Source: Stenotrophomonas sp. WZN-1 (GTDB lineage: Bacteria > Pseudomonadota > Gammaproteobacteria > Xanthomonadales > Xanthomonadaceae). From it: a stretch of 64,000 nucleotides of DNA. Below the pieces are notes generated by a model, which saw nothing but the letters and a program-made list of their open reading frames with translations, did not search any database and was not told where the DNA came from. Location of the stretch: positions 638,001 through 702,000 of the forward strand of contig NZ_CP021768.1 of assembly GCF_002192255.1 (NCBI RefSeq), given 5' to 3'. The translations under genes were made by a program, and so were the position numbers. Within the stretch, counting starts at the first letter, position 1, and every line of letters starts with the position of its first letter. This document shows positions 1-64,000 of this stretch, in pieces.

Positions 1-336
1 GCAGCGGGCCTGATGATGTCCTTCGTCTGGGCGTTCGCCGATGGCAACCTGGGCTGGGACGGCAACCAGCTGCGCTACGTGGCGCTGGCGGTGACGATCA
101 TCGCTGCGCTGCTGATGGTCAGCCGCATCCGCTTCTGGAGCTTCAAGGGCGGCGCTGCCAAGGGCACCCGTTCGGACCGCGTGCCGTTCCTGGTGCTGGC
201 ACTGGTGCCGGTGGCCATCGCCATTGCGGTCATCGACCTGCCGCGCGTGCTGTTCGCGGTTGGCATCCTGTACGCCTTGTCCGGCCCGGTGATGTGGGCC
301 GTGCAGCGCCTGCGCAAGAAGTCCGAGGCCGCGTGA
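1..336 (+). CDS. pssA: CDP-diacylglycerol--serine O-phosphatidyltransferase, C-terminal part
   Basis: Reading frame 1 is open from the window edge to the TGA at 334-336, so the gene starts outside the window and its CDP-alcohol phosphotransferase signature is not visible. The visible 111 residues hold two or three hydrophobic segments and the MVSRIRFWSFKG stretch, which resembles the end of the membrane-embedded (Bacillus-type) PssA family. That enzyme makes phosphatidylserine from CDP-diacylglycerol and serine, the precursor of phosphatidylethanolamine. The stop overlaps the GTG start of the next gene, suggesting translational coupling. Identity rests on the C-terminus alone. Confidence 0.75.
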   Translation, partial: AAGLMMSFVWAFADGNLGWDGNQLRYVALAVTIIAALLMVSRIRFWSFKGGAAKGTRSDRVPFLVLALVPVAIAIAVIDLPRVLFAVGILYALSGPVMWAVQRLRKKSEAA

Positions 337-836
337 GCCAGGACCTGCCCGTGCTGTGGTCACCGGCCCAGCAGGCCTGGCTGCAGGCCATGGGCTACAC
401 CGTCTTTCACGATGGCCAGCTGGCTGCCGAGCTGGATGCCGCGCTGCAGTTGAGCGTGGCCGAAGCCGAGGCCAGCGTCGCCCCGCCGGAACCGATGCGG
501 GCCCCCGTGCCATCGCGCGAACAGCATGCCGGGCCGGCGCCCGCAGTCCGCCAGGAACGCCCGGCACCGCCGCGCCGCGAAACCCCGGTCAGCGCCCCGG
601 ACACCGTGCCGGCGGCTCAGCGCCCGATGCCCAGCGGCAACGCACGCCAGCCGGTGGTCCGCCTGCCGGATCGCCTGCAGATCGCGTTGCTGCGTGCGTC
701 CGGCTGCAACCCGAACGACCCGGCCACGCAGCGGTTGATGGACAGCTGGCCGCTGGACCAGCTGCGCCACGATCCGGCTGCCAAGCGTGCGCTGTGGCCG
801 CAGCTGCGTGCCCTGCGCAAGCGGGGCACGCCATGA
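333..836 (+). CDS. Candidate DNA polymerase III psi subunit (HolD-like)
   Basis: A 167-residue protein starting at GTG 333, which overlaps the pssA stop as GTGA. The N-terminus (PAQQAWLQAMGYTVFHDG) and C-terminus (QLRHDPAAKRALWPQLRAL) are compact, with an Ala/Pro/Arg-rich linker of about 75 residues between them. From memory, E. coli HolD has a similar N-terminal LQQLGI region and ends with LRANPTARAALWQQI, which aligns well with the C-terminus here. The gene ends in an ATGA overlap with rimI, and holD-rimI is also the E. coli arrangement. The partner chi subunit gene (holC) lies at 5465-5890. The call is inferred from short motifs plus synteny; such genes are usually left hypothetical. Confidence 0.6.
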   Translation: MSQDLPVLWSPAQQAWLQAMGYTVFHDGQLAAELDAALQLSVAEAEASVAPPEPMRAPVPSREQHAGPAPAVRQERPAPPRRETPVSAPDTVPAAQRPMPSGNARQPVVRLPDRLQIALLRASGCNPNDPATQRLMDSWPLDQLRHDPAAKRALWPQLRALRKRGTP

Positions 837-1330
837 GTGCGGTGAGCCGGCCCGGCCCGGTCAGCCTGCGTGCGCTGCGCGAGAGCGACCTCAATGCCGT
901 GATGGCGATCGAACTGCGGGGCTACCCTTTCCCCTGGACCCGCGGCATCTTCATCGACTGCCTGCGCGCCGGCTATCCCGGCCTGGCGATGGAGCGCGAT
1001 GGGCTGCTGATCGGCTATGGCGTGCTCAGCATCGCCGCCGATGAAGCGCACGTGCTGAACATCTGCATCGATCCGCTGGCACAGTCGCGCGGGCTGGGTC
1101 GCCAGCTGCTGCGCGCGCTGGTGCAGCTGGCCGCCGACCGCGGCGCACAGCGCGTGTTCCTGGAAGTGCGCCCGTCCAACACGCCCGCGCTGGCGCTGTA
1201 CCACAGCGAAGGATTCAACGAGATCGGTCGCCGCCCGCGCTACTACCCGGCTGCACAGGGCCGGGAGGATGCGGTGGTGATGGCGATCGAACTGGTCGAC
1301 GGCGACCTGCAGGTGATGCCGCCGCTGTAA
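833..1330 (+). CDS. rimI: Ribosomal protein bS18 N-alpha-acetyltransferase
   Basis: A 165-residue GNAT acetyltransferase. The acetyl-CoA-binding loop is QSRGLGRQLL (residues ~84-93) after the beta-4 strand AHVLNICIDP, followed by FLEVRPSNTPALALYHSEGF, the standard RimI C-terminal block. RimI acetylates the N-terminal alanine of ribosomal protein S18. The start ATG at 833 overlaps the stop of the upstream gene as ATGA, so it is translationally coupled and probably the last gene of a pssA-(holD)-rimI run. REP palindromes follow directly. Confidence 0.9.
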   Translation: MSAVSRPGPVSLRALRESDLNAVMAIELRGYPFPWTRGIFIDCLRAGYPGLAMERDGLLIGYGVLSIAADEAHVLNICIDPLAQSRGLGRQLLRALVQLAADRGAQRVFLEVRPSNTPALALYHSEGFNEIGRRPRYYPAAQGREDAVVMAIELVDGDLQVMPPL

Positions 1331-1342
1331 CGCAGACTGATT

Positions 1343-1427
1343 GCCGGCCAGCGGCCGGCACTACCAACGGGTCTCCGCTGTGATCGACACATCGCCTGCC
1401 GTGGTAGGTGCCAACCTTGGTTGGCAC
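1343..1427. repeat. Two GTAG-type REP palindromes of different families
   Basis: The spacer between rimI and the convergent transporter gene (1331-1434) holds little else. At 1343-1364, read on the minus strand, is GTAGTGCCGGCCGCTGGCCG plus two bases. At 1404-1427 on the plus strand is a GTAGGTGCCAACC...GGTTGGCAC hairpin. Both start with GTAG and form short stem-loops, as Stenotrophomonas SMAG/GTAG REPs do. Placed between convergent genes, they may act as transcript ends. Confidence 0.8.
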
Positions 1428-1434
1428 GCTCTCT

Positions 1435-2256
1435 TCACGCCATCCGCAGCGCAAGCACGCCGCCCACGATGAGCGACGCTGCCAGCCAGCGTGCGCGCGG
1501 TATGCGTTCGCGCAGCAGGAACACCGAGATCAGCAGCGCGAACAGGATTGATGATTCGCGCAGCGCCGAGACCATCGCCACCGGCGCCTGGGTCATCGCC
1601 CACAGGGCCATCGCATAGGAGGCCGTGGTGCCGACGCCACCGGCCAGCCCCAGTGGCCAATGCTGCCGCGCATAGTCCAGCACCACGCCGCCGCGCGTGT
1701 ACAACGCCCACAGCGGCAGCGGAATGCCCGACAGCAGGAACAACCACAGCGTGTAGCTGAGCGCGCTGCCTGACTGCCGCGCGCCCTGCGCATCGACCAG
1801 GGTGTAGGTGGCGATCATCGCCGCGGTCAGCAGCGGCAGGCGCAGCTGGCCGCCGCGCGCCCCCAGTGCCATGCACAGGATGCCGGTGCTTACCAGCACC
1901 ACGCCCAGCCACGCTGCGGCGGGCAAGGGCTCACCGAGCAGGGTGCCCGCCATTGCGACCAGGATCGGCGCGCTGCCACGCATCAGCGGGTAGGCCAGGC
2001 TCATGTCGACCTGCTGGTAGCAGCGTGCGACCAGCCCGTAATAGGTCACCTGCAACAGCACGGATGCGCCCAGCCAGGGCCAGCTGTGCGCGGCAGGGAA
2101 GGGCAGGAAGCGCAAGGCGACGGCCGACAGAAGCGCGGCACTGCCGGTCACCAGTACGGTGCCGAGGAACTTGTCCGGCCCGCGTTTGACGATCGCGTTC
2201 CAGCTGGCATGCAGCGCCGCGGCAGCGAGGACGAGCAGGAAGATGGAAAGCGGCAT
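1435..2256 (-). CDS. EamA/DMT-superfamily membrane transporter
   Basis: A 273-residue, strongly hydrophobic protein starting at MPLSIFLLVLAAAALHASWNA (ATG complement at 2254-2256). An upstream extension of 33 residues is open but basic and unlike the family. About ten membrane segments can be picked out, with two EamA halves (residues ~5-130 and ~145-270), and the chain ends in ASLIVGGVLALRMA. Members export metabolites or drugs at the inner membrane; the substrate cannot be told. It lies downstream of valS on the same strand, separated by a hairpin and REPs, so it is probably not tightly co-transcribed. Confidence 0.8.
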   Translation of the reverse strand: MPLSIFLLVLAAAALHASWNAIVKRGPDKFLGTVLVTGSAALLSAVALRFLPFPAAHSWPWLGASVLLQVTYYGLVARCYQQVDMSLAYPLMRGSAPILVAMAGTLLGEPLPAAAWLGVVLVSTGILCMALGARGGQLRLPLLTAAMIATYTLVDAQGARQSGSALSYTLWLFLLSGIPLPLWALYTRGGVVLDYARQHWPLGLAGGVGTTASYAMALWAMTQAPVAMVSALRESSILFALLISVFLLRERIPRARWLAASLIVGGVLALRMA

Positions 2257-2283
2257 CCGCCGATCATGCCATGCGGGGCAAAT

Positions 2284-2312
2284 GGAAACGCCGGGCATCG
2301 CCCGGCGTTTCC
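2284..2312 (-). terminator. Perfect 12-bp hairpin between valS and the EamA gene
   Basis: GGAAACGCCGGG (2284-2295) and CCCGGCGTTTCC (2301-2312) are perfectly complementary around the 5-nt loop CATCG. On the minus strand it lies 80 nt past the valS stop and is followed only by a weak ATTTG tail. It may be a terminator or mRNA-stabilising element. Confidence 0.55.
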
Positions 2313-2323
2313 GATTCCGCTTG

Positions 2324-2382
2324 GGTGGGTGCCGACCTTGGTTGGCACATTGCATTGGTGCGGACCAAGGTCCGCACCCACC
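2324..2382. repeat. Inverted pair of REP-like palindromes
   Basis: Two hairpins of the GTGCCGACCTTGGTTGGCAC kind face each other: GGTGGGTGCCGACCTTGGTT... at 2324 and GTGCGGACCAAGGTCCGCAC at 2359 onward. Together they read as a longer palindrome. The second ends 9 nt before the valS stop codon. This is the family seen at 1404-1427 and 41170-41193, with GTGG/GTGC in place of GTAG. Confidence 0.7.
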
Positions 2383-2391
2383 AGCGCAGCG

Positions 2392-5220
<2,829 letters not shown>

Positions 5221-5253
5221 GCGGGGGAACCGGTAATCAAGGCGGAAGGGAGA

Positions 5254-5448
5254 TCAGCGCGACCCGAGGGCGCGCCGGATCTTCTGGTCGGTGTGGTACT
5301 GGCTGACCGCGTAGGCGGCCCAGATGGCGGCGGGCAGCCAGCCGATCAGGGTGATCTGCAGGATCAGGCAGACGATGCCGGCCAGCGGTCGGCCGATGGT
5401 GAAGAAGGACAGCCAGGGAAGAATCAGGGCGATCAGCAGGCGCATCAA
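5254..5448 (-). CDS. Small YqaE/Pmp3-family membrane protein
   Basis: 64 residues with two membrane segments (about 4-30 and 32-55). The second half, LIGWLPAAIWAAYAVSQYHTDQK, fits the YqaE/Pmp3 (UPF0057) family signature. Members are small inner-membrane proteins induced under salt or envelope stress; their molecular role is unclear. It sits in the 244-bp gap between holC (16 bp upstream) and valS (33 bp downstream), so it is likely co-transcribed. Two adjacent ATG codons are possible starts. Confidence 0.75.
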   Translation of the reverse strand: MMRLLIALILPWLSFFTIGRPLAGIVCLILQITLIGWLPAAIWAAYAVSQYHTDQKIRRALGSR

Positions 5449-5464
5449 GGGGTCCTCGCCGGGC

Positions 5465-5890
5465 TCACATGTCGTGCTTGTTCAGGTCGTAACCGGCGGC
5501 CTTGTACTGGCGCCAGCGCTCGCGCAGCGGTTCGCGCGCTTCCGGATCGGCTGGAACCACTTCCAGCACGCGCTCGCACTGGCCCAGCCAGGGCTCGTCG
5601 CGCAGGTTGATCACCAGCGGACGCGCCGGTGCCTCGGTGCCGGGCACGGCGATCAGCACCAGGGCCTCTTCCTCGTCCATGTCTTCCCCGGCGATCTGGT
5701 GCGGGATGTAGGCATCGTTGTCGAACGCCCACAGCAGCTCGTCCAGTTCCTCGGCCTGAGCCTGGTCACGGGCCAGCACCAGGGTGAACAGCCCGGCGTC
5801 GTTGGCCTTGCGCGCCAGTTCGCAGACCAGGCGCAACGGCTCGGTCAGGAAACGGGGCTTGGCGATCAGGTAGAAGTCGGCGCGGGGCAT
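5465..5890 (-). CDS. holC: DNA polymerase III chi subunit
   Basis: A 141-residue HolC. The N-terminus MPRADFYLI and the central LDELLWAFDNDAYIPHQIAGE and PLVINLRDE stretches are typical of chi. Chi binds single-strand-binding protein and, through psi, joins the clamp-loader complex at the replication fork. It is 82 bp downstream of pepA, with two strong hairpins between them, and 16 bp upstream of the YqaE-like gene. A candidate for its partner psi is at 333-836. Confidence 0.92.
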   Translation of the reverse strand: MPRADFYLIAKPRFLTEPLRLVCELARKANDAGLFTLVLARDQAQAEELDELLWAFDNDAYIPHQIAGEDMDEEEALVLIAVPGTEAPARPLVINLRDEPWLGQCERVLEVVPADPEAREPLRERWRQYKAAGYDLNKHDM

Positions 5891-5913
5891 GGCAGGGTCC
5901 GGGTCAGGCAGGG

Positions 5914-5960
5914 GCCCGGCAGTGCCGGGCGAGGCCCTGGCCGGCGGAGGCCGGCCAGGG
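5914..5960 (-). promoter_or_regulatory. Tandem intercistronic hairpins between pepA and holC
   Basis: Two perfect stem-loops: GCCCGGC-AGT-GCCGGGC (5914-5930), and CCCTGGCCGG (5935-5944) with CCGGCCAGGG (5951-5960) around a 6-nt loop. They fill most of the 82-bp gap and lack T-runs, so they look like mRNA processing or stability elements that could set different levels of PepA and the genes after it. Confidence 0.55.
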
Positions 5961-5972
5961 TCGGGTACGGCA

Positions 5973-7451
5973 TCAGGCGCGGGCGACCTGGTCCAGCAGC
6001 CACTGGCTCAGCAGGCCGACCGGGCGGCCGGTGGCCATGCCACGCTTGCCTTCATCGCTGGCGACGCCGGCGATGTCCAGGTGGGCCCAGCGCTGGCCTT
6101 CGGCGAAGCGCGACAGGAAGCAGCCGGCGGTGATCGCGCCGGCCCAGCGGCCGCCGATGTTGTAGACGTCGGCGAAGGTCGAATCCAGCATCGGCTGGTA
6201 TTCGTCCCACAGCGGCAGGCGCCAGGCGCGGTCGAACACGTGCTCGCCGGCGGCCAGCAGCTCGTTGGCCAGGTCGTCGTGCTTGCTCATCAGGCCGGCG
6301 GTCTGGTGGCCGAGGGCGACCATGCAGGCACCGGTCAGGGTGGCGACGTCGACCAGCGCGGCCGGCTCGAAGCGCTGCGCGTAGGTCAGCGCGTCGCACA
6401 GGATCAGGCGGCCTTCGGCGTCGGTGTTGCCCACTTCGATGGTCTTGCCCGACATCGAGGTGATCACGTCGGACGGACGGTAGGCGTTGCCATCGATGGC
6501 GTTCTCCACCGCCGGCACCACTACCACCAGGTTCAGCGGCAGCTTGGCCTTGACCGCGGCGACGAAGGTGCCGATGACGTTGGCGCCACCGCACATGTCG
6601 TACTTCATCTCTTCGATGCCGCCCTGGGTCTTCAGGTTGACGCCACCGGTATCGAAGGTGATGCCCTTGCCGACCAGCACGTACGGCTTGGCGTCGCCAG
6701 CGCCGGTCCACTTCAGCACGACCAGGCGCGGGCGGTTGGCTGAACCGCGGGCCACGGCCAGCAGCGAGCCCATGCCCAGCGCTTCCATCTGGTGCTCGTC
6801 GAGGATCTCGGCTTCGGCACCGTCGTGCTCGCCGGCGAACTTCACGCCGACCTCGGCCAGATGGGCCGGGGTGCAGTAGTTCGGCGGCAGGTTGCCCAGT
6901 TCGCGGGCGAACTCGACACCGGCGGCGATGGCCTGGCCCTGGGCCAGCGCCTGGGCGTCGTCACCGGCAACGGCCAGCTGGGCCAGGCCGGCATCGTCGG
7001 CCTTCTTCTTGCCCAGGGTGGCGGTGTAGCGGTAAGCAGCGTGATCGGCGGCAATCACCGCCTGGCGGATCGCCCAGGCCGCGTCGCGGTCCTTGATGCC
7101 CACTTCGGAGAGGGTGAACAGCGCGCTGCGGGCAGCACCGGCCTTCAGCGCGCGCACGGCGTCGCCGACGGCCTTCAGGTACTGCGGCACGCCGAAACGG
7201 GCGACTTCGCCGAGGCCGACCACCAGCACGCGCGGGGCGGTCACGCCCGGCAGATCGTGCAACAGGGTGGTGGCGCCGGTCTTGCCGGACAGGTCGCCGC
7301 GCTGGGCCAGGGCGGCCAGGCGGCCACCACTGGCGGCGTCCAGGGCCTGCGCGGCCGGGGTCAGGGTATGGTCGGCATACGCGCCGACCACCAGGCAATC
7401 AACGGTGGCGGCGGCCGGAGCAACGTGGTTCAGGGTGAATTCGAGGGCCAT
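5973..7451 (-). CDS. pepA: Leucyl aminopeptidase (M17)
   Basis: A 492-residue M17 aminopeptidase starting at [10 protein letters not shown] (start complement at 7449-7451); a 10-residue upstream extension has no support. The C-terminal catalytic domain has the family signature NTDAEGRL (342-349), which carries metal-binding Asp and Glu residues, and the upstream KGITFDTGG lysine/aspartate motif. It removes N-terminal amino acids with two metal ions. In E. coli PepA is also a DNA-binding accessory factor for XerCD recombination at cer; xerD is 3 kb away here. It is transcribed divergently from lptF. Confidence 0.96.
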
Positions 7452-7476
7452 TGAGCAGATTCCATTGGCGAGTCCG

Positions 7477-7489
7477 TACAATCGCAGGC
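7477..7489 (+). promoter_or_regulatory. Candidate -10 element for lptF
   Basis: TACAAT at 7477-7482 lies in the 104-bp pepA/lptF divergent region, placing a transcription start near 7489, about 67 nt before lptF. No convincing -35 at standard spacing was found, so this is a weak call. Confidence 0.4.
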
Positions 7490-7555
7490 CGTTTACGCCC
7501 AGACAGTAGACTGGGCGGCACCGCGAACGAACCCCAGAGTTTAAACCACCGCCCC

Positions 7556-8638
7556 ATGCTGAAGCTCGACCGATACCTGCTGGGCGATTTCGTCCAGAGT
7601 TTCCTGGCTACCCTGATCGTCCTGCTGGTGGTCAGCGTGGGCGGCGTGCTGGTGGACATCCTCGGCAACATCGCCGACGGGCGCCTGCCGGCCAAGCTGC
7701 TGTTCTCCCAGCTGGGCCTGCAGTTCATCGCCTACCTGCCGCTGATCCTGCCGTTGGCGCTGATGCTGGGCCTGCTGCTGGCCATCGCCCGCCTGTACCG
7801 CGACTCGGAGATGGCGGTCATCACCGCCATTGGTGTGGGCCCCAAGCGGTTGCTGCGGCCACTGCTGATGCTGGTGGTGCCGGTGGTGCTGCTGGTCGGC
7901 GCATGCTCGTTGTGGCTGGGCCCTTGGGCCGGCCGGGTGGCCGAGCAGATGATCATCGAGGCCAACCGCAGCGTGCTGATGGCCGGCCTGGAGCCAGGCC
8001 GGTTCACACCGCTGCCCAATGGCGGCGTGGTGTACCTGTCCTCGATCTCGCCCGACGGCACCCAGCTGGGCAAGGTGTTCCTGCAGCGGCAGAAGGACGA
8101 CCGCCTGGAAGTGGTGTCGGCCAACAGCGGCCGCATGTACTTCGAGGGCACCCGCCAGCGCTTCCTGGAGCTGGATGACGGCCACCAGGTGGAAGGGCCG
8201 GTGGCCGGCGCGCTGGATTACCGGCTGGCGACCTTCGCCCGCAACGACGTGGCCCTGCCCGATGGTGCACAGACCCGCACCGAGGACGACCCGGAACTGA
8301 TGCCGACCCTGGAGCTGATCGGCGATGCGCGGCCACAGGCACAGGCCCAGCTGCACCGCCGCCTGGCACCGCCGCTGATCGCGCTGGCCTTCGCCCTGCT
8401 GACCGTGCCGCTGGGCCGCAGCTCGCCGCGCCAGCAGCGCTACGGGCGCATGATGCTGGCGCTGCTGGCCTACATGGTGGGGACCAACCTGACCTTCATC
8501 GGCGCCGGCTGGATCGCCGACGGCAAGATTCCCGGCGCGCTTGGCCTGTGGTGGCTGACCCTGCCGCTGCTGGCATTGGCCATCTGGATGTATGTGCGTG
8601 ATGGCCGCCTGGCCCGCCCGAAGGGAGCCCGCGCATGA
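7556..8638 (+). CDS. lptF: LPS export ABC transporter permease LptF
   Basis: A 360-residue inner-membrane protein starting at ATG 7556 ([16 protein letters not shown]). It has three N-terminal membrane segments, a periplasmic beta-jellyroll-like region (~120-265) and three C-terminal segments, the YjgP/YjgQ architecture. LptF pairs with LptG and the ATPase LptB to pull lipopolysaccharide out of the inner membrane and onto the LptC-A-D bridge. The stop overlaps the lptG start as ATGA. Confidence 0.95.
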
Positions 8639-9741
8639 AGCTGCGCCCGATGCGTTTCGACTTCTACCTGGGTCGTGCGGTGTTCACCACCGTGCTGCTC
8701 ACCTGGGCCGTGCTGACCGGCCTGGACGTGGTGATGGCCTTCTCCGGTGAGTTCAAGGACATCGGCAAGAACGGCTACACGCTGGGGCATGCGGCGGCGT
8801 GGGTGCTGTACACCGTGCCCCGCCGTGCCTACACCTTCTTCCCTACCGCGGCAGTGATCGGCGCGCTGATGGGGCTGGGCCAGCTGGCGGCCACCTCCGA
8901 GCTGACCGCGCTGCGCGCGCTGGGCCTGTCGCGCAAGCGCCTGAGCGTGTCGGTGGCGATCGCCCTGTCGCTGCTGACTGCGGTGATGGTGCTCAGCGCC
9001 GAGACGCTGGGGCCGTGGGGCCAGGACCGCGCCGATGCGCTCAAATCCAGCGCCAAGTGGGGGCGGGATATCTCCACCACCCGCTATTCCGGTCTGTGGG
9101 CACGCGAGGGCGATACGTTCCTCAACGCGCAGAGCGGCGAGGAACAGCTGGTCGGTGACAAGGGAACCCGGTTGATCCTGCGCGATGTGCGTCTGTATCG
9201 CATCGCCGAGGATGGCCGGATTGCCTCGTTGACCCACGCCGCCACGGTCGAGCACGACAAGGACGGCTGGGCGCTGACCGGGGTGCGTCGCGACACCTTC
9301 GGCGAGCGCTCGGCAACCCGCCAGGAAGTGGCGCGTGAACCCTGGAACTCGAAGCTGGATCCTGCCGCGCTGGCGACCGGCATTGCCAAGCCACGAAACC
9401 TCAGCGTGGCCGAGCTGAGCACCAGCATTGCCTACCGCGAGCGCAACGGGCTGGATGCGCGTGATTTCGAGGATGTGTACTGGAGTCGCTGGTTCTACCC
9501 GGTGAACGTGCTGGCGCTGTGCCTGGCGGCGGTGCCGTTCGCGTTTGGTTCGCTGCGCAGTGGCGGCATGGGCAAGCGCCTGTTCCTGGGCATCCTGTTC
9601 GCGCTGGGCTTCTGGCTGCTGCAGCTGTTCTTCGGCCGCATGGCCGGTGCGCTGAAGTTCGATTACCGCATTGCCTATGCGCTGCCGCCGATCGTGATGC
9701 TGACGGTGTCCGGCCTGCTGTTCCGGCGCAAGTCGGGCTGA
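8635..9741 (+). CDS. lptG: LPS export ABC transporter permease LptG
   Basis: A 368-residue partner of LptF with the same 3+3 membrane-segment layout and a periplasmic domain. The N-terminus MRFDFYLGRAVFTTVLLTW and the C-terminal GKRLFLGILFALGFWLLQ segment are typical. Translation is coupled to lptF by the 4-nt overlap at 8635-8638. An inverted pair of REPs follows 5 bp after the stop and separates it from the convergent RDD gene. Confidence 0.95.
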   Translation: MKLRPMRFDFYLGRAVFTTVLLTWAVLTGLDVVMAFSGEFKDIGKNGYTLGHAAAWVLYTVPRRAYTFFPTAAVIGALMGLGQLAATSELTALRALGLSRKRLSVSVAIALSLLTAVMVLSAETLGPWGQDRADALKSSAKWGRDISTTRYSGLWAREGDTFLNAQSGEEQLVGDKGTRLILRDVRLYRIAEDGRIASLTHAATVEHDKDGWALTGVRRDTFGERSATRQEVAREPWNSKLDPAALATGIAKPRNLSVAELSTSIAYRERNGLDARDFEDVYWSRWFYPVNVLALCLAAVPFAFGSLRSGGMGKRLFLGILFALGFWLLQLFFGRMAGALKFDYRIAYALPPIVMLTVSGLLFRRKSG

Positions 9742-9746
9742 CTCTG

Positions 9747-9814
9747 GTAGCGCCGGGCCATGCCCGGCGGAGGTTTGCGGTAACCCACGTCCGCCGGGCA
9801 TGGCCCGGCGCTAC
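9747..9814. repeat. Inverted pair of GTAGCGCCGGGC REPs
   Basis: GTAGCGCCGGGCCATGCCCG... starts at 9747, and its reverse complement ends in CTAC at 9811-9814. Each unit is a hairpin with a CAT loop, and the two face each other across about 20 nt. They sit between the convergent lptG and RDD genes and probably serve as a bidirectional transcript end. Confidence 0.8.
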
Positions 9815-9823
9815 CAGGGCAAT

Positions 9824-10315
9824 TCACCGCTTCGGCATGCGCACCACGCGGGTGCCACTGGCGCGGTCATGCCAGGTAAGGCGTTGGCGGTCGACCCAGG
9901 CCCACCAGAATCCCAGCCCGCCCAGCAGCAGTGACAGCGTGCCGACCGCGAAGCGCAGCCACAGCTGGCCGCGCCGCAGCGGCGTGCCATCGCTCGATTG
10001 CAGTTTCAGCCGCCACGGACGCATGCCGAGCGTCTGTCCGCCACGGCGCCAGCTGGCCGTGGCGTACCACCCCGTGATTCCCCAGCACACCGCCCACAGC
10101 AGCCACTGCCAGGCACTGAACGGTGCGATGTTCTCGCGCTGCGCGTGGCCGCTGAAGGTGTAGGCGAGGGTGAACAGCGTGCCGGCCAGCATCCACAGCG
10201 CCAGTACCGGCAGAGCGTCGTAGATCATCGCCAGCACGCGCCAGGCCAACAAGGCGCGTGGGCGGGGCATTTCGGTAGCGGCCGCAGAGGCCGTGTCGGT
10301 GGCAGGGCGGGACAT
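9824..10315 (-). CDS. RDD-family membrane protein
   Basis: A 163-residue protein (start complement at 10313-10315, [10 protein letters not shown]...). After a polar lead of about 20 residues come hydrophobic segments at roughly 25-50, 70-90 and 125-145. The RDD signature reads RVLAMIYD, with Arg replacing part of the usual R-x-x-D pattern, and [14 protein letters not shown] is the conserved second block. RDD proteins are inner-membrane proteins of mostly unknown function, some linked to ion transport. An open upstream extension overlaps xerD antisense and was not used. Confidence 0.75.
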
Positions 10316-10371
10316 GCGCCGAGCATACGCAAAGCTGGCCGTGCCCGCAGTGGCCCTCGTATCCTGCACGC

Positions 10372-11349
10372 ATGGCCCTTGTATCCACTCCCGCCGAACG
10401 CCGCCAGCTGGTCCAGCAACTGCCCGAGCTGCGCGCCGACGACAGCGTGCGCATCCAGCGCTTCCTCGATGCGATCTGGGCCGAGAACGGCCTGGCCCGG
10501 GCCACCCTGGACAGCTACCGGCGCGACCTGGAAGGGCTGGCGCGCTGGGTGGATGGGCGCGACGGCGGCCTGGCCGGCATCGAACGTCCCGGGCTGTTCG
10601 ACTACCTGGCCTGGCGCACCCGGCATGGCTGGTCGCCGCGCAGCAATGCGCGCCTGCTGTCGGCGCTGCGGGCGTTCTTCGCCGATGGCGTGCGCCGGGG
10701 TGAACGCAGCGAGGACCCCAGTGCGCTGCTCGACCCGCCGAAGCTGCCACGGCTGTTGCCCAAGGCGCTGGCCGAAAGCCAGATCGATGCGCTGCTGGCG
10801 GCGCCGGACATCGACAGCCCGCTGGGCCTGCGCGATCGCGCCATGCTGGAACTGATGTATGCCGCCGGCCTGCGCGTGAGCGAGCTCGTGCTGCTGCCGG
10901 CCACGGCGGTCAACCTGCGCCAGGGCGTGTTGCGGGTCACCGGCAAGGGCAGCAAGGAACGGCTGGTGCCGCTGGGCGAGGAATCGCAGCATTGGCTGGA
11001 GCGTTACCTGCAGCAGTCGCGCCCTTTGCTGGTCGGCAAGGGCAAGGTGCACGCGCTGGCCGATGGGCAGACGCCGTTGTTCATCGAGCCGACGCTGCAT
11101 GCGCTGACCCGGCAGGCGTTCTGGCACCTGGTCAAGCGCCACGCGCAGGTGGCCGGCATCGACCCGGCCCGGATCAGCCCGCATGGCCTGCGCCACAGCT
11201 TCGCCACCCATCTGCTCAACCGCGGTGCCGACCTGCGCGCGCTGCAGATGCTGCTCGGACACAGTTCGTTGTCGACCACCCAGATCTACACCCTGGTGGC
11301 GCGCGAGCATCTGCAGAAGCTGCACGCCCGCCACCATCCGCGCGGCTGA
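10372..11349 (+). CDS. xerD: Site-specific tyrosine recombinase XerD
   Basis: A 325-residue tyrosine recombinase with an N-terminal SAM-like core-binding domain (~30-115) and a catalytic domain. All six active residues are visible: R168 (GLRVSEL), K192 (GKGSKER), H271 and R274 (PHGLRH), H297 (LGHSSL) and nucleophile Y306 (TQIYT). With XerC it resolves chromosome dimers at dif during division. The downstream neighbour dsbC reproduces the xerD-dsbC order of E. coli, which supports XerD over XerC. An N-terminal extension of about 20 residues relative to E. coli is present. Confidence 0.95.
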
Positions 11350-11449
11350 GCGCCGGGCTGAATCGCTGCCCGGGGCCGTGCCGGGCGTCGCGGCCCGGTT
11401 CCGGTGGCTGTGTCAGAATCCGGGATCTTCTTCTGTTGCGGATCGCTCC

Positions 11450-12232
11450 ATGCTCCGATTTGCCATCGCCGCCGTGTTCGGTGCGCTCAGCCTGACTGCC
11501 TGCGCCCAGCCGGCTCCGCCGGCCGCCAAGGCGCCTGCTGCTGCGGCCAAGGCCAGCCCGGCCGCCAACGCGCCGGCCGACCAGGCGGTACGTGCCGCTC
11601 TGACCGCGCTGAATCCCGGCTTCCAGGTGGACTACATCGGTGCTGCACCGTTCCCCGGCTTCCGCGAGGTCGTGGTTTCCGGCCAGTTGCTGTACGTGTC
11701 CGATGACGGCCGCTACCTGTTCCAGTCGCAGCCCTACGACACCCGCGCCAAGGGCCCGGCCAACAGTGAAGGCCTGCTCGGCTATCGTCGCGGCCTGCTG
11801 GCCAAGGCCAACCACGGCGACCGCATCGTGTTCGCTGCGCCGAACGCGAAGTACACCATCAGCGTGTTCACCGACATCGAATGTGGTTACTGCCGCAAGC
11901 TGCACCAGGACATCGCCGAGCTCAACCGCAACGGCATCACCGTGGAGTACCTGGCGTTTCCGCGCATGGGCCTGGGCAGCAAGGACTACACCGACATGAT
12001 CTCGGTCTGGTGTGCAGCGGATCGTCGCCAGGCCCTGACCAACGCCAAGCGCGGTGGCAGCGTGCCGGCCAGGAACTGCACCAACCCGGTGGCGATGCAG
12101 TACGCGCTGGGCCAGCAGCTGGGCGTGAACGGCACGCCGGCGATCTTCGCGCCGGATGGCACCCAGCTGGGCGGTTACCTGCCGCCGGCGCAGCTGCGTG
12201 CGGCGCTGGAAAAGCTGTCGGCCAAGCGCTGA
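11450..12232 (+). CDS. dsbC: Thiol:disulfide interchange protein DsbC
   Basis: A 260-residue DsbC/G-type protein with an N-terminal signal ending in LTAC, which looks like a lipobox, so it may be a lipoprotein. An Ala/Pro linker (~20-45) precedes the dimerisation region and the thioredoxin fold. The active site is C145-G-Y-C148, as in E. coli DsbC, and the cis-proline loop is NGTPAIF. It rearranges wrong disulfide bonds in the periplasm. Possible clients here include the fimbrial subunits with paired cysteines. It lies 100 bp after xerD. Confidence 0.9.
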   Translation: MLRFAIAAVFGALSLTACAQPAPPAAKAPAAAAKASPAANAPADQAVRAALTALNPGFQVDYIGAAPFPGFREVVVSGQLLYVSDDGRYLFQSQPYDTRAKGPANSEGLLGYRRGLLAKANHGDRIVFAAPNAKYTISVFTDIECGYCRKLHQDIAELNRNGITVEYLAFPRMGLGSKDYTDMISVWCAADRRQALTNAKRGGSVPARNCTNPVAMQYALGQQLGVNGTPAIFAPDGTQLGGYLPPAQLRAALEKLSAKR

Positions 12233-12240
12233 TCAGAACA

Positions 12241-12301
12241 CCGCCGGGCATGGCCCGGCGCTACCGTGGATTGGCGGGTAGCGCCGGGCCATGCCCGGCG
12301 G
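12241..12301. repeat. Inverted pair of GTAGCGCCGGGC REPs
   Basis: Two copies of the family at 9747-9814: one ending in CTAC (12241-12264), and one starting with GTAG (12278-12301), arranged back to back. They start 8 nt after the dsbC stop and precede the 3' end of the convergent chitinase gene. Confidence 0.8.
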
Positions 12302-12353
12302 ATGCATCATGCGAGCGAAGCCGGAGATGCCTGTCGCACCCCCGGCTTTTTGC

Positions 12354-14453
12354 TTATTTCAGGCCATCACTGACTGCCTTGGTCAGCGTGCCCTGCGCAT
12401 CGTCACCGCTGAACTCCCAGACGAACGCGCCGCCCAGGCCCTGGGTCTTCACGTAACCCATCTTGCGGGTGATGTTGGCCGGGGTGTCGAAGCTCCACAG
12501 CGTGCTGCCGTTGTAGATCCAGGTGGCACCGGCGGTGTTGTCGGTGTAGCCCGGCCACGCCAGGTTCTTCAGCACCTTCCAGTCTTCGATACCGGCTTCA
12601 TACGTGCCCGGGGCGGCGCCGGTCGCGGTCTGGTACAGGCCGTTGTTGGCGTTGGCCACACCGGTCCAGCCACGCCCGTAGTAGCCGATGCCCAGGTTGA
12701 GCTTGGCGGCGGGCACGCCACGGCTGATGAAGGCCTCGATGGCGTCGTTGCTGTTGTAGAGCTTCTGGTCGCCGGTGGACGGATCATTCGGCGAATCGAA
12801 CAGCGCCGACTGGTGATTGGTCTTCGCATCCCACGCGCCGTGGAAGTCGTAGGTCATCACGTTGATGTAGTCCAGGTACGGGTGGTACGCGGCCGGATCG
12901 GTGACGCGGATCTTGTCGATGCCGGCACCCACCGCCACCGTCAGCAACAGGCCCGGACGCACCGCATCGAGCTGGCGGCGGAATTCGGCCATCAGCGCGG
13001 TGAAGTTGGCGTTGTCCTCCGGCTTGCCGCATTCGATGCCGCAGGCCACCGGGTATTCCCAGTCGATGTCGATGCCGTCGAACACGCCCAGTGCTGCACC
13101 GGCGCCACCGGCACCGTCGGTCACCGGCAGGTTGCCCTTGATGTAGGCGTCGATGCAGGAGGCGACGAAGGCCTGGCGGTTCTCCGGGCGCGCCGCGCTG
13201 GAGAAGCCACGCGACCAGGTCCAGCCGCCCAGCGAGATCAGTACCTTCATGCCCGGGTACTTGGCCTTGAGCTGCTTGAGCTGGTTCCAGTTGCCGCGCA
13301 GCGGCTGGTCCCAGGTATCGGCGCTGCCACTGACACTCTCGGCGGCACTGAAGGCCTTGGTGTAGTCGGCGAAGGCGTCGCCACCGGCACCGCTGTTCGG
13401 ATCCGACGGCTGGGTGATGCCCACTTCGCAGCGGTTGTTGCGCACGTTGCCGAACGCGTAGTTGATGTGGGTCAGGCGCGCGGCCGAACCGCTGCTGTCG
13501 ATGTTCTTGACCCGGTAGTTGCGCCCGTAGATGCCCCACTGGGTGAAGTAACCGATGACCCGCTTGCCGGTGGTGCCGCCGTCACCGGCAAGCGTGGTGG
13601 CGCTGATCTCGGTGCCCTGTGCCGACGCATTGCCGGCGTTGTCGCGGGCACGTACGCGGTAGCGATAGGTGGTCGACGCGGTCAGCCCGCCATCCACATA
13701 GCTGGCACTGGACGGCGAACCGACCAGGCTGCCGTTGCGGTACACGTCGTAGCCAGCCATGCCGCTGCCACCGGTGTTGTCGGTGGAGGGGCTCCAGCTC
13801 AGCGCGATGCTGTTGGCGGTGCGGGTGCCCACGGCCAGCCCGCCCGGCACGCTGGGCGCGGTGGTGTCGCCGCTGGCCGCGTTGACGGTGATGCTGATGG
13901 TCGCGGTGCTGGCGGTGGCGTTGTTGTTGTCGGTGGCCACCGCACGCAGGGTGTGGCTGCCGGCGCTGGCATTGGCCCAGCTGGCACTGTACGGCGCACT
14001 GGTGGCCACGCCGAGCGAGCTGCCGTCGCGGAAGAACTCGACCTTGGCGACGCTGCCGTCCGGGTCACTGGCGTTGGCGGTCACGTTGACCGTGCTGCCG
14101 GCGCTGAAGGTGGCGCCGTTGGCCGGCGAGGTCAGGCTGATCGCCGGCGGCTGGTTGCTGCCGCTGCCATCGCAGGCACCGAGGTTGGTGTAGTAGGGCG
14201 CACCGGCCGGATGGTCCGGCGGCGCGTTCCAGATGTCCTGGTTCGCCCGATAGAGGACGCCTCCTTTCTGCAGGGTATCGCCGGCCCGGTAGATCTTGGC
14301 CTGGTCCCACTGGGCCACGCCGGCACAGCTGGCCGCCTGCGCCAGGCCGGGCAGGGCGGCGGTACCGGCGGCCAGGGCGAGCAGCCAGGCCAGGCGGCGG
14401 GGACGACAGCTTCGAGTCGGACGTTCGGCACTGCGCACAATCGGGTCGTACAT
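12354..14453 (-). CDS. Secreted multidomain GH18 chitinase
   Basis: A 699-residue secreted protein. A basic N-region and hydrophobic core end in LPGLAQAAS, a signal peptide of about 45 residues. Next comes a CBM5/12-type chitin-binding module (AQWDQAKIYRAGDTL...), a bacterial Ig-like domain (~105-190), a fibronectin type III domain (~205-290), and a GH18 TIM barrel from KRVIGYFTQWG to the end. The catalytic motif DxxDxDxE is D459-G-I-D462-I-D464-W-E466, and YINVMTYDFHG is the second conserved strand. It hydrolyses chitin; the xps type II system in this window is a likely export route. The start at 14453 (MYDPIV) was chosen over one 6 codons upstream. Confidence 0.93.
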   Translation of the reverse strand: MYDPIVRSAERPTRSCRPRRLAWLLALAAGTAALPGLAQAASCAGVAQWDQAKIYRAGDTLQKGGVLYRANQDIWNAPPDHPAGAPYYTNLGACDGSGSNQPPAISLTSPANGATFSAGSTVNVTANASDPDGSVAKVEFFRDGSSLGVATSAPYSASWANASAGSHTLRAVATDNNNATASTATISITVNAASGDTTAPSVPGGLAVGTRTANSIALSWSPSTDNTGGSGMAGYDVYRNGSLVGSPSSASYVDGGLTASTTYRYRVRARDNAGNASAQGTEISATTLAGDGGTTGKRVIGYFTQWGIYGRNYRVKNIDSSGSAARLTHINYAFGNVRNNRCEVGITQPSDPNSGAGGDAFADYTKAFSAAESVSGSADTWDQPLRGNWNQLKQLKAKYPGMKVLISLGGWTWSRGFSSAARPENRQAFVASCIDAYIKGNLPVTDGAGGAGAALGVFDGIDIDWEYPVACGIECGKPEDNANFTALMAEFRRQLDAVRPGLLLTVAVGAGIDKIRVTDPAAYHPYLDYINVMTYDFHGAWDAKTNHQSALFDSPNDPSTGDQKLYNSNDAIEAFISRGVPAAKLNLGIGYYGRGWTGVANANNGLYQTATGAAPGTYEAGIEDWKVLKNLAWPGYTDNTAGATWIYNGSTLWSFDTPANITRKMGYVKTQGLGGAFVWEFSGDDAQGTLTKAVSDGLK

Positions 14454-14741
14454 GGGTAAGTCTCCGATCAAAGGGCGCGCGGGCCCCGATGGCGCCGCGC
14501 GTGACGCAGGTCCGGGCGTCGCCCGGGAAGGCGACGGAGGGGGCGGACGGGGTACCTGGGGGGCCGGGGAGAGAGTCCGGCGCCAGGTGGGGACAACGTT
14601 GTCATCAATCGCGTGGTCAATCCGTGAGCAAGCGCATGGTTCGGGGATTCGGGGGGAAGGCGGCGCTGCGCGCGGTCGGCGGCCATCGGCGGAGCCCCCC
14701 CGTGGCTGGGGCTTTCCGCGAACAGCGGATTTCTGGGGGTT
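14454..14741. other. Chitinase upstream region
   Basis: About 290 bp between the chitinase start and the first repeat-module arm. Apart from the GACAACGTTGTC palindrome at 14592 I see no gene. The region is extremely G-rich near 14520-14580 and holds no clear sigma-70 promoter. Confidence 0.6.
14592..14603. promoter_or_regulatory. LacI-type palindromic operator upstream of the chitinase gene
   Basis: GACAACGTTGTC is a perfect 12-bp palindrome with a central CG, the form typical of LacI-family operators, about 140 bp upstream of the chitinase start. As I recall, N-acetylglucosamine genes of Xanthomonadales are controlled by LacI-family NagR/NagQ repressors with similar AACGTT-centred boxes. 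Control of chitin use by an amino-sugar-sensing repressor is therefore plausible. The sequence is direct; the regulator is inference. Confidence 0.5.
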
Positions 14742-14961
14742 GGCCGGGTGGGTGGGGTCAGGCGGGGACGCCGTGAACCCCCCTCCGGGGTCCGGCCCAG
14801 CCGCTGGCGGCTGTGCGTTCGGGCGCTTGCGAAGCAGTGCTTCGCAAGCAAAGCGCCCTCACCCATGGGGGCTTGGCCGCGGCATCCATGCCGCGGACTG
14901 ATCTGGCTCCCCGTCAGCGGACGCCAAGAAGCGATACTTTGATCGCACTTGGAGGTCCCTT

Positions 14962-15255
14962 ATGTCCCGTATCACCCGTCGTAGCTACACCGATGAGTTC
15001 AAGCACCAGGCCGTGGAGCTGGCCGAGTCGCTCGGCCCAGCCGCAGCGGCCCGTCAACTGGAAATGTCCGTCAAGACGCTGGCAAATTGGATTGACGCGG
15101 TCCGTGCTGGCCGGTCGTTGACCTCTGAGGCTCGCAGGCCAGCCACCGACCTGGAAAGCGAGATCAGCCGCCTTCGGGCCGAGAACGCCAATCTGAAGAT
15201 GGAGCGGGAAATCCTAAAAAAAGCGGCGGCGTTCTTTGCCAGAGAGTCCAAGTGA
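14962..15255 (+). CDS. IS3-family transposase OrfA
   Basis: A 97-residue protein with an N-terminal helix-turn-helix (SYTDEFKHQAVELAE...AAARQLEMSVKTLANW) that binds the inverted repeats. A leucine-zipper coiled coil follows at ~62-85 (LESEISRLRAENANLKMERE). An AGGTCC sequence precedes the ATG at 14962. The frame passes through A7 at 15216-15222, where ribosomes can slip to make OrfAB. Its stop overlaps the GTG of orfB (GTGA). Confidence 0.92.
   Translation: MSRITRRSYTDEFKHQAVELAESLGPAAAARQLEMSVKTLANWIDAVRAGRSLTSEARRPATDLESEISRLRAENANLKMEREILKKAAAFFARESK
15216..15223 (+). promoter_or_regulatory. Programmed -1 frameshift site (A7G)
   Basis: Seven A residues followed by G lie near the end of orfA, read as AAA-AAA in the OrfA frame. 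The -1 frame is open from here into orfB with no stop. A slip would yield an OrfAB fusion of about 384 residues, the active transposase in IS3-family elements. Confidence 0.8.
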
Positions 15256-16112
15256 GGTACGCCTTCGTCGCCAGTCAAAGGACTCACTACCCGACCAGGT
15301 TGCTGTGTCGGGTTCTTGGGGTTTCTGTCTCCGGATTCCATGACTACCTGCGCCGCCAGTGTGCCCAAACGTGCGATGTCGATTCGGCCCTCCGCACCGA
15401 GCTTCGGGCCATCCATGTGGCCAGCAAGCGCAGTTATGGGCGGCGTCGGCTGGTCAGGGCCTTACAAGCCAGGAATCATCCAGTCGGCCACAAACGCGTG
15501 GCACGGTTAATGGCCGAGGAGCGAATTCAGGGCAAGACTAAAGGCCGATTCCGGCCCAAATCCTCCGGCGGCTCGTCTCAGCTCGCTCCCAACCTGCTGG
15601 ATCGGCACTTTGCCCCCGGAACCGGACCGACGGCGTGGGTCGGGGATATCACGTATGTCCCCACCCGCCAGGGATGGCTGCATCTGGCCGTGGTCATCAG
15701 CGTCCAGACCCGGCAGGTGCTGGGTTACAGCGTTTCCAAGCGCCTGACTGAAGAACTGGTAGTGAAAGCATTTGCCAATGCCTGGGCTCTGCATCCACAA
15801 CGACCTGGCCTGATCTTCCATTCCGATCGTGGCGGGCAGTACTGGGGGAACGAGTTTCGCCAGCTGCTGCAGTCCCATGACGTGGTCCAAAGCATGAGCC
15901 GGCCTGGCAATTGCTGGGACAACGCCGTGGTCGAGAGCTTCTTTGCGACGCTCAAAACAGAAGAGGCTGCCGAGCCTTACGCCAGTAAGGAACAAGCCAG
16001 CCAGTCCATCGCTGCTTACATCCACGGCTTCTACAATCCAGTCCGGCTACACTCGGCGCGGGGCTACCACTCGCCTAACAACTACGCCCGGCAGCTCCGG
16101 GCTGCCGCCTGA
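15252..16112 (+). CDS. IS3-family transposase OrfB (DDE integrase core)
   Basis: A 286-residue catalytic part. An HTH_21-like region (residues ~45-90) precedes the rve integrase core. The DDE residues are D in WVGDITYV, D in FHSDRGGQY and E in NAVVESFFATLK, all intact. The C-terminus YNPVRLHSARGYHSPNNY is standard for the family. Translation may start at GTG 15252 by coupling, but the main route is probably the -1 frameshift fusion. Confidence 0.93.
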   Translation: MRYAFVASQRTHYPTRLLCRVLGVSVSGFHDYLRRQCAQTCDVDSALRTELRAIHVASKRSYGRRRLVRALQARNHPVGHKRVARLMAEERIQGKTKGRFRPKSSGGSSQLAPNLLDRHFAPGTGPTAWVGDITYVPTRQGWLHLAVVISVQTRQVLGYSVSKRLTEELVVKAFANAWALHPQRPGLIFHSDRGGQYWGNEFRQLLQSHDVVQSMSRPGNCWDNAVVESFFATLKTEEAAEPYASKEQASQSIAAYIHGFYNPVRLHSARGYHSPNNYARQLRAAA

Positions 16113-16285
16113 AACGGCTTCATGGCGTCCGTTTCCAGGGAGCCAGATCAGACACCCCGCCTGACCCCACCCACCCGGCCCCTGACAGGTTCCTGCGCGG
16201 CCAGCCACGGAAGACAGAACAGAAAATCAAAAGCAGAAGCCGGTCGCTGCGCTCTTCAATGCCTGATTTCTGAAATTTCCTGTTT

Positions 16286-16338
16286 GCCGGCCGGTGGCCG
16301 GCACTACCGGGGAGCATCCACGCATGGCGTGGATCTAC
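16286..16338. repeat. Two adjacent REPs of different families
   Basis: A GCCGGCCGGTGGCCGGC...CTAC unit (16286-16307) and an ATCCACGCATGGCGTGGATC unit ending in CTAC (16316-16338). Both are in the minus GTAG orientation and lie directly before module copy 2. The 16181-16285 stretch between the IS flank and these REPs has no recognisable gene. Confidence 0.75.
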
Positions 16339-16340
16339 CG

Positions 16341-16544
16341 CAGATCGCGGAAATCTGTCGGGGGCGGGGTGGTGGGGGCCAGCAGGACCGTTGGCGCCAT
16401 GGATGGCGCCATCGAGCCCCCATGGATGGGTTTACGGCGTGTCCTGCTGGCCCCCATCACCCCGCCAGCCCAGGGAATGCCTGCTGTTGCCTTGGCTGTT
16501 GCCGTTGCCTTGGCCTCGGCGGGTGCCGGGCGCCGCCCGGCCAA
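16341..16544 (+). repeat. Long inverted-repeat module, copy 2, upstream of purL
   Basis: Order: an AGATCGCGGAAATCTGTCGG block (16342-16361), left arm (16363-16388), a 52-nt core (16389-16440), right arm (16441-16466), GGAATGCC and a GTTGCY-rich tract (~16473-16515), then a GGGTGCCGGGCGCCGCCCGG hairpin (~16520-16541). The arms are complementary at 25 of 26 positions, the exception being a potential G-U pair. The core starts CGTTGGCGCCATGGATGGCG and ends GGGTTTACGGCGT. It ends about 20 bp before the purL -10. Confidence 0.8.
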
Positions 16545-16564
16545 AGCCCACCCCCCGCTTCCGG

Positions 16565-16577
16565 TACAATGTCGGGC
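16565..16577 (+). promoter_or_regulatory. Candidate purL promoter -10
   Basis: TACAAT at 16565-16570 would start transcription near 16577, about 28 nt before the chosen purL start. The position argues against using the ATG at 16569 as the start codon. No clear -35 was seen in the GC-rich upstream sequence. Confidence 0.45.
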
Positions 16578-16604
16578 CCGTTTCCCAACTACGGTTCCCC
16601 GGAC

Positions 16605-19600
16605 ATGATGGTCCTCGAGGGCGCGCCCGCCCTGTCGCCGTTCCGCCGCGAACGTCTTGAATCCCGCCTGCAGTCCATCGCTCCCTCCCTGCGCATCAGC
16701 GGTGCCTGGCACGTCTACTTCGTGCAGCCCGAAGGCAGCGCCGCCCCTGACCTGACCACCCTGTGCCGCATCCTCGAAGCGGCGCCGCAGGCCGAAGCCC
16801 TGGCCGACGGCGCGGTCAGCCGCATCGTGGTGCCGCGCCTGGGCACGCTGTCGCCGTGGTCGAGCAAGGCCACCGAGCTGGTCCGCGGTGCCGGCCAGCC
16901 GGTCAACCGGGTCGAGCGTGGCCTGCGCATCGATGTGCAGGGCTGGCCGACCGATGCCGCCGCCCAGCAGGCGCTGGTCAAGGCGCTGCACGACCCGATG
17001 ACGCAGTCGGTGCTGGAAACCGTGGAACAGGGCCAGGCGCTGTTCTCGGCGCCGGCCCGCGGCGAACTGGAACGCGTGCCGGTGGAGCAGCTGGAGGCCG
17101 CCAACCAGCGCCTCGGCCTGGCCATGGCCCAGGACGAGATCGACTACCTGCGCGAACGCTTCACCGCGCTGGGCCGGTCGCCGTCCGACGTCGAACTGAT
17201 GATGTTCGCGCAGGCCAACTCCGAGCACTGCCGCCACAAGATCTTCAACGCCAGCTGGACCATCGACGGCCAGGAACAGGACCGTTCGCTGTTCCGGATG
17301 ATCAAGAACACCCACCAGCAGACCCCGCAGCACACGCTCAGCGCATACAGCGACAATGCCGCGGTGATCGAAGGCCATCCGGCCTCGCGCTACCGCCCCG
17401 ATCCGGCCAGTGGCGAATACCGCCGCGAGCCGCAGGTGCCCAGCGCGTTCCAGATCAAGGTGGAGACGCATAACCATCCGACTGCGATCGCGCCGTTCCC
17501 GGGCGCATCGACCGGCAACGGCGGCGAGATCCGCGACGAAGGCGCGACCGGCCGCGGCGGCAAGCCGAAGGCGGGCCTGTCCGGGTTCTCGGTCTCGCAC
17601 CTGCGCATTCCCGAGCTGCCGCAGCCGTGGGAAGCGCCGCGCGCGCTGAACCCGCGCATGGCACCGGCGCTGGAAATCATGACCGACGGCCCGCTCGGCG
17701 GCGCAGCGTTCAACAACGAGTTCGGCCGCCCGAACCTGCTCGGCTACTTCCGCAGCTTCGAGCTGCCGGAAGGCGCCGATCTGGTGCGCGCCTACGACAA
17801 GCCGATCATGCTGGCCGGTGGCCTCGGCGCGATCGACCGCGTGCAGGTCGACAAGATCCAGCTGCAGGCCGGTGACGCGGTCATTGTGCTGGGCGGCCCG
17901 GCGATGCTGATCGGCCTGGGCGGCGGCGCCGCCAGCTCGGTGGCCTCCGGCGAGAGCGCCGAGGACCTGGACTTCGCCAGCGTGCAGCGCGACAACCCGG
18001 AGATGGAGCGTCGCTGCCAGGAGGTCATCGACCGCTGCGTGGCGATGGGGGCCAACAACCCGATCAAGTTCTTCCACGATGTCGGTGCCGGTGGCTTGTC
18101 CAATGCCATCCCGGAACTGCTGCACGACTCCAGGGTCGGCGGTGTCATCGACCTGGGCAAGGTGCCCACCGACGATCCGTCGCTGTCGCCGATGCAGCTG
18201 TGGTGCAACGAGTCGCAGGAGCGCTACGTGCTGGGCGTGGCGCAGGAGCGCCTGGCCGAGTTCGCTGCGCTGTGTGCCCGCGAGCGCTGCCCGTTCGCTG
18301 CGGTTGGCGTGGCCACCGCCGAGGAACACCTGGTGGTGGCCTACGGTGCCGTGCCGGGCCACACCCCGGCCGATGCACCGATCGACCTGCCGATGGACGT
18401 GCTGTTCGGCAAGCCGCCGAAGATGCACCGCGACACCGCGCACCCGCCGGCCCCGCGCTGGCCGTCGCTGAAAACCGGTGGCCTGGACCTGCAGGAAGCG
18501 GGCCTGCGCGTGCTCGCGCACCCGACCGTCGCCTCGAAGAACTTCCTGGTCACCATCGGTGATCGCAGCGTCGGCGGCCTGACCGCGCGCGAACAGATGG
18601 TCGGCCCGTGGCAGCTGCCGGTGGCCGACGTGGCGATCACCCTGGCCGATTTCGATGGCGTGGCCGGCGAAGCGATGTCGATCGGCGAGCGCACCCCGCT
18701 GGCCCTGCTCGACGCTGCTGCGTCGGCACGCATGGCGGTGGGCGAAGCGCTGACCAACCTGTGCGCGGCCCCGGTCGATGCGCTGGACGAGATCAAGCTG
18801 TCGGCAAACTGGATGGCTGCGGCCGGCCACCCGGGCGAAGACGCGCTGCTGTACGACGCGGTGAAGGCGGTGGGCATGGAACTGTGCCCGCAGCTGGACA
18901 TCAGCATCCCGGTGGGCAAGGACTCGCTGTCGATGCAGGCGCAGTGGCACGACCAGGGCGAAGCGCACAAGAGTGTGTCGCCGGTGTCGCTGGTGATCTC
19001 GGCCTTCGCGCCGGTGGCCGACGTGCGCCAGCAGCTGACCCCGCTGCTCGACCGCGACGTGGACAGCGAGCTGTGGCTGATCGGCCTCGGTGCCGGCAAG
19101 CAGCGCCTGGGTGGTTCGATCCTGGCCCAGGTGCACGCCGACCACGGCGACCTGCCTGCGTTCGCCGGTGCCGCTCCGGACCTGGACGACCCGCAGCGCC
19201 TGCGTGGCTTCTTCGAGCTGATCCGCGATGCGCGCCAGTCCGGCCTGCTGCTGGCCTACCACGACCGCAGCGACGGTGGCGCCTTCGCCGCCCTGTGCGA
19301 AATGGCGTTTACCTCGCGCCTGGGCCTGGACATCACCCTCGATGCCTGGGGCGACGATCCGTTCCGCAGCCTGTTCAACGAAGAACTGGGTGCGGTGGTG
19401 CAGATCGCGCGCGAAGACCGCGCTGCGTTCGCCGACCTGGTCGAACGCCACGCACTGACCGAATGCGCACAGCGCATCGCCAAGCCGACCACCGCGCCGG
19501 TGGTGCGCGTGTCGCTGGGCGGCGAGAACCTGGCCGAATGGCGTTGGGACGCGCTGTTCGACGCCTGGTGGTCGGTCACCCACGCGATGCAGAAGCGCCG

Positions 19601-20489
19601 CGACAACCCGGCCAACGCCGATGCCGAGCGCGAAGTTGCCCGTGCCTTCAACGCGCCGGGACTGAAGCCGAAGCTCAGCTTCGACCTCAACGAAGACGTG
19701 GCCGCACCCTTCATCAGTACCGGCGCACGTCCGCGCGTGGCCGTGCTGCGCGAGCAGGGCGTCAACGGCCAGATCGAAATGGCCAACGCCTTCGAACGTG
19801 CCGGCTTCCGCGCCTTCGACGTGCACATGAGCGACCTGATCGAAGGCCGCGTGGCACTGCAGGACTTCACCGGCCTGGTCGCCTGCGGCGGCTTCAGCTA
19901 CGGCGACGTGCTCGGTGCCGGCCGTGGCTGGGCCACCTCGATCCTGGAGCGCAGCGCACTGCGTGATGCCTTCGCCGCGTTCTTCGCGCGCGAAGACAGC
20001 TTTGCGCTGGGCGTGTGCAACGGCTGCCAGATGATGAGCCAGCTGAAGAACATCATCCCGGGTGCCGAGCACTGGCCGCAGTTCCGTCGCAACGCCAGCG
20101 AGCAGTTCGAAGCCCGCACCGCACTGCTGGAAGTGGTGGAATCGCCGTCGATCCTGTTGCGTGGCATGGCCGGTTCGCGCCTGCAGGTGGCGGTGGCGCA
20201 TGGTGAAGGCCAGGCCGTGTTCGACAGTGCCGTCGACCAGGCTGCCGCCCGTGTCTCGCTGCGCTACATCGATGGCCATGGCAACGTCGCCAGCCAGTAC
20301 CCGCTGAATCCGAACGGTTCGCCGGACGGCATCACCGGCCTGACCAGCACCGACGGCCGCGTCACCATCATGATGCCGCACCCGGAACGCACCCCGCGCG
20401 CGCTCAACCTGAGCTGGGCACCGGCTGAATGGCAGGGTGATTCGCCGTGGATGCGCATGTTCCGCAACGCGCGGGTGTGGTGCGGCTGA
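16605..20489 (+). CDS. purL: Phosphoribosylformylglycinamidine synthase
   Basis: A 1294-residue single-chain PurL, matching the ~1295 residues of the E. coli enzyme. It converts FGAR, glutamine and ATP to FGAM in purine synthesis. The N-terminal PurS-like domain leads into two AIRS-type halves; [31 protein letters not shown] lies in the second. The C-terminal glutaminase has nucleophile C1138 (GVCNGCQMM) and the His1259/Glu1261 pair (HPER). The start at 16605 (MMVLEG) was preferred because the family begins M-VLEG and a -10 lies just upstream; ATG 16569 is an in-frame alternative. The window also holds an AzgA-type purine permease. Confidence 0.97.
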
Positions 20490-20531
20490 TCGCATCGTTC
20501 CGCGCAGGCCGCAATGCCATTGCGTATGGAG

Positions 20532-20562
20532 AAACCCGCCGCTGTGTCGGCGGGTTTTTCTT
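20532..20562 (+). terminator. Rho-independent terminator of purL
   Basis: AAACCCGCCG-ctgtgt-CGGCGGGTTTTTC: a 10-bp stem at 20532-20557 followed by a T-rich tail, 43 nt after the purL stop. A textbook terminator. Confidence 0.92.
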
Positions 20563-20928
20563 TGTGCGGGGTAAATTCCTGATCTTCCCGCTAGTTACAT
20601 CCGTTTTCATGCGCCAGCACTTCGTCACGTACACCTAACAAAATGCTTTTATAAACGCGGGAAATAGTGAACTGCTTCACGGCAATAGGATTTGTCGTGT
20701 CAAAGTCTTGACGATCTGCAAAGTTACCGTTAACACTTGAACCCCGTTTCAGAATCATTCATTTCGCAGTAACCGGTTGGCGCACGCGCTCGGTTTTCTG
20801 TCGCTGCGCGCCGTTCGGCAATACCCCGCAGTAAATCACGCGAATAAACGCCCCCAGGGGACGTTGGGCCGGAAAGCTCAGCGGTGGCGTTGCTTTGCCC
20901 AAAACCAGTCCAATCAGGAGCCGTACCG
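20563..20928 (+). promoter_or_regulatory. AT-rich leader and promoter region of the autotransporter adhesin
   Basis: This stretch is much richer in A+T than its neighbours, especially 20575-20765. It contains a CRP/Clp-like site (20666-20681) and a TTGACG hexamer at 20708-20713 with TAACAC 17 bp downstream (20731-20736). That would give a start near 20743 and a leader of about 185 nt. A ribosome-binding site AGGAG (20916-20920) sits 8 nt before the ATG. No protein gene is seen. Confidence 0.5.
20666..20681. promoter_or_regulatory. CRP/Clp-like binding site upstream of the adhesin gene
   Basis: AGTGA-ACTGCT-TCACG matches the CRP/Clp consensus TGTGA-N6-TCACA at 8 of 10 positions, with GTGAA/TTCAC as perfect arms. 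It lies about 30 bp upstream of the candidate -35. In Xanthomonadaceae Clp is a CRP-family regulator whose DNA binding is blocked by c-di-GMP. Confidence 0.5.
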
Positions 20929-23900
20929 ATGAATCGGATTTATCGCAAGGTCTGGAACAAAGCATTGGGTCAGTTGGTGGTGGCCTCGGAACTGGCCTCC
21001 TCCGACAGCAGCAGTGGCGGGGTCGTCGACCAGCGCCGCGATGCGACACAGGCCTCGCCGGCGCTGCTGGCGGTGGCACTGGGCCTGGTATTGGGATTGG
21101 GCATGAGCGGCAGCGCGACGGCACAGTCGGTGCAGATCGGCGGCAGCGCCACCTGCGTTGCATTCAGCGGCAAGCTGCTGGAAAAGTGCCTGATCGAAGG
21201 CACGGCCACGGCCAAGGGCAGCAACGCGGTAGCGATCGGCAGCAACAGCAGCGCCAGCGCCGCCAACAGCGTGGCGCTGGGCGCTGGCTCCAAGGCCACG
21301 CGGGCCAACACCGTGTCCGTCGGCGATGCCGGCAGGGAACGGCAGATCACCAACGTGGCCGCTGGCAGCCAGGGCACCGATGCGGTGAACAAGGCGCAGC
21401 TGGACGCGCAGGCGCGCGCCACGCAGGCCGCGCTGGCGGATGTCGCCGCAGATGGAAACCGTTATTTCAAGGCCGACGGCGCAGGCGACGACAGCGACGC
21501 GGCGAAGATCGAGGGGCAGGGCGCAGTTGCGGCCGGCGCCGGTGCACAGTCGCTGGCCAACGCCACCACCGCCATCGGCACCCAGGCCATTGCCGCTGGC
21601 CTGGGCGCAAGCGCGTTCGGCCAGGGTGCCTTGGCAATCGGCGATGCCAGCGTGGTGGTCGGGCAGAGCGCGGCGGCATTCGGTCTCGGCGACACCGCGG
21701 TCGGCGCAAGCGCTACCGCAGCCAGCGAGAACGGCGCGGCCACCGCGCTCGGTGCGCTGTCCGAAGCCACCGCTGATGGCGCGACGGCTGTCGGCGGCGG
21801 TGCCGTGGCGATGGGCCCGGGCAGCACCGCACTGGGCCGCGGCGCTACCGCCGCCAACGAAGCATCGATCTCGGTGGGAGCGTTCAGCACCGCCGTCGGT
21901 GAATACAGCACCGCGCTGGGTTCGAACTCCGCTGCGGTTGCCACCGGCAGCGTGGCGCTGGGTGCCGGCTCGCTGGCCGACCGCGTCGATACCGTCTCTG
22001 TCGGCGCGGCCGAATATGGCCTGACGCGGCAGATCACCAGCGTCGCTGCGGGTACCGAAGAGACCGACGCGGTCAACGTCGGCCAGTTGAAGGACGTTGC
22101 CGCCGTGGCCGAGGCGACCGCCAAGCGTTTCCAGGCCAACGGCAGCAGCGACAGTGATGCCGGCGCGCTGGCCGAGGGCGACGAGGCGCTTGCGGCCGGT
22201 GAGGCCGCCAATGCGATCGGCAAGGGCGCGACGGCCGTGGGCGCCGGTGCTGCGGCCGTCGCGCAGAACGCCACCGCCGTGGGCAACAACGCACTGGCCT
22301 CGGGCCAGAACAGTGCAGCGTTCGGTAACAACGCGCAGGCCAATGGCCCGGGCAGCGTTGCCGTGGGTGGCGCTGCGGTGGATGCCGATGGCAACCCGCT
22401 GATCACCAGTGGTGGCGTGCCGGTGGAAACCGGCGCCACCAGTGCCGGCGTCGGTGGTACTGCCGTGGGTGCGAGTGCCGAGGCCGGTGGTTTCGCCGCG
22501 TCGGCCTATGGCGTTGGTGCATATGCCGCCGGCGCGCAGTCGTCCGCGTTCGGCGCGGTTGCCAATGCCATCGGTGACTACTCCACCGCGCTGGGTACGC
22601 AGAGCAACGCCACCGGCACCAGCAGCGTGGCCATCGGTGGCCCGGCCGATCTGATTCCGGGCCTGGGCTTCTTCGTGCAGACCCAGGCCAGCGGCGAAGC
22701 GGCCACCGCGGTCGGCGCCGGCGCCATCGCCAGCGGTGATCGCGCGGTGGCCAACGGCAGCCTGACCGAAGCGTCCGGCGCCGAAGCGACTGCGGTCGGC
22801 TACTTCGCCTATGCGCCGGGCGAGAACGCCAGCGCGCTCGGCGCGCAGACCTGGGCCAGCGGCGCGCAGAGCACCGCCGTGGGCTACTACGCCACCGCAC
22901 GCGGTGCCAACAGCGTTGCACTGGGCGCGAATTCCGAAGCCGTCCGCGCCAACAGCGTGGCGGTGGGCAGCGCCGGCAACGAGCGGCAGATCACCAGCGT
23001 TGCCGCTGGCAGCGAAGCGACGGATGCAGTGAACAAGGCCCAGCTCGATGCCGTGGCCAGCACCGCCGACAGCACCGCGCGCTTCTTCCAGGCCCAGCCG
23101 GAAGCAGGCAGCGATGCCGGTGCATTGGCCGACGGCGAAGGTGCGGTTGCGGCGGGTTCGTCGAGCAATGCGATCGGCGCCGGCGCGGTTGCGTATGGTG
23201 CAGCGGCCTCGGCCATCGGTGATGACGCCGTGGCGGTGGGTCGCAACAGCAACGCCACCGGCAATGGCGGTGTTGCCATCGGTGGCCTCGGCCAGGCCTA
23301 CGACGAATACAACCAGCCGATCATCGGTGACGACGGCACGGCGCAGCAGGTAGGTACCACCGCCGTCGCCGACGCCACGGCGGTCGGCAGCGGTGCGCAG
23401 GCGACCGGCGCTGCCAGCAGTGCGTTCGGCAATGCCGCCAGGGCCAGCGGAGACAACAGCTTCGCGGCCGGTGGCAAATCGCGTGCGACCGGCAGCTACG
23501 CGGTCGCGGTCGGCGACAGCGCTTTCGCCAGCAGTGACGACAGCACCGCCGTTGGTGGTTACAGCTGGGCCACCGCCAGCGGCGCGAGCGCCTTCGGTTC
23601 CGGCGCATGGGCGACGGCCACCAATGCCTCGGCATTCGGCAACGCGGCCTGGGCCAGTGGCAGTGGTGCGACGTCCATCGGTTACAACAGCTGGGCCAAC
23701 GGCGCCAGTTCCACCGCCGTCGGTCGCGGCGCATTCGGTTATGGCGACAACAGCGTGGCGCTCGGCTTCCAGGCGCTGGGCAACAGTCTCAACAGCATCG
23801 CCATCGGCACCAACACGGTGGCCGGCGGTGAAAGCGCGATCGCGCTCGGTGCCGGCAGCAATGCCAGCGCCAGCAACGCCGTCGCACTGGGCGCCGGCTC

Positions 23901-26900
23901 GGTCGCCAACCGCGCACGCACGATATCGGTGGGCAGCACTGGCAACGAGCGCCAGGTGACCAACGTCGCTGCCGGCACCCAGGCCACCGACGCGGTGAAC
24001 AAGGCGCAGCTGGATGCGGTGGCGAGCACCGCCACCACCACCAGCCGCTTCTTCCAGGCCAGCGGCAACGGCGACGATGTGGCCGGTGCAGTGGTGGACG
24101 GTGACAACGCGCTGGCCGCCGGTGATGCGGCCAACGCCATCGGCAACGGGGCCACCGCACTCGGCAGCGGCGCCAACGCGCTGGCCAACAATGCGCAGGC
24201 ACTGGGCTTCAATGCCCTGGCCAGCGCCGCCAATGCCAGCGCGGTCGGTGCCAACGCGCAGGCGACCGGTGAATACGCGACCGCGCAGGGTGCGGAAAGC
24301 GAGGCCAGTGGCGAGCAGAGCGCGGCGTTCGGTGCGGCCAGCATCGCAAGCGGCGCAGGCAGCACCGCTACCGGCGTGCTGTCCGAAGCCTCCGGCGAGG
24401 AGGCCGTGGCGGTGGGTTACTTCAGCAACGCCAGTGGCAGCGGCGCCACGGCGGTCGGCGGCGAAAGCGTCGCCAGTGGCACTGCGTCGGCAGCGTTCGG
24501 TATCGGTGCCGAAGCGACGGGTGGCTACAGCACTGCCATCGGTGGCTATGCGCAGGCGTCGGCGTTCAACGCCACCGCCTTCGGCAACTTCGCCAATGCC
24601 TCCGGTTCCAACAGCGTGGCGCTGGGCGGTGATTCGCAAGCCTCCGGTGCCTACAGCACCGCCACTGGCCAGGGCAGCCTGGCCACCGGCACCAACAGCG
24701 TCGCCGTCGGTGGATCGCTGTTCGGTGTGCTGGCCACCGAAGCATCGGGCAACTACTCCACCGCCGTCGGTGGCGGCGCCTGGTCCGGTGGCATCAACAG
24801 CACCGCGCTGGGCAACGCCGCCGAATCGCGCGGTGCCAACAGCGTGGCGCTGGGTGCCGATTCGATCGCGGACCGCGACAACACCGTATCGGTGGGCGGC
24901 GGTGGCAACACCCGCCAGATCACCAACGTGGCCGATGGCACGCAGGGCAATGATGCGGTCAACAAGAACCAGCTCGATGCCGTAGCCGCAGCAGCGGAAA
25001 AGACCAGCAAGCAGTTCCAGGCCAGCGGCAACGCCGATGGCGAAACGGGGGCGCTGGTCGAGGGGGACAACGCGCTGGCGGCCGGTGATGCGGCCAACGC
25101 CATCGGCAACGGTGCCACCGCGCTTGGCAGCGGTGCCAACGCGCTGGCCGCCAATGCCACGGCCGTGGGTATCGATGCACTGGCCACCGGCAACAACGCG
25201 GCGGCGCTGGGCAGCACCGCACAGGCCACCGGTGAAGACAGCCTTGCGCTCGGCACTGGCGCCAGCGCCAGTGAACTGGGCGCAAGCGCAGTCGGTGCGC
25301 GTGCACAGGCCAGCGGTGCGTACAGCACGGCAGCCGGCACCGAATCCAACGCCAGCGGCACGCAGGCACTGGCCAGTGGCTTCCGCAGTGCCGCCTCCGC
25401 CGATGGCACCACCGCCGTCGGTGGCTATGCCGAGGCCAGTGGCCGCCTCGGTACCGCATTGGGCTACGGCTCGGCGGCCAGCGGTGCCAACACGACCGCC
25501 GTCGGCTTCGGTGCCGCCGCAGCCGGTACCGGTGCTGTCGCGGTGGGCCAGTCCAGCGAAGCCAGCGGCGAGGAGAGCGTCGCCATCGGTGGCAGCACGT
25601 TCTTCGGCCTGATCCCGTCGCGTGCCAGCGGCACCGGCGCCGCAGCCTTTGGTGCGGGTGCGTGGGCCACCGAAGACTACGCCACGGCCATCGGCTGGAA
25701 TTCGTGGGCGGATGCGGCGGATGCCACCGCGTTGGGTGCCAGCGCCACCGCCAGTGGGTTGAACAGCGTGGCGCTCGGTGCCGGTTCCAAGGCTGAGCGC
25801 GACAATTCCGTGGCCGTGGGCACGACGGGCGGTGAGCGCCAGGTGACTCACGTGGCGGCGGGTACCGAAGCGACCGACGCGGTGAACAAGGGCCAGCTGG
25901 ATGCGGTTGCCAGCGTTGCCGACAAGACCAGCCGCCAGTTCCAGGCCAGCGGCAACGCGGATGGCGAGGCCGGCGCCCTGGTGGACGGTGACAACGCACT
26001 GGCCGCCGGCAACGCGGCCAATGCCATCGGCAACGGCGCCACCGCGCTGGGCAGTGGTGCCAACGCGCTGGCTGCCAACGCCACGGCGGTAGGCGTCGAT
26101 GCCCTGGCGACCGGCAACAACGCGGCGGCTCTGGGCACCAACGCGCAGGCCAGTGGTGTCGACAGTGTGGCCGTGGGCAGCGGTGCCAGCGCCAGCGAAC
26201 TCGGTTCCAGTGCCAGTGGTGCTGGCGCCCAGGCCAAGGGCGCCTACAGCACCGCCAGCGGTGCGCAGGCCACGGCCAGCGGCACGCAGTCGCAGGCCAG
26301 TGGTTTCCGCGCCACTGCCTCGGCCGACGGTGCCTCGGCGCTGGGCAGCTACGCCGAAGCCAGTGGTCGCCTCGGTACTGCGGTGGGCTACGGCAGCAAG
26401 GCCACCGGCGCCAATGCCACCGCGGTGGGTGTCAGTGCCAATGCGTCGGCGGCCGGCAGCATCGCACTGGGCGCAGGTTCGGTGGCCGATCGTGCCAACA
26501 CCGTGTCGGTGGGCAGCGCCAGCAGTGATCGTCAGATCACCCGCGTCGCCGCCGGTACCGAGCGCACCGATGCAGTCAACCGCGGCCAGCTTGATGCGGT
26601 TGCCGCAACGGCTGATGGCACGGCGCGCTACATCAAGGCCACCGGCAGTGGTACGGCCAGTGCCAGCGGCAGCGATGCCGCCGCGATCGGTTCGGCAGCC
26701 AGTGCCAGCGGCGCACGCAGCAATGCGCTGGGTGCCAACGCGATGGCGATCGGCAATGGTGCGCTTGCACTGGGCAACAGCGCCGGTGCATCCGGTGCGA
26801 ACTCGGTAGCGCTGGGTGCGGGCTCGCGCGCGCTGGATGCCAACGTGGTGTCGGTGGGCGGTGGCAACGGCACCGATGGCCCGGCCACGCGGCGCATCGT

Positions 26901-28110
26901 CAATGTGGCCGACGGCCGCATCGCCGCCGGCAGCACCGATGCGATCACCGGCTCCCAGCTCAACGTCACCAACCAGCGCGTGGGCGCAGTGGAAACCCGC
27001 GTCGGTGATTTCGACTCGCGCATCGCCACGGTCGAGACCACGGCGGCCAGCGCTGTCGGCTATGACGACGCCAGCCGTGATCGCCTGACCCTGTCCGGTT
27101 TCCAGGGCACCACCATCGACAACGTCGGTGCGGGCAGCATCGCCGCCGGCAGCCGCCAGGCGATCAATGGCGGGCAGCTGTTCCAGTCGCTCAGTGATGC
27201 CGCCAGCTTCCTCGGCGGTGGTGCCAGCGTCGGCATGCAGGGTGTGTTCGTGGCGCCGAACTACGTGATCCAGGGCGCGACGTACAGCAACGTCGGCGAT
27301 GCGCTGGGTGCGCTGGACCGCAAGGTCAGCGAGATCGACCGTCGTACCTCAGGTGGCACGCGCGCAGGTGCTTCCAGCCTGCGTGCAATGAGTGCTTCGC
27401 TGGATGAAAGCCCGCTGGCCAGCGTGGCCGACGCGCCGGCAACGGCCGATGCTGCACCGGCCAGTACCGCACGCGTGCAGGGCACGCCGACGGTGGCTGC
27501 GGCGGGGGCGGGCATTCCGGTCGGCACCCCGGCCACCGGCTTCAACGCCGTGGCCATGGGCGATGGCGCCGTGGCCAGTGGCGCTTCGTCCACGGCCATC
27601 GGCCAGGGCGCCAGCGCCACTGCAGCCAATGCCGTGGCACTGGGCCAGGGTTCGGTTGCCGATCGTGCCAACACGGTCTCGGTGGGCAGCGAAGGCAACG
27701 AGCGCCAGGTCACCAACGTCGCCGCTGGCACCACCGCTACCGACGCCGTCAACAAGGGCCAGCTTGATCGTGGCATGGCCACCGCCAACAGCTACACAGA
27801 CAGCCGCGTGCAGGCCGTTGCCGATAGCTTCGATGTGTTCAAGGGCGAGATCGATGGACGCCTGCGCCACATGGACCGCCGCATCGACCGCCAAGGCGCG
27901 ATGAGTGCCGCGATGCTCAACATGGCCACCAGTGCCGCCGGTATCCGTACCCAGAACCGTGTGGGTGTCGGCATCGGTTTCCAGGGCGGCGAATCGGCGC
28001 TGTCGCTGGGTTACCAGCGCGCGATCAGCGATCGCGCCACGGTCACCTTCGGCGGCGCCTTCAGCAGTGACGACAGTTCGGTCGGCGTCGGTGCCGGCTT
28101 CGGCTGGTAA
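20929..28110 (+). CDS. Giant trimeric autotransporter adhesin (YadA-like)
   Basis: 2393 residues starting at ATG 20929 with an AGGAG site 8 nt upstream. The N-terminus MNRIYRKVWNKALGQLVVAS is an extended signal peptide region (ESPR) before a hydrophobic signal near residues 47-65. The body is dense with 14-residue YadA head repeats (A.A.G..S.A.G..A) broken by about ten neck motifs (RQIT.VAAGT..TDAVNK.QLD). The last ~70 residues form the membrane anchor (GVGIGFQGGESALSLGYQRA ... GFGW). It should be a homotrimer inserted in the outer membrane, projecting a long stalk for adhesion to host cells or surfaces. It is flanked by a terminator and its own promoter region. Confidence 0.95.
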   Translation: MNRIYRKVWNKALGQLVVASELASSDSSSGGVVDQRRDATQASPALLAVALGLVLGLGMSGSATAQSVQIGGSATCVAFSGKLLEKCLIEGTATAKGSNAVAIGSNSSASAANSVALGAGSKATRANTVSVGDAGRERQITNVAAGSQGTDAVNKAQLDAQARATQAALADVAADGNRYFKADGAGDDSDAAKIEGQGAVAAGAGAQSLANATTAIGTQAIAAGLGASAFGQGALAIGDASVVVGQSAAAFGLGDTAVGASATAASENGAATALGALSEATADGATAVGGGAVAMGPGSTALGRGATAANEASISVGAFSTAVGEYSTALGSNSAAVATGSVALGAGSLADRVDTVSVGAAEYGLTRQITSVAAGTEETDAVNVGQLKDVAAVAEATAKRFQANGSSDSDAGALAEGDEALAAGEAANAIGKGATAVGAGAAAVAQNATAVGNNALASGQNSAAFGNNAQANGPGSVAVGGAAVDADGNPLITSGGVPVETGATSAGVGGTAVGASAEAGGFAASAYGVGAYAAGAQSSAFGAVANAIGDYSTALGTQSNATGTSSVAIGGPADLIPGLGFFVQTQASGEAATAVGAGAIASGDRAVANGSLTEASGAEATAVGYFAYAPGENASALGAQTWASGAQSTAVGYYATARGANSVALGANSEAVRANSVAVGSAGNERQITSVAAGSEATDAVNKAQLDAVASTADSTARFFQAQPEAGSDAGALADGEGAVAAGSSSNAIGAGAVAYGAAASAIGDDAVAVGRNSNATGNGGVAIGGLGQAYDEYNQPIIGDDGTAQQVGTTAVADATAVGSGAQATGAASSAFGNAARASGDNSFAAGGKSRATGSYAVAVGDSAFASSDDSTAVGGYSWATASGASAFGSGAWATATNASAFGNAAWASGSGATSIGYNSWANGASSTAVGRGAFGYGDNSVALGFQALGNSLNSIAIGTNTVAGGESAIALGAGSNASASNAVALGAGSVANRARTISVGSTGNERQVTNVAAGTQATDAVNKAQLDAVASTATTTSRFFQASGNGDDVAGAVVDGDNALAAGDAANAIGNGATALGSGANALANNAQALGFNALASAANASAVGANAQATGEYATAQGAESEASGEQSAAFGAASIASGAGSTATGVLSEASGEEAVAVGYFSNASGSGATAVGGESVASGTASAAFGIGAEATGGYSTAIGGYAQASAFNATAFGNFANASGSNSVALGGDSQASGAYSTATGQGSLATGTNSVAVGGSLFGVLATEASGNYSTAVGGGAWSGGINSTALGNAAESRGANSVALGADSIADRDNTVSVGGGGNTRQITNVADGTQGNDAVNKNQLDAVAAAAEKTSKQFQASGNADGETGALVEGDNALAAGDAANAIGNGATALGSGANALAANATAVGIDALATGNNAAALGSTAQATGEDSLALGTGASASELGASAVGARAQASGAYSTAAGTESNASGTQALASGFRSAASADGTTAVGGYAEASGRLGTALGYGSAASGANTTAVGFGAAAAGTGAVAVGQSSEASGEESVAIGGSTFFGLIPSRASGTGAAAFGAGAWATEDYATAIGWNSWADAADATALGASATASGLNSVALGAGSKAERDNSVAVGTTGGERQVTHVAAGTEATDAVNKGQLDAVASVADKTSRQFQASGNADGEAGALVDGDNALAAGNAANAIGNGATALGSGANALAANATAVGVDALATGNNAAALGTNAQASGVDSVAVGSGASASELGSSASGAGAQAKGAYSTASGAQATASGTQSQASGFRATASADGASALGSYAEASGRLGTAVGYGSKATGANATAVGVSANASAAGSIALGAGSVADRANTVSVGSASSDRQITRVAAGTERTDAVNRGQLDAVAATADGTARYIKATGSGTASASGSDAAAIGSAASASGARSNALGANAMAIGNGALALGNSAGASGANSVALGAGSRALDANVVSVGGGNGTDGPATRRIVNVADGRIAAGSTDAITGSQLNVTNQRVGAVETRVGDFDSRIATVETTAASAVGYDDASRDRLTLSGFQGTTIDNVGAGSIAAGSRQAINGGQLFQSLSDAASFLGGGASVGMQGVFVAPNYVIQGATYSNVGDALGALDRKVSEIDRRTSGGTRAGASSLRAMSASLDESPLASVADAPATADAAPASTARVQGTPTVAAAGAGIPVGTPATGFNAVAMGDGAVASGASSTAIGQGASATAANAVALGQGSVADRANTVSVGSEGNERQVTNVAAGTTATDAVNKGQLDRGMATANSYTDSRVQAVADSFDVFKGEIDGRLRHMDRRIDRQGAMSAAMLNMATSAAGIRTQNRVGVGIGFQGGESALSLGYQRAISDRATVTFGGAFSSDDSSVGVGAGFGW
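21340..27715 (+). repeat. Internal head-neck-linker repeats in the adhesin gene
   Basis: Neck motifs of the RQ[IV]T type start near 21340, 22027, 22984, 23950, 24913, 25837, 26530 and 27703; two variant necks (RRIVNVADG, TIDNVGAG) lie near 26893 and 27115. Between 22027 and 25837 the spacing is 957, 966, 963 and 924 bp, so the gene is built of near-kilobase modules. After each neck comes a linker of the QASGN.D...GALV.GDNALAAG type. Segments after 24913 and 25837 are almost identical in protein. Such DNA can gain or lose modules by recombination. Confidence 0.85.
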
Positions 28111-28117
28111 ACCACTC

Positions 28118-28160
28118 CATTGCGCCGGCGGCCACCCACGCCGGCGCCACACCTGCAATG
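28118..28160 (+). terminator. Nested hairpin after the adhesin gene
   Basis: Outer arms CATTGC (28118-28123) and GCAATG (28155-28160) enclose GCCGGCG (28124-28130) and CGCCGGC (28139-28145). It lies 7 nt past the adhesin stop and has no T-run, so it could be a Rho-linked 3' end or a stability structure. Confidence 0.45.
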
Positions 28161-28267
28161 AGGGCCTGGGGGGAGGTCACGGCAATCCCGGCTGGGCCGG
28201 CCGGGAGTCGTCAAGGAATGATGGCCGCAGTGTTGGTTCGATCCATGACCCAGAAGAGGAATTCGAC

Positions 28268-30121
28268 GTGATCAAGAAGCAGAACCTTCGCATCAATGTG
28301 CTTGCCGCCGCCGTGCTGTCGATGACGGCTGTCGGGGCCGTCCACGCCGCCGGCCTGCCGACCCGTGAGCCGGTGCGCCAGGCCAGCACCGCCGAGCCGG
28401 GCACCCAGCGCATCATCGTCAAGTACCGTGCCGGCACCGCTGCGGCGGGTGACCGTTCGGCCAAGCTGTCCACCGTGCAGTCGGCGCTGACCCGCGCCAG
28501 CCTGTCCGGTGGCACTGCCCGGGCCAGCACGCTCGGCCCGCAGGTCGTGCGCAAGCTCGGCATCGGCGCCGATGTGATCCGCCTGCAGGGCCGCCTGGCC
28601 CCGGCTGAACTGCAGCGCGTACTGAAGGAGCTGAAGGCCGACCCTGCCGTGCAGTACGCCGAGGCCGACGTGAAGCTGCGCCGCAGTGAACTGCGCGCGG
28701 GCGACGTGCAGCCGGCACTGGCGCCGAACGACCCGTACTACCAGCAGTATCAGTGGCACCTGCACAACGCTACCGGCGGCATCAACGCACCGTCGGCGTG
28801 GGACGTGTCGCAGGGCGAAGGCGTAGTGGTGGCGGTGCTCGACACCGGCATCCTGCCCCAGCATCCGGACCTGGTCGGCAACCTGCTGGAAGGCTACGAC
28901 TTCATCAGCGATGCCGAGACCTCGCGCCGTGCCACCGACGACCGCGTGCCAGGCGCGCAGGATTATGGCGACTGGGTCGAGAACGACAACGAGTGCTACA
29001 ACGGCTCGCTGGCCGAAGACAGTTCGTGGCACGGTACCCATGTGGCCGGCACCGTTGCCGAGCAGACCAACAATGGCGTTGGCATGGCCGGCGTGGCGCA
29101 CAAGGCCAAGGTGTTGCCGGTCCGCGTGCTCGGCAAGTGCGGTGGCTACCTGTCCGATATTGCCGATGCCATCACCTGGGCCTCCGGCGGTACGGTGACG
29201 GGCGTCCCCGCCAACGCCAATCCGGCCGAGATCATCAACATGAGCCTGGGCGGCAGCGGCAGCTGCGATGGCACCTACCAGGACGCGATCAACGGCGCGA
29301 TCTCGCGTGGCACCACGGTGGTCGTGGCGGCGGGCAACGAAACCGACAACGCCTCCAAGTACCGCCCGGCGAGCTGCGAGGGCGTGGTGACCGTGGGTGC
29401 CACCCGTATCACCGGCGGCATCACCTACTACTCCAACTACGGCACCCGCGTTGACCTGTCCGGGCCAGGCGGTGGTGGCAGTGTCGATGGCAACCCGGGA
29501 GGCTATGTGTGGCAGTCCGGGTCCGATGCGGCCACCACCCCGGAGTCAGGCAGCTACAGCTACATGGGGATGGGCGGTACCTCGATGGCTTCGCCGCACG
29601 TGGCCGCCGTCGCTGCACTGGTGCAGAGCGCGCTGATCGCCAAGGGCAAGGATCCGCTGGCCCCGGCGGCGATGCGCACCCTGCTGAAGGAAACCGCACG
29701 TCCGTTCCCGGTCGCCATTCCGGCGGCCACCCCGATCGGTACCGGTATTCTCGACGCCAAGGCCGCGCTGGCCAAGGCACTGGAAGAACCGTGCACCGAG
29801 AACTGTGGGCCGGTGGCGACGCCGCTGACCAACAAGGCCGCGGTCGGTGGCCTCAGCGGCGCTGCCGCCAGCAGCCGCCTGTACAGCTTCGAAGCTGTCG
29901 CCGGCAAGCAGCTCAGCGTGATCACCTACGGTGGCACCGGCAACGTCTCGGTCTACATCGCCCAGGGACGCGAGCCGAGCGCCAGCGACAACGACGGCAA
30001 GTCGACCCGTCCCGGCACGTCCGAAACGGTACGGGTGAACAAGCCGGTGGCCGGCACGTACTACATCAAGGTGGTGGGCGAAGCCGCCTACAACGGTGTG
30101 AGCATTCTCGCCACGCAGTAA
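28268..30121 (+). CDS. stmPr1: Secreted subtilisin-like serine protease (S8), StmPr1-type
   Basis: A 617-residue precursor. The start is GTG 28268, preceded by AGAGGAA; no ATG gives the signal peptide intact. The order is signal peptide (KKQNLRINVLAAAVLSM...VHAA), an I9-like propeptide (~45-150, containing TQRIIVKYRAG), the S8 catalytic domain, and a C-terminal PPC domain (~530-617). The catalytic triad is D192 (VLDTG), H255 (WHGTHVAG) and S439 (GGTSMASPH). It degrades protein outside the cell. The name rests on family plus position next to the xps operon: StmPr1, the major S. maltophilia alkaline protease, is as I recall encoded there and secreted by Xps. The protease call is firm; the exact paralogue is less so. 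Confidence 0.9.
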   Translation: MIKKQNLRINVLAAAVLSMTAVGAVHAAGLPTREPVRQASTAEPGTQRIIVKYRAGTAAAGDRSAKLSTVQSALTRASLSGGTARASTLGPQVVRKLGIGADVIRLQGRLAPAELQRVLKELKADPAVQYAEADVKLRRSELRAGDVQPALAPNDPYYQQYQWHLHNATGGINAPSAWDVSQGEGVVVAVLDTGILPQHPDLVGNLLEGYDFISDAETSRRATDDRVPGAQDYGDWVENDNECYNGSLAEDSSWHGTHVAGTVAEQTNNGVGMAGVAHKAKVLPVRVLGKCGGYLSDIADAITWASGGTVTGVPANANPAEIINMSLGGSGSCDGTYQDAINGAISRGTTVVVAAGNETDNASKYRPASCEGVVTVGATRITGGITYYSNYGTRVDLSGPGGGGSVDGNPGGYVWQSGSDAATTPESGSYSYMGMGGTSMASPHVAAVAALVQSALIAKGKDPLAPAAMRTLLKETARPFPVAIPAATPIGTGILDAKAALAKALEEPCTENCGPVATPLTNKAAVGGLSGAAASSRLYSFEAVAGKQLSVITYGGTGNVSVYIAQGREPSASDNDGKSTRPGTSETVRVNKPVAGTYYIKVVGEAAYNGVSILATQ

Positions 30122-30147
30122 GCACCTCGTGTCGTAGTTGAATGGCC

Positions 30148-30184
30148 GAAGCCCGTCATCCTGTGTGACGGGCTTCGTCTTTTT
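30148..30184 (+). terminator. Rho-independent terminator of the protease gene
   Basis: GAAGCCCGTCA (30148-30158) pairs with TGACGGGCTTC (30166-30176) around a 7-nt loop, followed by GTCTTTTT. It separates the protease from the xps operon, so the latter needs its own promoter in 30185-30257. Confidence 0.92.
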
Positions 30185-30257
30185 ACGAAAGGTGGCCGCA
30201 GGGCGGCGGAAATCACGGCTTAACTGCTAAAGTCGGGCCGATTGACAGGAGAGTCAC

Positions 30258-31979
<1,722 letters not shown>

Positions 31980-32003
31980 TGCGCGCAGGACGCCGGGGCT
32001 GAC

Positions 32004-33224
32004 ATGCCGAACTATCGCTACAAGGCGCTCAATCCGCATGGCGAGGTCTTCGACGGGCAGATGGAAGCGGCCAGCGAGGCCGAGCTGATCGCGCGCCTGC
32101 AGGACCAGGGCCACCTGCCGATGGAGACGCAGCTGGCCGATGCTGGCGCGATCGGTGGCAGCAGCTGGCGCAACCTGCTGCAGCAGCGCCCGCTGCAGGG
32201 TGCCGCATTGCTGCAGTTCACCCAGCAGCTGGCGACCCTGCTCGGTGCCGGCCAGCCGCTGGATCGCGCGCTGTCGATCCTGCTTGGCCTGCCCGAGGAC
32301 GAACGATCACGCCGCGCGATCACCGACATCCGCGACGTAGTGCGCGGAGGTGCACCGCTGTCCACCGCGCTGGAACGCCAGCATGGGCTGTTCTCGCGCC
32401 TGTACGTGAACATGGTGCGTGCCGGCGAGGCCGGTGGCAGCCTGCATGAAACCCTGCAGCGCCTGGCCGACTACCTCGAGCGCAGCCGCGCGCTGCAGGG
32501 CAAGGTCATCAACGCACTGGTCTACCCGGCGATCCTGCTGGTGGTGGTCGGTGGTGCACTGTTGTTCCTGCTTGGCTATGTGGTGCCGCAGTTCGCGCAG
32601 ATGTACGAGAGCCTGGACGTGGCACTGCCGTGGTTCACCAACGCCGTGCTGCAGCTGGGCCTGTTCGTGCGCGACTGGTGGGTGCTGCTGCTGGTGGTGC
32701 CGGCGCTGGTGGTGTTGTTCTTCGAGCGCAAGGCGCGGCAACCCGCGTTCCGGCTGGCGCTGGACGGCTGGCTGCTGCAGCGGCGTGGCATCGGCCGCCT
32801 CGTCGGCGAGCTGGAAACCGCGCGGCTGGCGCGTACGCTGGGGACGCTGCTGCGCAATGGCGTGCCGCTGCTGGGTGCGCTGGGCATCGCCCGCAACGTG
32901 CTGGGCAACCGCGCGCTGGCCGCCGACGTGGAAACGGCTGCCGATGAAGTCAAGAACGGTGCCGGGCTGTCACTGGCACTGTCGCGCGGCAAGCGGTTCC
33001 CGCGCCTGGCCCTGCAGATGATCCAGGTCGGCGAGGAATCCGGCGCGCTCGATACCATGCTGCTGAAAGCCGCCGACACGTTCGAACAGGACAGCGCCCG
33101 GCGCATCGACCGCATGCTGGCGGCGATGGTGCCGGCGATCACCCTGGTGCTGGCCTCGGTGGTCGGCGCGGTGATCGTGGCCGTGCTGGTGCCGCTGTAC
33201 GACCTGACCAATGCCATCGGTTGA
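32004..33224 (+). CDS. xpsF: Type II secretion inner-membrane platform protein XpsF
   Basis: A 406-residue GspF/PilC-family protein with two related cytosolic domains (residues ~70-190 and ~270-390) and three membrane segments near 170-190, 220-240 and 380-400. The start MPNYRYKALNPHGEVFDGQM and the GE.SG-type motifs (RAGEAGGSLHE, QVGEESGALD) are standard. It anchors pseudopilus assembly and interacts with XpsE and XpsL. Confidence 0.95.
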   Translation: MPNYRYKALNPHGEVFDGQMEAASEAELIARLQDQGHLPMETQLADAGAIGGSSWRNLLQQRPLQGAALLQFTQQLATLLGAGQPLDRALSILLGLPEDERSRRAITDIRDVVRGGAPLSTALERQHGLFSRLYVNMVRAGEAGGSLHETLQRLADYLERSRALQGKVINALVYPAILLVVVGGALLFLLGYVVPQFAQMYESLDVALPWFTNAVLQLGLFVRDWWVLLLVVPALVVLFFERKARQPAFRLALDGWLLQRRGIGRLVGELETARLARTLGTLLRNGVPLLGALGIARNVLGNRALAADVETAADEVKNGAGLSLALSRGKRFPRLALQMIQVGEESGALDTMLLKAADTFEQDSARRIDRMLAAMVPAITLVLASVVGAVIVAVLVPLYDLTNAIG

Positions 33225-33273
33225 CGATGGCACTCCCTGCAACCCCGACACTCCGCAACTGAAAGGACCGACC

Positions 33274-33717
33274 ATGATTGCCCGTCGCCGACCGATCCGC
33301 CTTTCCTTCACCGCCGCGCGCAACCAGTCGGGCATGAGCCTGCTGGAAATCATCATCGTCATCGTGCTGATCGGTGCGGTACTGACCCTGGTCGCCAGCC
33401 GCGTGCTGGGCGGCGCCGACCGCGGCAAGGCCAACATCGCCAAGGCGCAGGTGCAGACTGTCGCGTCCAAGATCGACAACTACCAGATCGACACCGGCAA
33501 GCTGCCGGGCACGCTCAACGACCTGGTGACGGCACCGGCCGGCGTCGGCGGGTGGCTGGGCCCGTACGCCAAGCCTGCCGACCTGAACGACCCGTGGGGC
33601 CATGCGCTCGAATACCGCGCGCCGGGCGAAAGCCAACCCTATGAGCTGGTCAGCCTGGGCAAGGATGGCAAGGCCGGCGGCAGCAGTGTCGACGCTGACA
33701 TCCGCTACCAGCCGTAA
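33274..33717 (+). CDS. xpsG: Major pseudopilin XpsG
   Basis: A 147-residue pseudopilin. The prepilin peptidase site is QSG/MSLLEIIIVIVLIG, with the conserved Glu at +5. The C-terminal half has NDLVTAP....WLGPY..P.DLNDPWGHALEY, the typical GspG calcium/loop region. It polymerises into the pseudopilus that pushes substrates through XpsD. The basic leader before the site is unusually long (20 residues). It lies 49 bp after xpsF. Confidence 0.95.
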   Translation: MIARRRPIRLSFTAARNQSGMSLLEIIIVIVLIGAVLTLVASRVLGGADRGKANIAKAQVQTVASKIDNYQIDTGKLPGTLNDLVTAPAGVGGWLGPYAKPADLNDPWGHALEYRAPGESQPYELVSLGKDGKAGGSSVDADIRYQP

Positions 33718-33723
33718 CCGCGC

Positions 33724-34218
33724 ATGACGTATTTCCTGCCGCGCCGGTTGCCCCACCCGCGCCTGCACGGCAGGCGCGCGGCCGGACTGTCGCTGCTGGA
33801 AATGCTGCTGGTGATCGCACTGATCGCGGCGATCGGCCTGATCACGGCCGCTGGCCTGTCGCGCGGTTTCGCCGGCATGCAGCTGCGCAGCGCCGGCAAG
33901 GACATCGCCAACCAGCTGCGCATGGTGCGCGCGCAGGCAATCGCCCGCGGCGAACCGCAGCGCTTCGTGATCGAACCGGCACGGCGCCGCTGGGAAGGGG
34001 CCAACCAGCGCCACGGTGAGGTCCCGGCACAGCTGCAGGTGAAGTTCGAAGGTGCCGCCCAGCTGGCCACCGCGCCGGGGCAGGGGGTAATCGAATTCCA
34101 TCCCGATGGTGGCTCCAGCGGTGGTCGCATCCGGTTGCAGCGCGACGGTGCCGAATGGCGCGTCGACGTCGGCTGGCTGACCGGCGAGGTCCGCTCCGGC
34201 CCCTGGCGGGCGCAATGA
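33724..34218 (+). CDS. xpsH: Minor pseudopilin XpsH
   Basis: A 164-residue pseudopilin with the prepilin cleavage motif RAAG/LSLLEMLLVIALI and Glu +5. The C-terminus is the GspH-like beta-rich domain (GKDIANQLRMVRAQAIARGE...). A minor component of the pseudopilus shaft just below the tip. The start follows the xpsG stop by 6 bp, and the stop overlaps xpsI as ATGA. Confidence 0.9.
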   Translation: MTYFLPRRLPHPRLHGRRAAGLSLLEMLLVIALIAAIGLITAAGLSRGFAGMQLRSAGKDIANQLRMVRAQAIARGEPQRFVIEPARRRWEGANQRHGEVPAQLQVKFEGAAQLATAPGQGVIEFHPDGGSSGGRIRLQRDGAEWRVDVGWLTGEVRSGPWRAQ

Positions 34219-34634
34219 AGCGGCGCGCGCGTGGCTTCACCCTGCTGGAAGTGATCATCGCCTTCGCCCTGCTGGGCTTGGCGTTGACCCTGCTGCTGGG
34301 CAGCCTGTCCGGCGGCGCCAGGCAGGTACGTGATGCCGAGCTGCGCACGCGCGCGGTGCTGCATGCACAATCGTTGCTGGCCGAGGCCGGTGTCGACGCG
34401 CCGTTGCAGGTGGGCAGCCAGCAGGGTGACTGGGAACAGGGGCGCTATCACTGGGAACTGCAGGTTCAGCCGTGGGTGGAGCCACGCGCCGGCAACGTCG
34501 TGCAGGCAACGTCACCGGGCACCCCATGGCTGGCGGAGCTGCAGTTGCAGGTGCGCTGGGGCGACAGCGAGCGCGAGCAGCTGCGCTGGCGCAGCCTGCG
34601 CCTGTTGCCGCCCGACCTGGAGAATGCACGGTGA
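34215..34634 (+). CDS. xpsI: Minor pseudopilin XpsI
   Basis: A 139-residue tip pseudopilin. The very short leader MKRRARG precedes FTLLEVIIAFALLG, a classic prepilin site with Glu +5. With XpsJ and XpsK it starts pseudopilus assembly. It overlaps xpsH (ATGA at 34215) and xpsJ (GTGA at 34631). Confidence 0.92.
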   Translation: MKRRARGFTLLEVIIAFALLGLALTLLLGSLSGGARQVRDAELRTRAVLHAQSLLAEAGVDAPLQVGSQQGDWEQGRYHWELQVQPWVEPRAGNVVQATSPGTPWLAELQLQVRWGDSEREQLRWRSLRLLPPDLENAR

Positions 34635-35263
34635 GGCGCCGCGCCACAGGTTTCACCCTGGTCGAAGTGATGCTGGCCACCGTGCTGCTGGCCGGCGGCC
34701 TGGCACTGGCCTTTGCCAGCGTGCGCTCGGCGATGGCGGTCAGCCAGCGCGGCGAGCAGATTGCCGCCGAAAGCGAACGCATGCGCGCGGTCGAGTCGCT
34801 GCTGCGCAGGCAGTTGGCGGGCGCACTGCGCATCCCGCTGGAGGTCCCGGACCCCACCCGCGAACCGGTCTTCTTCCAGGGCGAGGAGCAACGCATGTTG
34901 TTCGCTGCCGACCTGCCCGGCTACCTCGGCCGTGGCGGCCCCTACCTGCACGCGCTGCAGGTGGACGGACGCGATGGTCGGCAGCGCCTGCTGCTGGACC
35001 TGGTACTGCTGCAGGAAGGCGAGCGCATCGCCGAGAATCCGCCGCGCCCGCCCGAGGTGCTGGTGGAGAACCTGAAGTCGGTGCAGCTGCGCTATCGCGG
35101 CATCGATGCCAGCACCGGGCAGGTGACCGACTGGCTGCCGCGCTGGGACGACACCCGCCGCCTGCCGATGCTGGTGGAAATCCAGATCGTGCCCTCCCGG
35201 GGCGCACCGTGGCCGCCGCTGGTGGTGGCGCCGCGTGCCGGCGGCAGTGGAGGTGCACGATGA
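34631..35263 (+). CDS. xpsJ: Minor pseudopilin XpsJ
   Basis: A 210-residue tip pseudopilin starting at GTG 34631, which overlaps the xpsI stop. The prepilin site is RRRATG/FTLVEVMLATVLL. The C-terminal domain has VENLKSVQLRYRG and RLPMLVEIQI, matching GspJ. An open extension upstream runs antiparallel to nothing useful and lacks a prepilin leader, so the GTG is the start. Confidence 0.92.
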   Translation: MRRRATGFTLVEVMLATVLLAGGLALAFASVRSAMAVSQRGEQIAAESERMRAVESLLRRQLAGALRIPLEVPDPTREPVFFQGEEQRMLFAADLPGYLGRGGPYLHALQVDGRDGRQRLLLDLVLLQEGERIAENPPRPPEVLVENLKSVQLRYRGIDASTGQVTDWLPRWDDTRRLPMLVEIQIVPSRGAPWPPLVVAPRAGGSGGAR

Positions 35264-36123
35264 GCCGTCAGCGTGGGGCGGCATTGGTGCTGGTGCTGTG
35301 GCTGATCGCGTTGATGACGGCGCTGGTCGGCGCGTTCGCGCTGAGCGCACGGGTCGAGCACCTGCAGCAGCGCGTGCTGGATGACGATGCACGCGGGCAG
35401 GAACGTGCGCGCGCTGGCCTCGAATATGCCCTGCTGCGTCTGTCAGCCGATCCGCAACGGGCGCCCTGGCGTGCCGATGGCCGTACCTACCGTTGGCAGT
35501 TCGACGACGCCAGCATCGAGATCAAGGTGCTGGACGAGAACGGCAAGATCAACCTGAACCTGGCCGATGCGGCGCTGCTGACGGCCTTCCTCAAGGCGCT
35601 TGGCGAAGACGATGCCCAGGCCCGGCAGTTGGCCGGGGCCATCATCGACTGGCGCGACGAAGACAGCCTGCTGCAGCCGGGCGGTGGCGCCGAAGCGCAG
35701 GACTACGCCGCAGCCGGATTGCCCTACGGCCCGCGCAACAAGCGGTTCGAGACCCTGGGCGAGCTGCAGCGGGTACTGGGCATGCGCGGACCGCTGTACC
35801 GGGCGATGCTGCCGCACCTGACCCTGTACAGCCGCCAGGCACGGCCGGATCCGCAGTTCGCCAGCGCGCCGGTGCTGACCGCGCTGGGCCTGGATGCGGA
35901 CATGGTGATGGCGCAGCGCGCACAGCAGGAGCGTGATGCAGATTCCGCTGGTGGCACGCCAACGCTTGCCAGCAGCAGCGGCACCTATAGTATCGAGTCC
36001 GTTGCCATCGACAGCAGTGGACGCAGGTCGGTGTTGCAGGCAGTGGTACGCAGTGGCTCGGGCGGGGTTCCCGGGCGGACCTACACAGTGCTTCGCTGGG
36101 AGCAGGGAATGACAGCAAGATGA
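35260..36123 (+). CDS. xpsK: Minor pseudopilin XpsK (tip)
   Basis: A 287-residue protein with prepilin-like N-terminus MSRQRG/AALVLVLWLIALM. The usual Glu +5 is replaced, as is normal for GspK. The large domain includes DENGKINLNLAD and AIIDWRDED, conserved in GspK. It caps the pseudopilus and starts its assembly with XpsI and XpsJ. It overlaps its neighbours on both sides by 4 nt. Confidence 0.93.
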   Translation: MSRQRGAALVLVLWLIALMTALVGAFALSARVEHLQQRVLDDDARGQERARAGLEYALLRLSADPQRAPWRADGRTYRWQFDDASIEIKVLDENGKINLNLADAALLTAFLKALGEDDAQARQLAGAIIDWRDEDSLLQPGGGAEAQDYAAAGLPYGPRNKRFETLGELQRVLGMRGPLYRAMLPHLTLYSRQARPDPQFASAPVLTALGLDADMVMAQRAQQERDADSAGGTPTLASSSGTYSIESVAIDSSGRRSVLQAVVRSGSGGVPGRTYTVLRWEQGMTAR

Positions 36124-37265
36124 CGGCGTGGCAGGACACTCTGCGGCAGGTGCAGGGCCGGATCGGCCCGGGCGCTGGCCGTTTCCTGCGCTGGTGGCGG
36201 CAGTCGCTGCTGGCCTGGGTGCCGGTGCGCTGGCAATGGGCATTGGGCTGGGGCCAGGCACGCCTGCTGCTGCAGCACGAGGGCGACCAGCTGCAGGTCT
36301 GGCGTGAAGCCGGCGAACGCCGCGAAGCGGTGGCGCGCCTGCCGTGGCCGCTGTCGCCGGTGGACCTGGACCGCGTGCTGGAGCCTCGCCTGCGCACTCT
36401 GCCGCGGGTGTGGCTGTTGCCGGCAGCGGACGTCCTGCGCCGTAGCCTGCGCCTGCCCGCTGCAGCGGCCGACCGCCTGCGTGCCGTGGTCGGTTTCGAG
36501 ATTGACCGGCAGACCCCGTTTGAATCGTCCCAGGTCAGTTATGACGTGCGTGAACTCGGCGCGGGCGGCGAAGGCCAGCTGCAGGTCGAACTGGTGGCGT
36601 GGCCATTGCGGCAGCTGGACGCATGGCGCACCGGTGTGGGCCCATGGGCCGATGCGCTGGCGGGCGTCGATGCCATCGATGCGCAGGGCAACGTGCTGCA
36701 GGTGAACCTGCTGCCGCCCGCGCAGCGCCAACTGCGGCCAGACCCGATGCGGCGCTGGAACCTGCTGCTGGCCGTGGCTGCCGTGGTGATGCTGGTACTG
36801 GCCGCGGTGCAGCTGCTCGACAACCGCCAGGCCGCCGCCGATGAGCTGCGTGAACAGGTCGAGCGCAGCGCGCGCAGTGCGCGTGGCGTGGCCAGCGAAC
36901 GCGCGCAACTGCAGGCGCTGATCGATGGCGCCGCGTTCCTGGAGAAGCAGCGCAGCCAGCGCGCCGGTACCGTTGAGATCTGGAACGAACTGACCCGGCG
37001 CCTGCCGGAAGGTACCTACCTGGAAAAGCTGGCGATCGAGAACAACAACCTGCAGCTGATCGGCCTGAGCCGCGAGGCATCGCAGCTGGTGCAGCTGCTG
37101 CAGGACGCACCGCAGTGGCGAAAGGTCAACCTGACCGGGGTGCTGCAGGCCGATGGCGCGGCCAGTGGCCGCGACCGCTTCACCATGACCGCCGAACTGC
37201 AGCCGTTGCCGGCTGCCGCACCGACCCCGGAGGCGGCCGATGCCGATGCCAAGCGCACGCCGTGA
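36120..37265 (+). CDS. xpsL: Type II secretion inner-membrane protein XpsL
   Basis: A 381-residue protein with an actin-like cytosolic region (~40-200, PilM/GspL type), one membrane segment near 221-238 (NLLLAVAAVVMLVLAAVQLL) and a periplasmic PilN-like domain to the end. It couples the ATPase XpsE to the platform and pairs with XpsM. Its 3' end overlaps xpsM by 26 nt. Confidence 0.88.
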   Translation: MTAWQDTLRQVQGRIGPGAGRFLRWWRQSLLAWVPVRWQWALGWGQARLLLQHEGDQLQVWREAGERREAVARLPWPLSPVDLDRVLEPRLRTLPRVWLLPAADVLRRSLRLPAAAADRLRAVVGFEIDRQTPFESSQVSYDVRELGAGGEGQLQVELVAWPLRQLDAWRTGVGPWADALAGVDAIDAQGNVLQVNLLPPAQRQLRPDPMRRWNLLLAVAAVVMLVLAAVQLLDNRQAAADELREQVERSARSARGVASERAQLQALIDGAAFLEKQRSQRAGTVEIWNELTRRLPEGTYLEKLAIENNNLQLIGLSREASQLVQLLQDAPQWRKVNLTGVLQADGAASGRDRFTMTAELQPLPAAAPTPEAADADAKRTP

Positions 37266-37956
37266 CCGCTGGCTGGCGCTGGCACTGCTGCTGGCAGTGC
37301 TGGGCCTGGCCTATCTGCTGCTGGTGCACCCCTGGTTCACCCAGCCGCTGCGGGCGATCGATGACGATGTCGCCGCCCTGCGCGAACGCGAGTCGCGCGT
37401 GCAGGCGCAGCTGCAGCAGCAGCCGCAGATCGAACAGCGCCTTCGCGCTACCCGCGAGGCACTGCAGCAGCGGCCGGGCTTCCTGCGCGAAGCCACTGCC
37501 GAAGCCGCCGCCGCTGCATTGGGCGCCCGCCTGCAGGATGCAGTGGCGATGGCCAGCCCGGGCAACCGCAGCTGCACCATCAGCAACCGCACGCCGCTGA
37601 CCGACAACCGGCGCGATGCCGAGTTCGTGCGCGTCGCCATGCAGGTGCGCCTGCGCTGCGGCGTGGCCGAACTGGCCACCGTGCTGCACAGCCTGGAAAC
37701 CGGCAGCCCACGCCTGTTCGTCGACAACCTCAACCTGATCGCGCAGCGCTTCCAGCAATCGCCGAACGAATCGGGGCTGGGCCTGGACGTGTCCTTCGAG
37801 CTGGCCGGCTATCTGCTGCCAGCTGCCGCCGACGGCACGGTTGCGGCACCCGCTGCGGCACCGGTACCGGCACCACCAGCTTCGCCGGACGAGGCCGCAC
37901 CCGCGCCCAATCCGGCGGCCCCGTCCGACGGGCAGGAGGTGGCCGATGAAGCTTGA
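37240..37956 (+). CDS. xpsM: Type II secretion inner-membrane protein XpsM
   Basis: A 238-residue single-pass protein: a short basic N-terminus, a membrane segment at ~11-28 (WLALALLLAVLGLAYLLL), a coiled-coil segment (~38-75) and a periplasmic ferredoxin-like domain, then a Pro/Ala-rich tail of about 40 residues. It partners XpsL. It overlaps xpsL and xpsN, which begins 11 nt before its stop. Confidence 0.88.
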   Translation: MPMPSARRDRWLALALLLAVLGLAYLLLVHPWFTQPLRAIDDDVAALRERESRVQAQLQQQPQIEQRLRATREALQQRPGFLREATAEAAAAALGARLQDAVAMASPGNRSCTISNRTPLTDNRRDAEFVRVAMQVRLRCGVAELATVLHSLETGSPRLFVDNLNLIAQRFQQSPNESGLGLDVSFELAGYLLPAAADGTVAAPAAAPVPAPPASPDEAAPAPNPAAPSDGQEVADEA

Positions 37957-38734
37957 ACAGATCAGCCTGCGCACCGGCTTCCTGCTGGCGTTGGCCGGTT
38001 GGGCGGCCGCCGTCTGGCTGGCGACCGGCTTCGGGCTGGGCAGCCAGCTGCCAGGTGCGGATGGCGACGCCGATGCAGTGCCTTCGCTGCCGGTGCTGCC
38101 GCCGTTGGCCGCCGAACGCATGGCCAGCGCCGACAGCTACAGCGCGATCAGTGAGCGCCCGCTGTTCGCCGAGGATCGCAGGCCGCGGCCGTATCTGCTG
38201 GGTGGCAGCGAACCGGCGGCCAGCGCCGCGTTGCGCCTGACCGGCGTGCTGCTGACCGGCGATTTCGGCATGGCCACGTTCACCACTGAACAGAACCGCT
38301 CGCTGCGCCTGCGCCTCAACGGCGAAGCCGTGGATGGCTGGCAGCTGGTGGCGCTGCAGCCGCGCCAGGCCACGGTGATCGGCCCTGGTGGCAACCAGGT
38401 CCTCGAACTGGCGGTGTTCAACGGCCAGGGCGGTGAGCCGCCGACGGTGCTGCGTGGTGCCAATGGTGCACCGCCTGCAGGTGCGATCGTTGTGCCGCCC
38501 CCGGCGGGCGCTCCGCCAGCGCCGCCACCGGCCGCGGCAACCCCGTCGCCGTCGCCCGCTGGCAATGCATCAGCGCCTGCGGCGACAGCTGCAAAAACAC
38601 CACCGGCCAACAACAACGGTCCCAGCGAAGCGCAGATGCAGGCCATCCGCGAACGCATCCAGGCCCGTCGCCGCCAGCTGCAACAACAGCAGCAACAACC
38701 GTCGCCGCCCCCGGGCGATGGCACCAACCGATAG
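37946..38734 (+). CDS. xpsN: Type II secretion protein XpsN (GspC-like role)
   Basis: A 262-residue protein with one N-terminal membrane segment (~11-33) and a periplasmic HR-like domain (RPLFAEDRRPRPYLLG...LRLTGVLLTGDFGMA...). A Pro/Ala-rich linker and a Gln-rich charged tail (RRQLQQQQQQ) follow. In Xanthomonas XpsN links the inner-membrane XpsL/M complex to the secretin XpsD, the job GspC does elsewhere. It starts at ATG 37946 inside the xpsM end. Confidence 0.85.
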   Translation: MKLEQISLRTGFLLALAGWAAAVWLATGFGLGSQLPGADGDADAVPSLPVLPPLAAERMASADSYSAISERPLFAEDRRPRPYLLGGSEPAASAALRLTGVLLTGDFGMATFTTEQNRSLRLRLNGEAVDGWQLVALQPRQATVIGPGGNQVLELAVFNGQGGEPPTVLRGANGAPPAGAIVVPPPAGAPPAPPPAAATPSPSPAGNASAPAATAAKTPPANNNGPSEAQMQAIRERIQARRRQLQQQQQQPSPPPGDGTNR

Positions 38735-38743
38735 AGTGAATGC

Positions 38744-40951
38744 ATGAGCCTGCGTTTTCTTCCCTGGTCCTTTGCCCTCGCGCTGCTGGTCGGCTGCAGT
38801 ACGGTGTCCGCGCCGCACGTGCAGCGCAACGGCAACCTGTCGCCCAGCGCCGACGCCGGCCAGGCGGCCGACGTCGCTGCCGATGCCGCGCGTGAAAGCC
38901 AAGGGGCACCGCAGGCGGTGATCCGCCGCGGCACCGGCACGATGATCAACCGCGAGGCCGCGCGTGCGCCGGCACCGGCGCTGCATGGCGCCAGCACCGG
39001 CGAGGCGACCTTCAACTTCGAAGGCGAATCGCTGCATGCGGTGGTCAAGGCCATCCTTGGTGACATGCTCGGCCAGAACTACGTGATCGCACCAGGCGTG
39101 CAGGGCACGGTCACCCTGGCCACGCCCAAGCCGGTCTCGCCGGCGCAGGCACTGAACCTGCTGGAGATGGTGCTGGGCTGGAACAACGCGCGCATGGTCT
39201 ACAGCGGTGGGCGCTACAACATCGTCGCCGCCGACCAGGCGCTGGCCGGCACCGTCGCGCCGAGCACTGCGCCGGCGGCCAGTGCGCGCGGCTTCGAAGT
39301 CCGCGTGGTGCCGCTGCAGTTCATCTCCGCCACCGAGATGAAGAAGGTGCTGGAGCCGTACGCGCGCCCCAACGCCATCGTCAACGTGGACAGCGGCCGC
39401 AACGTGATCACCCTTGGTGGTACCCGCGCCGAGCTGGAAAACTACCTGCGCACCGTCGAGATCTTCGACGTCGACTGGTTGTCGGGCATGTCGGTTGGCG
39501 TGTTCCCGATCCAGTCGGGCAAGGCCGAGCAGGTCGCGGCCGACCTGGAAAAGGTGTTCGGCGAAGAGAGCAAGACGCCCAGCGCCGGCATGTTCCGTTT
39601 CCTGCCGCTGGAGAATGCGAACGCCGTGCTGGTGATCACGCCGCAGGTCCGCTACCTGGACCAGATCCAGCAGTGGCTGGATCGCATCGACACCGCTGGT
39701 GGCAGTGCCCGCCTGTTCTCCTACGAGCTGCGCTACATCAAGGCGCGTGACCTGGCCGAGCGTCTCAGCGAGGCCTTCGCCAGCAGTGGCAACCGCAGCG
39801 GCTCCAGCCCGGCCTCGCTGGCACCGGGCGCCATTCCGTCGCAGCTGGGCGGCGACGGCGATCGTGGCATGGACAACAGCAGCGGCAACCTGGGTTCGAC
39901 GCTGGGCGGAACCAGTGGTAGTGGCAGTGGCAGCAGCAATGGCAGCCTGAACCTGCCGCAGCGCCAGCCCGGCAACGTCAGTGTCAGCCTGGAAGTGGAG
40001 GGCGACCGCGTCGGCGTGTCGGCAGTGGAGGAAACCAACACGCTGCTGGTGCGCTCGACGCCGCAGGCCTGGCGCTCGATCCGCGAGGTGATCGAGAAGC
40101 TGGACGTGATGCCGCTGCAGGTGCACATCGAGGCACAGGTGGCCGAAGTGGCGCTGACCGGTGACCTGAAGTACGGCGTGAACTGGTTCTTCGACAACGC
40201 CGTGGCCGGTCGCACACTGACCGGCGCGCTCAGCGGCCTGACCCTGCCGCCGGCCGCTGCGGGTGCCTGGAATACCTTCGCGGGTGGCGTGACCGGCAAT
40301 GATGGTGTGGGCTGGGCATTCACCGGGCACAATGCCGCCGCCGTGGTCAGCGCGCTGGACAAGGTGACCGACCTGCGCCTGCTGCAGACGCCATCGGTGT
40401 TCGTGCGCAACAACGCCGAGGCCACGCTCAACGTCGGCGACAAGGTGCCGATCAACACCACCACGGTGAACACCGGCGTGGGCACCAGCACCTACAGCTC
40501 GGTGCAGTACATCGACACCGGCGTGATCCTCAAGGTGCGCCCGCGCGTGACCCGCGACGGCACCGTGTTCCTGGACATCGTGCAGGAAGTCAGCAGCGCC
40601 TCGGACGTGCCCGAGGCCTGCAACCCGACCGAGCGCAACTGCAACCCGCGCATCTCGACCAAGAAGCTGTCCACCGAAGCGGCGGTGCAGAGCGGCGACA
40701 CCATCATGCTGGCGGGCCTGATCACCGATTCGGCCACCGACGGCAGCAGCGGCATCCCGGGGCTGAGCAGGATCCCGGTGGTCGGTGCGTTGTTCGGTCA
40801 GAAGACCCGCACCAGCCGTCGTTCGGAAGTGATCGTGCTGCTGACCCCGACCATCGTCCGCAACAGCCAGGAATCGCGCAACCTGACCGACGAGTACAGC
40901 AAGCGCTTCCGCGCGATGGAGCCGCTGAACCAGCCGCGCGCGAAGAAGTAA
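38744..40951 (+). CDS. xpsD: Type II secretion outer-membrane secretin XpsD
   Basis: A 735-residue secretin. The N-terminal signal ends in LLVGC, a lipobox, so it is a lipoprotein. The N0 domain (FNFEGESLHAVVKAILGDML) and N1-N3 domains follow, with a Gly/Ser-rich loop near 355-405 in N3. The secretin pore domain ends with VPVVGALFGQKTRTSRRSEVIVLLTPTIV. It forms the outer-membrane gate of the T2SS. It is the last gene of the operon, and repeat module copy 3 begins 9 nt after the stop. Confidence 0.96.
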   Translation: MSLRFLPWSFALALLVGCSTVSAPHVQRNGNLSPSADAGQAADVAADAARESQGAPQAVIRRGTGTMINREAARAPAPALHGASTGEATFNFEGESLHAVVKAILGDMLGQNYVIAPGVQGTVTLATPKPVSPAQALNLLEMVLGWNNARMVYSGGRYNIVAADQALAGTVAPSTAPAASARGFEVRVVPLQFISATEMKKVLEPYARPNAIVNVDSGRNVITLGGTRAELENYLRTVEIFDVDWLSGMSVGVFPIQSGKAEQVAADLEKVFGEESKTPSAGMFRFLPLENANAVLVITPQVRYLDQIQQWLDRIDTAGGSARLFSYELRYIKARDLAERLSEAFASSGNRSGSSPASLAPGAIPSQLGGDGDRGMDNSSGNLGSTLGGTSGSGSGSSNGSLNLPQRQPGNVSVSLEVEGDRVGVSAVEETNTLLVRSTPQAWRSIREVIEKLDVMPLQVHIEAQVAEVALTGDLKYGVNWFFDNAVAGRTLTGALSGLTLPPAAAGAWNTFAGGVTGNDGVGWAFTGHNAAAVVSALDKVTDLRLLQTPSVFVRNNAEATLNVGDKVPINTTTVNTGVGTSTYSSVQYIDTGVILKVRPRVTRDGTVFLDIVQEVSSASDVPEACNPTERNCNPRISTKKLSTEAAVQSGDTIMLAGLITDSATDGSSGIPGLSRIPVVGALFGQKTRTSRRSEVIVLLTPTIVRNSQESRNLTDEYSKRFRAMEPLNQPRAKK

Positions 40952-40959
40952 GGGGTTAC

Positions 40960-41168
40960 GGCCGGGCTGCGCCCGGCACCCGCCGAAGCAACGGCCGAAG
41001 CAATAGCAACAGCAACAGCAACGGCGGGCATTCCGTGGGATGGCGGGGCGGTGTGGGTTGGCAGGACACGCCGTAAACCCGTCCATGGGGGCTCGATGGC
41101 GCCATCCATGGCGCCAACGGTCCTGCCAACCCACACCGCCCCACCTCTGACAGATTCCCGCGGCTGTC
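40960..41168 (-). repeat. Long inverted-repeat module, copy 3, after xpsD
   Basis: Opposite in orientation to copy 2. From the xpsD side: a GGCCGGGCTGCGCCCGGC hairpin (40960-40977), a GCAACR-rich tract (~40987-41023), an arm (41042-41067), the 52-nt core (41068-41119), the other arm (41120-41145), and a CTGACAGATTCCCGCG block (41146-41162). The arms are complementary at 25 of 26. The core is 51/52 identical to copy 2, yet about 6 of 26 arm positions differ from copy 2. Confidence 0.8.
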
Positions 41169-41169
41169 G

Positions 41170-41217
41170 GTAGGTGTCGACCTTGGTCGACACGGTAGAT
41201 CCACGCCATGCGTGGAT
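41170..41217 (+). repeat. Two tandem GTAG REPs
   Basis: GTAGGTGTCGACCTTGGTCG... (41170-41193) and GTAGATCCACGCCATGCGTG... (41195-41217), each a short hairpin, of two different families. Confidence 0.8.
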
Positions 41218-41247
41218 GAATGTCTGTCAGATTTCGAAATCAGGAAA

Positions 41248-41290
41248 TGGGGTCAGATCCGTTTTCCTCTGGAAAACGGATCTGACCCCA
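41248..41290. repeat. Perfect 20-bp hairpin (TGGGGTCAGATCC type)
   Basis: TGGGGTCAGATCCGTTTTCC (41248-41267) and its exact reverse complement (41271-41290) flank a 3-nt loop TCT. It is the strongest simple hairpin in the window, in the 558-bp gap between xpsD and the next gene, and could block read-through in either direction. Confidence 0.85.
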
Positions 41291-41300
41291 GCCTTTGCCG

Positions 41301-41460
41301 GCGGATCGCAGAAATCTGTCGAAGGCGCGACCGAGCCTACAGGGACGTATTTACGGCGTCCCCCGCAACCGGACCCACCCCGCCATCCCCAAGGAACCCG
41401 CCTTTGCTTCGGCTGTTGCTGTTGCCTTGGCCTGAAGCAGGCGCCGGGTGCAACCCGGCC
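41301..41460 (+). repeat. Degenerate copy 4 of the repeat module
   Basis: It retains the GGATCGCAGAAATCTGTCG block (41303-41321), the core end TTTACGGCGT (~41350-41359), one arm (41360-41384), GGAACCCGCC, a GTTGCT-rich tract (41405-41430) and a GCGCCGGGTGCAACCCGGC hairpin (41441-41459). The first arm and most of the core are missing. Same orientation as copy 2. Confidence 0.65.
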
Positions 41461-41509
41461 GATACCCTCCCGGTGCTACGCTGTGGCCACCGACAACCAC
41501 GGAGGCGGG

Positions 41510-42361
41510 ATGGGGGCGATCGTGTTGTTGCCGCTGTGCGTGGACGATGCCGCGCTCGACCGCTGCCTGGCCGCACTGGATGCCGGCACGGCGCCAGGGA
41601 CCGCGGTCTGGTTGGCCGATGACGCACAGACCGGGCCGCGCGCACAGGCGGTGGTGGAACACTGGTTGGCGCATACGCCGCTGCAGGCCGAGTACACCCG
41701 GCGCGCGCGGCCATTGGGCGAAGTCGCCCATCTGGACGAGATGCTGCGCGCCTGCGATGGCCTGGACGTAGCCGTGCTGGCGCCTGACAGCGTGCCATCA
41801 CCCGGCTGGTTGCAGCAGCTGCAGGATGCCTTCGCCCGCGATGCCGCGATTGCCACCGCGACCCCCTGGTGCAATGCCGGCGAGACCGCAGCGTGGCCAC
41901 GGCTGGGCGAGATCAATCCCGAACCGCAGGACCCGGCCCTGCTGGCGCACACCTGCGCGACGTTGCCGACGCTGCACCCGGAGCTGCCATCGGCGGTCAC
42001 CCACGCGGTGCTGGTGCGCGGCAACGCGCGCCGTCGTGCCGGTGGCCTGGACGTGGATAGCTATGCGGGCTGGAACGCGGCACTGGTCGACCTCAGCCTG
42101 CGCATGGCCGGCCTTGGGTGGCGCAACGTGCTGTGCGAGACCGCCTTTGTCAGCCGGGCAGGGGAGGCGGTCAGCCGCGATGGCGATCTGGAGGCCCTGG
42201 CAGCGCGCTGGCCGGCCTGGGTACCGCGGCTGGCCGACTTCCTCATGCACGATCCACTGCACGGGCTGCGCGCCGACCTGCAGCAGCGCATGCGGCAGGC
42301 GATAATGCCGAAGGAACAGGGCGACCTGTTCGTCCCGTCCGTGCCGGAGCCACCCGTTTGA
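41510..42361 (+). CDS. Glycosyltransferase-like protein (GT-A/GT2 fold, divergent)
   Basis: A 283-residue cytosolic protein starting at ATG 41510, 5 nt after GGAGG. The N-terminus (MGAIVLLPLCVDDAALDRCLAAL) resembles the nucleotide-binding start of GT2 enzymes. SVPSPGWLQQLQDAFARDAAIATATP resembles the metal-site region, but a clear DxD is lacking (LDVAVLAPDSVPS). SRAGEAVSRDGD lies near the end. It is coupled to a better GT2 gene downstream by a 4-nt overlap, so both may act on the same glycan. The sugar is unknown, and the protein may be catalytically atypical. Confidence 0.65.
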   Translation: MGAIVLLPLCVDDAALDRCLAALDAGTAPGTAVWLADDAQTGPRAQAVVEHWLAHTPLQAEYTRRARPLGEVAHLDEMLRACDGLDVAVLAPDSVPSPGWLQQLQDAFARDAAIATATPWCNAGETAAWPRLGEINPEPQDPALLAHTCATLPTLHPELPSAVTHAVLVRGNARRRAGGLDVDSYAGWNAALVDLSLRMAGLGWRNVLCETAFVSRAGEAVSRDGDLEALAARWPAWVPRLADFLMHDPLHGLRADLQQRMRQAIMPKEQGDLFVPSVPEPPV

Positions 42362-43197
42362 ATGTTGCCATTGCCGCCATCGTCGTCACCTACCAGAGTG
42401 GCAGCACCATCGATGCCTGCCTCTCGCGCCTGCGCCAGGCGCAGGATGTGGCGGAGATCCGGGTGATCGACAATGGTTCGCTGGATGGCACCCTGGACAT
42501 CGTGCAGCGGCATGCCAGCCACGATCCGCGCGTGCGCTTCGTCGGCAACCCGGACAATCCCGGCTTCGCCGCCGCCAACAACCAGGGCGTGGCCGACTCG
42601 CACAGCCCGTGGCTGGCCTTCATCAACCCGGATCTGATGGTCGAGCCGGACACGCTGGCCGAACTGCGCTCCCGCGCCGAAGCGCTGGGCGACTGCCTGC
42701 TGGGCGTTGAACAGGTGGACGAGCATGGCCATGCCGACGAGGCGGTGCGCCGCCGCGACCCGGATTTCCTGATGATGCTGCGTTCGCCCGGCAAGGGCTC
42801 GAAGCTGGCGGTTCCGCGTGCGCCGCACCAGGCGCTGCAGCGGGTCCCTGCGCTGTCCGGCGCACTGCTGATGATGCCGCGCGCGCTGTTCGACCGTATC
42901 GGTGGCTGGGACGCGGGCTATCGCCTGCACGCCGAGGACCTGGACCTGTGCCGGCGTGCACGCGAGGCCGGCGCGGTGGTGGCGATCGCCAACGACCTGC
43001 AGGTGACCCATGTGCGCGGTGTCTCCAGCCGCTCACGGCCGTTCTTCGTGGAATGGCACAAGCACAGGGGCCTGTGGCGTTACTTCCAGAAGTTCGAGGC
43101 CGGGCAGCGTTCGCTGCCGGTGCGCGCGGCGGTATGGGCTGCGATCTGGGCGCATGCGCTGATGCTGGTGCCACGCCTGCTGCGCAGGTCGCTGTAG
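42358..43197 (+). CDS. GT2 family glycosyltransferase (rhamnosyltransferase-like)
   Basis: 279 residues beginning at TTG 42358, which overlaps the previous stop as TTGA with GGAG about 10 nt upstream; no ATG is available at the proper N-terminus (LNVAIAAIVVTYQSG). GT2 motifs: VTYQSG, VIDNGSLDGT, NPDNPGFAAANNQG, the DxD equivalent INPDLMVEPDT, SGALLMMPRALFDRIGGWD and the acidic HAEDLDLCRR. The C-terminus is membrane-proximal (AAVWAAIWAHALMLVPRLLR). It resembles O-antigen-type rhamnosyltransferases; acceptor and donor are not determinable. Confidence 0.85.
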   Translation: MNVAIAAIVVTYQSGSTIDACLSRLRQAQDVAEIRVIDNGSLDGTLDIVQRHASHDPRVRFVGNPDNPGFAAANNQGVADSHSPWLAFINPDLMVEPDTLAELRSRAEALGDCLLGVEQVDEHGHADEAVRRRDPDFLMMLRSPGKGSKLAVPRAPHQALQRVPALSGALLMMPRALFDRIGGWDAGYRLHAEDLDLCRRAREAGAVVAIANDLQVTHVRGVSSRSRPFFVEWHKHRGLWRYFQKFEAGQRSLPVRAAVWAAIWAHALMLVPRLLRRSL

Positions 43198-43212
43198 CGC
43201 CGCAGGAGCATC

Positions 43213-43235
43213 CACGCATGGCGTGGATCTACCCA
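43213..43235 (-). repeat. GTAG REP (ATCCACGC family)
   Basis: ATCCACGCATGGCGTGGATC ending in CTAC, the minus-strand form of GTAGATCCACGCCATGCGTG. It lies between the glycosyltransferase gene and pncB. Confidence 0.8.
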
Positions 43236-43305
43236 TGTTGTTCCTCGTGAGCCGGGCGTGGCCGCAGGCACCCCGGTTCACCCTGCCGGGCGCATAATCC
43301 GCTCC

Positions 43306-44487
43306 ATGCCTATCATCCAGTCCCTGCTCGACACCGACCTGTACAAGTTCACCATGATGCAGGCGGTGCTCCACCAGCACCCCGGCGCCCAGGTGCAGTA
43401 CCGGTTCAAGTGCCGTACGCCCGGTATCGACCTGGCAAGCTACATCGACCAGATCGACGAAGAAATCGACCACCTGTGCAGCCTGCGCTTCAGCGACGCG
43501 GAGCTGGACTACATGCGTGGCCTGCGCTTCGTGAAGCCGGATTTCGCCGATTTCCTCGGCCTGTTCCATCTCGACCGCAAGTACATCCAGCTGCGCGCAT
43601 CAAAGGCCGTGCCCGGTGAGATCGAACTGGACATCACCGGCCCGTGGCTGCACACCATCCTGTTCGAAGTGCCGTTGCTGGCGATCATCAACGAAGTCTG
43701 GTTCCGCAACACCACCACGGCCGATTTCGCCGAAGGCGAGCGCCGCCTGCAGGCCAAGGCCGCGCTGCTGCGCGATACCCCCGGTTTCGAACAGTGCCGC
43801 ATCGCCGACTACGGCAGCCGCCGCCGCTACTCGCGGGATTGGCACGCCCGTCTGCTGCCGCTGCTGCGCGACGCGCTCGGTCCGCAGCTGGTCGGTACCA
43901 GCAACGTGCACTTCGCGCGCCTTTACGGCATGACGCCGCACGGCACCATGGCCCATGAGTACCTGCAGGCGTTCCAGGCCCTCGGCCCGCGCCTGCGTGA
44001 TTCGCAGGTGGCGGCACTGGAATCGTGGGCGCGCGAGTATCGCGGCGACCTCGGCATCGCGCTGTCCGACGTGGTCGGCCTGGACGCGTTCCTGCGCGAC
44101 TTCGACATGTACTTCTGCAAGCTGTTCGACGGCGTGCGCCATGACTCCGGCGATCCGTTCGACTGGGGCGACCGCATGCTGGCGCATTTCCAGCAGCGCC
44201 GGGTCGATCCGCGCAGCAAGGTGCTGGTGTTCAGCGATGGGCTCGACATCGCCAAGGTGATGCGCCTGTACGACTACTTCCGCGGTCGCTGCCAGGTCGC
44301 GTTCGGCGTCGGCACCCACCTGACCAATGATCTGGGTCCGACGCCGCTCAACATCGTCATCAAGATGGTCCGCTGCAACGGCCAGCCGGTGGCCAAGCTC
44401 AGCGATTCGCCGGGCAAGAGCATGTGCGACGACCCGGGTTACCTGGCCTACCTGCGCCAGGTCTTCGAGTTGCCGCAGCCGGAGTAA
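43306..44487 (+). CDS. pncB: Nicotinate phosphoribosyltransferase
   Basis: A 393-residue NAPRTase of the usual proteobacterial length. N-terminal [42 protein letters not shown] (around the regulatory/phosphorylated histidine) and [22 protein letters not shown] (phosphoribosyl site) are diagnostic. It makes nicotinate mononucleotide from nicotinate and PRPP in NAD salvage. CATAAT at 43292 could be a -10, but would leave a very short leader. Monocistronic. Confidence 0.96.
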
Positions 44488-44503
44488 GACCGGCCTGCAG
44501 GGC

Positions 44504-44869
44504 TTACAGGTAGTCGACGACCACCAGGTAAGCGCCCTGCAGCGGCTGCTGCTTCGAAGCCTGCACGCTGTAGCGCTCGGAGAAGGCGATATCGCCGGCG
44601 CGCATCGCGCTGGCCGACACCGACAGCTTCTGGCCCTGGCGCTTGCCATCGCGCAGCGTCGCGGCCTGGCCATCGGCCAGTGCCGTCACGGCCACCGTCG
44701 AGCCCTTGGCTGACGGCGGGCAGGCCGCCAGGCTCAGCTCACCCTGGGACAGGTTCGTCGTGCAGCCCGGCTCGGCGATGCGGCCGCTGAAACGAATGTT
44801 GCCGCTGCTGGCCTGGGCCAGCGCGCTGACGGACATCAGGGCCACACACAGCAGAATGGAATTCCTCAT
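44504..44869 (-). CDS. Small fimbrial-subunit-like secreted protein
   Basis: 121 residues with a signal peptide (MRNSILLCVALMSVSALAQA/S). The mature start SGNIRFSGRIAEPGCTTN follows the same pattern as SMF-1 (DGTITFNGKVTDKTCTI): G.I.F.G.I....C at the first strand of a type 1 pilin fold. A second cysteine (LAACPPSA) could form the pilin disulfide. The chain ends QGAYLVVVDYL, like a pilin's last strand. It is divergent from the SMF-1 operon across a shared 459-bp region, so it may be an extra subunit or an assembly terminator. Confidence 0.6.
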   Translation of the reverse strand: MRNSILLCVALMSVSALAQASSGNIRFSGRIAEPGCTTNLSQGELSLAACPPSAKGSTVAVTALADGQAATLRDGKRQGQKLSVSASAMRAGDIAFSERYSVQASKQQPLQGAYLVVVDYL

Positions 44870-44965
44870 GACACGTTCTCTGGTTCGGTGTGTCCTAGTT
44901 AGCGACAGGTTCGATCCGCCTTTAATAGGACAAATCCGAATCTGCTAGGGCCATCACCAAGAAAG

Positions 44966-44981
44966 AGTGATGCGCATCAAA
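44966..44981. promoter_or_regulatory. CRP/Clp-like binding site in the fimbrial control region
   Basis: AGTGA-TGCGCA-TCAAA contains the perfect palindrome TGATGCGCATCA (44968-44979) and matches TGTGA-N6-TCACA at 8 of 10 positions. It sits about 220 bp upstream of the smf-1 -10 and 97 bp upstream of the divergent gene, so it might serve either. Confidence 0.5.
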
Positions 44982-45187
44982 TAAGCTGATTTCCACCTGA
45001 AAAAGGCCGGTTTCCGCGCCTGCCGAACACGCCGCTCAACACGAGATTCACGGTCGTTTATGACCCGGCCGTCCCATCGTCAACACCTCCACGCTCCCCC
45101 GGTGCCAATTTCGCCTACCACGTCACATTTGGAGCGTCAATGAATTGGCGTTCAGAAAAATAATGAGACTTTCATCACAGTTGTGCC

Positions 45188-45200
45188 TATACTTGCGTCA
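45188..45200 (+). promoter_or_regulatory. Candidate smf-1 promoter -10
   Basis: TATACT (45188-45193) follows an AT-rich stretch ending TTTCATCACAGTTGTGCC. The start would be near 45200, giving a leader of about 129 nt. No good -35 at 17 bp suggests activator dependence. Confidence 0.45.
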
Positions 45201-45328
45201 CGGATTCAGGGGAAGGTATGTCCGAGTCCGGCCACAGGTGAGACGCAAGGATGGGTCTTGTTAGCCCGGCAGTGCTCCTTGCTTCCTCCTCTACTTCTCA
45301 TCTCTTCAGTAGGGTTAGGTAAAAGCGA

Positions 45329-45868
45329 ATGCACAAGATCAATCTCATTGCCGCTGTGATGCTGGCCGCCGCTCCGCTGGCCGCCAACGCCGCCGACGGC
45401 ACCATCACCTTCAATGGCAAGGTGACCGACAAGACCTGCACCATCTCGACCCCGGGCGGCAAGGACTTCGCCGTCAACCTGCCGACCGTGTCCAAGAACA
45501 CCCTGGCCACCGCCGGTGCCGTTGCGGGCCGTACCCCGTTCGCCATCAACCTGACCAAGTGCAGCGCCGGCAACGTCGCCACCTACTTCGAGCCGGGTTC
45601 GACCGTCGACTTCAACAGCGGCCGCCTGGTCAACCAGGCCTCGGCCAACGCTGCCACCAACGTGCAGCTGCAGCTGCTGGGCTCGAACAACCAGTTCCTG
45701 CCGATCAAGGCTGCTGGCGCTGGCCTGGCCCAGACCAACTCGCAGTGGGTCACCGTCGGCACCGACGGCTCGGCCGACCTGAACTACTACGCTGAGTACT
45801 ACGCCACTGCCGCCGCCACCCCGGGCGACGTCACCAGCAGCGTCAAGTACACGATCATCTACAACTGA
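45329..45868 (+). CDS. smf-1: Major fimbrial subunit SMF-1
   Basis: A 179-residue type 1-like pilin. The signal peptide is MHKINLIAAVMLAAAPLAANA, cleaved before ADGTITFNGK. The two cysteines (KTCTIS and TKCSAG) form the conserved pilin disulfide, and the C-terminus KYTIIYN is the donor-strand-accepting end. It polymerises into SMF-1 fimbriae, which mediate adhesion to surfaces and cultured cells in S. maltophilia. It is first of a four-gene chaperone-usher operon and is followed by a strong hairpin. Confidence 0.93.
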   Translation: MHKINLIAAVMLAAAPLAANAADGTITFNGKVTDKTCTISTPGGKDFAVNLPTVSKNTLATAGAVAGRTPFAINLTKCSAGNVATYFEPGSTVDFNSGRLVNQASANAATNVQLQLLGSNNQFLPIKAAGAGLAQTNSQWVTVGTDGSADLNYYAEYYATAAATPGDVTSSVKYTIIYN

Positions 45869-45882
45869 TCGTAGCCGTACCC

Positions 45883-45912
45883 GCACTGGCCGGCGTACGC
45901 GCCGGCCAGTGC
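45883..45912 (+). promoter_or_regulatory. 13-bp UACG hairpin after smf-1
   Basis: GCACTGGCCGGCG (45883-45895), loop TACG, CGCCGGCCAGTGC (45900-45912): a perfect stem capped by a UNCG tetraloop, 15 nt past the smf-1 stop and 42 nt before the chaperone. No T-run follows. It probably protects or partly ends the major-subunit mRNA so that pilin exceeds chaperone and usher. Confidence 0.7.
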
Positions 45913-45953
45913 TCCGCGGCCCCTGGCCACACCCCTCGAGCGTAGTACTTCCG

Positions 45954-46682
45954 ATGAAAGCACTCTTTCCCCGGGCGCTGCTGCTGGCAGCGTTCACGCT
46001 GCCCTTCTGCCAGAACGCACTGGCCGGCGTGGTGGTCAATGGCACGCGAGTGATCTATCCGGCGCAGGCGCGCGAAGTCACCGTGCAGGTCGACAACGTG
46101 GGCGATTCGCCGGCGCTGGTGCAGGCCTGGATCGACAGCGGCGACGCCAACCAGACTGCCGATACCAGCGATGCACCGTTCGTGCTGACGCCGCCGATCG
46201 CGCGCGTCGAGCCGGGCCGCAGCCAGGCGCTGCGCCTGATCTTCTCCGGCGCACAGCTGCCGACCGATCGCGAGACGGTGTTCTGGCTCAACGTGCTGGA
46301 CGTGCCGCCGTCGCCGGACAACGCCGACAGTGGCGAACAGAATTACCTGCAGGTCGCGTTCCGTTCGCGCCTGAAGCTTTTCTACCGGCCGCAGGGTCTG
46401 AAGGGCGTCGCCAACGACGCACCGGCAGCGCTGCGCTGGACCCGCACGGGCGACCGCCTGCGGGTGGAAAACCCGAGCCCCTTCCACGTCACTCTGGCCG
46501 AAGTGCATGCCGTGACCGGCAGCAGTGAAAAGGCCGTCGAGGACAAGGGCGCGATGGTCGCGCCGAAGCAGAGCCTGGAGTTCGCCGCACCGGTGGGCAC
46601 CGACCAGGTCCGCTTCATCACCATCAACGACTACGGCGGCCGGGTCGAGCACACCATCCGCCTCGGCAGCACCGGGGGCTGA
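45954..46682 (+). CDS. Periplasmic fimbrial chaperone (PapD-like)
   Basis: 242 residues with a signal peptide ending NALA/GVVV. Two Ig-like domains: N-terminal GVVVNGTRVIYPAQAREVTVQVDN with the family Arg at the groove, PPIARVEPGRSQALRLIF, and FWLNVLDVPP, the conserved G1/F1 region. It binds pilin subunits in the periplasm by donor-strand complementation and delivers them to the usher. Second gene of the smf operon. Confidence 0.94.
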   Translation: MKALFPRALLLAAFTLPFCQNALAGVVVNGTRVIYPAQAREVTVQVDNVGDSPALVQAWIDSGDANQTADTSDAPFVLTPPIARVEPGRSQALRLIFSGAQLPTDRETVFWLNVLDVPPSPDNADSGEQNYLQVAFRSRLKLFYRPQGLKGVANDAPAALRWTRTGDRLRVENPSPFHVTLAEVHAVTGSSEKAVEDKGAMVAPKQSLEFAAPVGTDQVRFITINDYGGRVEHTIRLGSTGG

Positions 46683-46753
46683 ACGCGCCGCGCGGGCCAT
46701 GGGCCTGCGCATCCCGCCACCGCCGCCGTGCGGCGAATTGAAGGAATGTCAGT

Positions 46754-49339
46754 GTGATCGGAAACAGATTGACATTGTCGATCCATCAGGCACTTTGCCT
46801 GCTGGTTGTTGGTGCAGCCTGCCCAGGATGGGCGCTGGCTGCTCCGGCCAATCTCGGCGAACAGGCGCTGATGGCGCAGAGTGGTGCGGCCAATGCGCGT
46901 GCACCGGAATCGGCCCAGTTCAATTCCAGCTTCCTGTCCGGCCAGGCCAAGCAGGTCGACCTGGCGGCCTTCAGCAACGGCAATCCGATGGTGGCCGGCA
47001 GCTACCGCGTCGATGTCTACGTCAACGGTGCCTGGCAGGGTCGTCGTGACCTGCAGTTCAAGGCCGATGCACAGGGCCGCGTGGAAGCCTGCCTGCCGCT
47101 GCCGATGCTGGAAGAAATGGGCGTGGACAGCGAGGCTGTGCTGCTGCAGCAGGACCCGACGCTGCCGACCGACAAGACCAGCTGCGTGCCGGTGCAACAG
47201 CGCATGGCCAATGCCTATGGTGTCTACGACAGCGGCAACCTGCGCTACGACCTCAGCATCCCGCAGGTGTTCCTGCGTCGCGAGGCGCGCGGCTACGTCA
47301 ACCCGGCGCTGTGGGACCGCGGCATCAATGCCGGCTTCGTCGGCTACAGCTTCAATGCCATCGACAGCGACAGCCGCGTCGAAGGTGGCCAGCGCAACCG
47401 CAGTGCCTACCTCGGACTCAACGCCGGCCTGAACCTGGGTGGCTGGCAGTTCCGCCACGATTCCAACCTGACCTGGTCCGAAGGCGACGGCCGCCACTGG
47501 CAGAGCATCGCCACCTATGCGCAGCGCGGCATCCCGCAGGTGCGCGGCATGCTCACCATCGGTGAGGCCTACACGACGGGCGAGCTGTTCGACTCGATCG
47601 GTTACCGCGGTGCCAGCCTGGCCAGCGACGACCGAATGCTGCCCGATTCGCTGCGCGGTTACGCGCCGGTCGTGCGCGGCATCGCCGAGACCAACGCGCG
47701 CATCGAAGTGCGCCAGAACCAGCAGCTGATCTACTCCTCCACCGTGTCGCCGGGCAGCTTCGTCATCGACGATCTGTACCCGACCGGCTACGGCGGCGAC
47801 CTGGAAGTGAGCGTGATCGAGGCCGATGGCCGCCGCCGCGAATTCAAGGTGCCGTTCGGTTCGGTGCCGCAGATGCTGCGCGAAGGCGTGTCGCGCTACG
47901 CGCTGACGGCCGGCCAGGTGCGCAACAAGCTGTTGGCCGACGAGCCGTGGCTGGTGCAGGGCACCTACCAGCGCGGTATCGGCAACCAGCTGACCCTGTA
48001 CGGTGGCAGCGCGCTGAGCGACGGCTACCTGTCGCTGCTGTACGGCGTCGGCCTGTCCACGCCGGTCGGCGCGTTCGCTGCCGACGTCACCCATGCACGT
48101 ACCTCGTTCGACCACTACGGCAGCCATACCGGCGCCAGTGTGCGGCTGAGCTACAGCAACATGATCGGCGAGACCGGGACCAACCTGACCCTGGCCGCCT
48201 ACCGCTACTCGACTGAAGGCTTCTACAGCCTGCAGGACGCACTGTATGGCCGTGATTCGGACAAGCGCGGCATCGACCCGACCACCCGTGGCCGCCAGCG
48301 CAGCCAGTTCCAGGTAACGCTGAACCAGCCGCTGGGCCGTCGCGGCGGTGCGCTGTACGTGACCGGTTCGGTGCGTGACTTCTATGACCGTTCCGGCACC
48401 TCCAAGCAGTACCAGGTGGGCTACAACAATGCCTGGCGCTCGGTGAACTACGGCTTCTCGGCGCTGCGCACCGAAGAAGGCGTGCTGGGCCGTTCCGACA
48501 CCCAGTACCTGCTGTCGATGAGCGTGCCGCTGGGCCGTGGCACCCACCCGGTGTCGTTCAGTGCCGATCTGGGCGTGCGCGACCGCGGTGGCTACGACAA
48601 CAGCCGCGTCGGCATCACCGGTTCGGCCGGCGTCGACAACAACTTCAGCTACGGCGCAGCCCTGTCCGATTCCCGCGAGGGTGGCACCACCGCGATCGCC
48701 AATGCCGAATACCGCAGCCGCTACTCCGCATTGAACGCCACCTACAGCCACTCGCGTGATTTCCGCCAGGCCTCGGTCGGCGCCAACGGCAGCGTGGTCG
48801 TGCATCCGGGCGGCTTCACCTTCACCCCGCAGCGTGGCGACACCATGGTGCTGGTCGAAGCGCCGGGCGCGCGCGATGCGATCGTCAGCAACGCCCCGGG
48901 CCTGCGCGTCGATGGCCGCGGCTACGCGGTGGTGCCGTACGTGTCGCCGTATCGACTCAACACCGTCACCCTCGATCCGCAGGGCATGGCCCACGACGTC
49001 GAGCTGGAAAGCACCAGCCAGTCGATCGCACCGTTCGCCGGTGCCATCAGCTACCTGCGCTTCGATACCCGCAAGGGCAACGCGCTGCTGATCCAGGTCC
49101 GCAACACCGACGGCCGCAGCATGCCGTTCGGTGCGCAGGTCAAGGATGAGCAGGGCCAGCCGGTGGGCATGGTCAGCCAGGGTGGCCGCCTGTACGTGCG
49201 CAGTGAAAAGAACCAGGGCCGCCTGCTGGTGGAGTGGGGTGCCGGTGCCGACCAGCGCTGCACCATCGACTACCAGGTTCCGGCGGGCGCCGATGCGTCC
49301 AAGACCGGCTTCATCCCGCTGGAGGCAACATGCCGATGA
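46754..49339 (+). CDS. Outer-membrane fimbrial usher
   Basis: An 861-residue usher starting at GTG 46754; the nearby ATG 46746 is out of frame. The signal peptide ends near GWALA/APAN. The N-terminal chaperone-binding domain (FNSSFLSGQAKQVDLAAFSNG), 24-strand pore (~120-640), plug domain (~210-300, with PRGYAPVVRGIAETNARIEV-like sequence) and C-terminal domains are present; two cysteines lie near the C-terminus (RCTIDY, EATCR). It assembles and exports the SMF fibre. It overlaps the next gene by 10 nt. Confidence 0.95.
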   Translation: MIGNRLTLSIHQALCLLVVGAACPGWALAAPANLGEQALMAQSGAANARAPESAQFNSSFLSGQAKQVDLAAFSNGNPMVAGSYRVDVYVNGAWQGRRDLQFKADAQGRVEACLPLPMLEEMGVDSEAVLLQQDPTLPTDKTSCVPVQQRMANAYGVYDSGNLRYDLSIPQVFLRREARGYVNPALWDRGINAGFVGYSFNAIDSDSRVEGGQRNRSAYLGLNAGLNLGGWQFRHDSNLTWSEGDGRHWQSIATYAQRGIPQVRGMLTIGEAYTTGELFDSIGYRGASLASDDRMLPDSLRGYAPVVRGIAETNARIEVRQNQQLIYSSTVSPGSFVIDDLYPTGYGGDLEVSVIEADGRRREFKVPFGSVPQMLREGVSRYALTAGQVRNKLLADEPWLVQGTYQRGIGNQLTLYGGSALSDGYLSLLYGVGLSTPVGAFAADVTHARTSFDHYGSHTGASVRLSYSNMIGETGTNLTLAAYRYSTEGFYSLQDALYGRDSDKRGIDPTTRGRQRSQFQVTLNQPLGRRGGALYVTGSVRDFYDRSGTSKQYQVGYNNAWRSVNYGFSALRTEEGVLGRSDTQYLLSMSVPLGRGTHPVSFSADLGVRDRGGYDNSRVGITGSAGVDNNFSYGAALSDSREGGTTAIANAEYRSRYSALNATYSHSRDFRQASVGANGSVVVHPGGFTFTPQRGDTMVLVEAPGARDAIVSNAPGLRVDGRGYAVVPYVSPYRLNTVTLDPQGMAHDVELESTSQSIAPFAGAISYLRFDTRKGNALLIQVRNTDGRSMPFGAQVKDEQGQPVGMVSQGGRLYVRSEKNQGRLLVEWGAGADQRCTIDYQVPAGADASKTGFIPLEATCR

Positions 49340-50364
49340 TCTCTTCCCGTGGCCGCAAGGCACTGACAGCCCTTGCACTGCTGGGCGGCGTGCTGCTGGC
49401 ACAACAGGCCAGCGCGTCGTGCCGCATCCAGTCCAGCTGGTTCACCGCGCAGGACGTGACCATGGACATGGGCCAGATCGTGATCCTGCCCAGCACCCCG
49501 GTCGGTGGCGTGATCAAGGAAATCAGCGAATCGATCACCCAGCAGAACAGCGTTGCGCGCTGCGACTGGTCCGGTGGCCGTTCCATCGGTGAGTACGTCA
49601 ACGCGGCGCAGCGGCGCCCGGTCGCCGGTTTCTCCAATGTGTATGAAACCGACGTCCCGGGCGTGGGCATTCGCCTGTTCCGCGATTCCGGCGCCATCCA
49701 GACCTACTATCCGCACTCCATCAACTTTGCCGGCAATGCCACCATCTCGCTGATCGGCGGCACCTTCCGCATCCAGCTGATCAAGACCGCCGCGCAGACC
49801 GGCTCGGGCGTGATCGCGCCGAACGGCCGCTTCACCACCTACTACTTCGACGGTGATGGTGCCAGTCGTCCGGTACTGACCTCGACCTTCAAGGGCTCGG
49901 GTACCACCGTGGTCAGCCCGACCTGCGAAGTGCAGGCCGGCAGCCGGAACATCGCCGTCGACTTCGGCAGCGTGCCGAACACCACCTTCACCGGTGTCGG
50001 TTCGCGCGCGGTCAATCGCGACTTCGAGATCCGGCTGAACTGCCAGGGCAGCAACGTCGCCGCCTACCAGAGCAAGATCGGCATCCGCCTCGATGCCGAC
50101 CAGGACAGCTCGAACATGCCGGGCGTGCTGAAGCTCAGCGCAGCCAGCAACAGTGCCACCCGCATCGGCATCCAGATGGTCCAGCGCGATGGCACCACCG
50201 AGCGTGAAGTGCGCTTCGGCCAGACCATCAATGTCGGCACCACCGCGCCGGGCACCAGCGTCATGGCGCTGCCGCTGCGCGCGCGCTATGTGCAGACCCA
50301 GGCCGGTACGGTCGGCGCCGGTGTCGCGAACGGCCAGGCCACGTTCACCATCCAGTACGAGTAA
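49330..50364 (+). CDS. Fimbrial tip adhesin
   Basis: 344 residues starting at ATG 49330 inside the usher end, with GGAGGC 4 nt upstream. The signal peptide ends QQASA/SCRIQ. An N-terminal lectin-like domain (~30-200) leads to a C-terminal pilin domain from about 215 (SPTCEVQAGSRNIAVDFGSV ... LNCQGS ... GQATFTIQYE). This two-domain form is that of FimH-type tip adhesins. It would sit at the fibre tip and bind the receptor. Last gene of the operon; the ligand is unknown. Confidence 0.88.
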   Translation: MPMISSRGRKALTALALLGGVLLAQQASASCRIQSSWFTAQDVTMDMGQIVILPSTPVGGVIKEISESITQQNSVARCDWSGGRSIGEYVNAAQRRPVAGFSNVYETDVPGVGIRLFRDSGAIQTYYPHSINFAGNATISLIGGTFRIQLIKTAAQTGSGVIAPNGRFTTYYFDGDGASRPVLTSTFKGSGTTVVSPTCEVQAGSRNIAVDFGSVPNTTFTGVGSRAVNRDFEIRLNCQGSNVAAYQSKIGIRLDADQDSSNMPGVLKLSAASNSATRIGIQMVQRDGTTEREVRFGQTINVGTTAPGTSVMALPLRARYVQTQAGTVGAGVANGQATFTIQYE

Positions 50365-50400
50365 GCCGGCTCCAGGCCGCGCCACTGCTGCGTTCCACCG

Positions 50401-50429
50401 CAACGTCGCCCGTTCCACGGGCGGCGTTG
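50401..50429 (+). terminator. Stem-loop after the smf operon
   Basis: CAACGTCGCCCGT (50401-50413) pairs with ACGGGCGGCGTTG (50417-50429) with one G-T pair and a 3-nt loop. It is 36 nt after the last fimbrial gene, without a clear T-run. Confidence 0.6.
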
Positions 50430-50490
50430 ACTGCGTCTTGATCCTGCAACGATGAAGATCGATGCCACGACGCGCATACAGACGCCTTAG

Positions 50491-50506
50491 TGTGATGTAT
50501 GTCGCG
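50491..50506. promoter_or_regulatory. CRP/Clp-like half-conserved site upstream of wecB
   Basis: TGTGA-TGTATG-TCGCG: a perfect left half-site and 3 of 5 matches on the right, 125 bp upstream of the wecB start. Weaker than the sites at 20666 and 44966, but placed ahead of a locus with a predicted c-di-GMP-binding glycosyltransferase. Confidence 0.4.
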
Positions 50507-50518
50507 AATTTGGAGTTT

Positions 50519-50581
50519 CCTCATGAGGTGACCGTCTCCTGCCTTCGGGTATTGGACGGCAACGCCGAAAGGATCCAGACG
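50519..50581 (+). promoter_or_regulatory. Possible structured leader of the polysaccharide locus
   Basis: A perfect palindrome CCTCATGAGG (50519-50528) is followed by a nested fold: CGTC (50533-50536)/GACG (50578-50581), TGGA (50553-50556)/TCCA (50574-50577), CGGC (50557-50560)/GCCG (50564-50567), with CTGCCTTCGGG and AAAGGA left as loops. The stems are short, so this is only a candidate. It lies 50 nt before the wecB start. Confidence 0.35.
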
Positions 50582-50630
50582 TGGCTACTGCTGTTTGCCC
50601 CCTTCCGCGCCGGCCTTCGGGAGCGCTCCG

Positions 50631-51815
50631 GTGAAGGTCCTGTCGGTATTCGGCACGCGACCGGAAGCCATCAAGATGGGGCCCCTGGTGCGCGCCTTGG
50701 CACAGGCTGCGGATATCGAATCGGTGGTCTGCATCACCGGGCAGCACCGCGCGATGCTCGACCAGGTGATGTCGCTGTTCGAGATCACCGCCGACCATGA
50801 CCTCGATGTGATGGTGCCCAACCAGACCCTCAATGGCCTGTGCTCCAGGCTGTTCGAGCGGCTTGACGCGCTCTACACGCAGGTCCGCCCTGACCGGGTG
50901 CTGGTGCACGGCGATACCACCACGGCCATGACCGCCGCGCTGGCCGCGTTCCACCACCGCATCCCGATCGGCCATGTCGAGGCCGGCCTGCGCACCGGCG
51001 ACATCAACCGGCCGTGGCCGGAAGAGATGAACCGGCGGGTGATCGATGTGGTCGGCCACCAGCTGTACGCGCCCACGCCCGGCTCGCGCGCCAACCTGGC
51101 CCGCGAGCATCTGGGCGGGCAGATCCTGGTCACCGGCAACACCGTCATCGATGCCCTGCAGCAGACCGTGCAGCGGCTGGATGCCGATCCGGCACTGCGC
51201 GCGCAGGCCGACCAACCCTTCCATATGCTCGACCCCGCGCGCCGCCTGCTGCTGGTCACCGGCCACCGCCGCGAGAGCTTCGGCCAGGGCTTCGAGGACA
51301 TCTGCCGTGCACTGGCCGAGCTGGCGCGGCGGCCGGACCTGCAGGTGCTGTACCCGGTGCACCTCAACCCGAACGTGCAGGGCCCGGTCAACGCCCACCT
51401 CGGCAACCTGGACAACGTGCACCTGGTGCCACCGCAGGATTACCTGCGCTTCGTGCGCCTGATGCAGCGCGCCGACGTCATCCTCACCGACTCCGGTGGC
51501 GTGCAGGAAGAAGCACCGGCGCTGGCCAAACCGGTGCTGGTGATGCGCGATGTCACCGAACGACCGGAGGCGGTCGAGGCCGGCGTGGTGACACTGGTCG
51601 GTACCACGCCTTCGCGCATCATCGATGCGGTCAACGCGGTACTGGCACACCCCCCGCAGCCGACCCGCTTCGACCCCGATGCCAGCCCCTACGGCGATGG
51701 CCGCGCCAGCGCCCGCATCGTCGCCGCCCTGCGCGGTGCGCCCCTTCCCGAATTCTCGCCCGGTCTCCGCAGTGGCGGTGCCGCCCACCTCCATCCGCAT
51801 GAAGTGACGCCATGA
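50631..51815 (+). CDS. wecB: UDP-N-acetylglucosamine 2-epimerase (non-hydrolysing)
   Basis: 394 residues starting at GTG 50631 with GGGAG 8 nt upstream; a TTG at 50595 is an in-frame alternative with a non-family N-terminus. The N-terminus is MKVLSVFGTRPEAIKM. Residues known to be catalytic in E. coli WecB are in place: Asp (VHGDTTT), Glu (GHVEAGLRTGD), Glu (WPEEMNRR) and His (TGHRRES); SGGVQEEAP closes the nucleotide site. It interconverts UDP-GlcNAc and UDP-ManNAc. First gene of a four-gene run with 4-nt overlap to the next, so it probably supplies UDP-ManNAc to the NfrB-like enzyme. Confidence 0.95.
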   Translation: MKVLSVFGTRPEAIKMGPLVRALAQAADIESVVCITGQHRAMLDQVMSLFEITADHDLDVMVPNQTLNGLCSRLFERLDALYTQVRPDRVLVHGDTTTAMTAALAAFHHRIPIGHVEAGLRTGDINRPWPEEMNRRVIDVVGHQLYAPTPGSRANLAREHLGGQILVTGNTVIDALQQTVQRLDADPALRAQADQPFHMLDPARRLLLVTGHRRESFGQGFEDICRALAELARRPDLQVLYPVHLNPNVQGPVNAHLGNLDNVHLVPPQDYLRFVRLMQRADVILTDSGGVQEEAPALAKPVLVMRDVTERPEAVEAGVVTLVGTTPSRIIDAVNAVLAHPPQPTRFDPDASPYGDGRASARIVAALRGAPLPEFSPGLRSGGAAHLHPHEVTP

Positions 51816-54013
51816 CCCAGACCGGCCGCTCTCCCCTGTTTGTTTCCGCCGCCGCGTTCGTCCTGTCGGGCGCGGTCGGCACAGCCCATGCCGCCGACAG
51901 CGTCACCGGCCAGTTCGCCGAATGGAGTGGCGACAGCACGGTGAACCGGCAGATGACCCTGCGCGAACTCGGCTTCCGCCAGCCGCTGGTGCTGAGCGGG
52001 CAGGAGAGCCAGCGCGAGGTCTACCTGCCGGTACCGGCAGGCGTCGCCACCCGCGATGCGCAACTGCAGCTGGACGGGCGCTATGTGCGCGGCCACGCCG
52101 GGCGCACCTCGGGCTTGTGGTCGGTCGATGGTGATCCGATCGTCGCGCGTTCGATTACCGACGCGCAGGGCGATGCCAGCCAGCTGCTGGCCATCGATGG
52201 CGAACCTCGCCAGAACGGTTTCGTGCGGGTCGGTGTCGGCTGGTGGTCGATCGTGTCCGACTACCAGTGTGCCGACCAGAGCGCGCCGGCCAACGTGCTG
52301 CGGCTGTCGCCGGACTCGCGCTTCAGCTACCGCTTCGATGGGCGTGCCGTGGATACCGTGGCCAAGGCCTGGGGCGCGCTGCCACCGCAGGTGCGTCTGC
52401 TGGTGGATGGAAAGGCGTTGCAGGCGCCCGCCTACGACGCGGCCTGGCGCATCGGTACCGCGTTGCAGGCCGGCGGCAAGCAGGTGCAGGTGGTGGCGCT
52501 GCCCAAGGTCGGTGACAGCGTCGACCTGGCCGGCATCAGCATCCCGGCCAGCCTGCAGAGCGTGCCGGCCTATGCCGCGCTGGCCGCGGGCGAGCGCGCG
52601 CACGCGATCAAGGATCTTGCCGAAGTGGGGGCGCTGCTGTCGTTGCGCGACAGCGGGCCGTTGGCGGCCGATGTGATGATCGGCAGTGACGCACTGCGTG
52701 CCGGCGTACGCGCGGCGCTGGATGCGCTGGCTGCCCAGGTCGGCGCCGCGGGTGCCGATGCGGGCACGGCCTTCAGTGCCTGGCGCAGTGCCGACATGGC
52801 TGGACTGGAAAAGCCCGCCGCCAACGCCTCGGTCAGCGTGGTCGCCGTTGCCGGGCGTCCGACGCTGGTGGTCGACCCGGCAGCGGCGGGCAAGGTCGCC
52901 GGGCTGTTCGCCGAACAGTGGCGCAGCTATGCGCTGGGCCGCAGCCTGCAGGTCAGCGCAGCAGGAACGCCCAGACTGGACGGTGACCAGGTACTGCTGA
53001 GCCGGCTCGGCAACATCGCCGGTACCATGGATGTGGTGACCCGCGCCGACCGCAGCGGCAGCTTCGACCTCGGCGCGCTGTCGGCCGATGGCCGCCTGCC
53101 CGAGGAGGTGGTGATCGACGTCTCGGCGGCCCCCAACGCGGCCGGGCAGGGCGCGGTGGCGACGATCTACTTCAACGACTATCTGCTGGGCGGCAAGGTG
53201 CTGTCGGCCAACGGCCAGCCGCAACGGCTGGTGGCCAAGGTGCCGGCCTACGCCCTGTCAGCGCGCAACGAGATCCGCGTCAGCTTCCTGCGCCAGCCGG
53301 CACGCCCCTACTGCCACGATCCGGCGACCGGCTATCCGGTATCGATCCTGCCCAGCAGCCACCTGACCCTGGCCAAGCGTTCGCTGGGCAGTGACTTCGT
53401 TGGTGCCAGCAGCCAGCTGTCACGCGGCAACCAGGTATTCGTGCCCGTCACTTGGCTGCAGGATGCGCCGGCCTCGCTGGGCAAGGTCATCGCGGTGGCC
53501 AGTGCAGTGGGTGCATCACCGGAGGCGTCGGAACTGAAGGTCGTCGATGCCGGTGCCGCGGTCAGCCCGGGCGCGCCGTGGCTGGCGTTCGGCGTGGCGC
53601 CCTCCGGTGTGGATGTGGCCGGCCTGAAGGATGGCCACCTGCTGATCGGCGGCACGCCACAGCCGCTGCTGGATGTCAGCGGCCTGGATCGCGCCGCGGT
53701 GGTGCAGGTGGGGTCGTCCGGCGGCCAGCTGGGCGTTCTCTACAGCGACCTCGGTGCGCAGGCACCGTCGTTCGGCGCCCCGTTCCGGCTGCTGCGGGGC
53801 GATCTCGCCGTGCTCGACGGCAGTGATGCCGTGCGTGAATTCGACCGCCAGGATCCCTATGGCACGCGTATCGCGCAGGACGGCAATCCGCAATCGAAGT
53901 GGGAACGGCACATGGTCTGGTTGCTGCTGCTGGTCGGCGTGATCGTGTTCGCGCTGCTGGCCGCCCGCGTTACCCAGGTGCGCCGCCGCAAGTCCGCCAA
54001 CACAGGGCACTGA
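51812..54013 (+). CDS. BcsB-like periplasmic polysaccharide-export protein
   Basis: 733 residues: a signal peptide (SAAAFVLSGAVGTAHA/AD), a large periplasmic part and one C-terminal membrane helix (~702-722, MVWLLLLVGVIVFALLAARV) with a basic cytosolic tail. This is the layout of the cellulose synthase subunit BcsB. LRELGFRQPLVLSGQESQREVYLPVP and RPYCHDPATGYPVSILPSSHLTL resemble BcsB jellyroll and flavodoxin-like blocks. In E. coli the nfr locus has the much smaller YbcH instead. It overlaps wecB (ATGA) and ends 6 bp before nfrB. Likely guides the polymer across the periplasm with NfrB. Confidence 0.75.
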   Translation: MTQTGRSPLFVSAAAFVLSGAVGTAHAADSVTGQFAEWSGDSTVNRQMTLRELGFRQPLVLSGQESQREVYLPVPAGVATRDAQLQLDGRYVRGHAGRTSGLWSVDGDPIVARSITDAQGDASQLLAIDGEPRQNGFVRVGVGWWSIVSDYQCADQSAPANVLRLSPDSRFSYRFDGRAVDTVAKAWGALPPQVRLLVDGKALQAPAYDAAWRIGTALQAGGKQVQVVALPKVGDSVDLAGISIPASLQSVPAYAALAAGERAHAIKDLAEVGALLSLRDSGPLAADVMIGSDALRAGVRAALDALAAQVGAAGADAGTAFSAWRSADMAGLEKPAANASVSVVAVAGRPTLVVDPAAAGKVAGLFAEQWRSYALGRSLQVSAAGTPRLDGDQVLLSRLGNIAGTMDVVTRADRSGSFDLGALSADGRLPEEVVIDVSAAPNAAGQGAVATIYFNDYLLGGKVLSANGQPQRLVAKVPAYALSARNEIRVSFLRQPARPYCHDPATGYPVSILPSSHLTLAKRSLGSDFVGASSQLSRGNQVFVPVTWLQDAPASLGKVIAVASAVGASPEASELKVVDAGAAVSPGAPWLAFGVAPSGVDVAGLKDGHLLIGGTPQPLLDVSGLDRAAVVQVGSSGGQLGVLYSDLGAQAPSFGAPFRLLRGDLAVLDGSDAVREFDRQDPYGTRIAQDGNPQSKWERHMVWLLLLVGVIVFALLAARVTQVRRRKSANTGH

Positions 54014-54019
54014 TCCACC

Positions 54020-56167
54020 GTGGACGGTCTGTTCTGGAACATCCAGCTGGCCAACTACTACGCCGCCCTGGAAACCACGGCGGCGGCGGTGGCCGTGCTG
54101 ATCCTGATCTCCAGCCTCGATGACCTGTTCATCGATGTCTGGTACTGGGTGCGCGAGAGCTGGCGTGCGCTCACCATCAAACGCCGTGATGCGTACCGGC
54201 CGCTGACCCAGGACGACCTGCTGCAGCGGCCGGAACAGCCGCTGGCGATCATGGTGCCGGCGTGGATGGAGTATGACGTCATCGCGCAGATGGTGGAGAA
54301 CATGATCAACGTGCTCGACTACCGCGAGTACGTCGTGTTCGTCGGCACCTATCCCAACGACCAGCAGACCATCGACGAAGTCGAGCGCATGCGCCGCCGC
54401 TACAAGCGCCTGCGCCGCGTGGAGGTGCCGCACGACGGGCCGACCAGCAAGGCCGACTGCCTGAACTGGCTGATCCTGGCGATCTTCGAATATGAGAAGC
54501 GCCACGACATCGAGTTCGCTGGCGTGATCCTGCACGACAGCGAGGACGTGCTGCACCCGATGGAACTGCGCTTCTACAACTACCTGCTGCCGCGCAAGGA
54601 CATGATCCAGTTGCCGGTTACCTCGCTGGACCGCGAGTGGTACGAGCTGGTGGCCGGTGTCTACATGGACGAGTTCGCCGAATGGCACGCCAAGGACCTG
54701 GTGGTGCGCGAGAGCGTATCCGGCATGGTGCCGTCGGCGGGCGTCGGCACCTGCTTCTCGCGGCGCGCGCTGCTGGCACTGAGCGCGCAGACCGACAACC
54801 AGCCCTTCAACACCGACAGCCTCACCGAGGACTACGACGTCGGGGCGCGGCTGGCGGCGATGGGCATGCAGTCCATCTTCGCGCGCTTCCCGGTGCAGTT
54901 CCGCGTGCGTCGGCCGTCATGGTTCGGCTGGGGGCCGGTACGCGAGCGCACCCAGCAGATGGCGCTGTGCGTGCGCGAATACTTCCCCGACAACTTCCGC
55001 GCCTCGTACCGGCAGAAGGCGCGCTGGGTGCTGGGCATCGGCCTGCAGAGCTGGGAGTCGCTGGGCTGGCGCGGCTCGCTCGCGACCAAATACCTGCTGG
55101 CGCGCGACCGCAAGGGCATCATCACCTCGTTCGTCAGCATCATTGCCTACCTCATCTTCCTGCAGCTGCTGCTGTTCTGGGTGCTGAAGATGACCGGGGT
55201 ATGGACGATGCAGTTCCCCAGCGTGTTCCAGGCCGGTACCTGGCAGATGAATGTCGCGCTGCTGACCACCGCAGCGCTGGCGACCCGGGTCGTGCAGCGC
55301 TTCTACTTCGTCAACCGGCTGTACGGCTGGGAACATGCACTGATGTCGATCCCGCGCATGGTGGTCGGCAACATGATCAACTTCATGGCCACCGCGCGCG
55401 CGTGGAAGGTGTTCCTGGCCTACCTGCTGTTTGGCAAGCGCATGGTCTGGGACAAGACCATGCACGACTTCCCGGATGCCGCGCAGCTGGTGCAGACCCG
55501 CAAGCAGCTGGGCGAGCTGTTGAGCACCTGGCAGGCGGTGGAACCGGAGCGGCTGCAGCAGGCGCTGGACCAGCAGTCTGCCGGCCGTCAGCAGCCGCTG
55601 GGCCGCATCCTGCTCACCCAGGGCTGGCTGGATGATGAAACGCTGGCCGAGGCGATCGCCTTCCAGGGCGACCTGCCGCGTGCGGTCATCGACGTCGATT
55701 ACCTGCGCGCGGGCTCATTCCCGGTCAGCGCCGATGCCTGCGTGCAGTGGCGCATGCTGCCGCTACCGCCGCGGCAGCAGGAGACACTGCGGCTGGCCGT
55801 GGCCAGCCCATTGCCCGAAGACGCGCTGGCGTTGCTGAAGCAGGAAACCCGCAGCGCGCACATCGAACAGAGCATCGCCCGCGAAAGCGAGATCAACGCC
55901 GGTCTGCGCCTGATCGGTGGCGACCGTCACTGGCAGCTGGACAACGTGCCCTTGCTGGGCGACCTGCTGGTGGAGATGCGCCTGATCGACCACGCGCGCT
56001 TCGAGATCGCGCTGGACGCGTACAAACCGCAGCGCGACGGCCGCATTGGCGATTACCTGGTCAAGCAGGGCATCACCACCGAAGGCGCGGTGGCCCAGGC
56101 CATGCAGGAGCAGCGCCGGCGTGCGGCCACGCTGCAGCCGCCGCCTCCCGGAGCCTTGCCGGCATGA
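54020..56167 (+). CDS. nfrB: NfrB-like inner-membrane glycosyltransferase with C-terminal MshEN-type domain
   Basis: 715 residues starting at GTG 54020. One N-terminal membrane helix (~17-33) is followed by a GT2 domain: D173 (LHDSEDVL), TED motif with D271 (SLTEDYDVG) and Q332-K-A-R-W336 (QxxRW). Further membrane helices lie at ~360-385, ~405-430 and ~455-480. From R523 the tail carries MshEN-type motifs: PLGRILLTQGW...LAEAIAFQ, then RIGDYLVKQGITTEGAVAQAMQEQ from R675. MshEN domains bind c-di-GMP, and E. coli NfrB is c-di-GMP dependent. It is predicted to polymerise a ManNAc-containing glycan when c-di-GMP is high. It overlaps nfrA by 4 nt. Confidence 0.9.
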   Translation: MDGLFWNIQLANYYAALETTAAAVAVLILISSLDDLFIDVWYWVRESWRALTIKRRDAYRPLTQDDLLQRPEQPLAIMVPAWMEYDVIAQMVENMINVLDYREYVVFVGTYPNDQQTIDEVERMRRRYKRLRRVEVPHDGPTSKADCLNWLILAIFEYEKRHDIEFAGVILHDSEDVLHPMELRFYNYLLPRKDMIQLPVTSLDREWYELVAGVYMDEFAEWHAKDLVVRESVSGMVPSAGVGTCFSRRALLALSAQTDNQPFNTDSLTEDYDVGARLAAMGMQSIFARFPVQFRVRRPSWFGWGPVRERTQQMALCVREYFPDNFRASYRQKARWVLGIGLQSWESLGWRGSLATKYLLARDRKGIITSFVSIIAYLIFLQLLLFWVLKMTGVWTMQFPSVFQAGTWQMNVALLTTAALATRVVQRFYFVNRLYGWEHALMSIPRMVVGNMINFMATARAWKVFLAYLLFGKRMVWDKTMHDFPDAAQLVQTRKQLGELLSTWQAVEPERLQQALDQQSAGRQQPLGRILLTQGWLDDETLAEAIAFQGDLPRAVIDVDYLRAGSFPVSADACVQWRMLPLPPRQQETLRLAVASPLPEDALALLKQETRSAHIEQSIARESEINAGLRLIGGDRHWQLDNVPLLGDLLVEMRLIDHARFEIALDAYKPQRDGRIGDYLVKQGITTEGAVAQAMQEQRRRAATLQPPPPGALPA

Positions 56168-58998
56168 AAACCACGTTGCTGTCCACCGTCATTGCCATGG
56201 CACTGGCCAGCGCTGCGGTGCCGGTGCTGGCACAGGCCGACGCGGCACTGCCGCTGTCCGGTGCGGCCTACCGCGTCGCCGAGCAGGCGTTTGCCGCCTA
56301 TGAGCGCGGCGACTACCCGGCGGCCTACCAGCAATCCACTGAAGCGATCCGGCTGCGCCCGGACGTGGTGCGGTTGCGCCTGCTGCAGATCTATGCGCTG
56401 CAGAAACTGGGGCGGGGTGCCGAGGCGCAGCAGCAGGCGCGTCGTGCACTGGACGCGGGGTTGAAGGACCCGGCGTTGCCGCCGCTGGCGGCTGCCACCG
56501 CTGCACGCAGCGCGGCCACGGGCGGCAAGGGTGCGCGCACGGCGTCCCCATCGCGTGCGGTCGGCAGTGGCGTAGACCGCAGCAGGCAGCAGGCCTACGC
56601 GCTGGCCACCGAGGCCTACGCCGCCTATGACGCCGGGCGCATGGGAGAGGCGGCCAGCAAGGCCGAGCAGGCCTTCCGCCTGCAGCCGACGCAGGGTGCC
56701 TGGGCGATGCTGTGGGTGGCCGCGCTGGAGGCGCAGCAGCAGCCCGAACAGGCCGATGCTGCCATTGCCACCGCGCTGCAGCTGGGCGCGCCGAATGCCG
56801 AGGCGCTGCAGGCCCGGCGCGTGGCGCTGGATCGACAGCGCGCGCTGCTGCAGGCCCAGCAGGCGTATCGGTCGTTGTCCACGCAGGATGATGCCGCAGC
56901 CGTTGCGCAGGCGCGTGCCGCTGTCGAGCTGGCGCCGGAGGTGGCCACGTACGGGTTGCTGCTGATTACCGCGCAGCTGCAACAGGGGCAGCTGGCCGAC
57001 GCCGAGCGCAGTGCCGACCAGGCGTTGCAGGCCGATGACCAGGATCTCAATGCACGGGTGATGCGCGGTTACCTGCGCCAGCGCCAGGGCAATACCGCGC
57101 TCGCCAATGAGGACTTCGACAGCGCACTCGCTGCGCCAGGGTCAACAACGCAGCAGCGCAACGTGCGCCTGCTGGCGGTGGATGCGGCGCTGGCCAGTGC
57201 CGACCGCACGCGCGCTGCGGCGCTGCTGGCACCGCTGCAGTCGGCATTGCCAACGGATGCGGGCGATGCACGCGCGCAGCAGCTGCTGCGGCAGGGCATC
57301 GAGCAGCGCGCCAAGGCGGTCCGTTCCAGTCGCGAGCTTCCGCGTATGAGCGCGCAGACTTATCCGGCGCCGCTCCAGCACTGCCAGTCGGGCGACACCG
57401 GCACTGTCTGCGAGCTGATGCCGGTCGACCTGCAGGGCGACGGGGGCGCCGCACAGCGCGCCTATGCGGCCTACTCGCGTCAGGACTACGCCGAGGCCAT
57501 CGATGAGGCGCGGCAGGCCGTGCAGCTCGCACCGGACGACGCGAAGCTGCACGGCCTGCTGACTACCACGCTGGCGTCGGGCAACCGCGCCCAGCAGGAC
57601 GAAGCACGGCAGCGCCTGGATGCGGCGCTGGCACAGCGCCCTGATGACGCGGGGGCGTTGATGCAACGTGGCTACCTCAACCAGAAGGCGCATGAACCGG
57701 CGCAGGCACTGGCGGACTTCCGCGCCGCCGAGGCCACCGGCAAGGCTCCGAAGAGCGTGGTGCTGGACCAGGCATACGCGAGTGCGGCCAACGGCGATCA
57801 TCCGCAGGCGGTGTCACTGCTGCGCAGTGCCATTGACCGCGCCGACGCCGGTGAGCTGCCACTGGATGCCCATCAGCGCTACAACGTGCGCAATGCCATC
57901 GCCAACTATTCGCGCGAGTGGGGCGTGATCGCCTCGGCCGGCTTCCGGGGGGCGCGCCAGGCCGCGACCAATGTCGGTGGTGCGGCGATCAGCACGCCAG
58001 GCGATTCGGTGTTCAGTACGCTGGAGGCGTTCTGGCGGCCCCCGGCTTTCAACGACCAGCACGGCACGCTGGAACTCTACGCGCGGCTGCTCAACACCCT
58101 GTACGACCAGGGCGGCACCTACGAATCGATCCGCGCGGTGGATCCGTGCACTGGCGAATCGACACCGGATGCACGCGCACGCGCCGAACGTCTCAGCCAT
58201 TCGCGCTCCACCACCGGCTGGCCGTCCACCATCGCCTCGTTCGGCATGCGCTACGCTTTCGGCCAGACCGGCCTGAGCGCCGGCATCGAGCGCCGCCAGT
58301 TCCTCGGCAGCGCCACCCGCACGGGCGATGTCTATCCCGCATCGGCGGCCGTGCAATGCAGCCTGCAGCTGGCCCTGAACCCACCACTGGAAGCCAGCAC
58401 ACTGGCCCGCTACCGCTTGGCCAGCGGTTCCGGCGGCTGGATGTCCTACCTGACCTACGGCTATTACCACGGCACCGACCTGCGCACCGACGTGAGCCAG
58501 TGGTGGATGGTCAGCGGCTACGCGCAGGGCGGCTACACCTGGGACGACAACAGCGCCCACTTCACCCTCGACGCGCTCGATGCCAACGGCACACCGGTGC
58601 GGCGGATCGGCGATGCCAACGGGCGGTTGCATCGCGAGCAGTGGTTCGCCGCCGGTGAACTGCGTGCTGGGCGCAGCTTCCGTTTCGGCGCCGGGCAGAC
58701 CCACTGGGTGGTCACGCCGTACGTGGTGGTGGGGGCGGACTGGCTGGACCAGCGCTCGCGCGTGCGCGACCTCCGCTATCCGCTGTTCCCGGCGCAGTCG
58801 TTCGCGCTCAACGATACGCAGCGCAGCTGGTCCCTTGGCGCGGGGCCGGGCGTGGGCGTGCGCTACTGGTTCCGCGAGGACCACTACAACACGCCGCGCT
58901 CCTACCTGGACCTGACCGTGCAGTACCGCTTCGCGATCGGTGGCGGTGATACGCAGCGCGCCAAGGGCCTGTTCGCCACCGCCATCCTCTACTACTGA
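56164..58998 (+). CDS. nfrA: NfrA-like outer-membrane polysaccharide exporter (TPR + beta-barrel)
   Basis: 944 residues: a signal peptide (MKTTLLSTVIAMALASAAVPVLAQA), a periplasmic TPR superhelix over ~35-575 (repeats such as AYRVAEQAFAAYERGDYPAAYQQS and AQRAYAAYSRQDYAEAIDEARQAVQL), and a C-terminal barrel of ~300 residues starting near GVIASAGFRG and ending GLFATAILYY, an outer-membrane-type aromatic end. This is the NfrA/BcsC arrangement. In E. coli NfrA is the outer-membrane receptor for phage N4 and partner of NfrB. The ATG overlaps the nfrB stop (ATGA). Convergent with the DUF4434-type gene, overlapping it by 7 bp. Confidence 0.85.
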   Translation: MKTTLLSTVIAMALASAAVPVLAQADAALPLSGAAYRVAEQAFAAYERGDYPAAYQQSTEAIRLRPDVVRLRLLQIYALQKLGRGAEAQQQARRALDAGLKDPALPPLAAATAARSAATGGKGARTASPSRAVGSGVDRSRQQAYALATEAYAAYDAGRMGEAASKAEQAFRLQPTQGAWAMLWVAALEAQQQPEQADAAIATALQLGAPNAEALQARRVALDRQRALLQAQQAYRSLSTQDDAAAVAQARAAVELAPEVATYGLLLITAQLQQGQLADAERSADQALQADDQDLNARVMRGYLRQRQGNTALANEDFDSALAAPGSTTQQRNVRLLAVDAALASADRTRAAALLAPLQSALPTDAGDARAQQLLRQGIEQRAKAVRSSRELPRMSAQTYPAPLQHCQSGDTGTVCELMPVDLQGDGGAAQRAYAAYSRQDYAEAIDEARQAVQLAPDDAKLHGLLTTTLASGNRAQQDEARQRLDAALAQRPDDAGALMQRGYLNQKAHEPAQALADFRAAEATGKAPKSVVLDQAYASAANGDHPQAVSLLRSAIDRADAGELPLDAHQRYNVRNAIANYSREWGVIASAGFRGARQAATNVGGAAISTPGDSVFSTLEAFWRPPAFNDQHGTLELYARLLNTLYDQGGTYESIRAVDPCTGESTPDARARAERLSHSRSTTGWPSTIASFGMRYAFGQTGLSAGIERRQFLGSATRTGDVYPASAAVQCSLQLALNPPLEASTLARYRLASGSGGWMSYLTYGYYHGTDLRTDVSQWWMVSGYAQGGYTWDDNSAHFTLDALDANGTPVRRIGDANGRLHREQWFAAGELRAGRSFRFGAGQTHWVVTPYVVVGADWLDQRSRVRDLRYPLFPAQSFALNDTQRSWSLGAGPGVGVRYWFREDHYNTPRSYLDLTVQYRFAIGGGDTQRAKGLFATAILYY

Positions 58999-59996
58999 GG
59001 CAGGCCCCAGCGTCGCCGAAGCGCCGCGGCCTGCGGCGTGTCCTGGGTCAGCCACGGCTCCAGTGCATAGACCAGCACGTGCTGGGCACCGCTGTCGCGT
59101 GCCCACGCCAGCTGCCGCTGGATGCGCGCGGCATCGGCGGTTTCGCCCTTGAACGCGCTGCCGTCGGCGGCGCTGCCCGGCAGTTCGCGGAACAGTTCGA
59201 CGATCGCATCGAAGCCGATGCCGTGCGCGTGGAAATGATCGAGCAGCGGTTGCAGATGCTGCACGTTGCCGGCGCCGGCCACCCCCACGCCATCCTGCAC
59301 CATGGGCCGCAGCGCGGCCTGTGCCAGCACCGCCTGCCACAGCGTGACCAGGTTGCCATCGGTCTGCAGGCGGCTGAAGTAGCAGGAGACCGCGCAGTCG
59401 CCGCCGCGTGCGCTGGCGGCCTGAACCAGGCCGTGCAGCCACTGCGCCAGCCATTGCTGGCGTGCCGGATCGGCCCAGTGGTACTGCTCCAGTTCGTAGG
59501 GCAGGTACCAGCCGCCAAAGGCCGGCTGCTGTGCCCAGGGCGCCTGTGCCAACCACTGGCGTGCCTGCGCCAGGCTGTCGGCCAGGAAGGCCTGCAGCGT
59601 GGCATCGTCGGCACCAATGGCCTGCCACCAGCGTTGCTGGAAGGGCAGGCCGACGCGGATGCGGATGTCGTTCTCGCTGGCGGCGGCGAACAGTTGCTGC
59701 AGGCTGCTGTCCGGCAACGACCAGTCGCCGTCGCTACCACCGACGATGCCGGTCCACTGCAGCACCAGCTGCCGGCAGCCCAGCGTATGCGCGAGCTTCA
59801 ACGAGCGCTGCCAGTCCGCCAGGCCCCATTGCAGGTGGCTGCGCCAGGGCTGCAGGAAGGTGCCATCCACCTGCACCGGCAGCGAACAGCCGGGCAAGGC
59901 GGCGAGCGTACCGGCGAACGTTGCCAGCACTGCCGCGCGCAGCAGCCGCCGGCGCAACGGCGAAGACGGATCCGTGGGAAGGTCGGGCCGAACCAT
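58992..59996 (-). CDS. DUF4434-type lipoprotein, probable glycan hydrolase
   Basis: 334 residues; start complement at 59994-59996 (MVRPDLPTD...). The N-terminus has RRRLLRAAVLATFAGTLAALPGC: a positive lead, hydrophobic core and lipobox LPGC, so it is likely a lipoprotein. The body looks like a TIM-barrel glycosidase of the DUF4434 kind: VDGTFLQPWRSHLQWGLADWQRSLKLAHTLGCRQLVLQWTG, GGWYLPYELEQYHW with an acidic pair in the right position, DGVGVAGAG and YALEPW. The gene faces nfrA tail to tail. Placement suggests it trims the glycan made by the nfr genes, as BcsZ does for cellulose. Activity is untested. Confidence 0.65.
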   Translation of the reverse strand: MVRPDLPTDPSSPLRRRLLRAAVLATFAGTLAALPGCSLPVQVDGTFLQPWRSHLQWGLADWQRSLKLAHTLGCRQLVLQWTGIVGGSDGDWSLPDSSLQQLFAAASENDIRIRVGLPFQQRWWQAIGADDATLQAFLADSLAQARQWLAQAPWAQQPAFGGWYLPYELEQYHWADPARQQWLAQWLHGLVQAASARGGDCAVSCYFSRLQTDGNLVTLWQAVLAQAALRPMVQDGVGVAGAGNVQHLQPLLDHFHAHGIGFDAIVELFRELPGSAADGSAFKGETADAARIQRQLAWARDSGAQHVLVYALEPWLTQDTPQAAALRRRWGLPQ

Positions 59997-60044
59997 GCCT
60001 GCATCATCCCAGAGCGCCGTGCGCGGCAGGTGAACCACCGCCCG

Positions 60045-60068
60045 GTAGTGCCGGCCGCTGGCCGGCAT
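60045..60068 (+). repeat. GTAG REP (GTAGTGCCGGCC family)
   Basis: GTAGTGCCGGCCGCTGGCCG plus GCAT, a short hairpin between the DUF4434-type start and the purine permease stop. Confidence 0.8.
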
Positions 60069-60080
60069 CACCGTGCGCCT

Positions 60081-61409
<1,329 letters not shown>

Positions 61410-61411
61410 GG

Positions 61412-61437
61412 GTAGATGCCGGCCGCTGGCCGGCATG
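61412..61437 (+). repeat. GTAG REP upstream of the purine permease gene
   Basis: GTAGATGCCGGCCGCTGGCC... a hairpin 3 nt upstream of the permease start, and so inside its leader mRNA on the minus strand. It could affect translation. Confidence 0.7.
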
Positions 61438-61456
61438 CATGGTCGGTACACATTGC

Positions 61457-61488
61457 AAAAGGAGAAAGGCCGCGCGAGCGCGGCCTTT
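61457..61488 (-). terminator. Rho-independent terminator of ettA
   Basis: On the minus strand: AAAGGCCGCG-CTCG-CGCGGCCTTT followed by CTCCTTTT. The 10-bp stem (61465-61488) lies 10 nt after the ettA stop. Confidence 0.85.
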
Positions 61489-61497
61489 CCTGTTGCC

Positions 61498-63162
61498 TTA
61501 CTTCAGCGCCTTGAAGCGCAGGCGCTTCGGCGCAGCGTCGTCGCCCATGCGGCGGCGCTTGTCTTCTTCGTACTCGCGGTAGTTGCCCTGGAAGAACTCC
61601 ACGTGCGAGTCGCCTTCGAACGCCAGGATGTGGGTCGCGATGCGATCCAGGAACCAGCGGTCATGCGAGATGACGAAGGTGTTGCCCGGGAACTCCAGCA
61701 GCGCATCTTCCAGCGCACGCAGGGTTTCGATGTCCAGGTCGTTGGACGGTTCGTCGAGCAGCAGCACGTTGCCACCCTGCAGCAGGGTCTTGGCCATGTG
61801 CAGGCGGCCACGCTCACCACCGGACAGCGAACCGACCATCTTCTGCTGGTCCTGGCCCTTGAAGTTGAAGCGGCCGATGTAGGCGCGCGACTGGATCTCG
61901 ATGCCGTTGATGTTGAGGATGTCCAGGCCGCCAGCGATTTCCTGGAAGACGTTGTGGTTGCCTTCCAGCGCGTCGCGGCTCTGGTCCACGTAGGACAGCT
62001 TCACGGTCGGGCCGACCACGATCTCGCCGGTGTCCGGCTTTTCCTGGCCGGTGATCATCTTGAACAGGGTCGACTTACCGGCACCGTTCGGGCCGATGAT
62101 GCCGACGATGGCGCCGGCCGGCACCAGGAAGTTCAGGTTGTCGAACAGCAGGCGGTCGCCGAACTTCTTGGAGACGTTCTTGAACTCCATCACCGCATTG
62201 CCCAGGCGCTCGCCCGGCGGGATGAAGATTTCATTGGTCTCGTTGCGCTTCTGGTAATCGACCGACTGCAGCTCTTCCAGGCGGGCCAGACGGGCCTTGC
62301 CCTTGGTGCGGCCGCCCTTGGCGTTCTGGCGCGACCACTCCAGTTCCTTCTGGATCGCCTTCTGGCGGGCCTTTTCCTGGTTGTCTTCCTGCTTCAGGCG
62401 CTCATCCTTCTGGGTCAGCCAGTCGGTGTAGTTGCCCTTCCACGGAATGCCGCGGCCGCGGTCCAGTTCCAGGATCCACTCGGCGGCGTTGTCCAGGAAG
62501 TAGCGATCGTGGGTGACCGCCACCACGGTGCCGGTGTAGCGCGCCAGGAACTGTTCCAGCCATTCCACCGACTCGGCATCGAGGTGGTTGGTCGGTTCGT
62601 CGAGCAGCAGCATGTCCGGCTTCTGCAGCAGCAGGCGGCACAGTGCCACGCGGCGCTTCTCACCACCGGACAGCTTGCCGACGATGGCATCCCACGGCGG
62701 CAGGCGCAGCGCATCGGCGGCCACGTCCAGCTGGTTTTCCAGGGTGTGCGCGTCGCCAGCGGCCAGGATCGCCTCCAGGCGCTCCTGTTCCTTGGCCAGC
62801 GCGTCGAAGTCGGCGCCTTCCTCGGCGTAGGCCAGGTACACAGCGTCCAGCGCGGCCTGGGCCTGCAGCACTTCGCCCACGCCTTCCTCGACCGCTTCAC
62901 GCACGGTCTTGGTCGGGTCCAGTTCCGGTTCCTGTGCCAGGTAGCCGACCTTGATGCCCGGCTGCGGGCGGGCTTCGCCCTCGAAATCGGTGTCCACGCC
63001 GGCCATGATCTTCAGCACGGTGGACTTGCCGGCGCCGTTCAGGCCCAGCAGGCCGATCTTCGCGCCCGGGAAGAAGGACAGCGAGATGTCCTTGATGATC
63101 TGCCGCTTGGGCGGGACCACCTTGGACACGCGGTTCATGGTGTAGATGTATTGCGAGGACAT
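61498..63162 (-). CDS. ettA: Energy-dependent translational throttle protein EttA (ABC-F)
   Basis: A 554-residue ABC-F protein. The start is MSSQYIYTMNRVSKVVPPKR (complement at 63160-63162), the family N-terminus; a 30-residue upstream extension was rejected. Two ABC domains: Walker A GLNGAGKST and GPNGAGKST, signature LSGGEKRR and LSGGERGR, Walker B LLLDEPTNHLD and LLLDEPSNDLD. A linker (~250-320) with charged helices and the arm region lies between. EttA binds the ribosomal E site and gates the first elongation step according to ATP/ADP ratio. Confidence 0.96.
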   Translation of the reverse strand: MSSQYIYTMNRVSKVVPPKRQIIKDISLSFFPGAKIGLLGLNGAGKSTVLKIMAGVDTDFEGEARPQPGIKVGYLAQEPELDPTKTVREAVEEGVGEVLQAQAALDAVYLAYAEEGADFDALAKEQERLEAILAAGDAHTLENQLDVAADALRLPPWDAIVGKLSGGEKRRVALCRLLLQKPDMLLLDEPTNHLDAESVEWLEQFLARYTGTVVAVTHDRYFLDNAAEWILELDRGRGIPWKGNYTDWLTQKDERLKQEDNQEKARQKAIQKELEWSRQNAKGGRTKGKARLARLEELQSVDYQKRNETNEIFIPPGERLGNAVMEFKNVSKKFGDRLLFDNLNFLVPAGAIVGIIGPNGAGKSTLFKMITGQEKPDTGEIVVGPTVKLSYVDQSRDALEGNHNVFQEIAGGLDILNINGIEIQSRAYIGRFNFKGQDQQKMVGSLSGGERGRLHMAKTLLQGGNVLLLDEPSNDLDIETLRALEDALLEFPGNTFVISHDRWFLDRIATHILAFEGDSHVEFFQGNYREYEEDKRRRMGDDAAPKRLRFKALK

Positions 63163-63258
63163 GCGGTCTCCGTAGGCGCGGTCCTGCACCCGCCCCGTCA
63201 CGGGAACCTCCCGTTGCGGCAGCGGGCACAGACTGAAATGGAATACCGCCAATTATAG

Positions 63259-63274
63259 CCGGAACCGGTTCCGG
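63259..63274. promoter_or_regulatory. 16-bp palindromic operator abutting the ettA -10
   Basis: CCGGAACCGGTTCCGG is perfectly self-complementary. It occupies the spacer upstream of the ettA TATAAT (read on the minus strand), one base away. Binding there would block or remodel the promoter. Confidence 0.5.
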
Positions 63275-63343
63275 GCCGCGCTTGGAAGGGGCTGCCGGGC
63301 TGGCCGCGGCCTGAATACCGCGTCACAGTCCTGCAGCGGGAAG

Positions 63344-63361
63344 CGTTTCCAGCCGGAAACG
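63344..63361. promoter_or_regulatory. Inverted repeat upstream of the RcnB-like gene
   Basis: CGTTTCC (63344-63350), spacer AGCC, GGAAACG (63355-63361); 55 bp before the ATG. With the adjoining GTT it reads CCGGAAACGGTT, close to half of the palindrome at 63259-63274. Confidence 0.45.
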
Positions 63362-63415
63362 GTTCAGATCGGGTGCGCAATATGGGCTCACCACCCACCC
63401 AAGCAGAGGTCTGAC

Positions 63416-63889
63416 ATGCGCATCAATCGAATAATGGCCGGCGCCGTGGCCTCTGTGCTGGCGCTCGGCGCCGTGGCCCCGGCCTTCGCCGACAACGACC
63501 ATCGCCGCGGCCATGACCGCCGCGAATGGCGCGAGGATCGCCGCGAGTGGCGCCAGGATCGCCGTGACTGGGAGCGCGACCGCCGCGAGGCCCGGCGCGA
63601 CTACCGCCATGACCGCCGTGACTGGCACCGCGACCATGACCGCTACTACCGCCCGGCACCGCCGCGCGTGGTCTATCGCCCGGCCTATGGCCCCGGCTAC
63701 GGCTGGAAGGTCGGCCACCGCTACCGCGACTACTACCGCGGCCCGGTCTACGTGGTGAACGACTACCCGCGCTACCACCTGCGTCGCCCGCCGTATGGCC
63801 ACCACTGGATCCGCGATGACCGCGGCAACATGCTGCTGGTCGCCATCGCCACCGGTGTGATCGCCCAGTACGTGCTCAGCAACCGCTGA
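63416..63889 (+). CDS. RcnB-family periplasmic protein
   Basis: 157 residues with a signal peptide (MRINRIMAGAVASVLALGAVAPAFA/D). The mature N-terminal half is an Arg/Asp/His-rich run of repeats of the kind RREWR.DRR.W..DRR (~28-75), likely helical and highly charged. The C-terminal half (VYRPAYGPGYGWKVGHRYRDYYRG...PPYGHHWIRDDRGNMLLVAIATGVI) is the RcnB domain. E. coli RcnB is a periplasmic factor in nickel/cobalt homeostasis; the His and acidic content fits metal binding. No rcnA exporter is adjacent, so the role may differ. Confidence 0.85.
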   Translation: MRINRIMAGAVASVLALGAVAPAFADNDHRRGHDRREWREDRREWRQDRRDWERDRREARRDYRHDRRDWHRDHDRYYRPAPPRVVYRPAYGPGYGWKVGHRYRDYYRGPVYVVNDYPRYHLRRPPYGHHWIRDDRGNMLLVAIATGVIAQYVLSNR

Positions 63890-63901
63890 GCCGGCGGCCG
63901 T

Positions 63902-63924
63902 ATCCACGCATGGCGTGGATCTAC
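63902..63924 (-). repeat. GTAG REP (ATCCACGC family)
   Basis: ATCCACGCATGGCGTGGATC ending in CTAC, 13 nt after the RcnB-like stop; same sequence as the unit at 43213-43235. Confidence 0.8.
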
Positions 63925-63957
63925 CGGTACGCCGGGGGCAGCTCAATCGAAACCATA

Positions 63958-63990
63958 CGGGGCCGGATTCCTTCGGGGATGCCGGCCCCG
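63958..63990. terminator. Stem-loop near the window end
   Basis: CGGGGCCGG (63958-63966) and CCGGCCCCG (63982-63990) form a 9-bp stem with a 15-nt loop, followed by TCCATTTC. Likely a transcript end for the RcnB-like gene or a convergent gene beyond the window. Confidence 0.6.
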
Positions 63991-64000
63991 TCCATTTCGG

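Follow-up and report, generated by a model that had tools for sequence, protein, structure and literature searches.

A putative BcsB-type Nfr exopolysaccharide operon of Stenotrophomonas in a probably exchangeable slot that cellulose operons occupy in related genomes

The closest described systems to the operon reported here are the nfrBA-ybcH locus of Escherichia coli, an nfr cluster of Achromobacter and the PGR locus of Acinetobacter baumannii. In E. coli, NfrB binds c-di-GMP with a Kd of about 1 uM (PMC8669469), and the Nfr system needs wecB but not the other wec genes (PMC8669472, PMC8669469); where no other WecB exists, wecB has been reported to be linked to nfrB (PMC8669469). In the Achromobacter cluster, O-acetyltransferases accompany nfrA, nfrB, a BcsB homologue and wecB (Sellner et al. 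2021, PMC8669472). In A. baumannii a bcsB homologue sits in a locus bearing NfrB and WecB; insertions in this gene or its deletion abolish adsorption of phage StAb3, and a change in wecB confers resistance (PMC12507263).

The operon studied here lies in a stretch of 64,000 nucleotides (hereafter the window) from Stenotrophomonas sp. WZN-1, whose genome is a single contig of 4.51 Mb. It resembles E. coli nfrBA-ybcH in the MshEN-bearing NfrB, in NfrA, in a DUF4434 protein of the YbcH type and in the WecB dependence described there (PMC8669469, PMC8669472), but the E. coli locus has no BcsB-like gene, its wecB is elsewhere and ybcH lies on the same strand as its neighbours. Like the window, the cluster of Achromobacter xylosoxidans holds nfrA, nfrB, wecB and a BcsB homologue together; the O-acetyltransferase homologues described for it (PMC8669472) are absent from the window, although three sister genomes (G463, G458 and G466) carry such genes. 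The PGR locus, compared here by its description, likewise has NfrB, BcsB and WecB homologues, a putative porin and a protein resembling the C-terminal part of PgaB; it also encodes PgrA, a degenerate diguanylate-cyclase-like protein (PMC12507263), and no such gene was seen beside the window operon. The Bcs cellulose systems have the BcsB fold in common with the window, but their synthase carries PilZ whereas that of the window carries MshEN, and profile searches of the window operon proteins found no BcsA with PilZ, no BcsC C-terminal domain and no GH8. Judged by its sequence, the operon is a BcsB-class (NGR-type) Nfr system, and we put the probability at roughly 0.8 that it serves a synthase-dependent exopolysaccharide from within an exchangeable slot. 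The BcsB-type Nfr arrangement is already known from Achromobacter and Acinetobacter; the alternation with cellulose operons in one slot appears to be the new part.

A preliminary description of this DNA had proposed a five-gene locus, and all five genes were found, with profile matches to WecB, NfrB, NfrA_C and DUF4434 (Table 1). Its grouping of wecB, the BcsB-like gene, nfrB and nfrA into one operon-like unit is upheld: ATGA overlaps join wecB to the BcsB-like gene and nfrB to nfrA, and nfrB starts 6 nt past the end of the BcsB-like gene, so that a single transcript would fit. The gene for the DUF4434 lipoprotein is, as had been described, convergent to nfrA; position 59996 is an internal ATG in its reading frame. 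A search upstream of wecB (50250-50750) for a c-di-GMP riboswitch or other known RNA family gave no match.

Table 1. Features of the Nfr locus and its flanks, in window coordinates.
Feature	Position	Strand	Remarks and basis
wecB, non-hydrolysing UDP-GlcNAc 2-epimerase	50631..51815	+	GTG start; predicted to supply UDP-ManNAc; TIGR00236
BcsB-like periplasmic protein, C-terminal membrane helix	51812..54013	+	PF03170 (weak); predicted fold
nfrB, GT2 polysaccharide synthase, C-terminal MshE-type c-di-GMP domain	54020..56167	+	GTG start; NF012033, NF053729, PF05157
nfrA, TPR-rich outer-membrane export protein	56164..58998	+	NfrA_C PF13283
YbcH homologue: DUF4434 lipoprotein (LPGC lipobox) predicted to fold as a glycosidase-like TIM barrel	58992..60071	-	PF14488
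Exchangeable cassette, absent or bcs-replaced in sister genomes	50509..60082	.	blastn breakpoints; slot census
Left flank: chaperone-usher fimbrial genes (chaperone, usher, MrkD-like adhesin)	45909..50364	+	Pfam
Right flank: xanthine/uracil permease-family gene	60081..61451	-	Pfam PF00860; matched in 61/61 genus genomes

NfrB of the window is a processive GT2 synthase with DxD, TED and QxxRW motifs and a C-terminal MshEN domain. It scores 1200 bits against NF012033 (cut-off 537) and 650 bits against the E. coli-type model NF008411, below the cut-off of 1170; the MshEN-type motifs noticed earlier at its end are borne out by NF053729 (72 bits, in two stretches) and PF05157 (27.8 bits). The catalytic residues D173, D271 and W336 align with E. 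coli D169, D267 and W330 and are invariant in all 97 aligned rows, and, among the c-di-GMP residues, L490 and G491 of E. coli have L497 and G498 as counterparts in the MshEN domain; E. coli L537 aligns with I546. The protein is 96-97% identical to S. maltophilia and S. pavanii records and 42% identical to E. coli NfrB, which falls in a separate clade. NfrA matches NfrA_C (PF13283) at 86 bits (cut-off 25), while its TPR matches are weak (PF13414, TPR_11, 22.2 bits, below 26.8; TIGR02917 35.8 bits, below its cut-off).

In a tree of 97 NfrB rows, from which the same-genus copies L055, L071, L072 and L073 were omitted, 84 BcsB-bearing rows fell into one supported clade of 85, the sole exception being a Collimonas row (L152), and the E. 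coli-type rows formed a separate clade of 7. This separation points to two Nfr classes, with the window in the BcsB class; since 80 of the 97 rows were picked for likeness to the window, the share with BcsB is not a frequency in nature. Among the nearest named NfrB loci (the best 80 of 579) a BcsB-like gene was present in 79, nfrA in 76 and wecB in 72, and purpose-built profiles found a DUF4434-like gene in 64, the 16 loci without one being partly an effect of 9-kb flanks and contig ends. Many of these 64 are remote relatives, and the six that were tested scored 21-27 bits, below Pfam's 30. In a sample of 398 genomes of the phylum, NfrB exceeded its cut-off in 14; a BcsB-like gene accompanied it in 6 of them and was lacking in 8, and DUF4434 followed nfrA in 6 of these 8. 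At two loci (L072 and L073) the DUF4434 gene is present farther off, beyond extra genes, and at two others (L056 and L105) a distant DUF4434-like gene separates nfrB from nfrA instead of following the latter.

The preliminary description had also related the 733-residue protein to BcsB. Its predicted model has the four-domain periplasmic BcsB fold followed by a C-terminal membrane helix (TM about 0.5, 12-13% identity), and PF03170 is matched at 26.3 bits (cut-off 21) over residues 46-174 only. The NCBIfam BcsB equivalog gave 17.5 bits, below its cut-off of 972, and we therefore file the protein as BcsB-like rather than as BcsB; a profile built from its homologues (alignment A4) matched no solved BcsB among the sequences of solved structures. 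An origin of the gene in a local cellulose bcs locus was ruled out, as the cellulose BcsB proteins of the slot exceed 700 bits to PF03170 and the BcsB-like genes reach at most 24.4 bits in the genome scan. Viral spread was likewise rejected, six pattern matches in viral contigs having yielded no relatives. In L077, L091 and L106 the BcsB-like gene is in two frames, and in L070 wecB, the BcsB-like gene and nfrA are all fragmented; these may be broken genes or assembly errors.

Does the operon then combine Nfr and cellulose architectures into a novel hybrid in which the BcsB-like protein takes the place of YbcH, as was first proposed? The juxtaposition of a BcsB fold and NfrB is real, and related genomes indeed fill this slot with bcs. 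Yet YbcH of E. coli belongs to DUF4434 (235 bits to PF14488) and a DUF4434 gene is present here, so the counterpart of YbcH is the lipoprotein that faces nfrA, and the BcsB-like protein takes no other protein's place. The BcsB-like partner is moreover ancient and already published: it accompanies NfrB in all but one row of the clade described above, with homologues outside close relatives at 34-46% identity to that of the window (alignments A2 and A4), and local borrowing from cellulose is contradicted by the scores just given. A new hybrid is thus largely refuted already and highly improbable; instead, the operon is one more representative of a class already described, with the YbcH counterpart corrected to the DUF4434 lipoprotein.

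That lipoprotein matches PF14488 at 165 bits (cut-off 30) and is 28% identical to E. coli YbcH. In the 61 Stenotrophomonas genomes a DUF4434 protein above 150 bits was present in 21/21 nfr genomes and in none of the 40 others. The predicted model is a glycosidase-like TIM barrel whose best fold neighbours are mostly glycosidases; PgaB was absent among the 50 fold matches listed, and a DUF4434 profile had no meaningful match among the sequences of solved structures. In retaining TIM-barrel glycosidases, strands 4 and 7 carry the catalytic glutamates. The predicted barrel has the invariant E193 and E292 where these two strands end, which fits this rule, and both are kept together with D260 in 25/25 rows of one alignment (A5) and 9/9 of another (A3).

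On this predicted structure we consider the DUF4434 protein a candidate glycan hydrolase. A non-catalytic periplasmic scaffold or glycan binder is a tenable but less probable alternative: YbcH has been termed a putative scaffold and found dispensable for N4 infection (PMC8669469), and A. baumannii PgrE has been likened to the PNAG-binding part of PgaB (PMC12507263), but the invariant acidic residues and the chiefly glycosidase fold neighbours speak against it. The predicted active site would move YbcH from presumed scaffold to enzyme candidate. Twelve of the 61 genomes also encode a second DUF4434 protein scoring 44-103 bits (e.g. G008:C2:108019-108864 and G470:C1:3954784-3955629); ten of these genomes have its gene about 9.2 kb from opgH, and none was found in the source genome.

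WecB of the window scores 442.8 bits against TIGR00236 (cut-off 210) and 425 bits, over residues 1-369, against the solved E. coli-type enzymes 1vgv/1f6d. Proteins above 350 bits occurred in 21/21 nfr genomes of Stenotrophomonas vs 3/40 genomes without nfr, 3 more of which were above the family cut-off at lower scores, and the source genome has no second WecB above the cut-off; the earlier suggestion of a dedicated wecB as first gene of the operon is borne out by these counts. In one genome (G005) wecB carries an in-frame TAG within the WecB match. The presence of the gene and its dedication to the nfr locus suggest that WecB supplies UDP-ManNAc, and by analogy with E. coli we infer that ManNAc is a constituent of the polymer. 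We regard a polymer free of ManNAc, with WecB working for another pathway, as quite unlikely, given that wecB opens the operon, runs into the gene behind it and tracks nfr across the genus, and that E. coli requires wecB but none of the other wec genes.

Taking c-di-GMP control, substrate and export route from the characterised relatives, the operon may work as follows. WecB would make UDP-ManNAc; c-di-GMP bound to the MshE-type tail would activate NfrB to polymerise a ManNAc chain and move it across the inner membrane; the membrane-anchored BcsB-like protein would receive and guide the chain in the periplasm; NfrA would export it; and the YbcH-type DUF4434 lipoprotein might trim or edit it. 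By replacement of the whole cassette, perhaps through recombination, strains would then swap one c-di-GMP-activated matrix polymer for another.

The permease gene beside the cassette was matched in all 61 Stenotrophomonas genomes. The BcsB-like gene, used here as the marker of nfr, was found in 21 of them at 890 bits or more, or as two strong pieces (G006); G033, with a chance-level match of 18.6 bits over 105 residues and a bcs match of 710 bits, was not counted as nfr. Cellulose BcsB exceeded 700 bits in 20/61 genomes, and the 16 further PF03170 matches, the low-scoring ones mentioned above, were all within nfr genomes. No genome had both nfr and bcs, and 20 had neither. The nfr locus lay 6.1-14.2 kb from the permease in 20/21 nfr genomes and bcs lay 5.0-7.3 kb from it in 20/20 bcs genomes, the permease-nearer match being taken where there were two (G020 and G464). 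In each of these two genomes, the two cellulose BcsB genes are about 15 kb apart.

The occupants themselves are varied. Pfam matches at one bcs locus (L157) comprise BcsE, BcsG, BcsA with PilZ, BcsB (716 bits), BcsC and GH8, and at another (L170) BcsA, BcsB, BcsC and two GH8. Seven nfr loci are long; that of G463 includes AlgX-like, MBOAT and AlgF-like genes (Pfam), as do those of G458 and G466 by sequence match. In G466, a genome without bcs, the nfr locus with AlgX- and MBOAT-like genes (L195) is away from the permease slot, so nfr can sit elsewhere. One genome with neither operon has type II secretion-type and NAPRTase genes in the slot (L189, Pfam).

In blastn comparisons with seven bcs loci, homology to the window stopped at 50461-50508 in 5/5 loci that keep the fimbrial flank and resumed at 60076-60085 in 7/7, and four empty sites broke at 50351-50370 and 60043-60071. 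The cassette is thus delimited by breaks at about 50503-50508 and 60083, and the DUF4434 gene is inside them. The MrkD-like adhesin beside the slot (49327-50364) is highly variable, at 63-100% identity among close homologues, as diversifying pressure on a surface protein would lead one to expect.

If kinship is ignored, nfr and bcs would be expected together in 6.9 genomes and were observed together in none (P(0) = 2.2e-5). A kinship-aware test had 9 supported pairs, about 5 of them informative: in these bcs changed in the direction opposite to nfr, in about 4 it did not differ and in none did it change the same way, which was not significant (p 0.0625). As E. coli has both nfr and bcs, the two are not incompatible in general, and the exclusion would be a property of the slot or of the genus. 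It could be argued that the pattern is simply inherited, one ancestral state having been lost or kept and the exclusion reflecting shared descent. On a tree of opgH, an unlinked gene more than 1 Mb from the slot in the source genome, the states are indeed clustered, with 19 slot-state changes vs a shuffled mean of 26.8; the tree holds 57 genomes, four of the 61 being omitted (G007 and G028 had no match, G015 and G016 were fragmented). But these 19 changes greatly exceed the 2 that would suffice at minimum: nfr alone needs 13, of which at least 9 are forced by well-supported branches, and at least 10 single-label changes of bcs are forced likewise. In G463, a metagenome bin, the permease is 99% identical but the BcsB-like protein on the same contig only 82%, which also argues against descent. 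We consider inheritance unlikely as the explanation.

On balance we favour repeated replacement, with some reserve: the genus would have one matrix-polymer slot, flanked by the fimbrial genes and the permease gene, whose alleles are more than one kind of cellulose operon and Nfr operons, some of which include O-acetylation genes. By repeated replacement of the whole cassette via common flanks, lineages would change the chemistry of their polymer, and probably their susceptibility to phages, in a single step; control by c-di-GMP would be retained, and the two polymers would not be kept together. Wholesale exchange is known for capsule and O-antigen loci. Here cellulose and the Nfr-type glycan, two c-di-GMP-activated synthase-dependent polymers, behave as alternative alleles of one site, so that strain-level matrix chemistry and possible phage receptors might be read from a single locus. 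We found no description of an nfr/cellulose alternation at one site in the open-licence literature searched.

With regard to phages, full-length relatives of N4 gp65 occur in Achromobacter phages (56% identity) and P. syringae phages (54%), among others, and P. syringae has a BcsB-class nfr locus (L125), which hints that both Nfr classes may display similar glycans. Phage records with such a relative numbered 118, and none bore the name of Stenotrophomonas. Partial similarity to N4 gp65, over about 30% of the protein, was seen in small phages of Acinetobacter, Loki and IMEAB3 among them, and in the Escherichia phage Halfdan.
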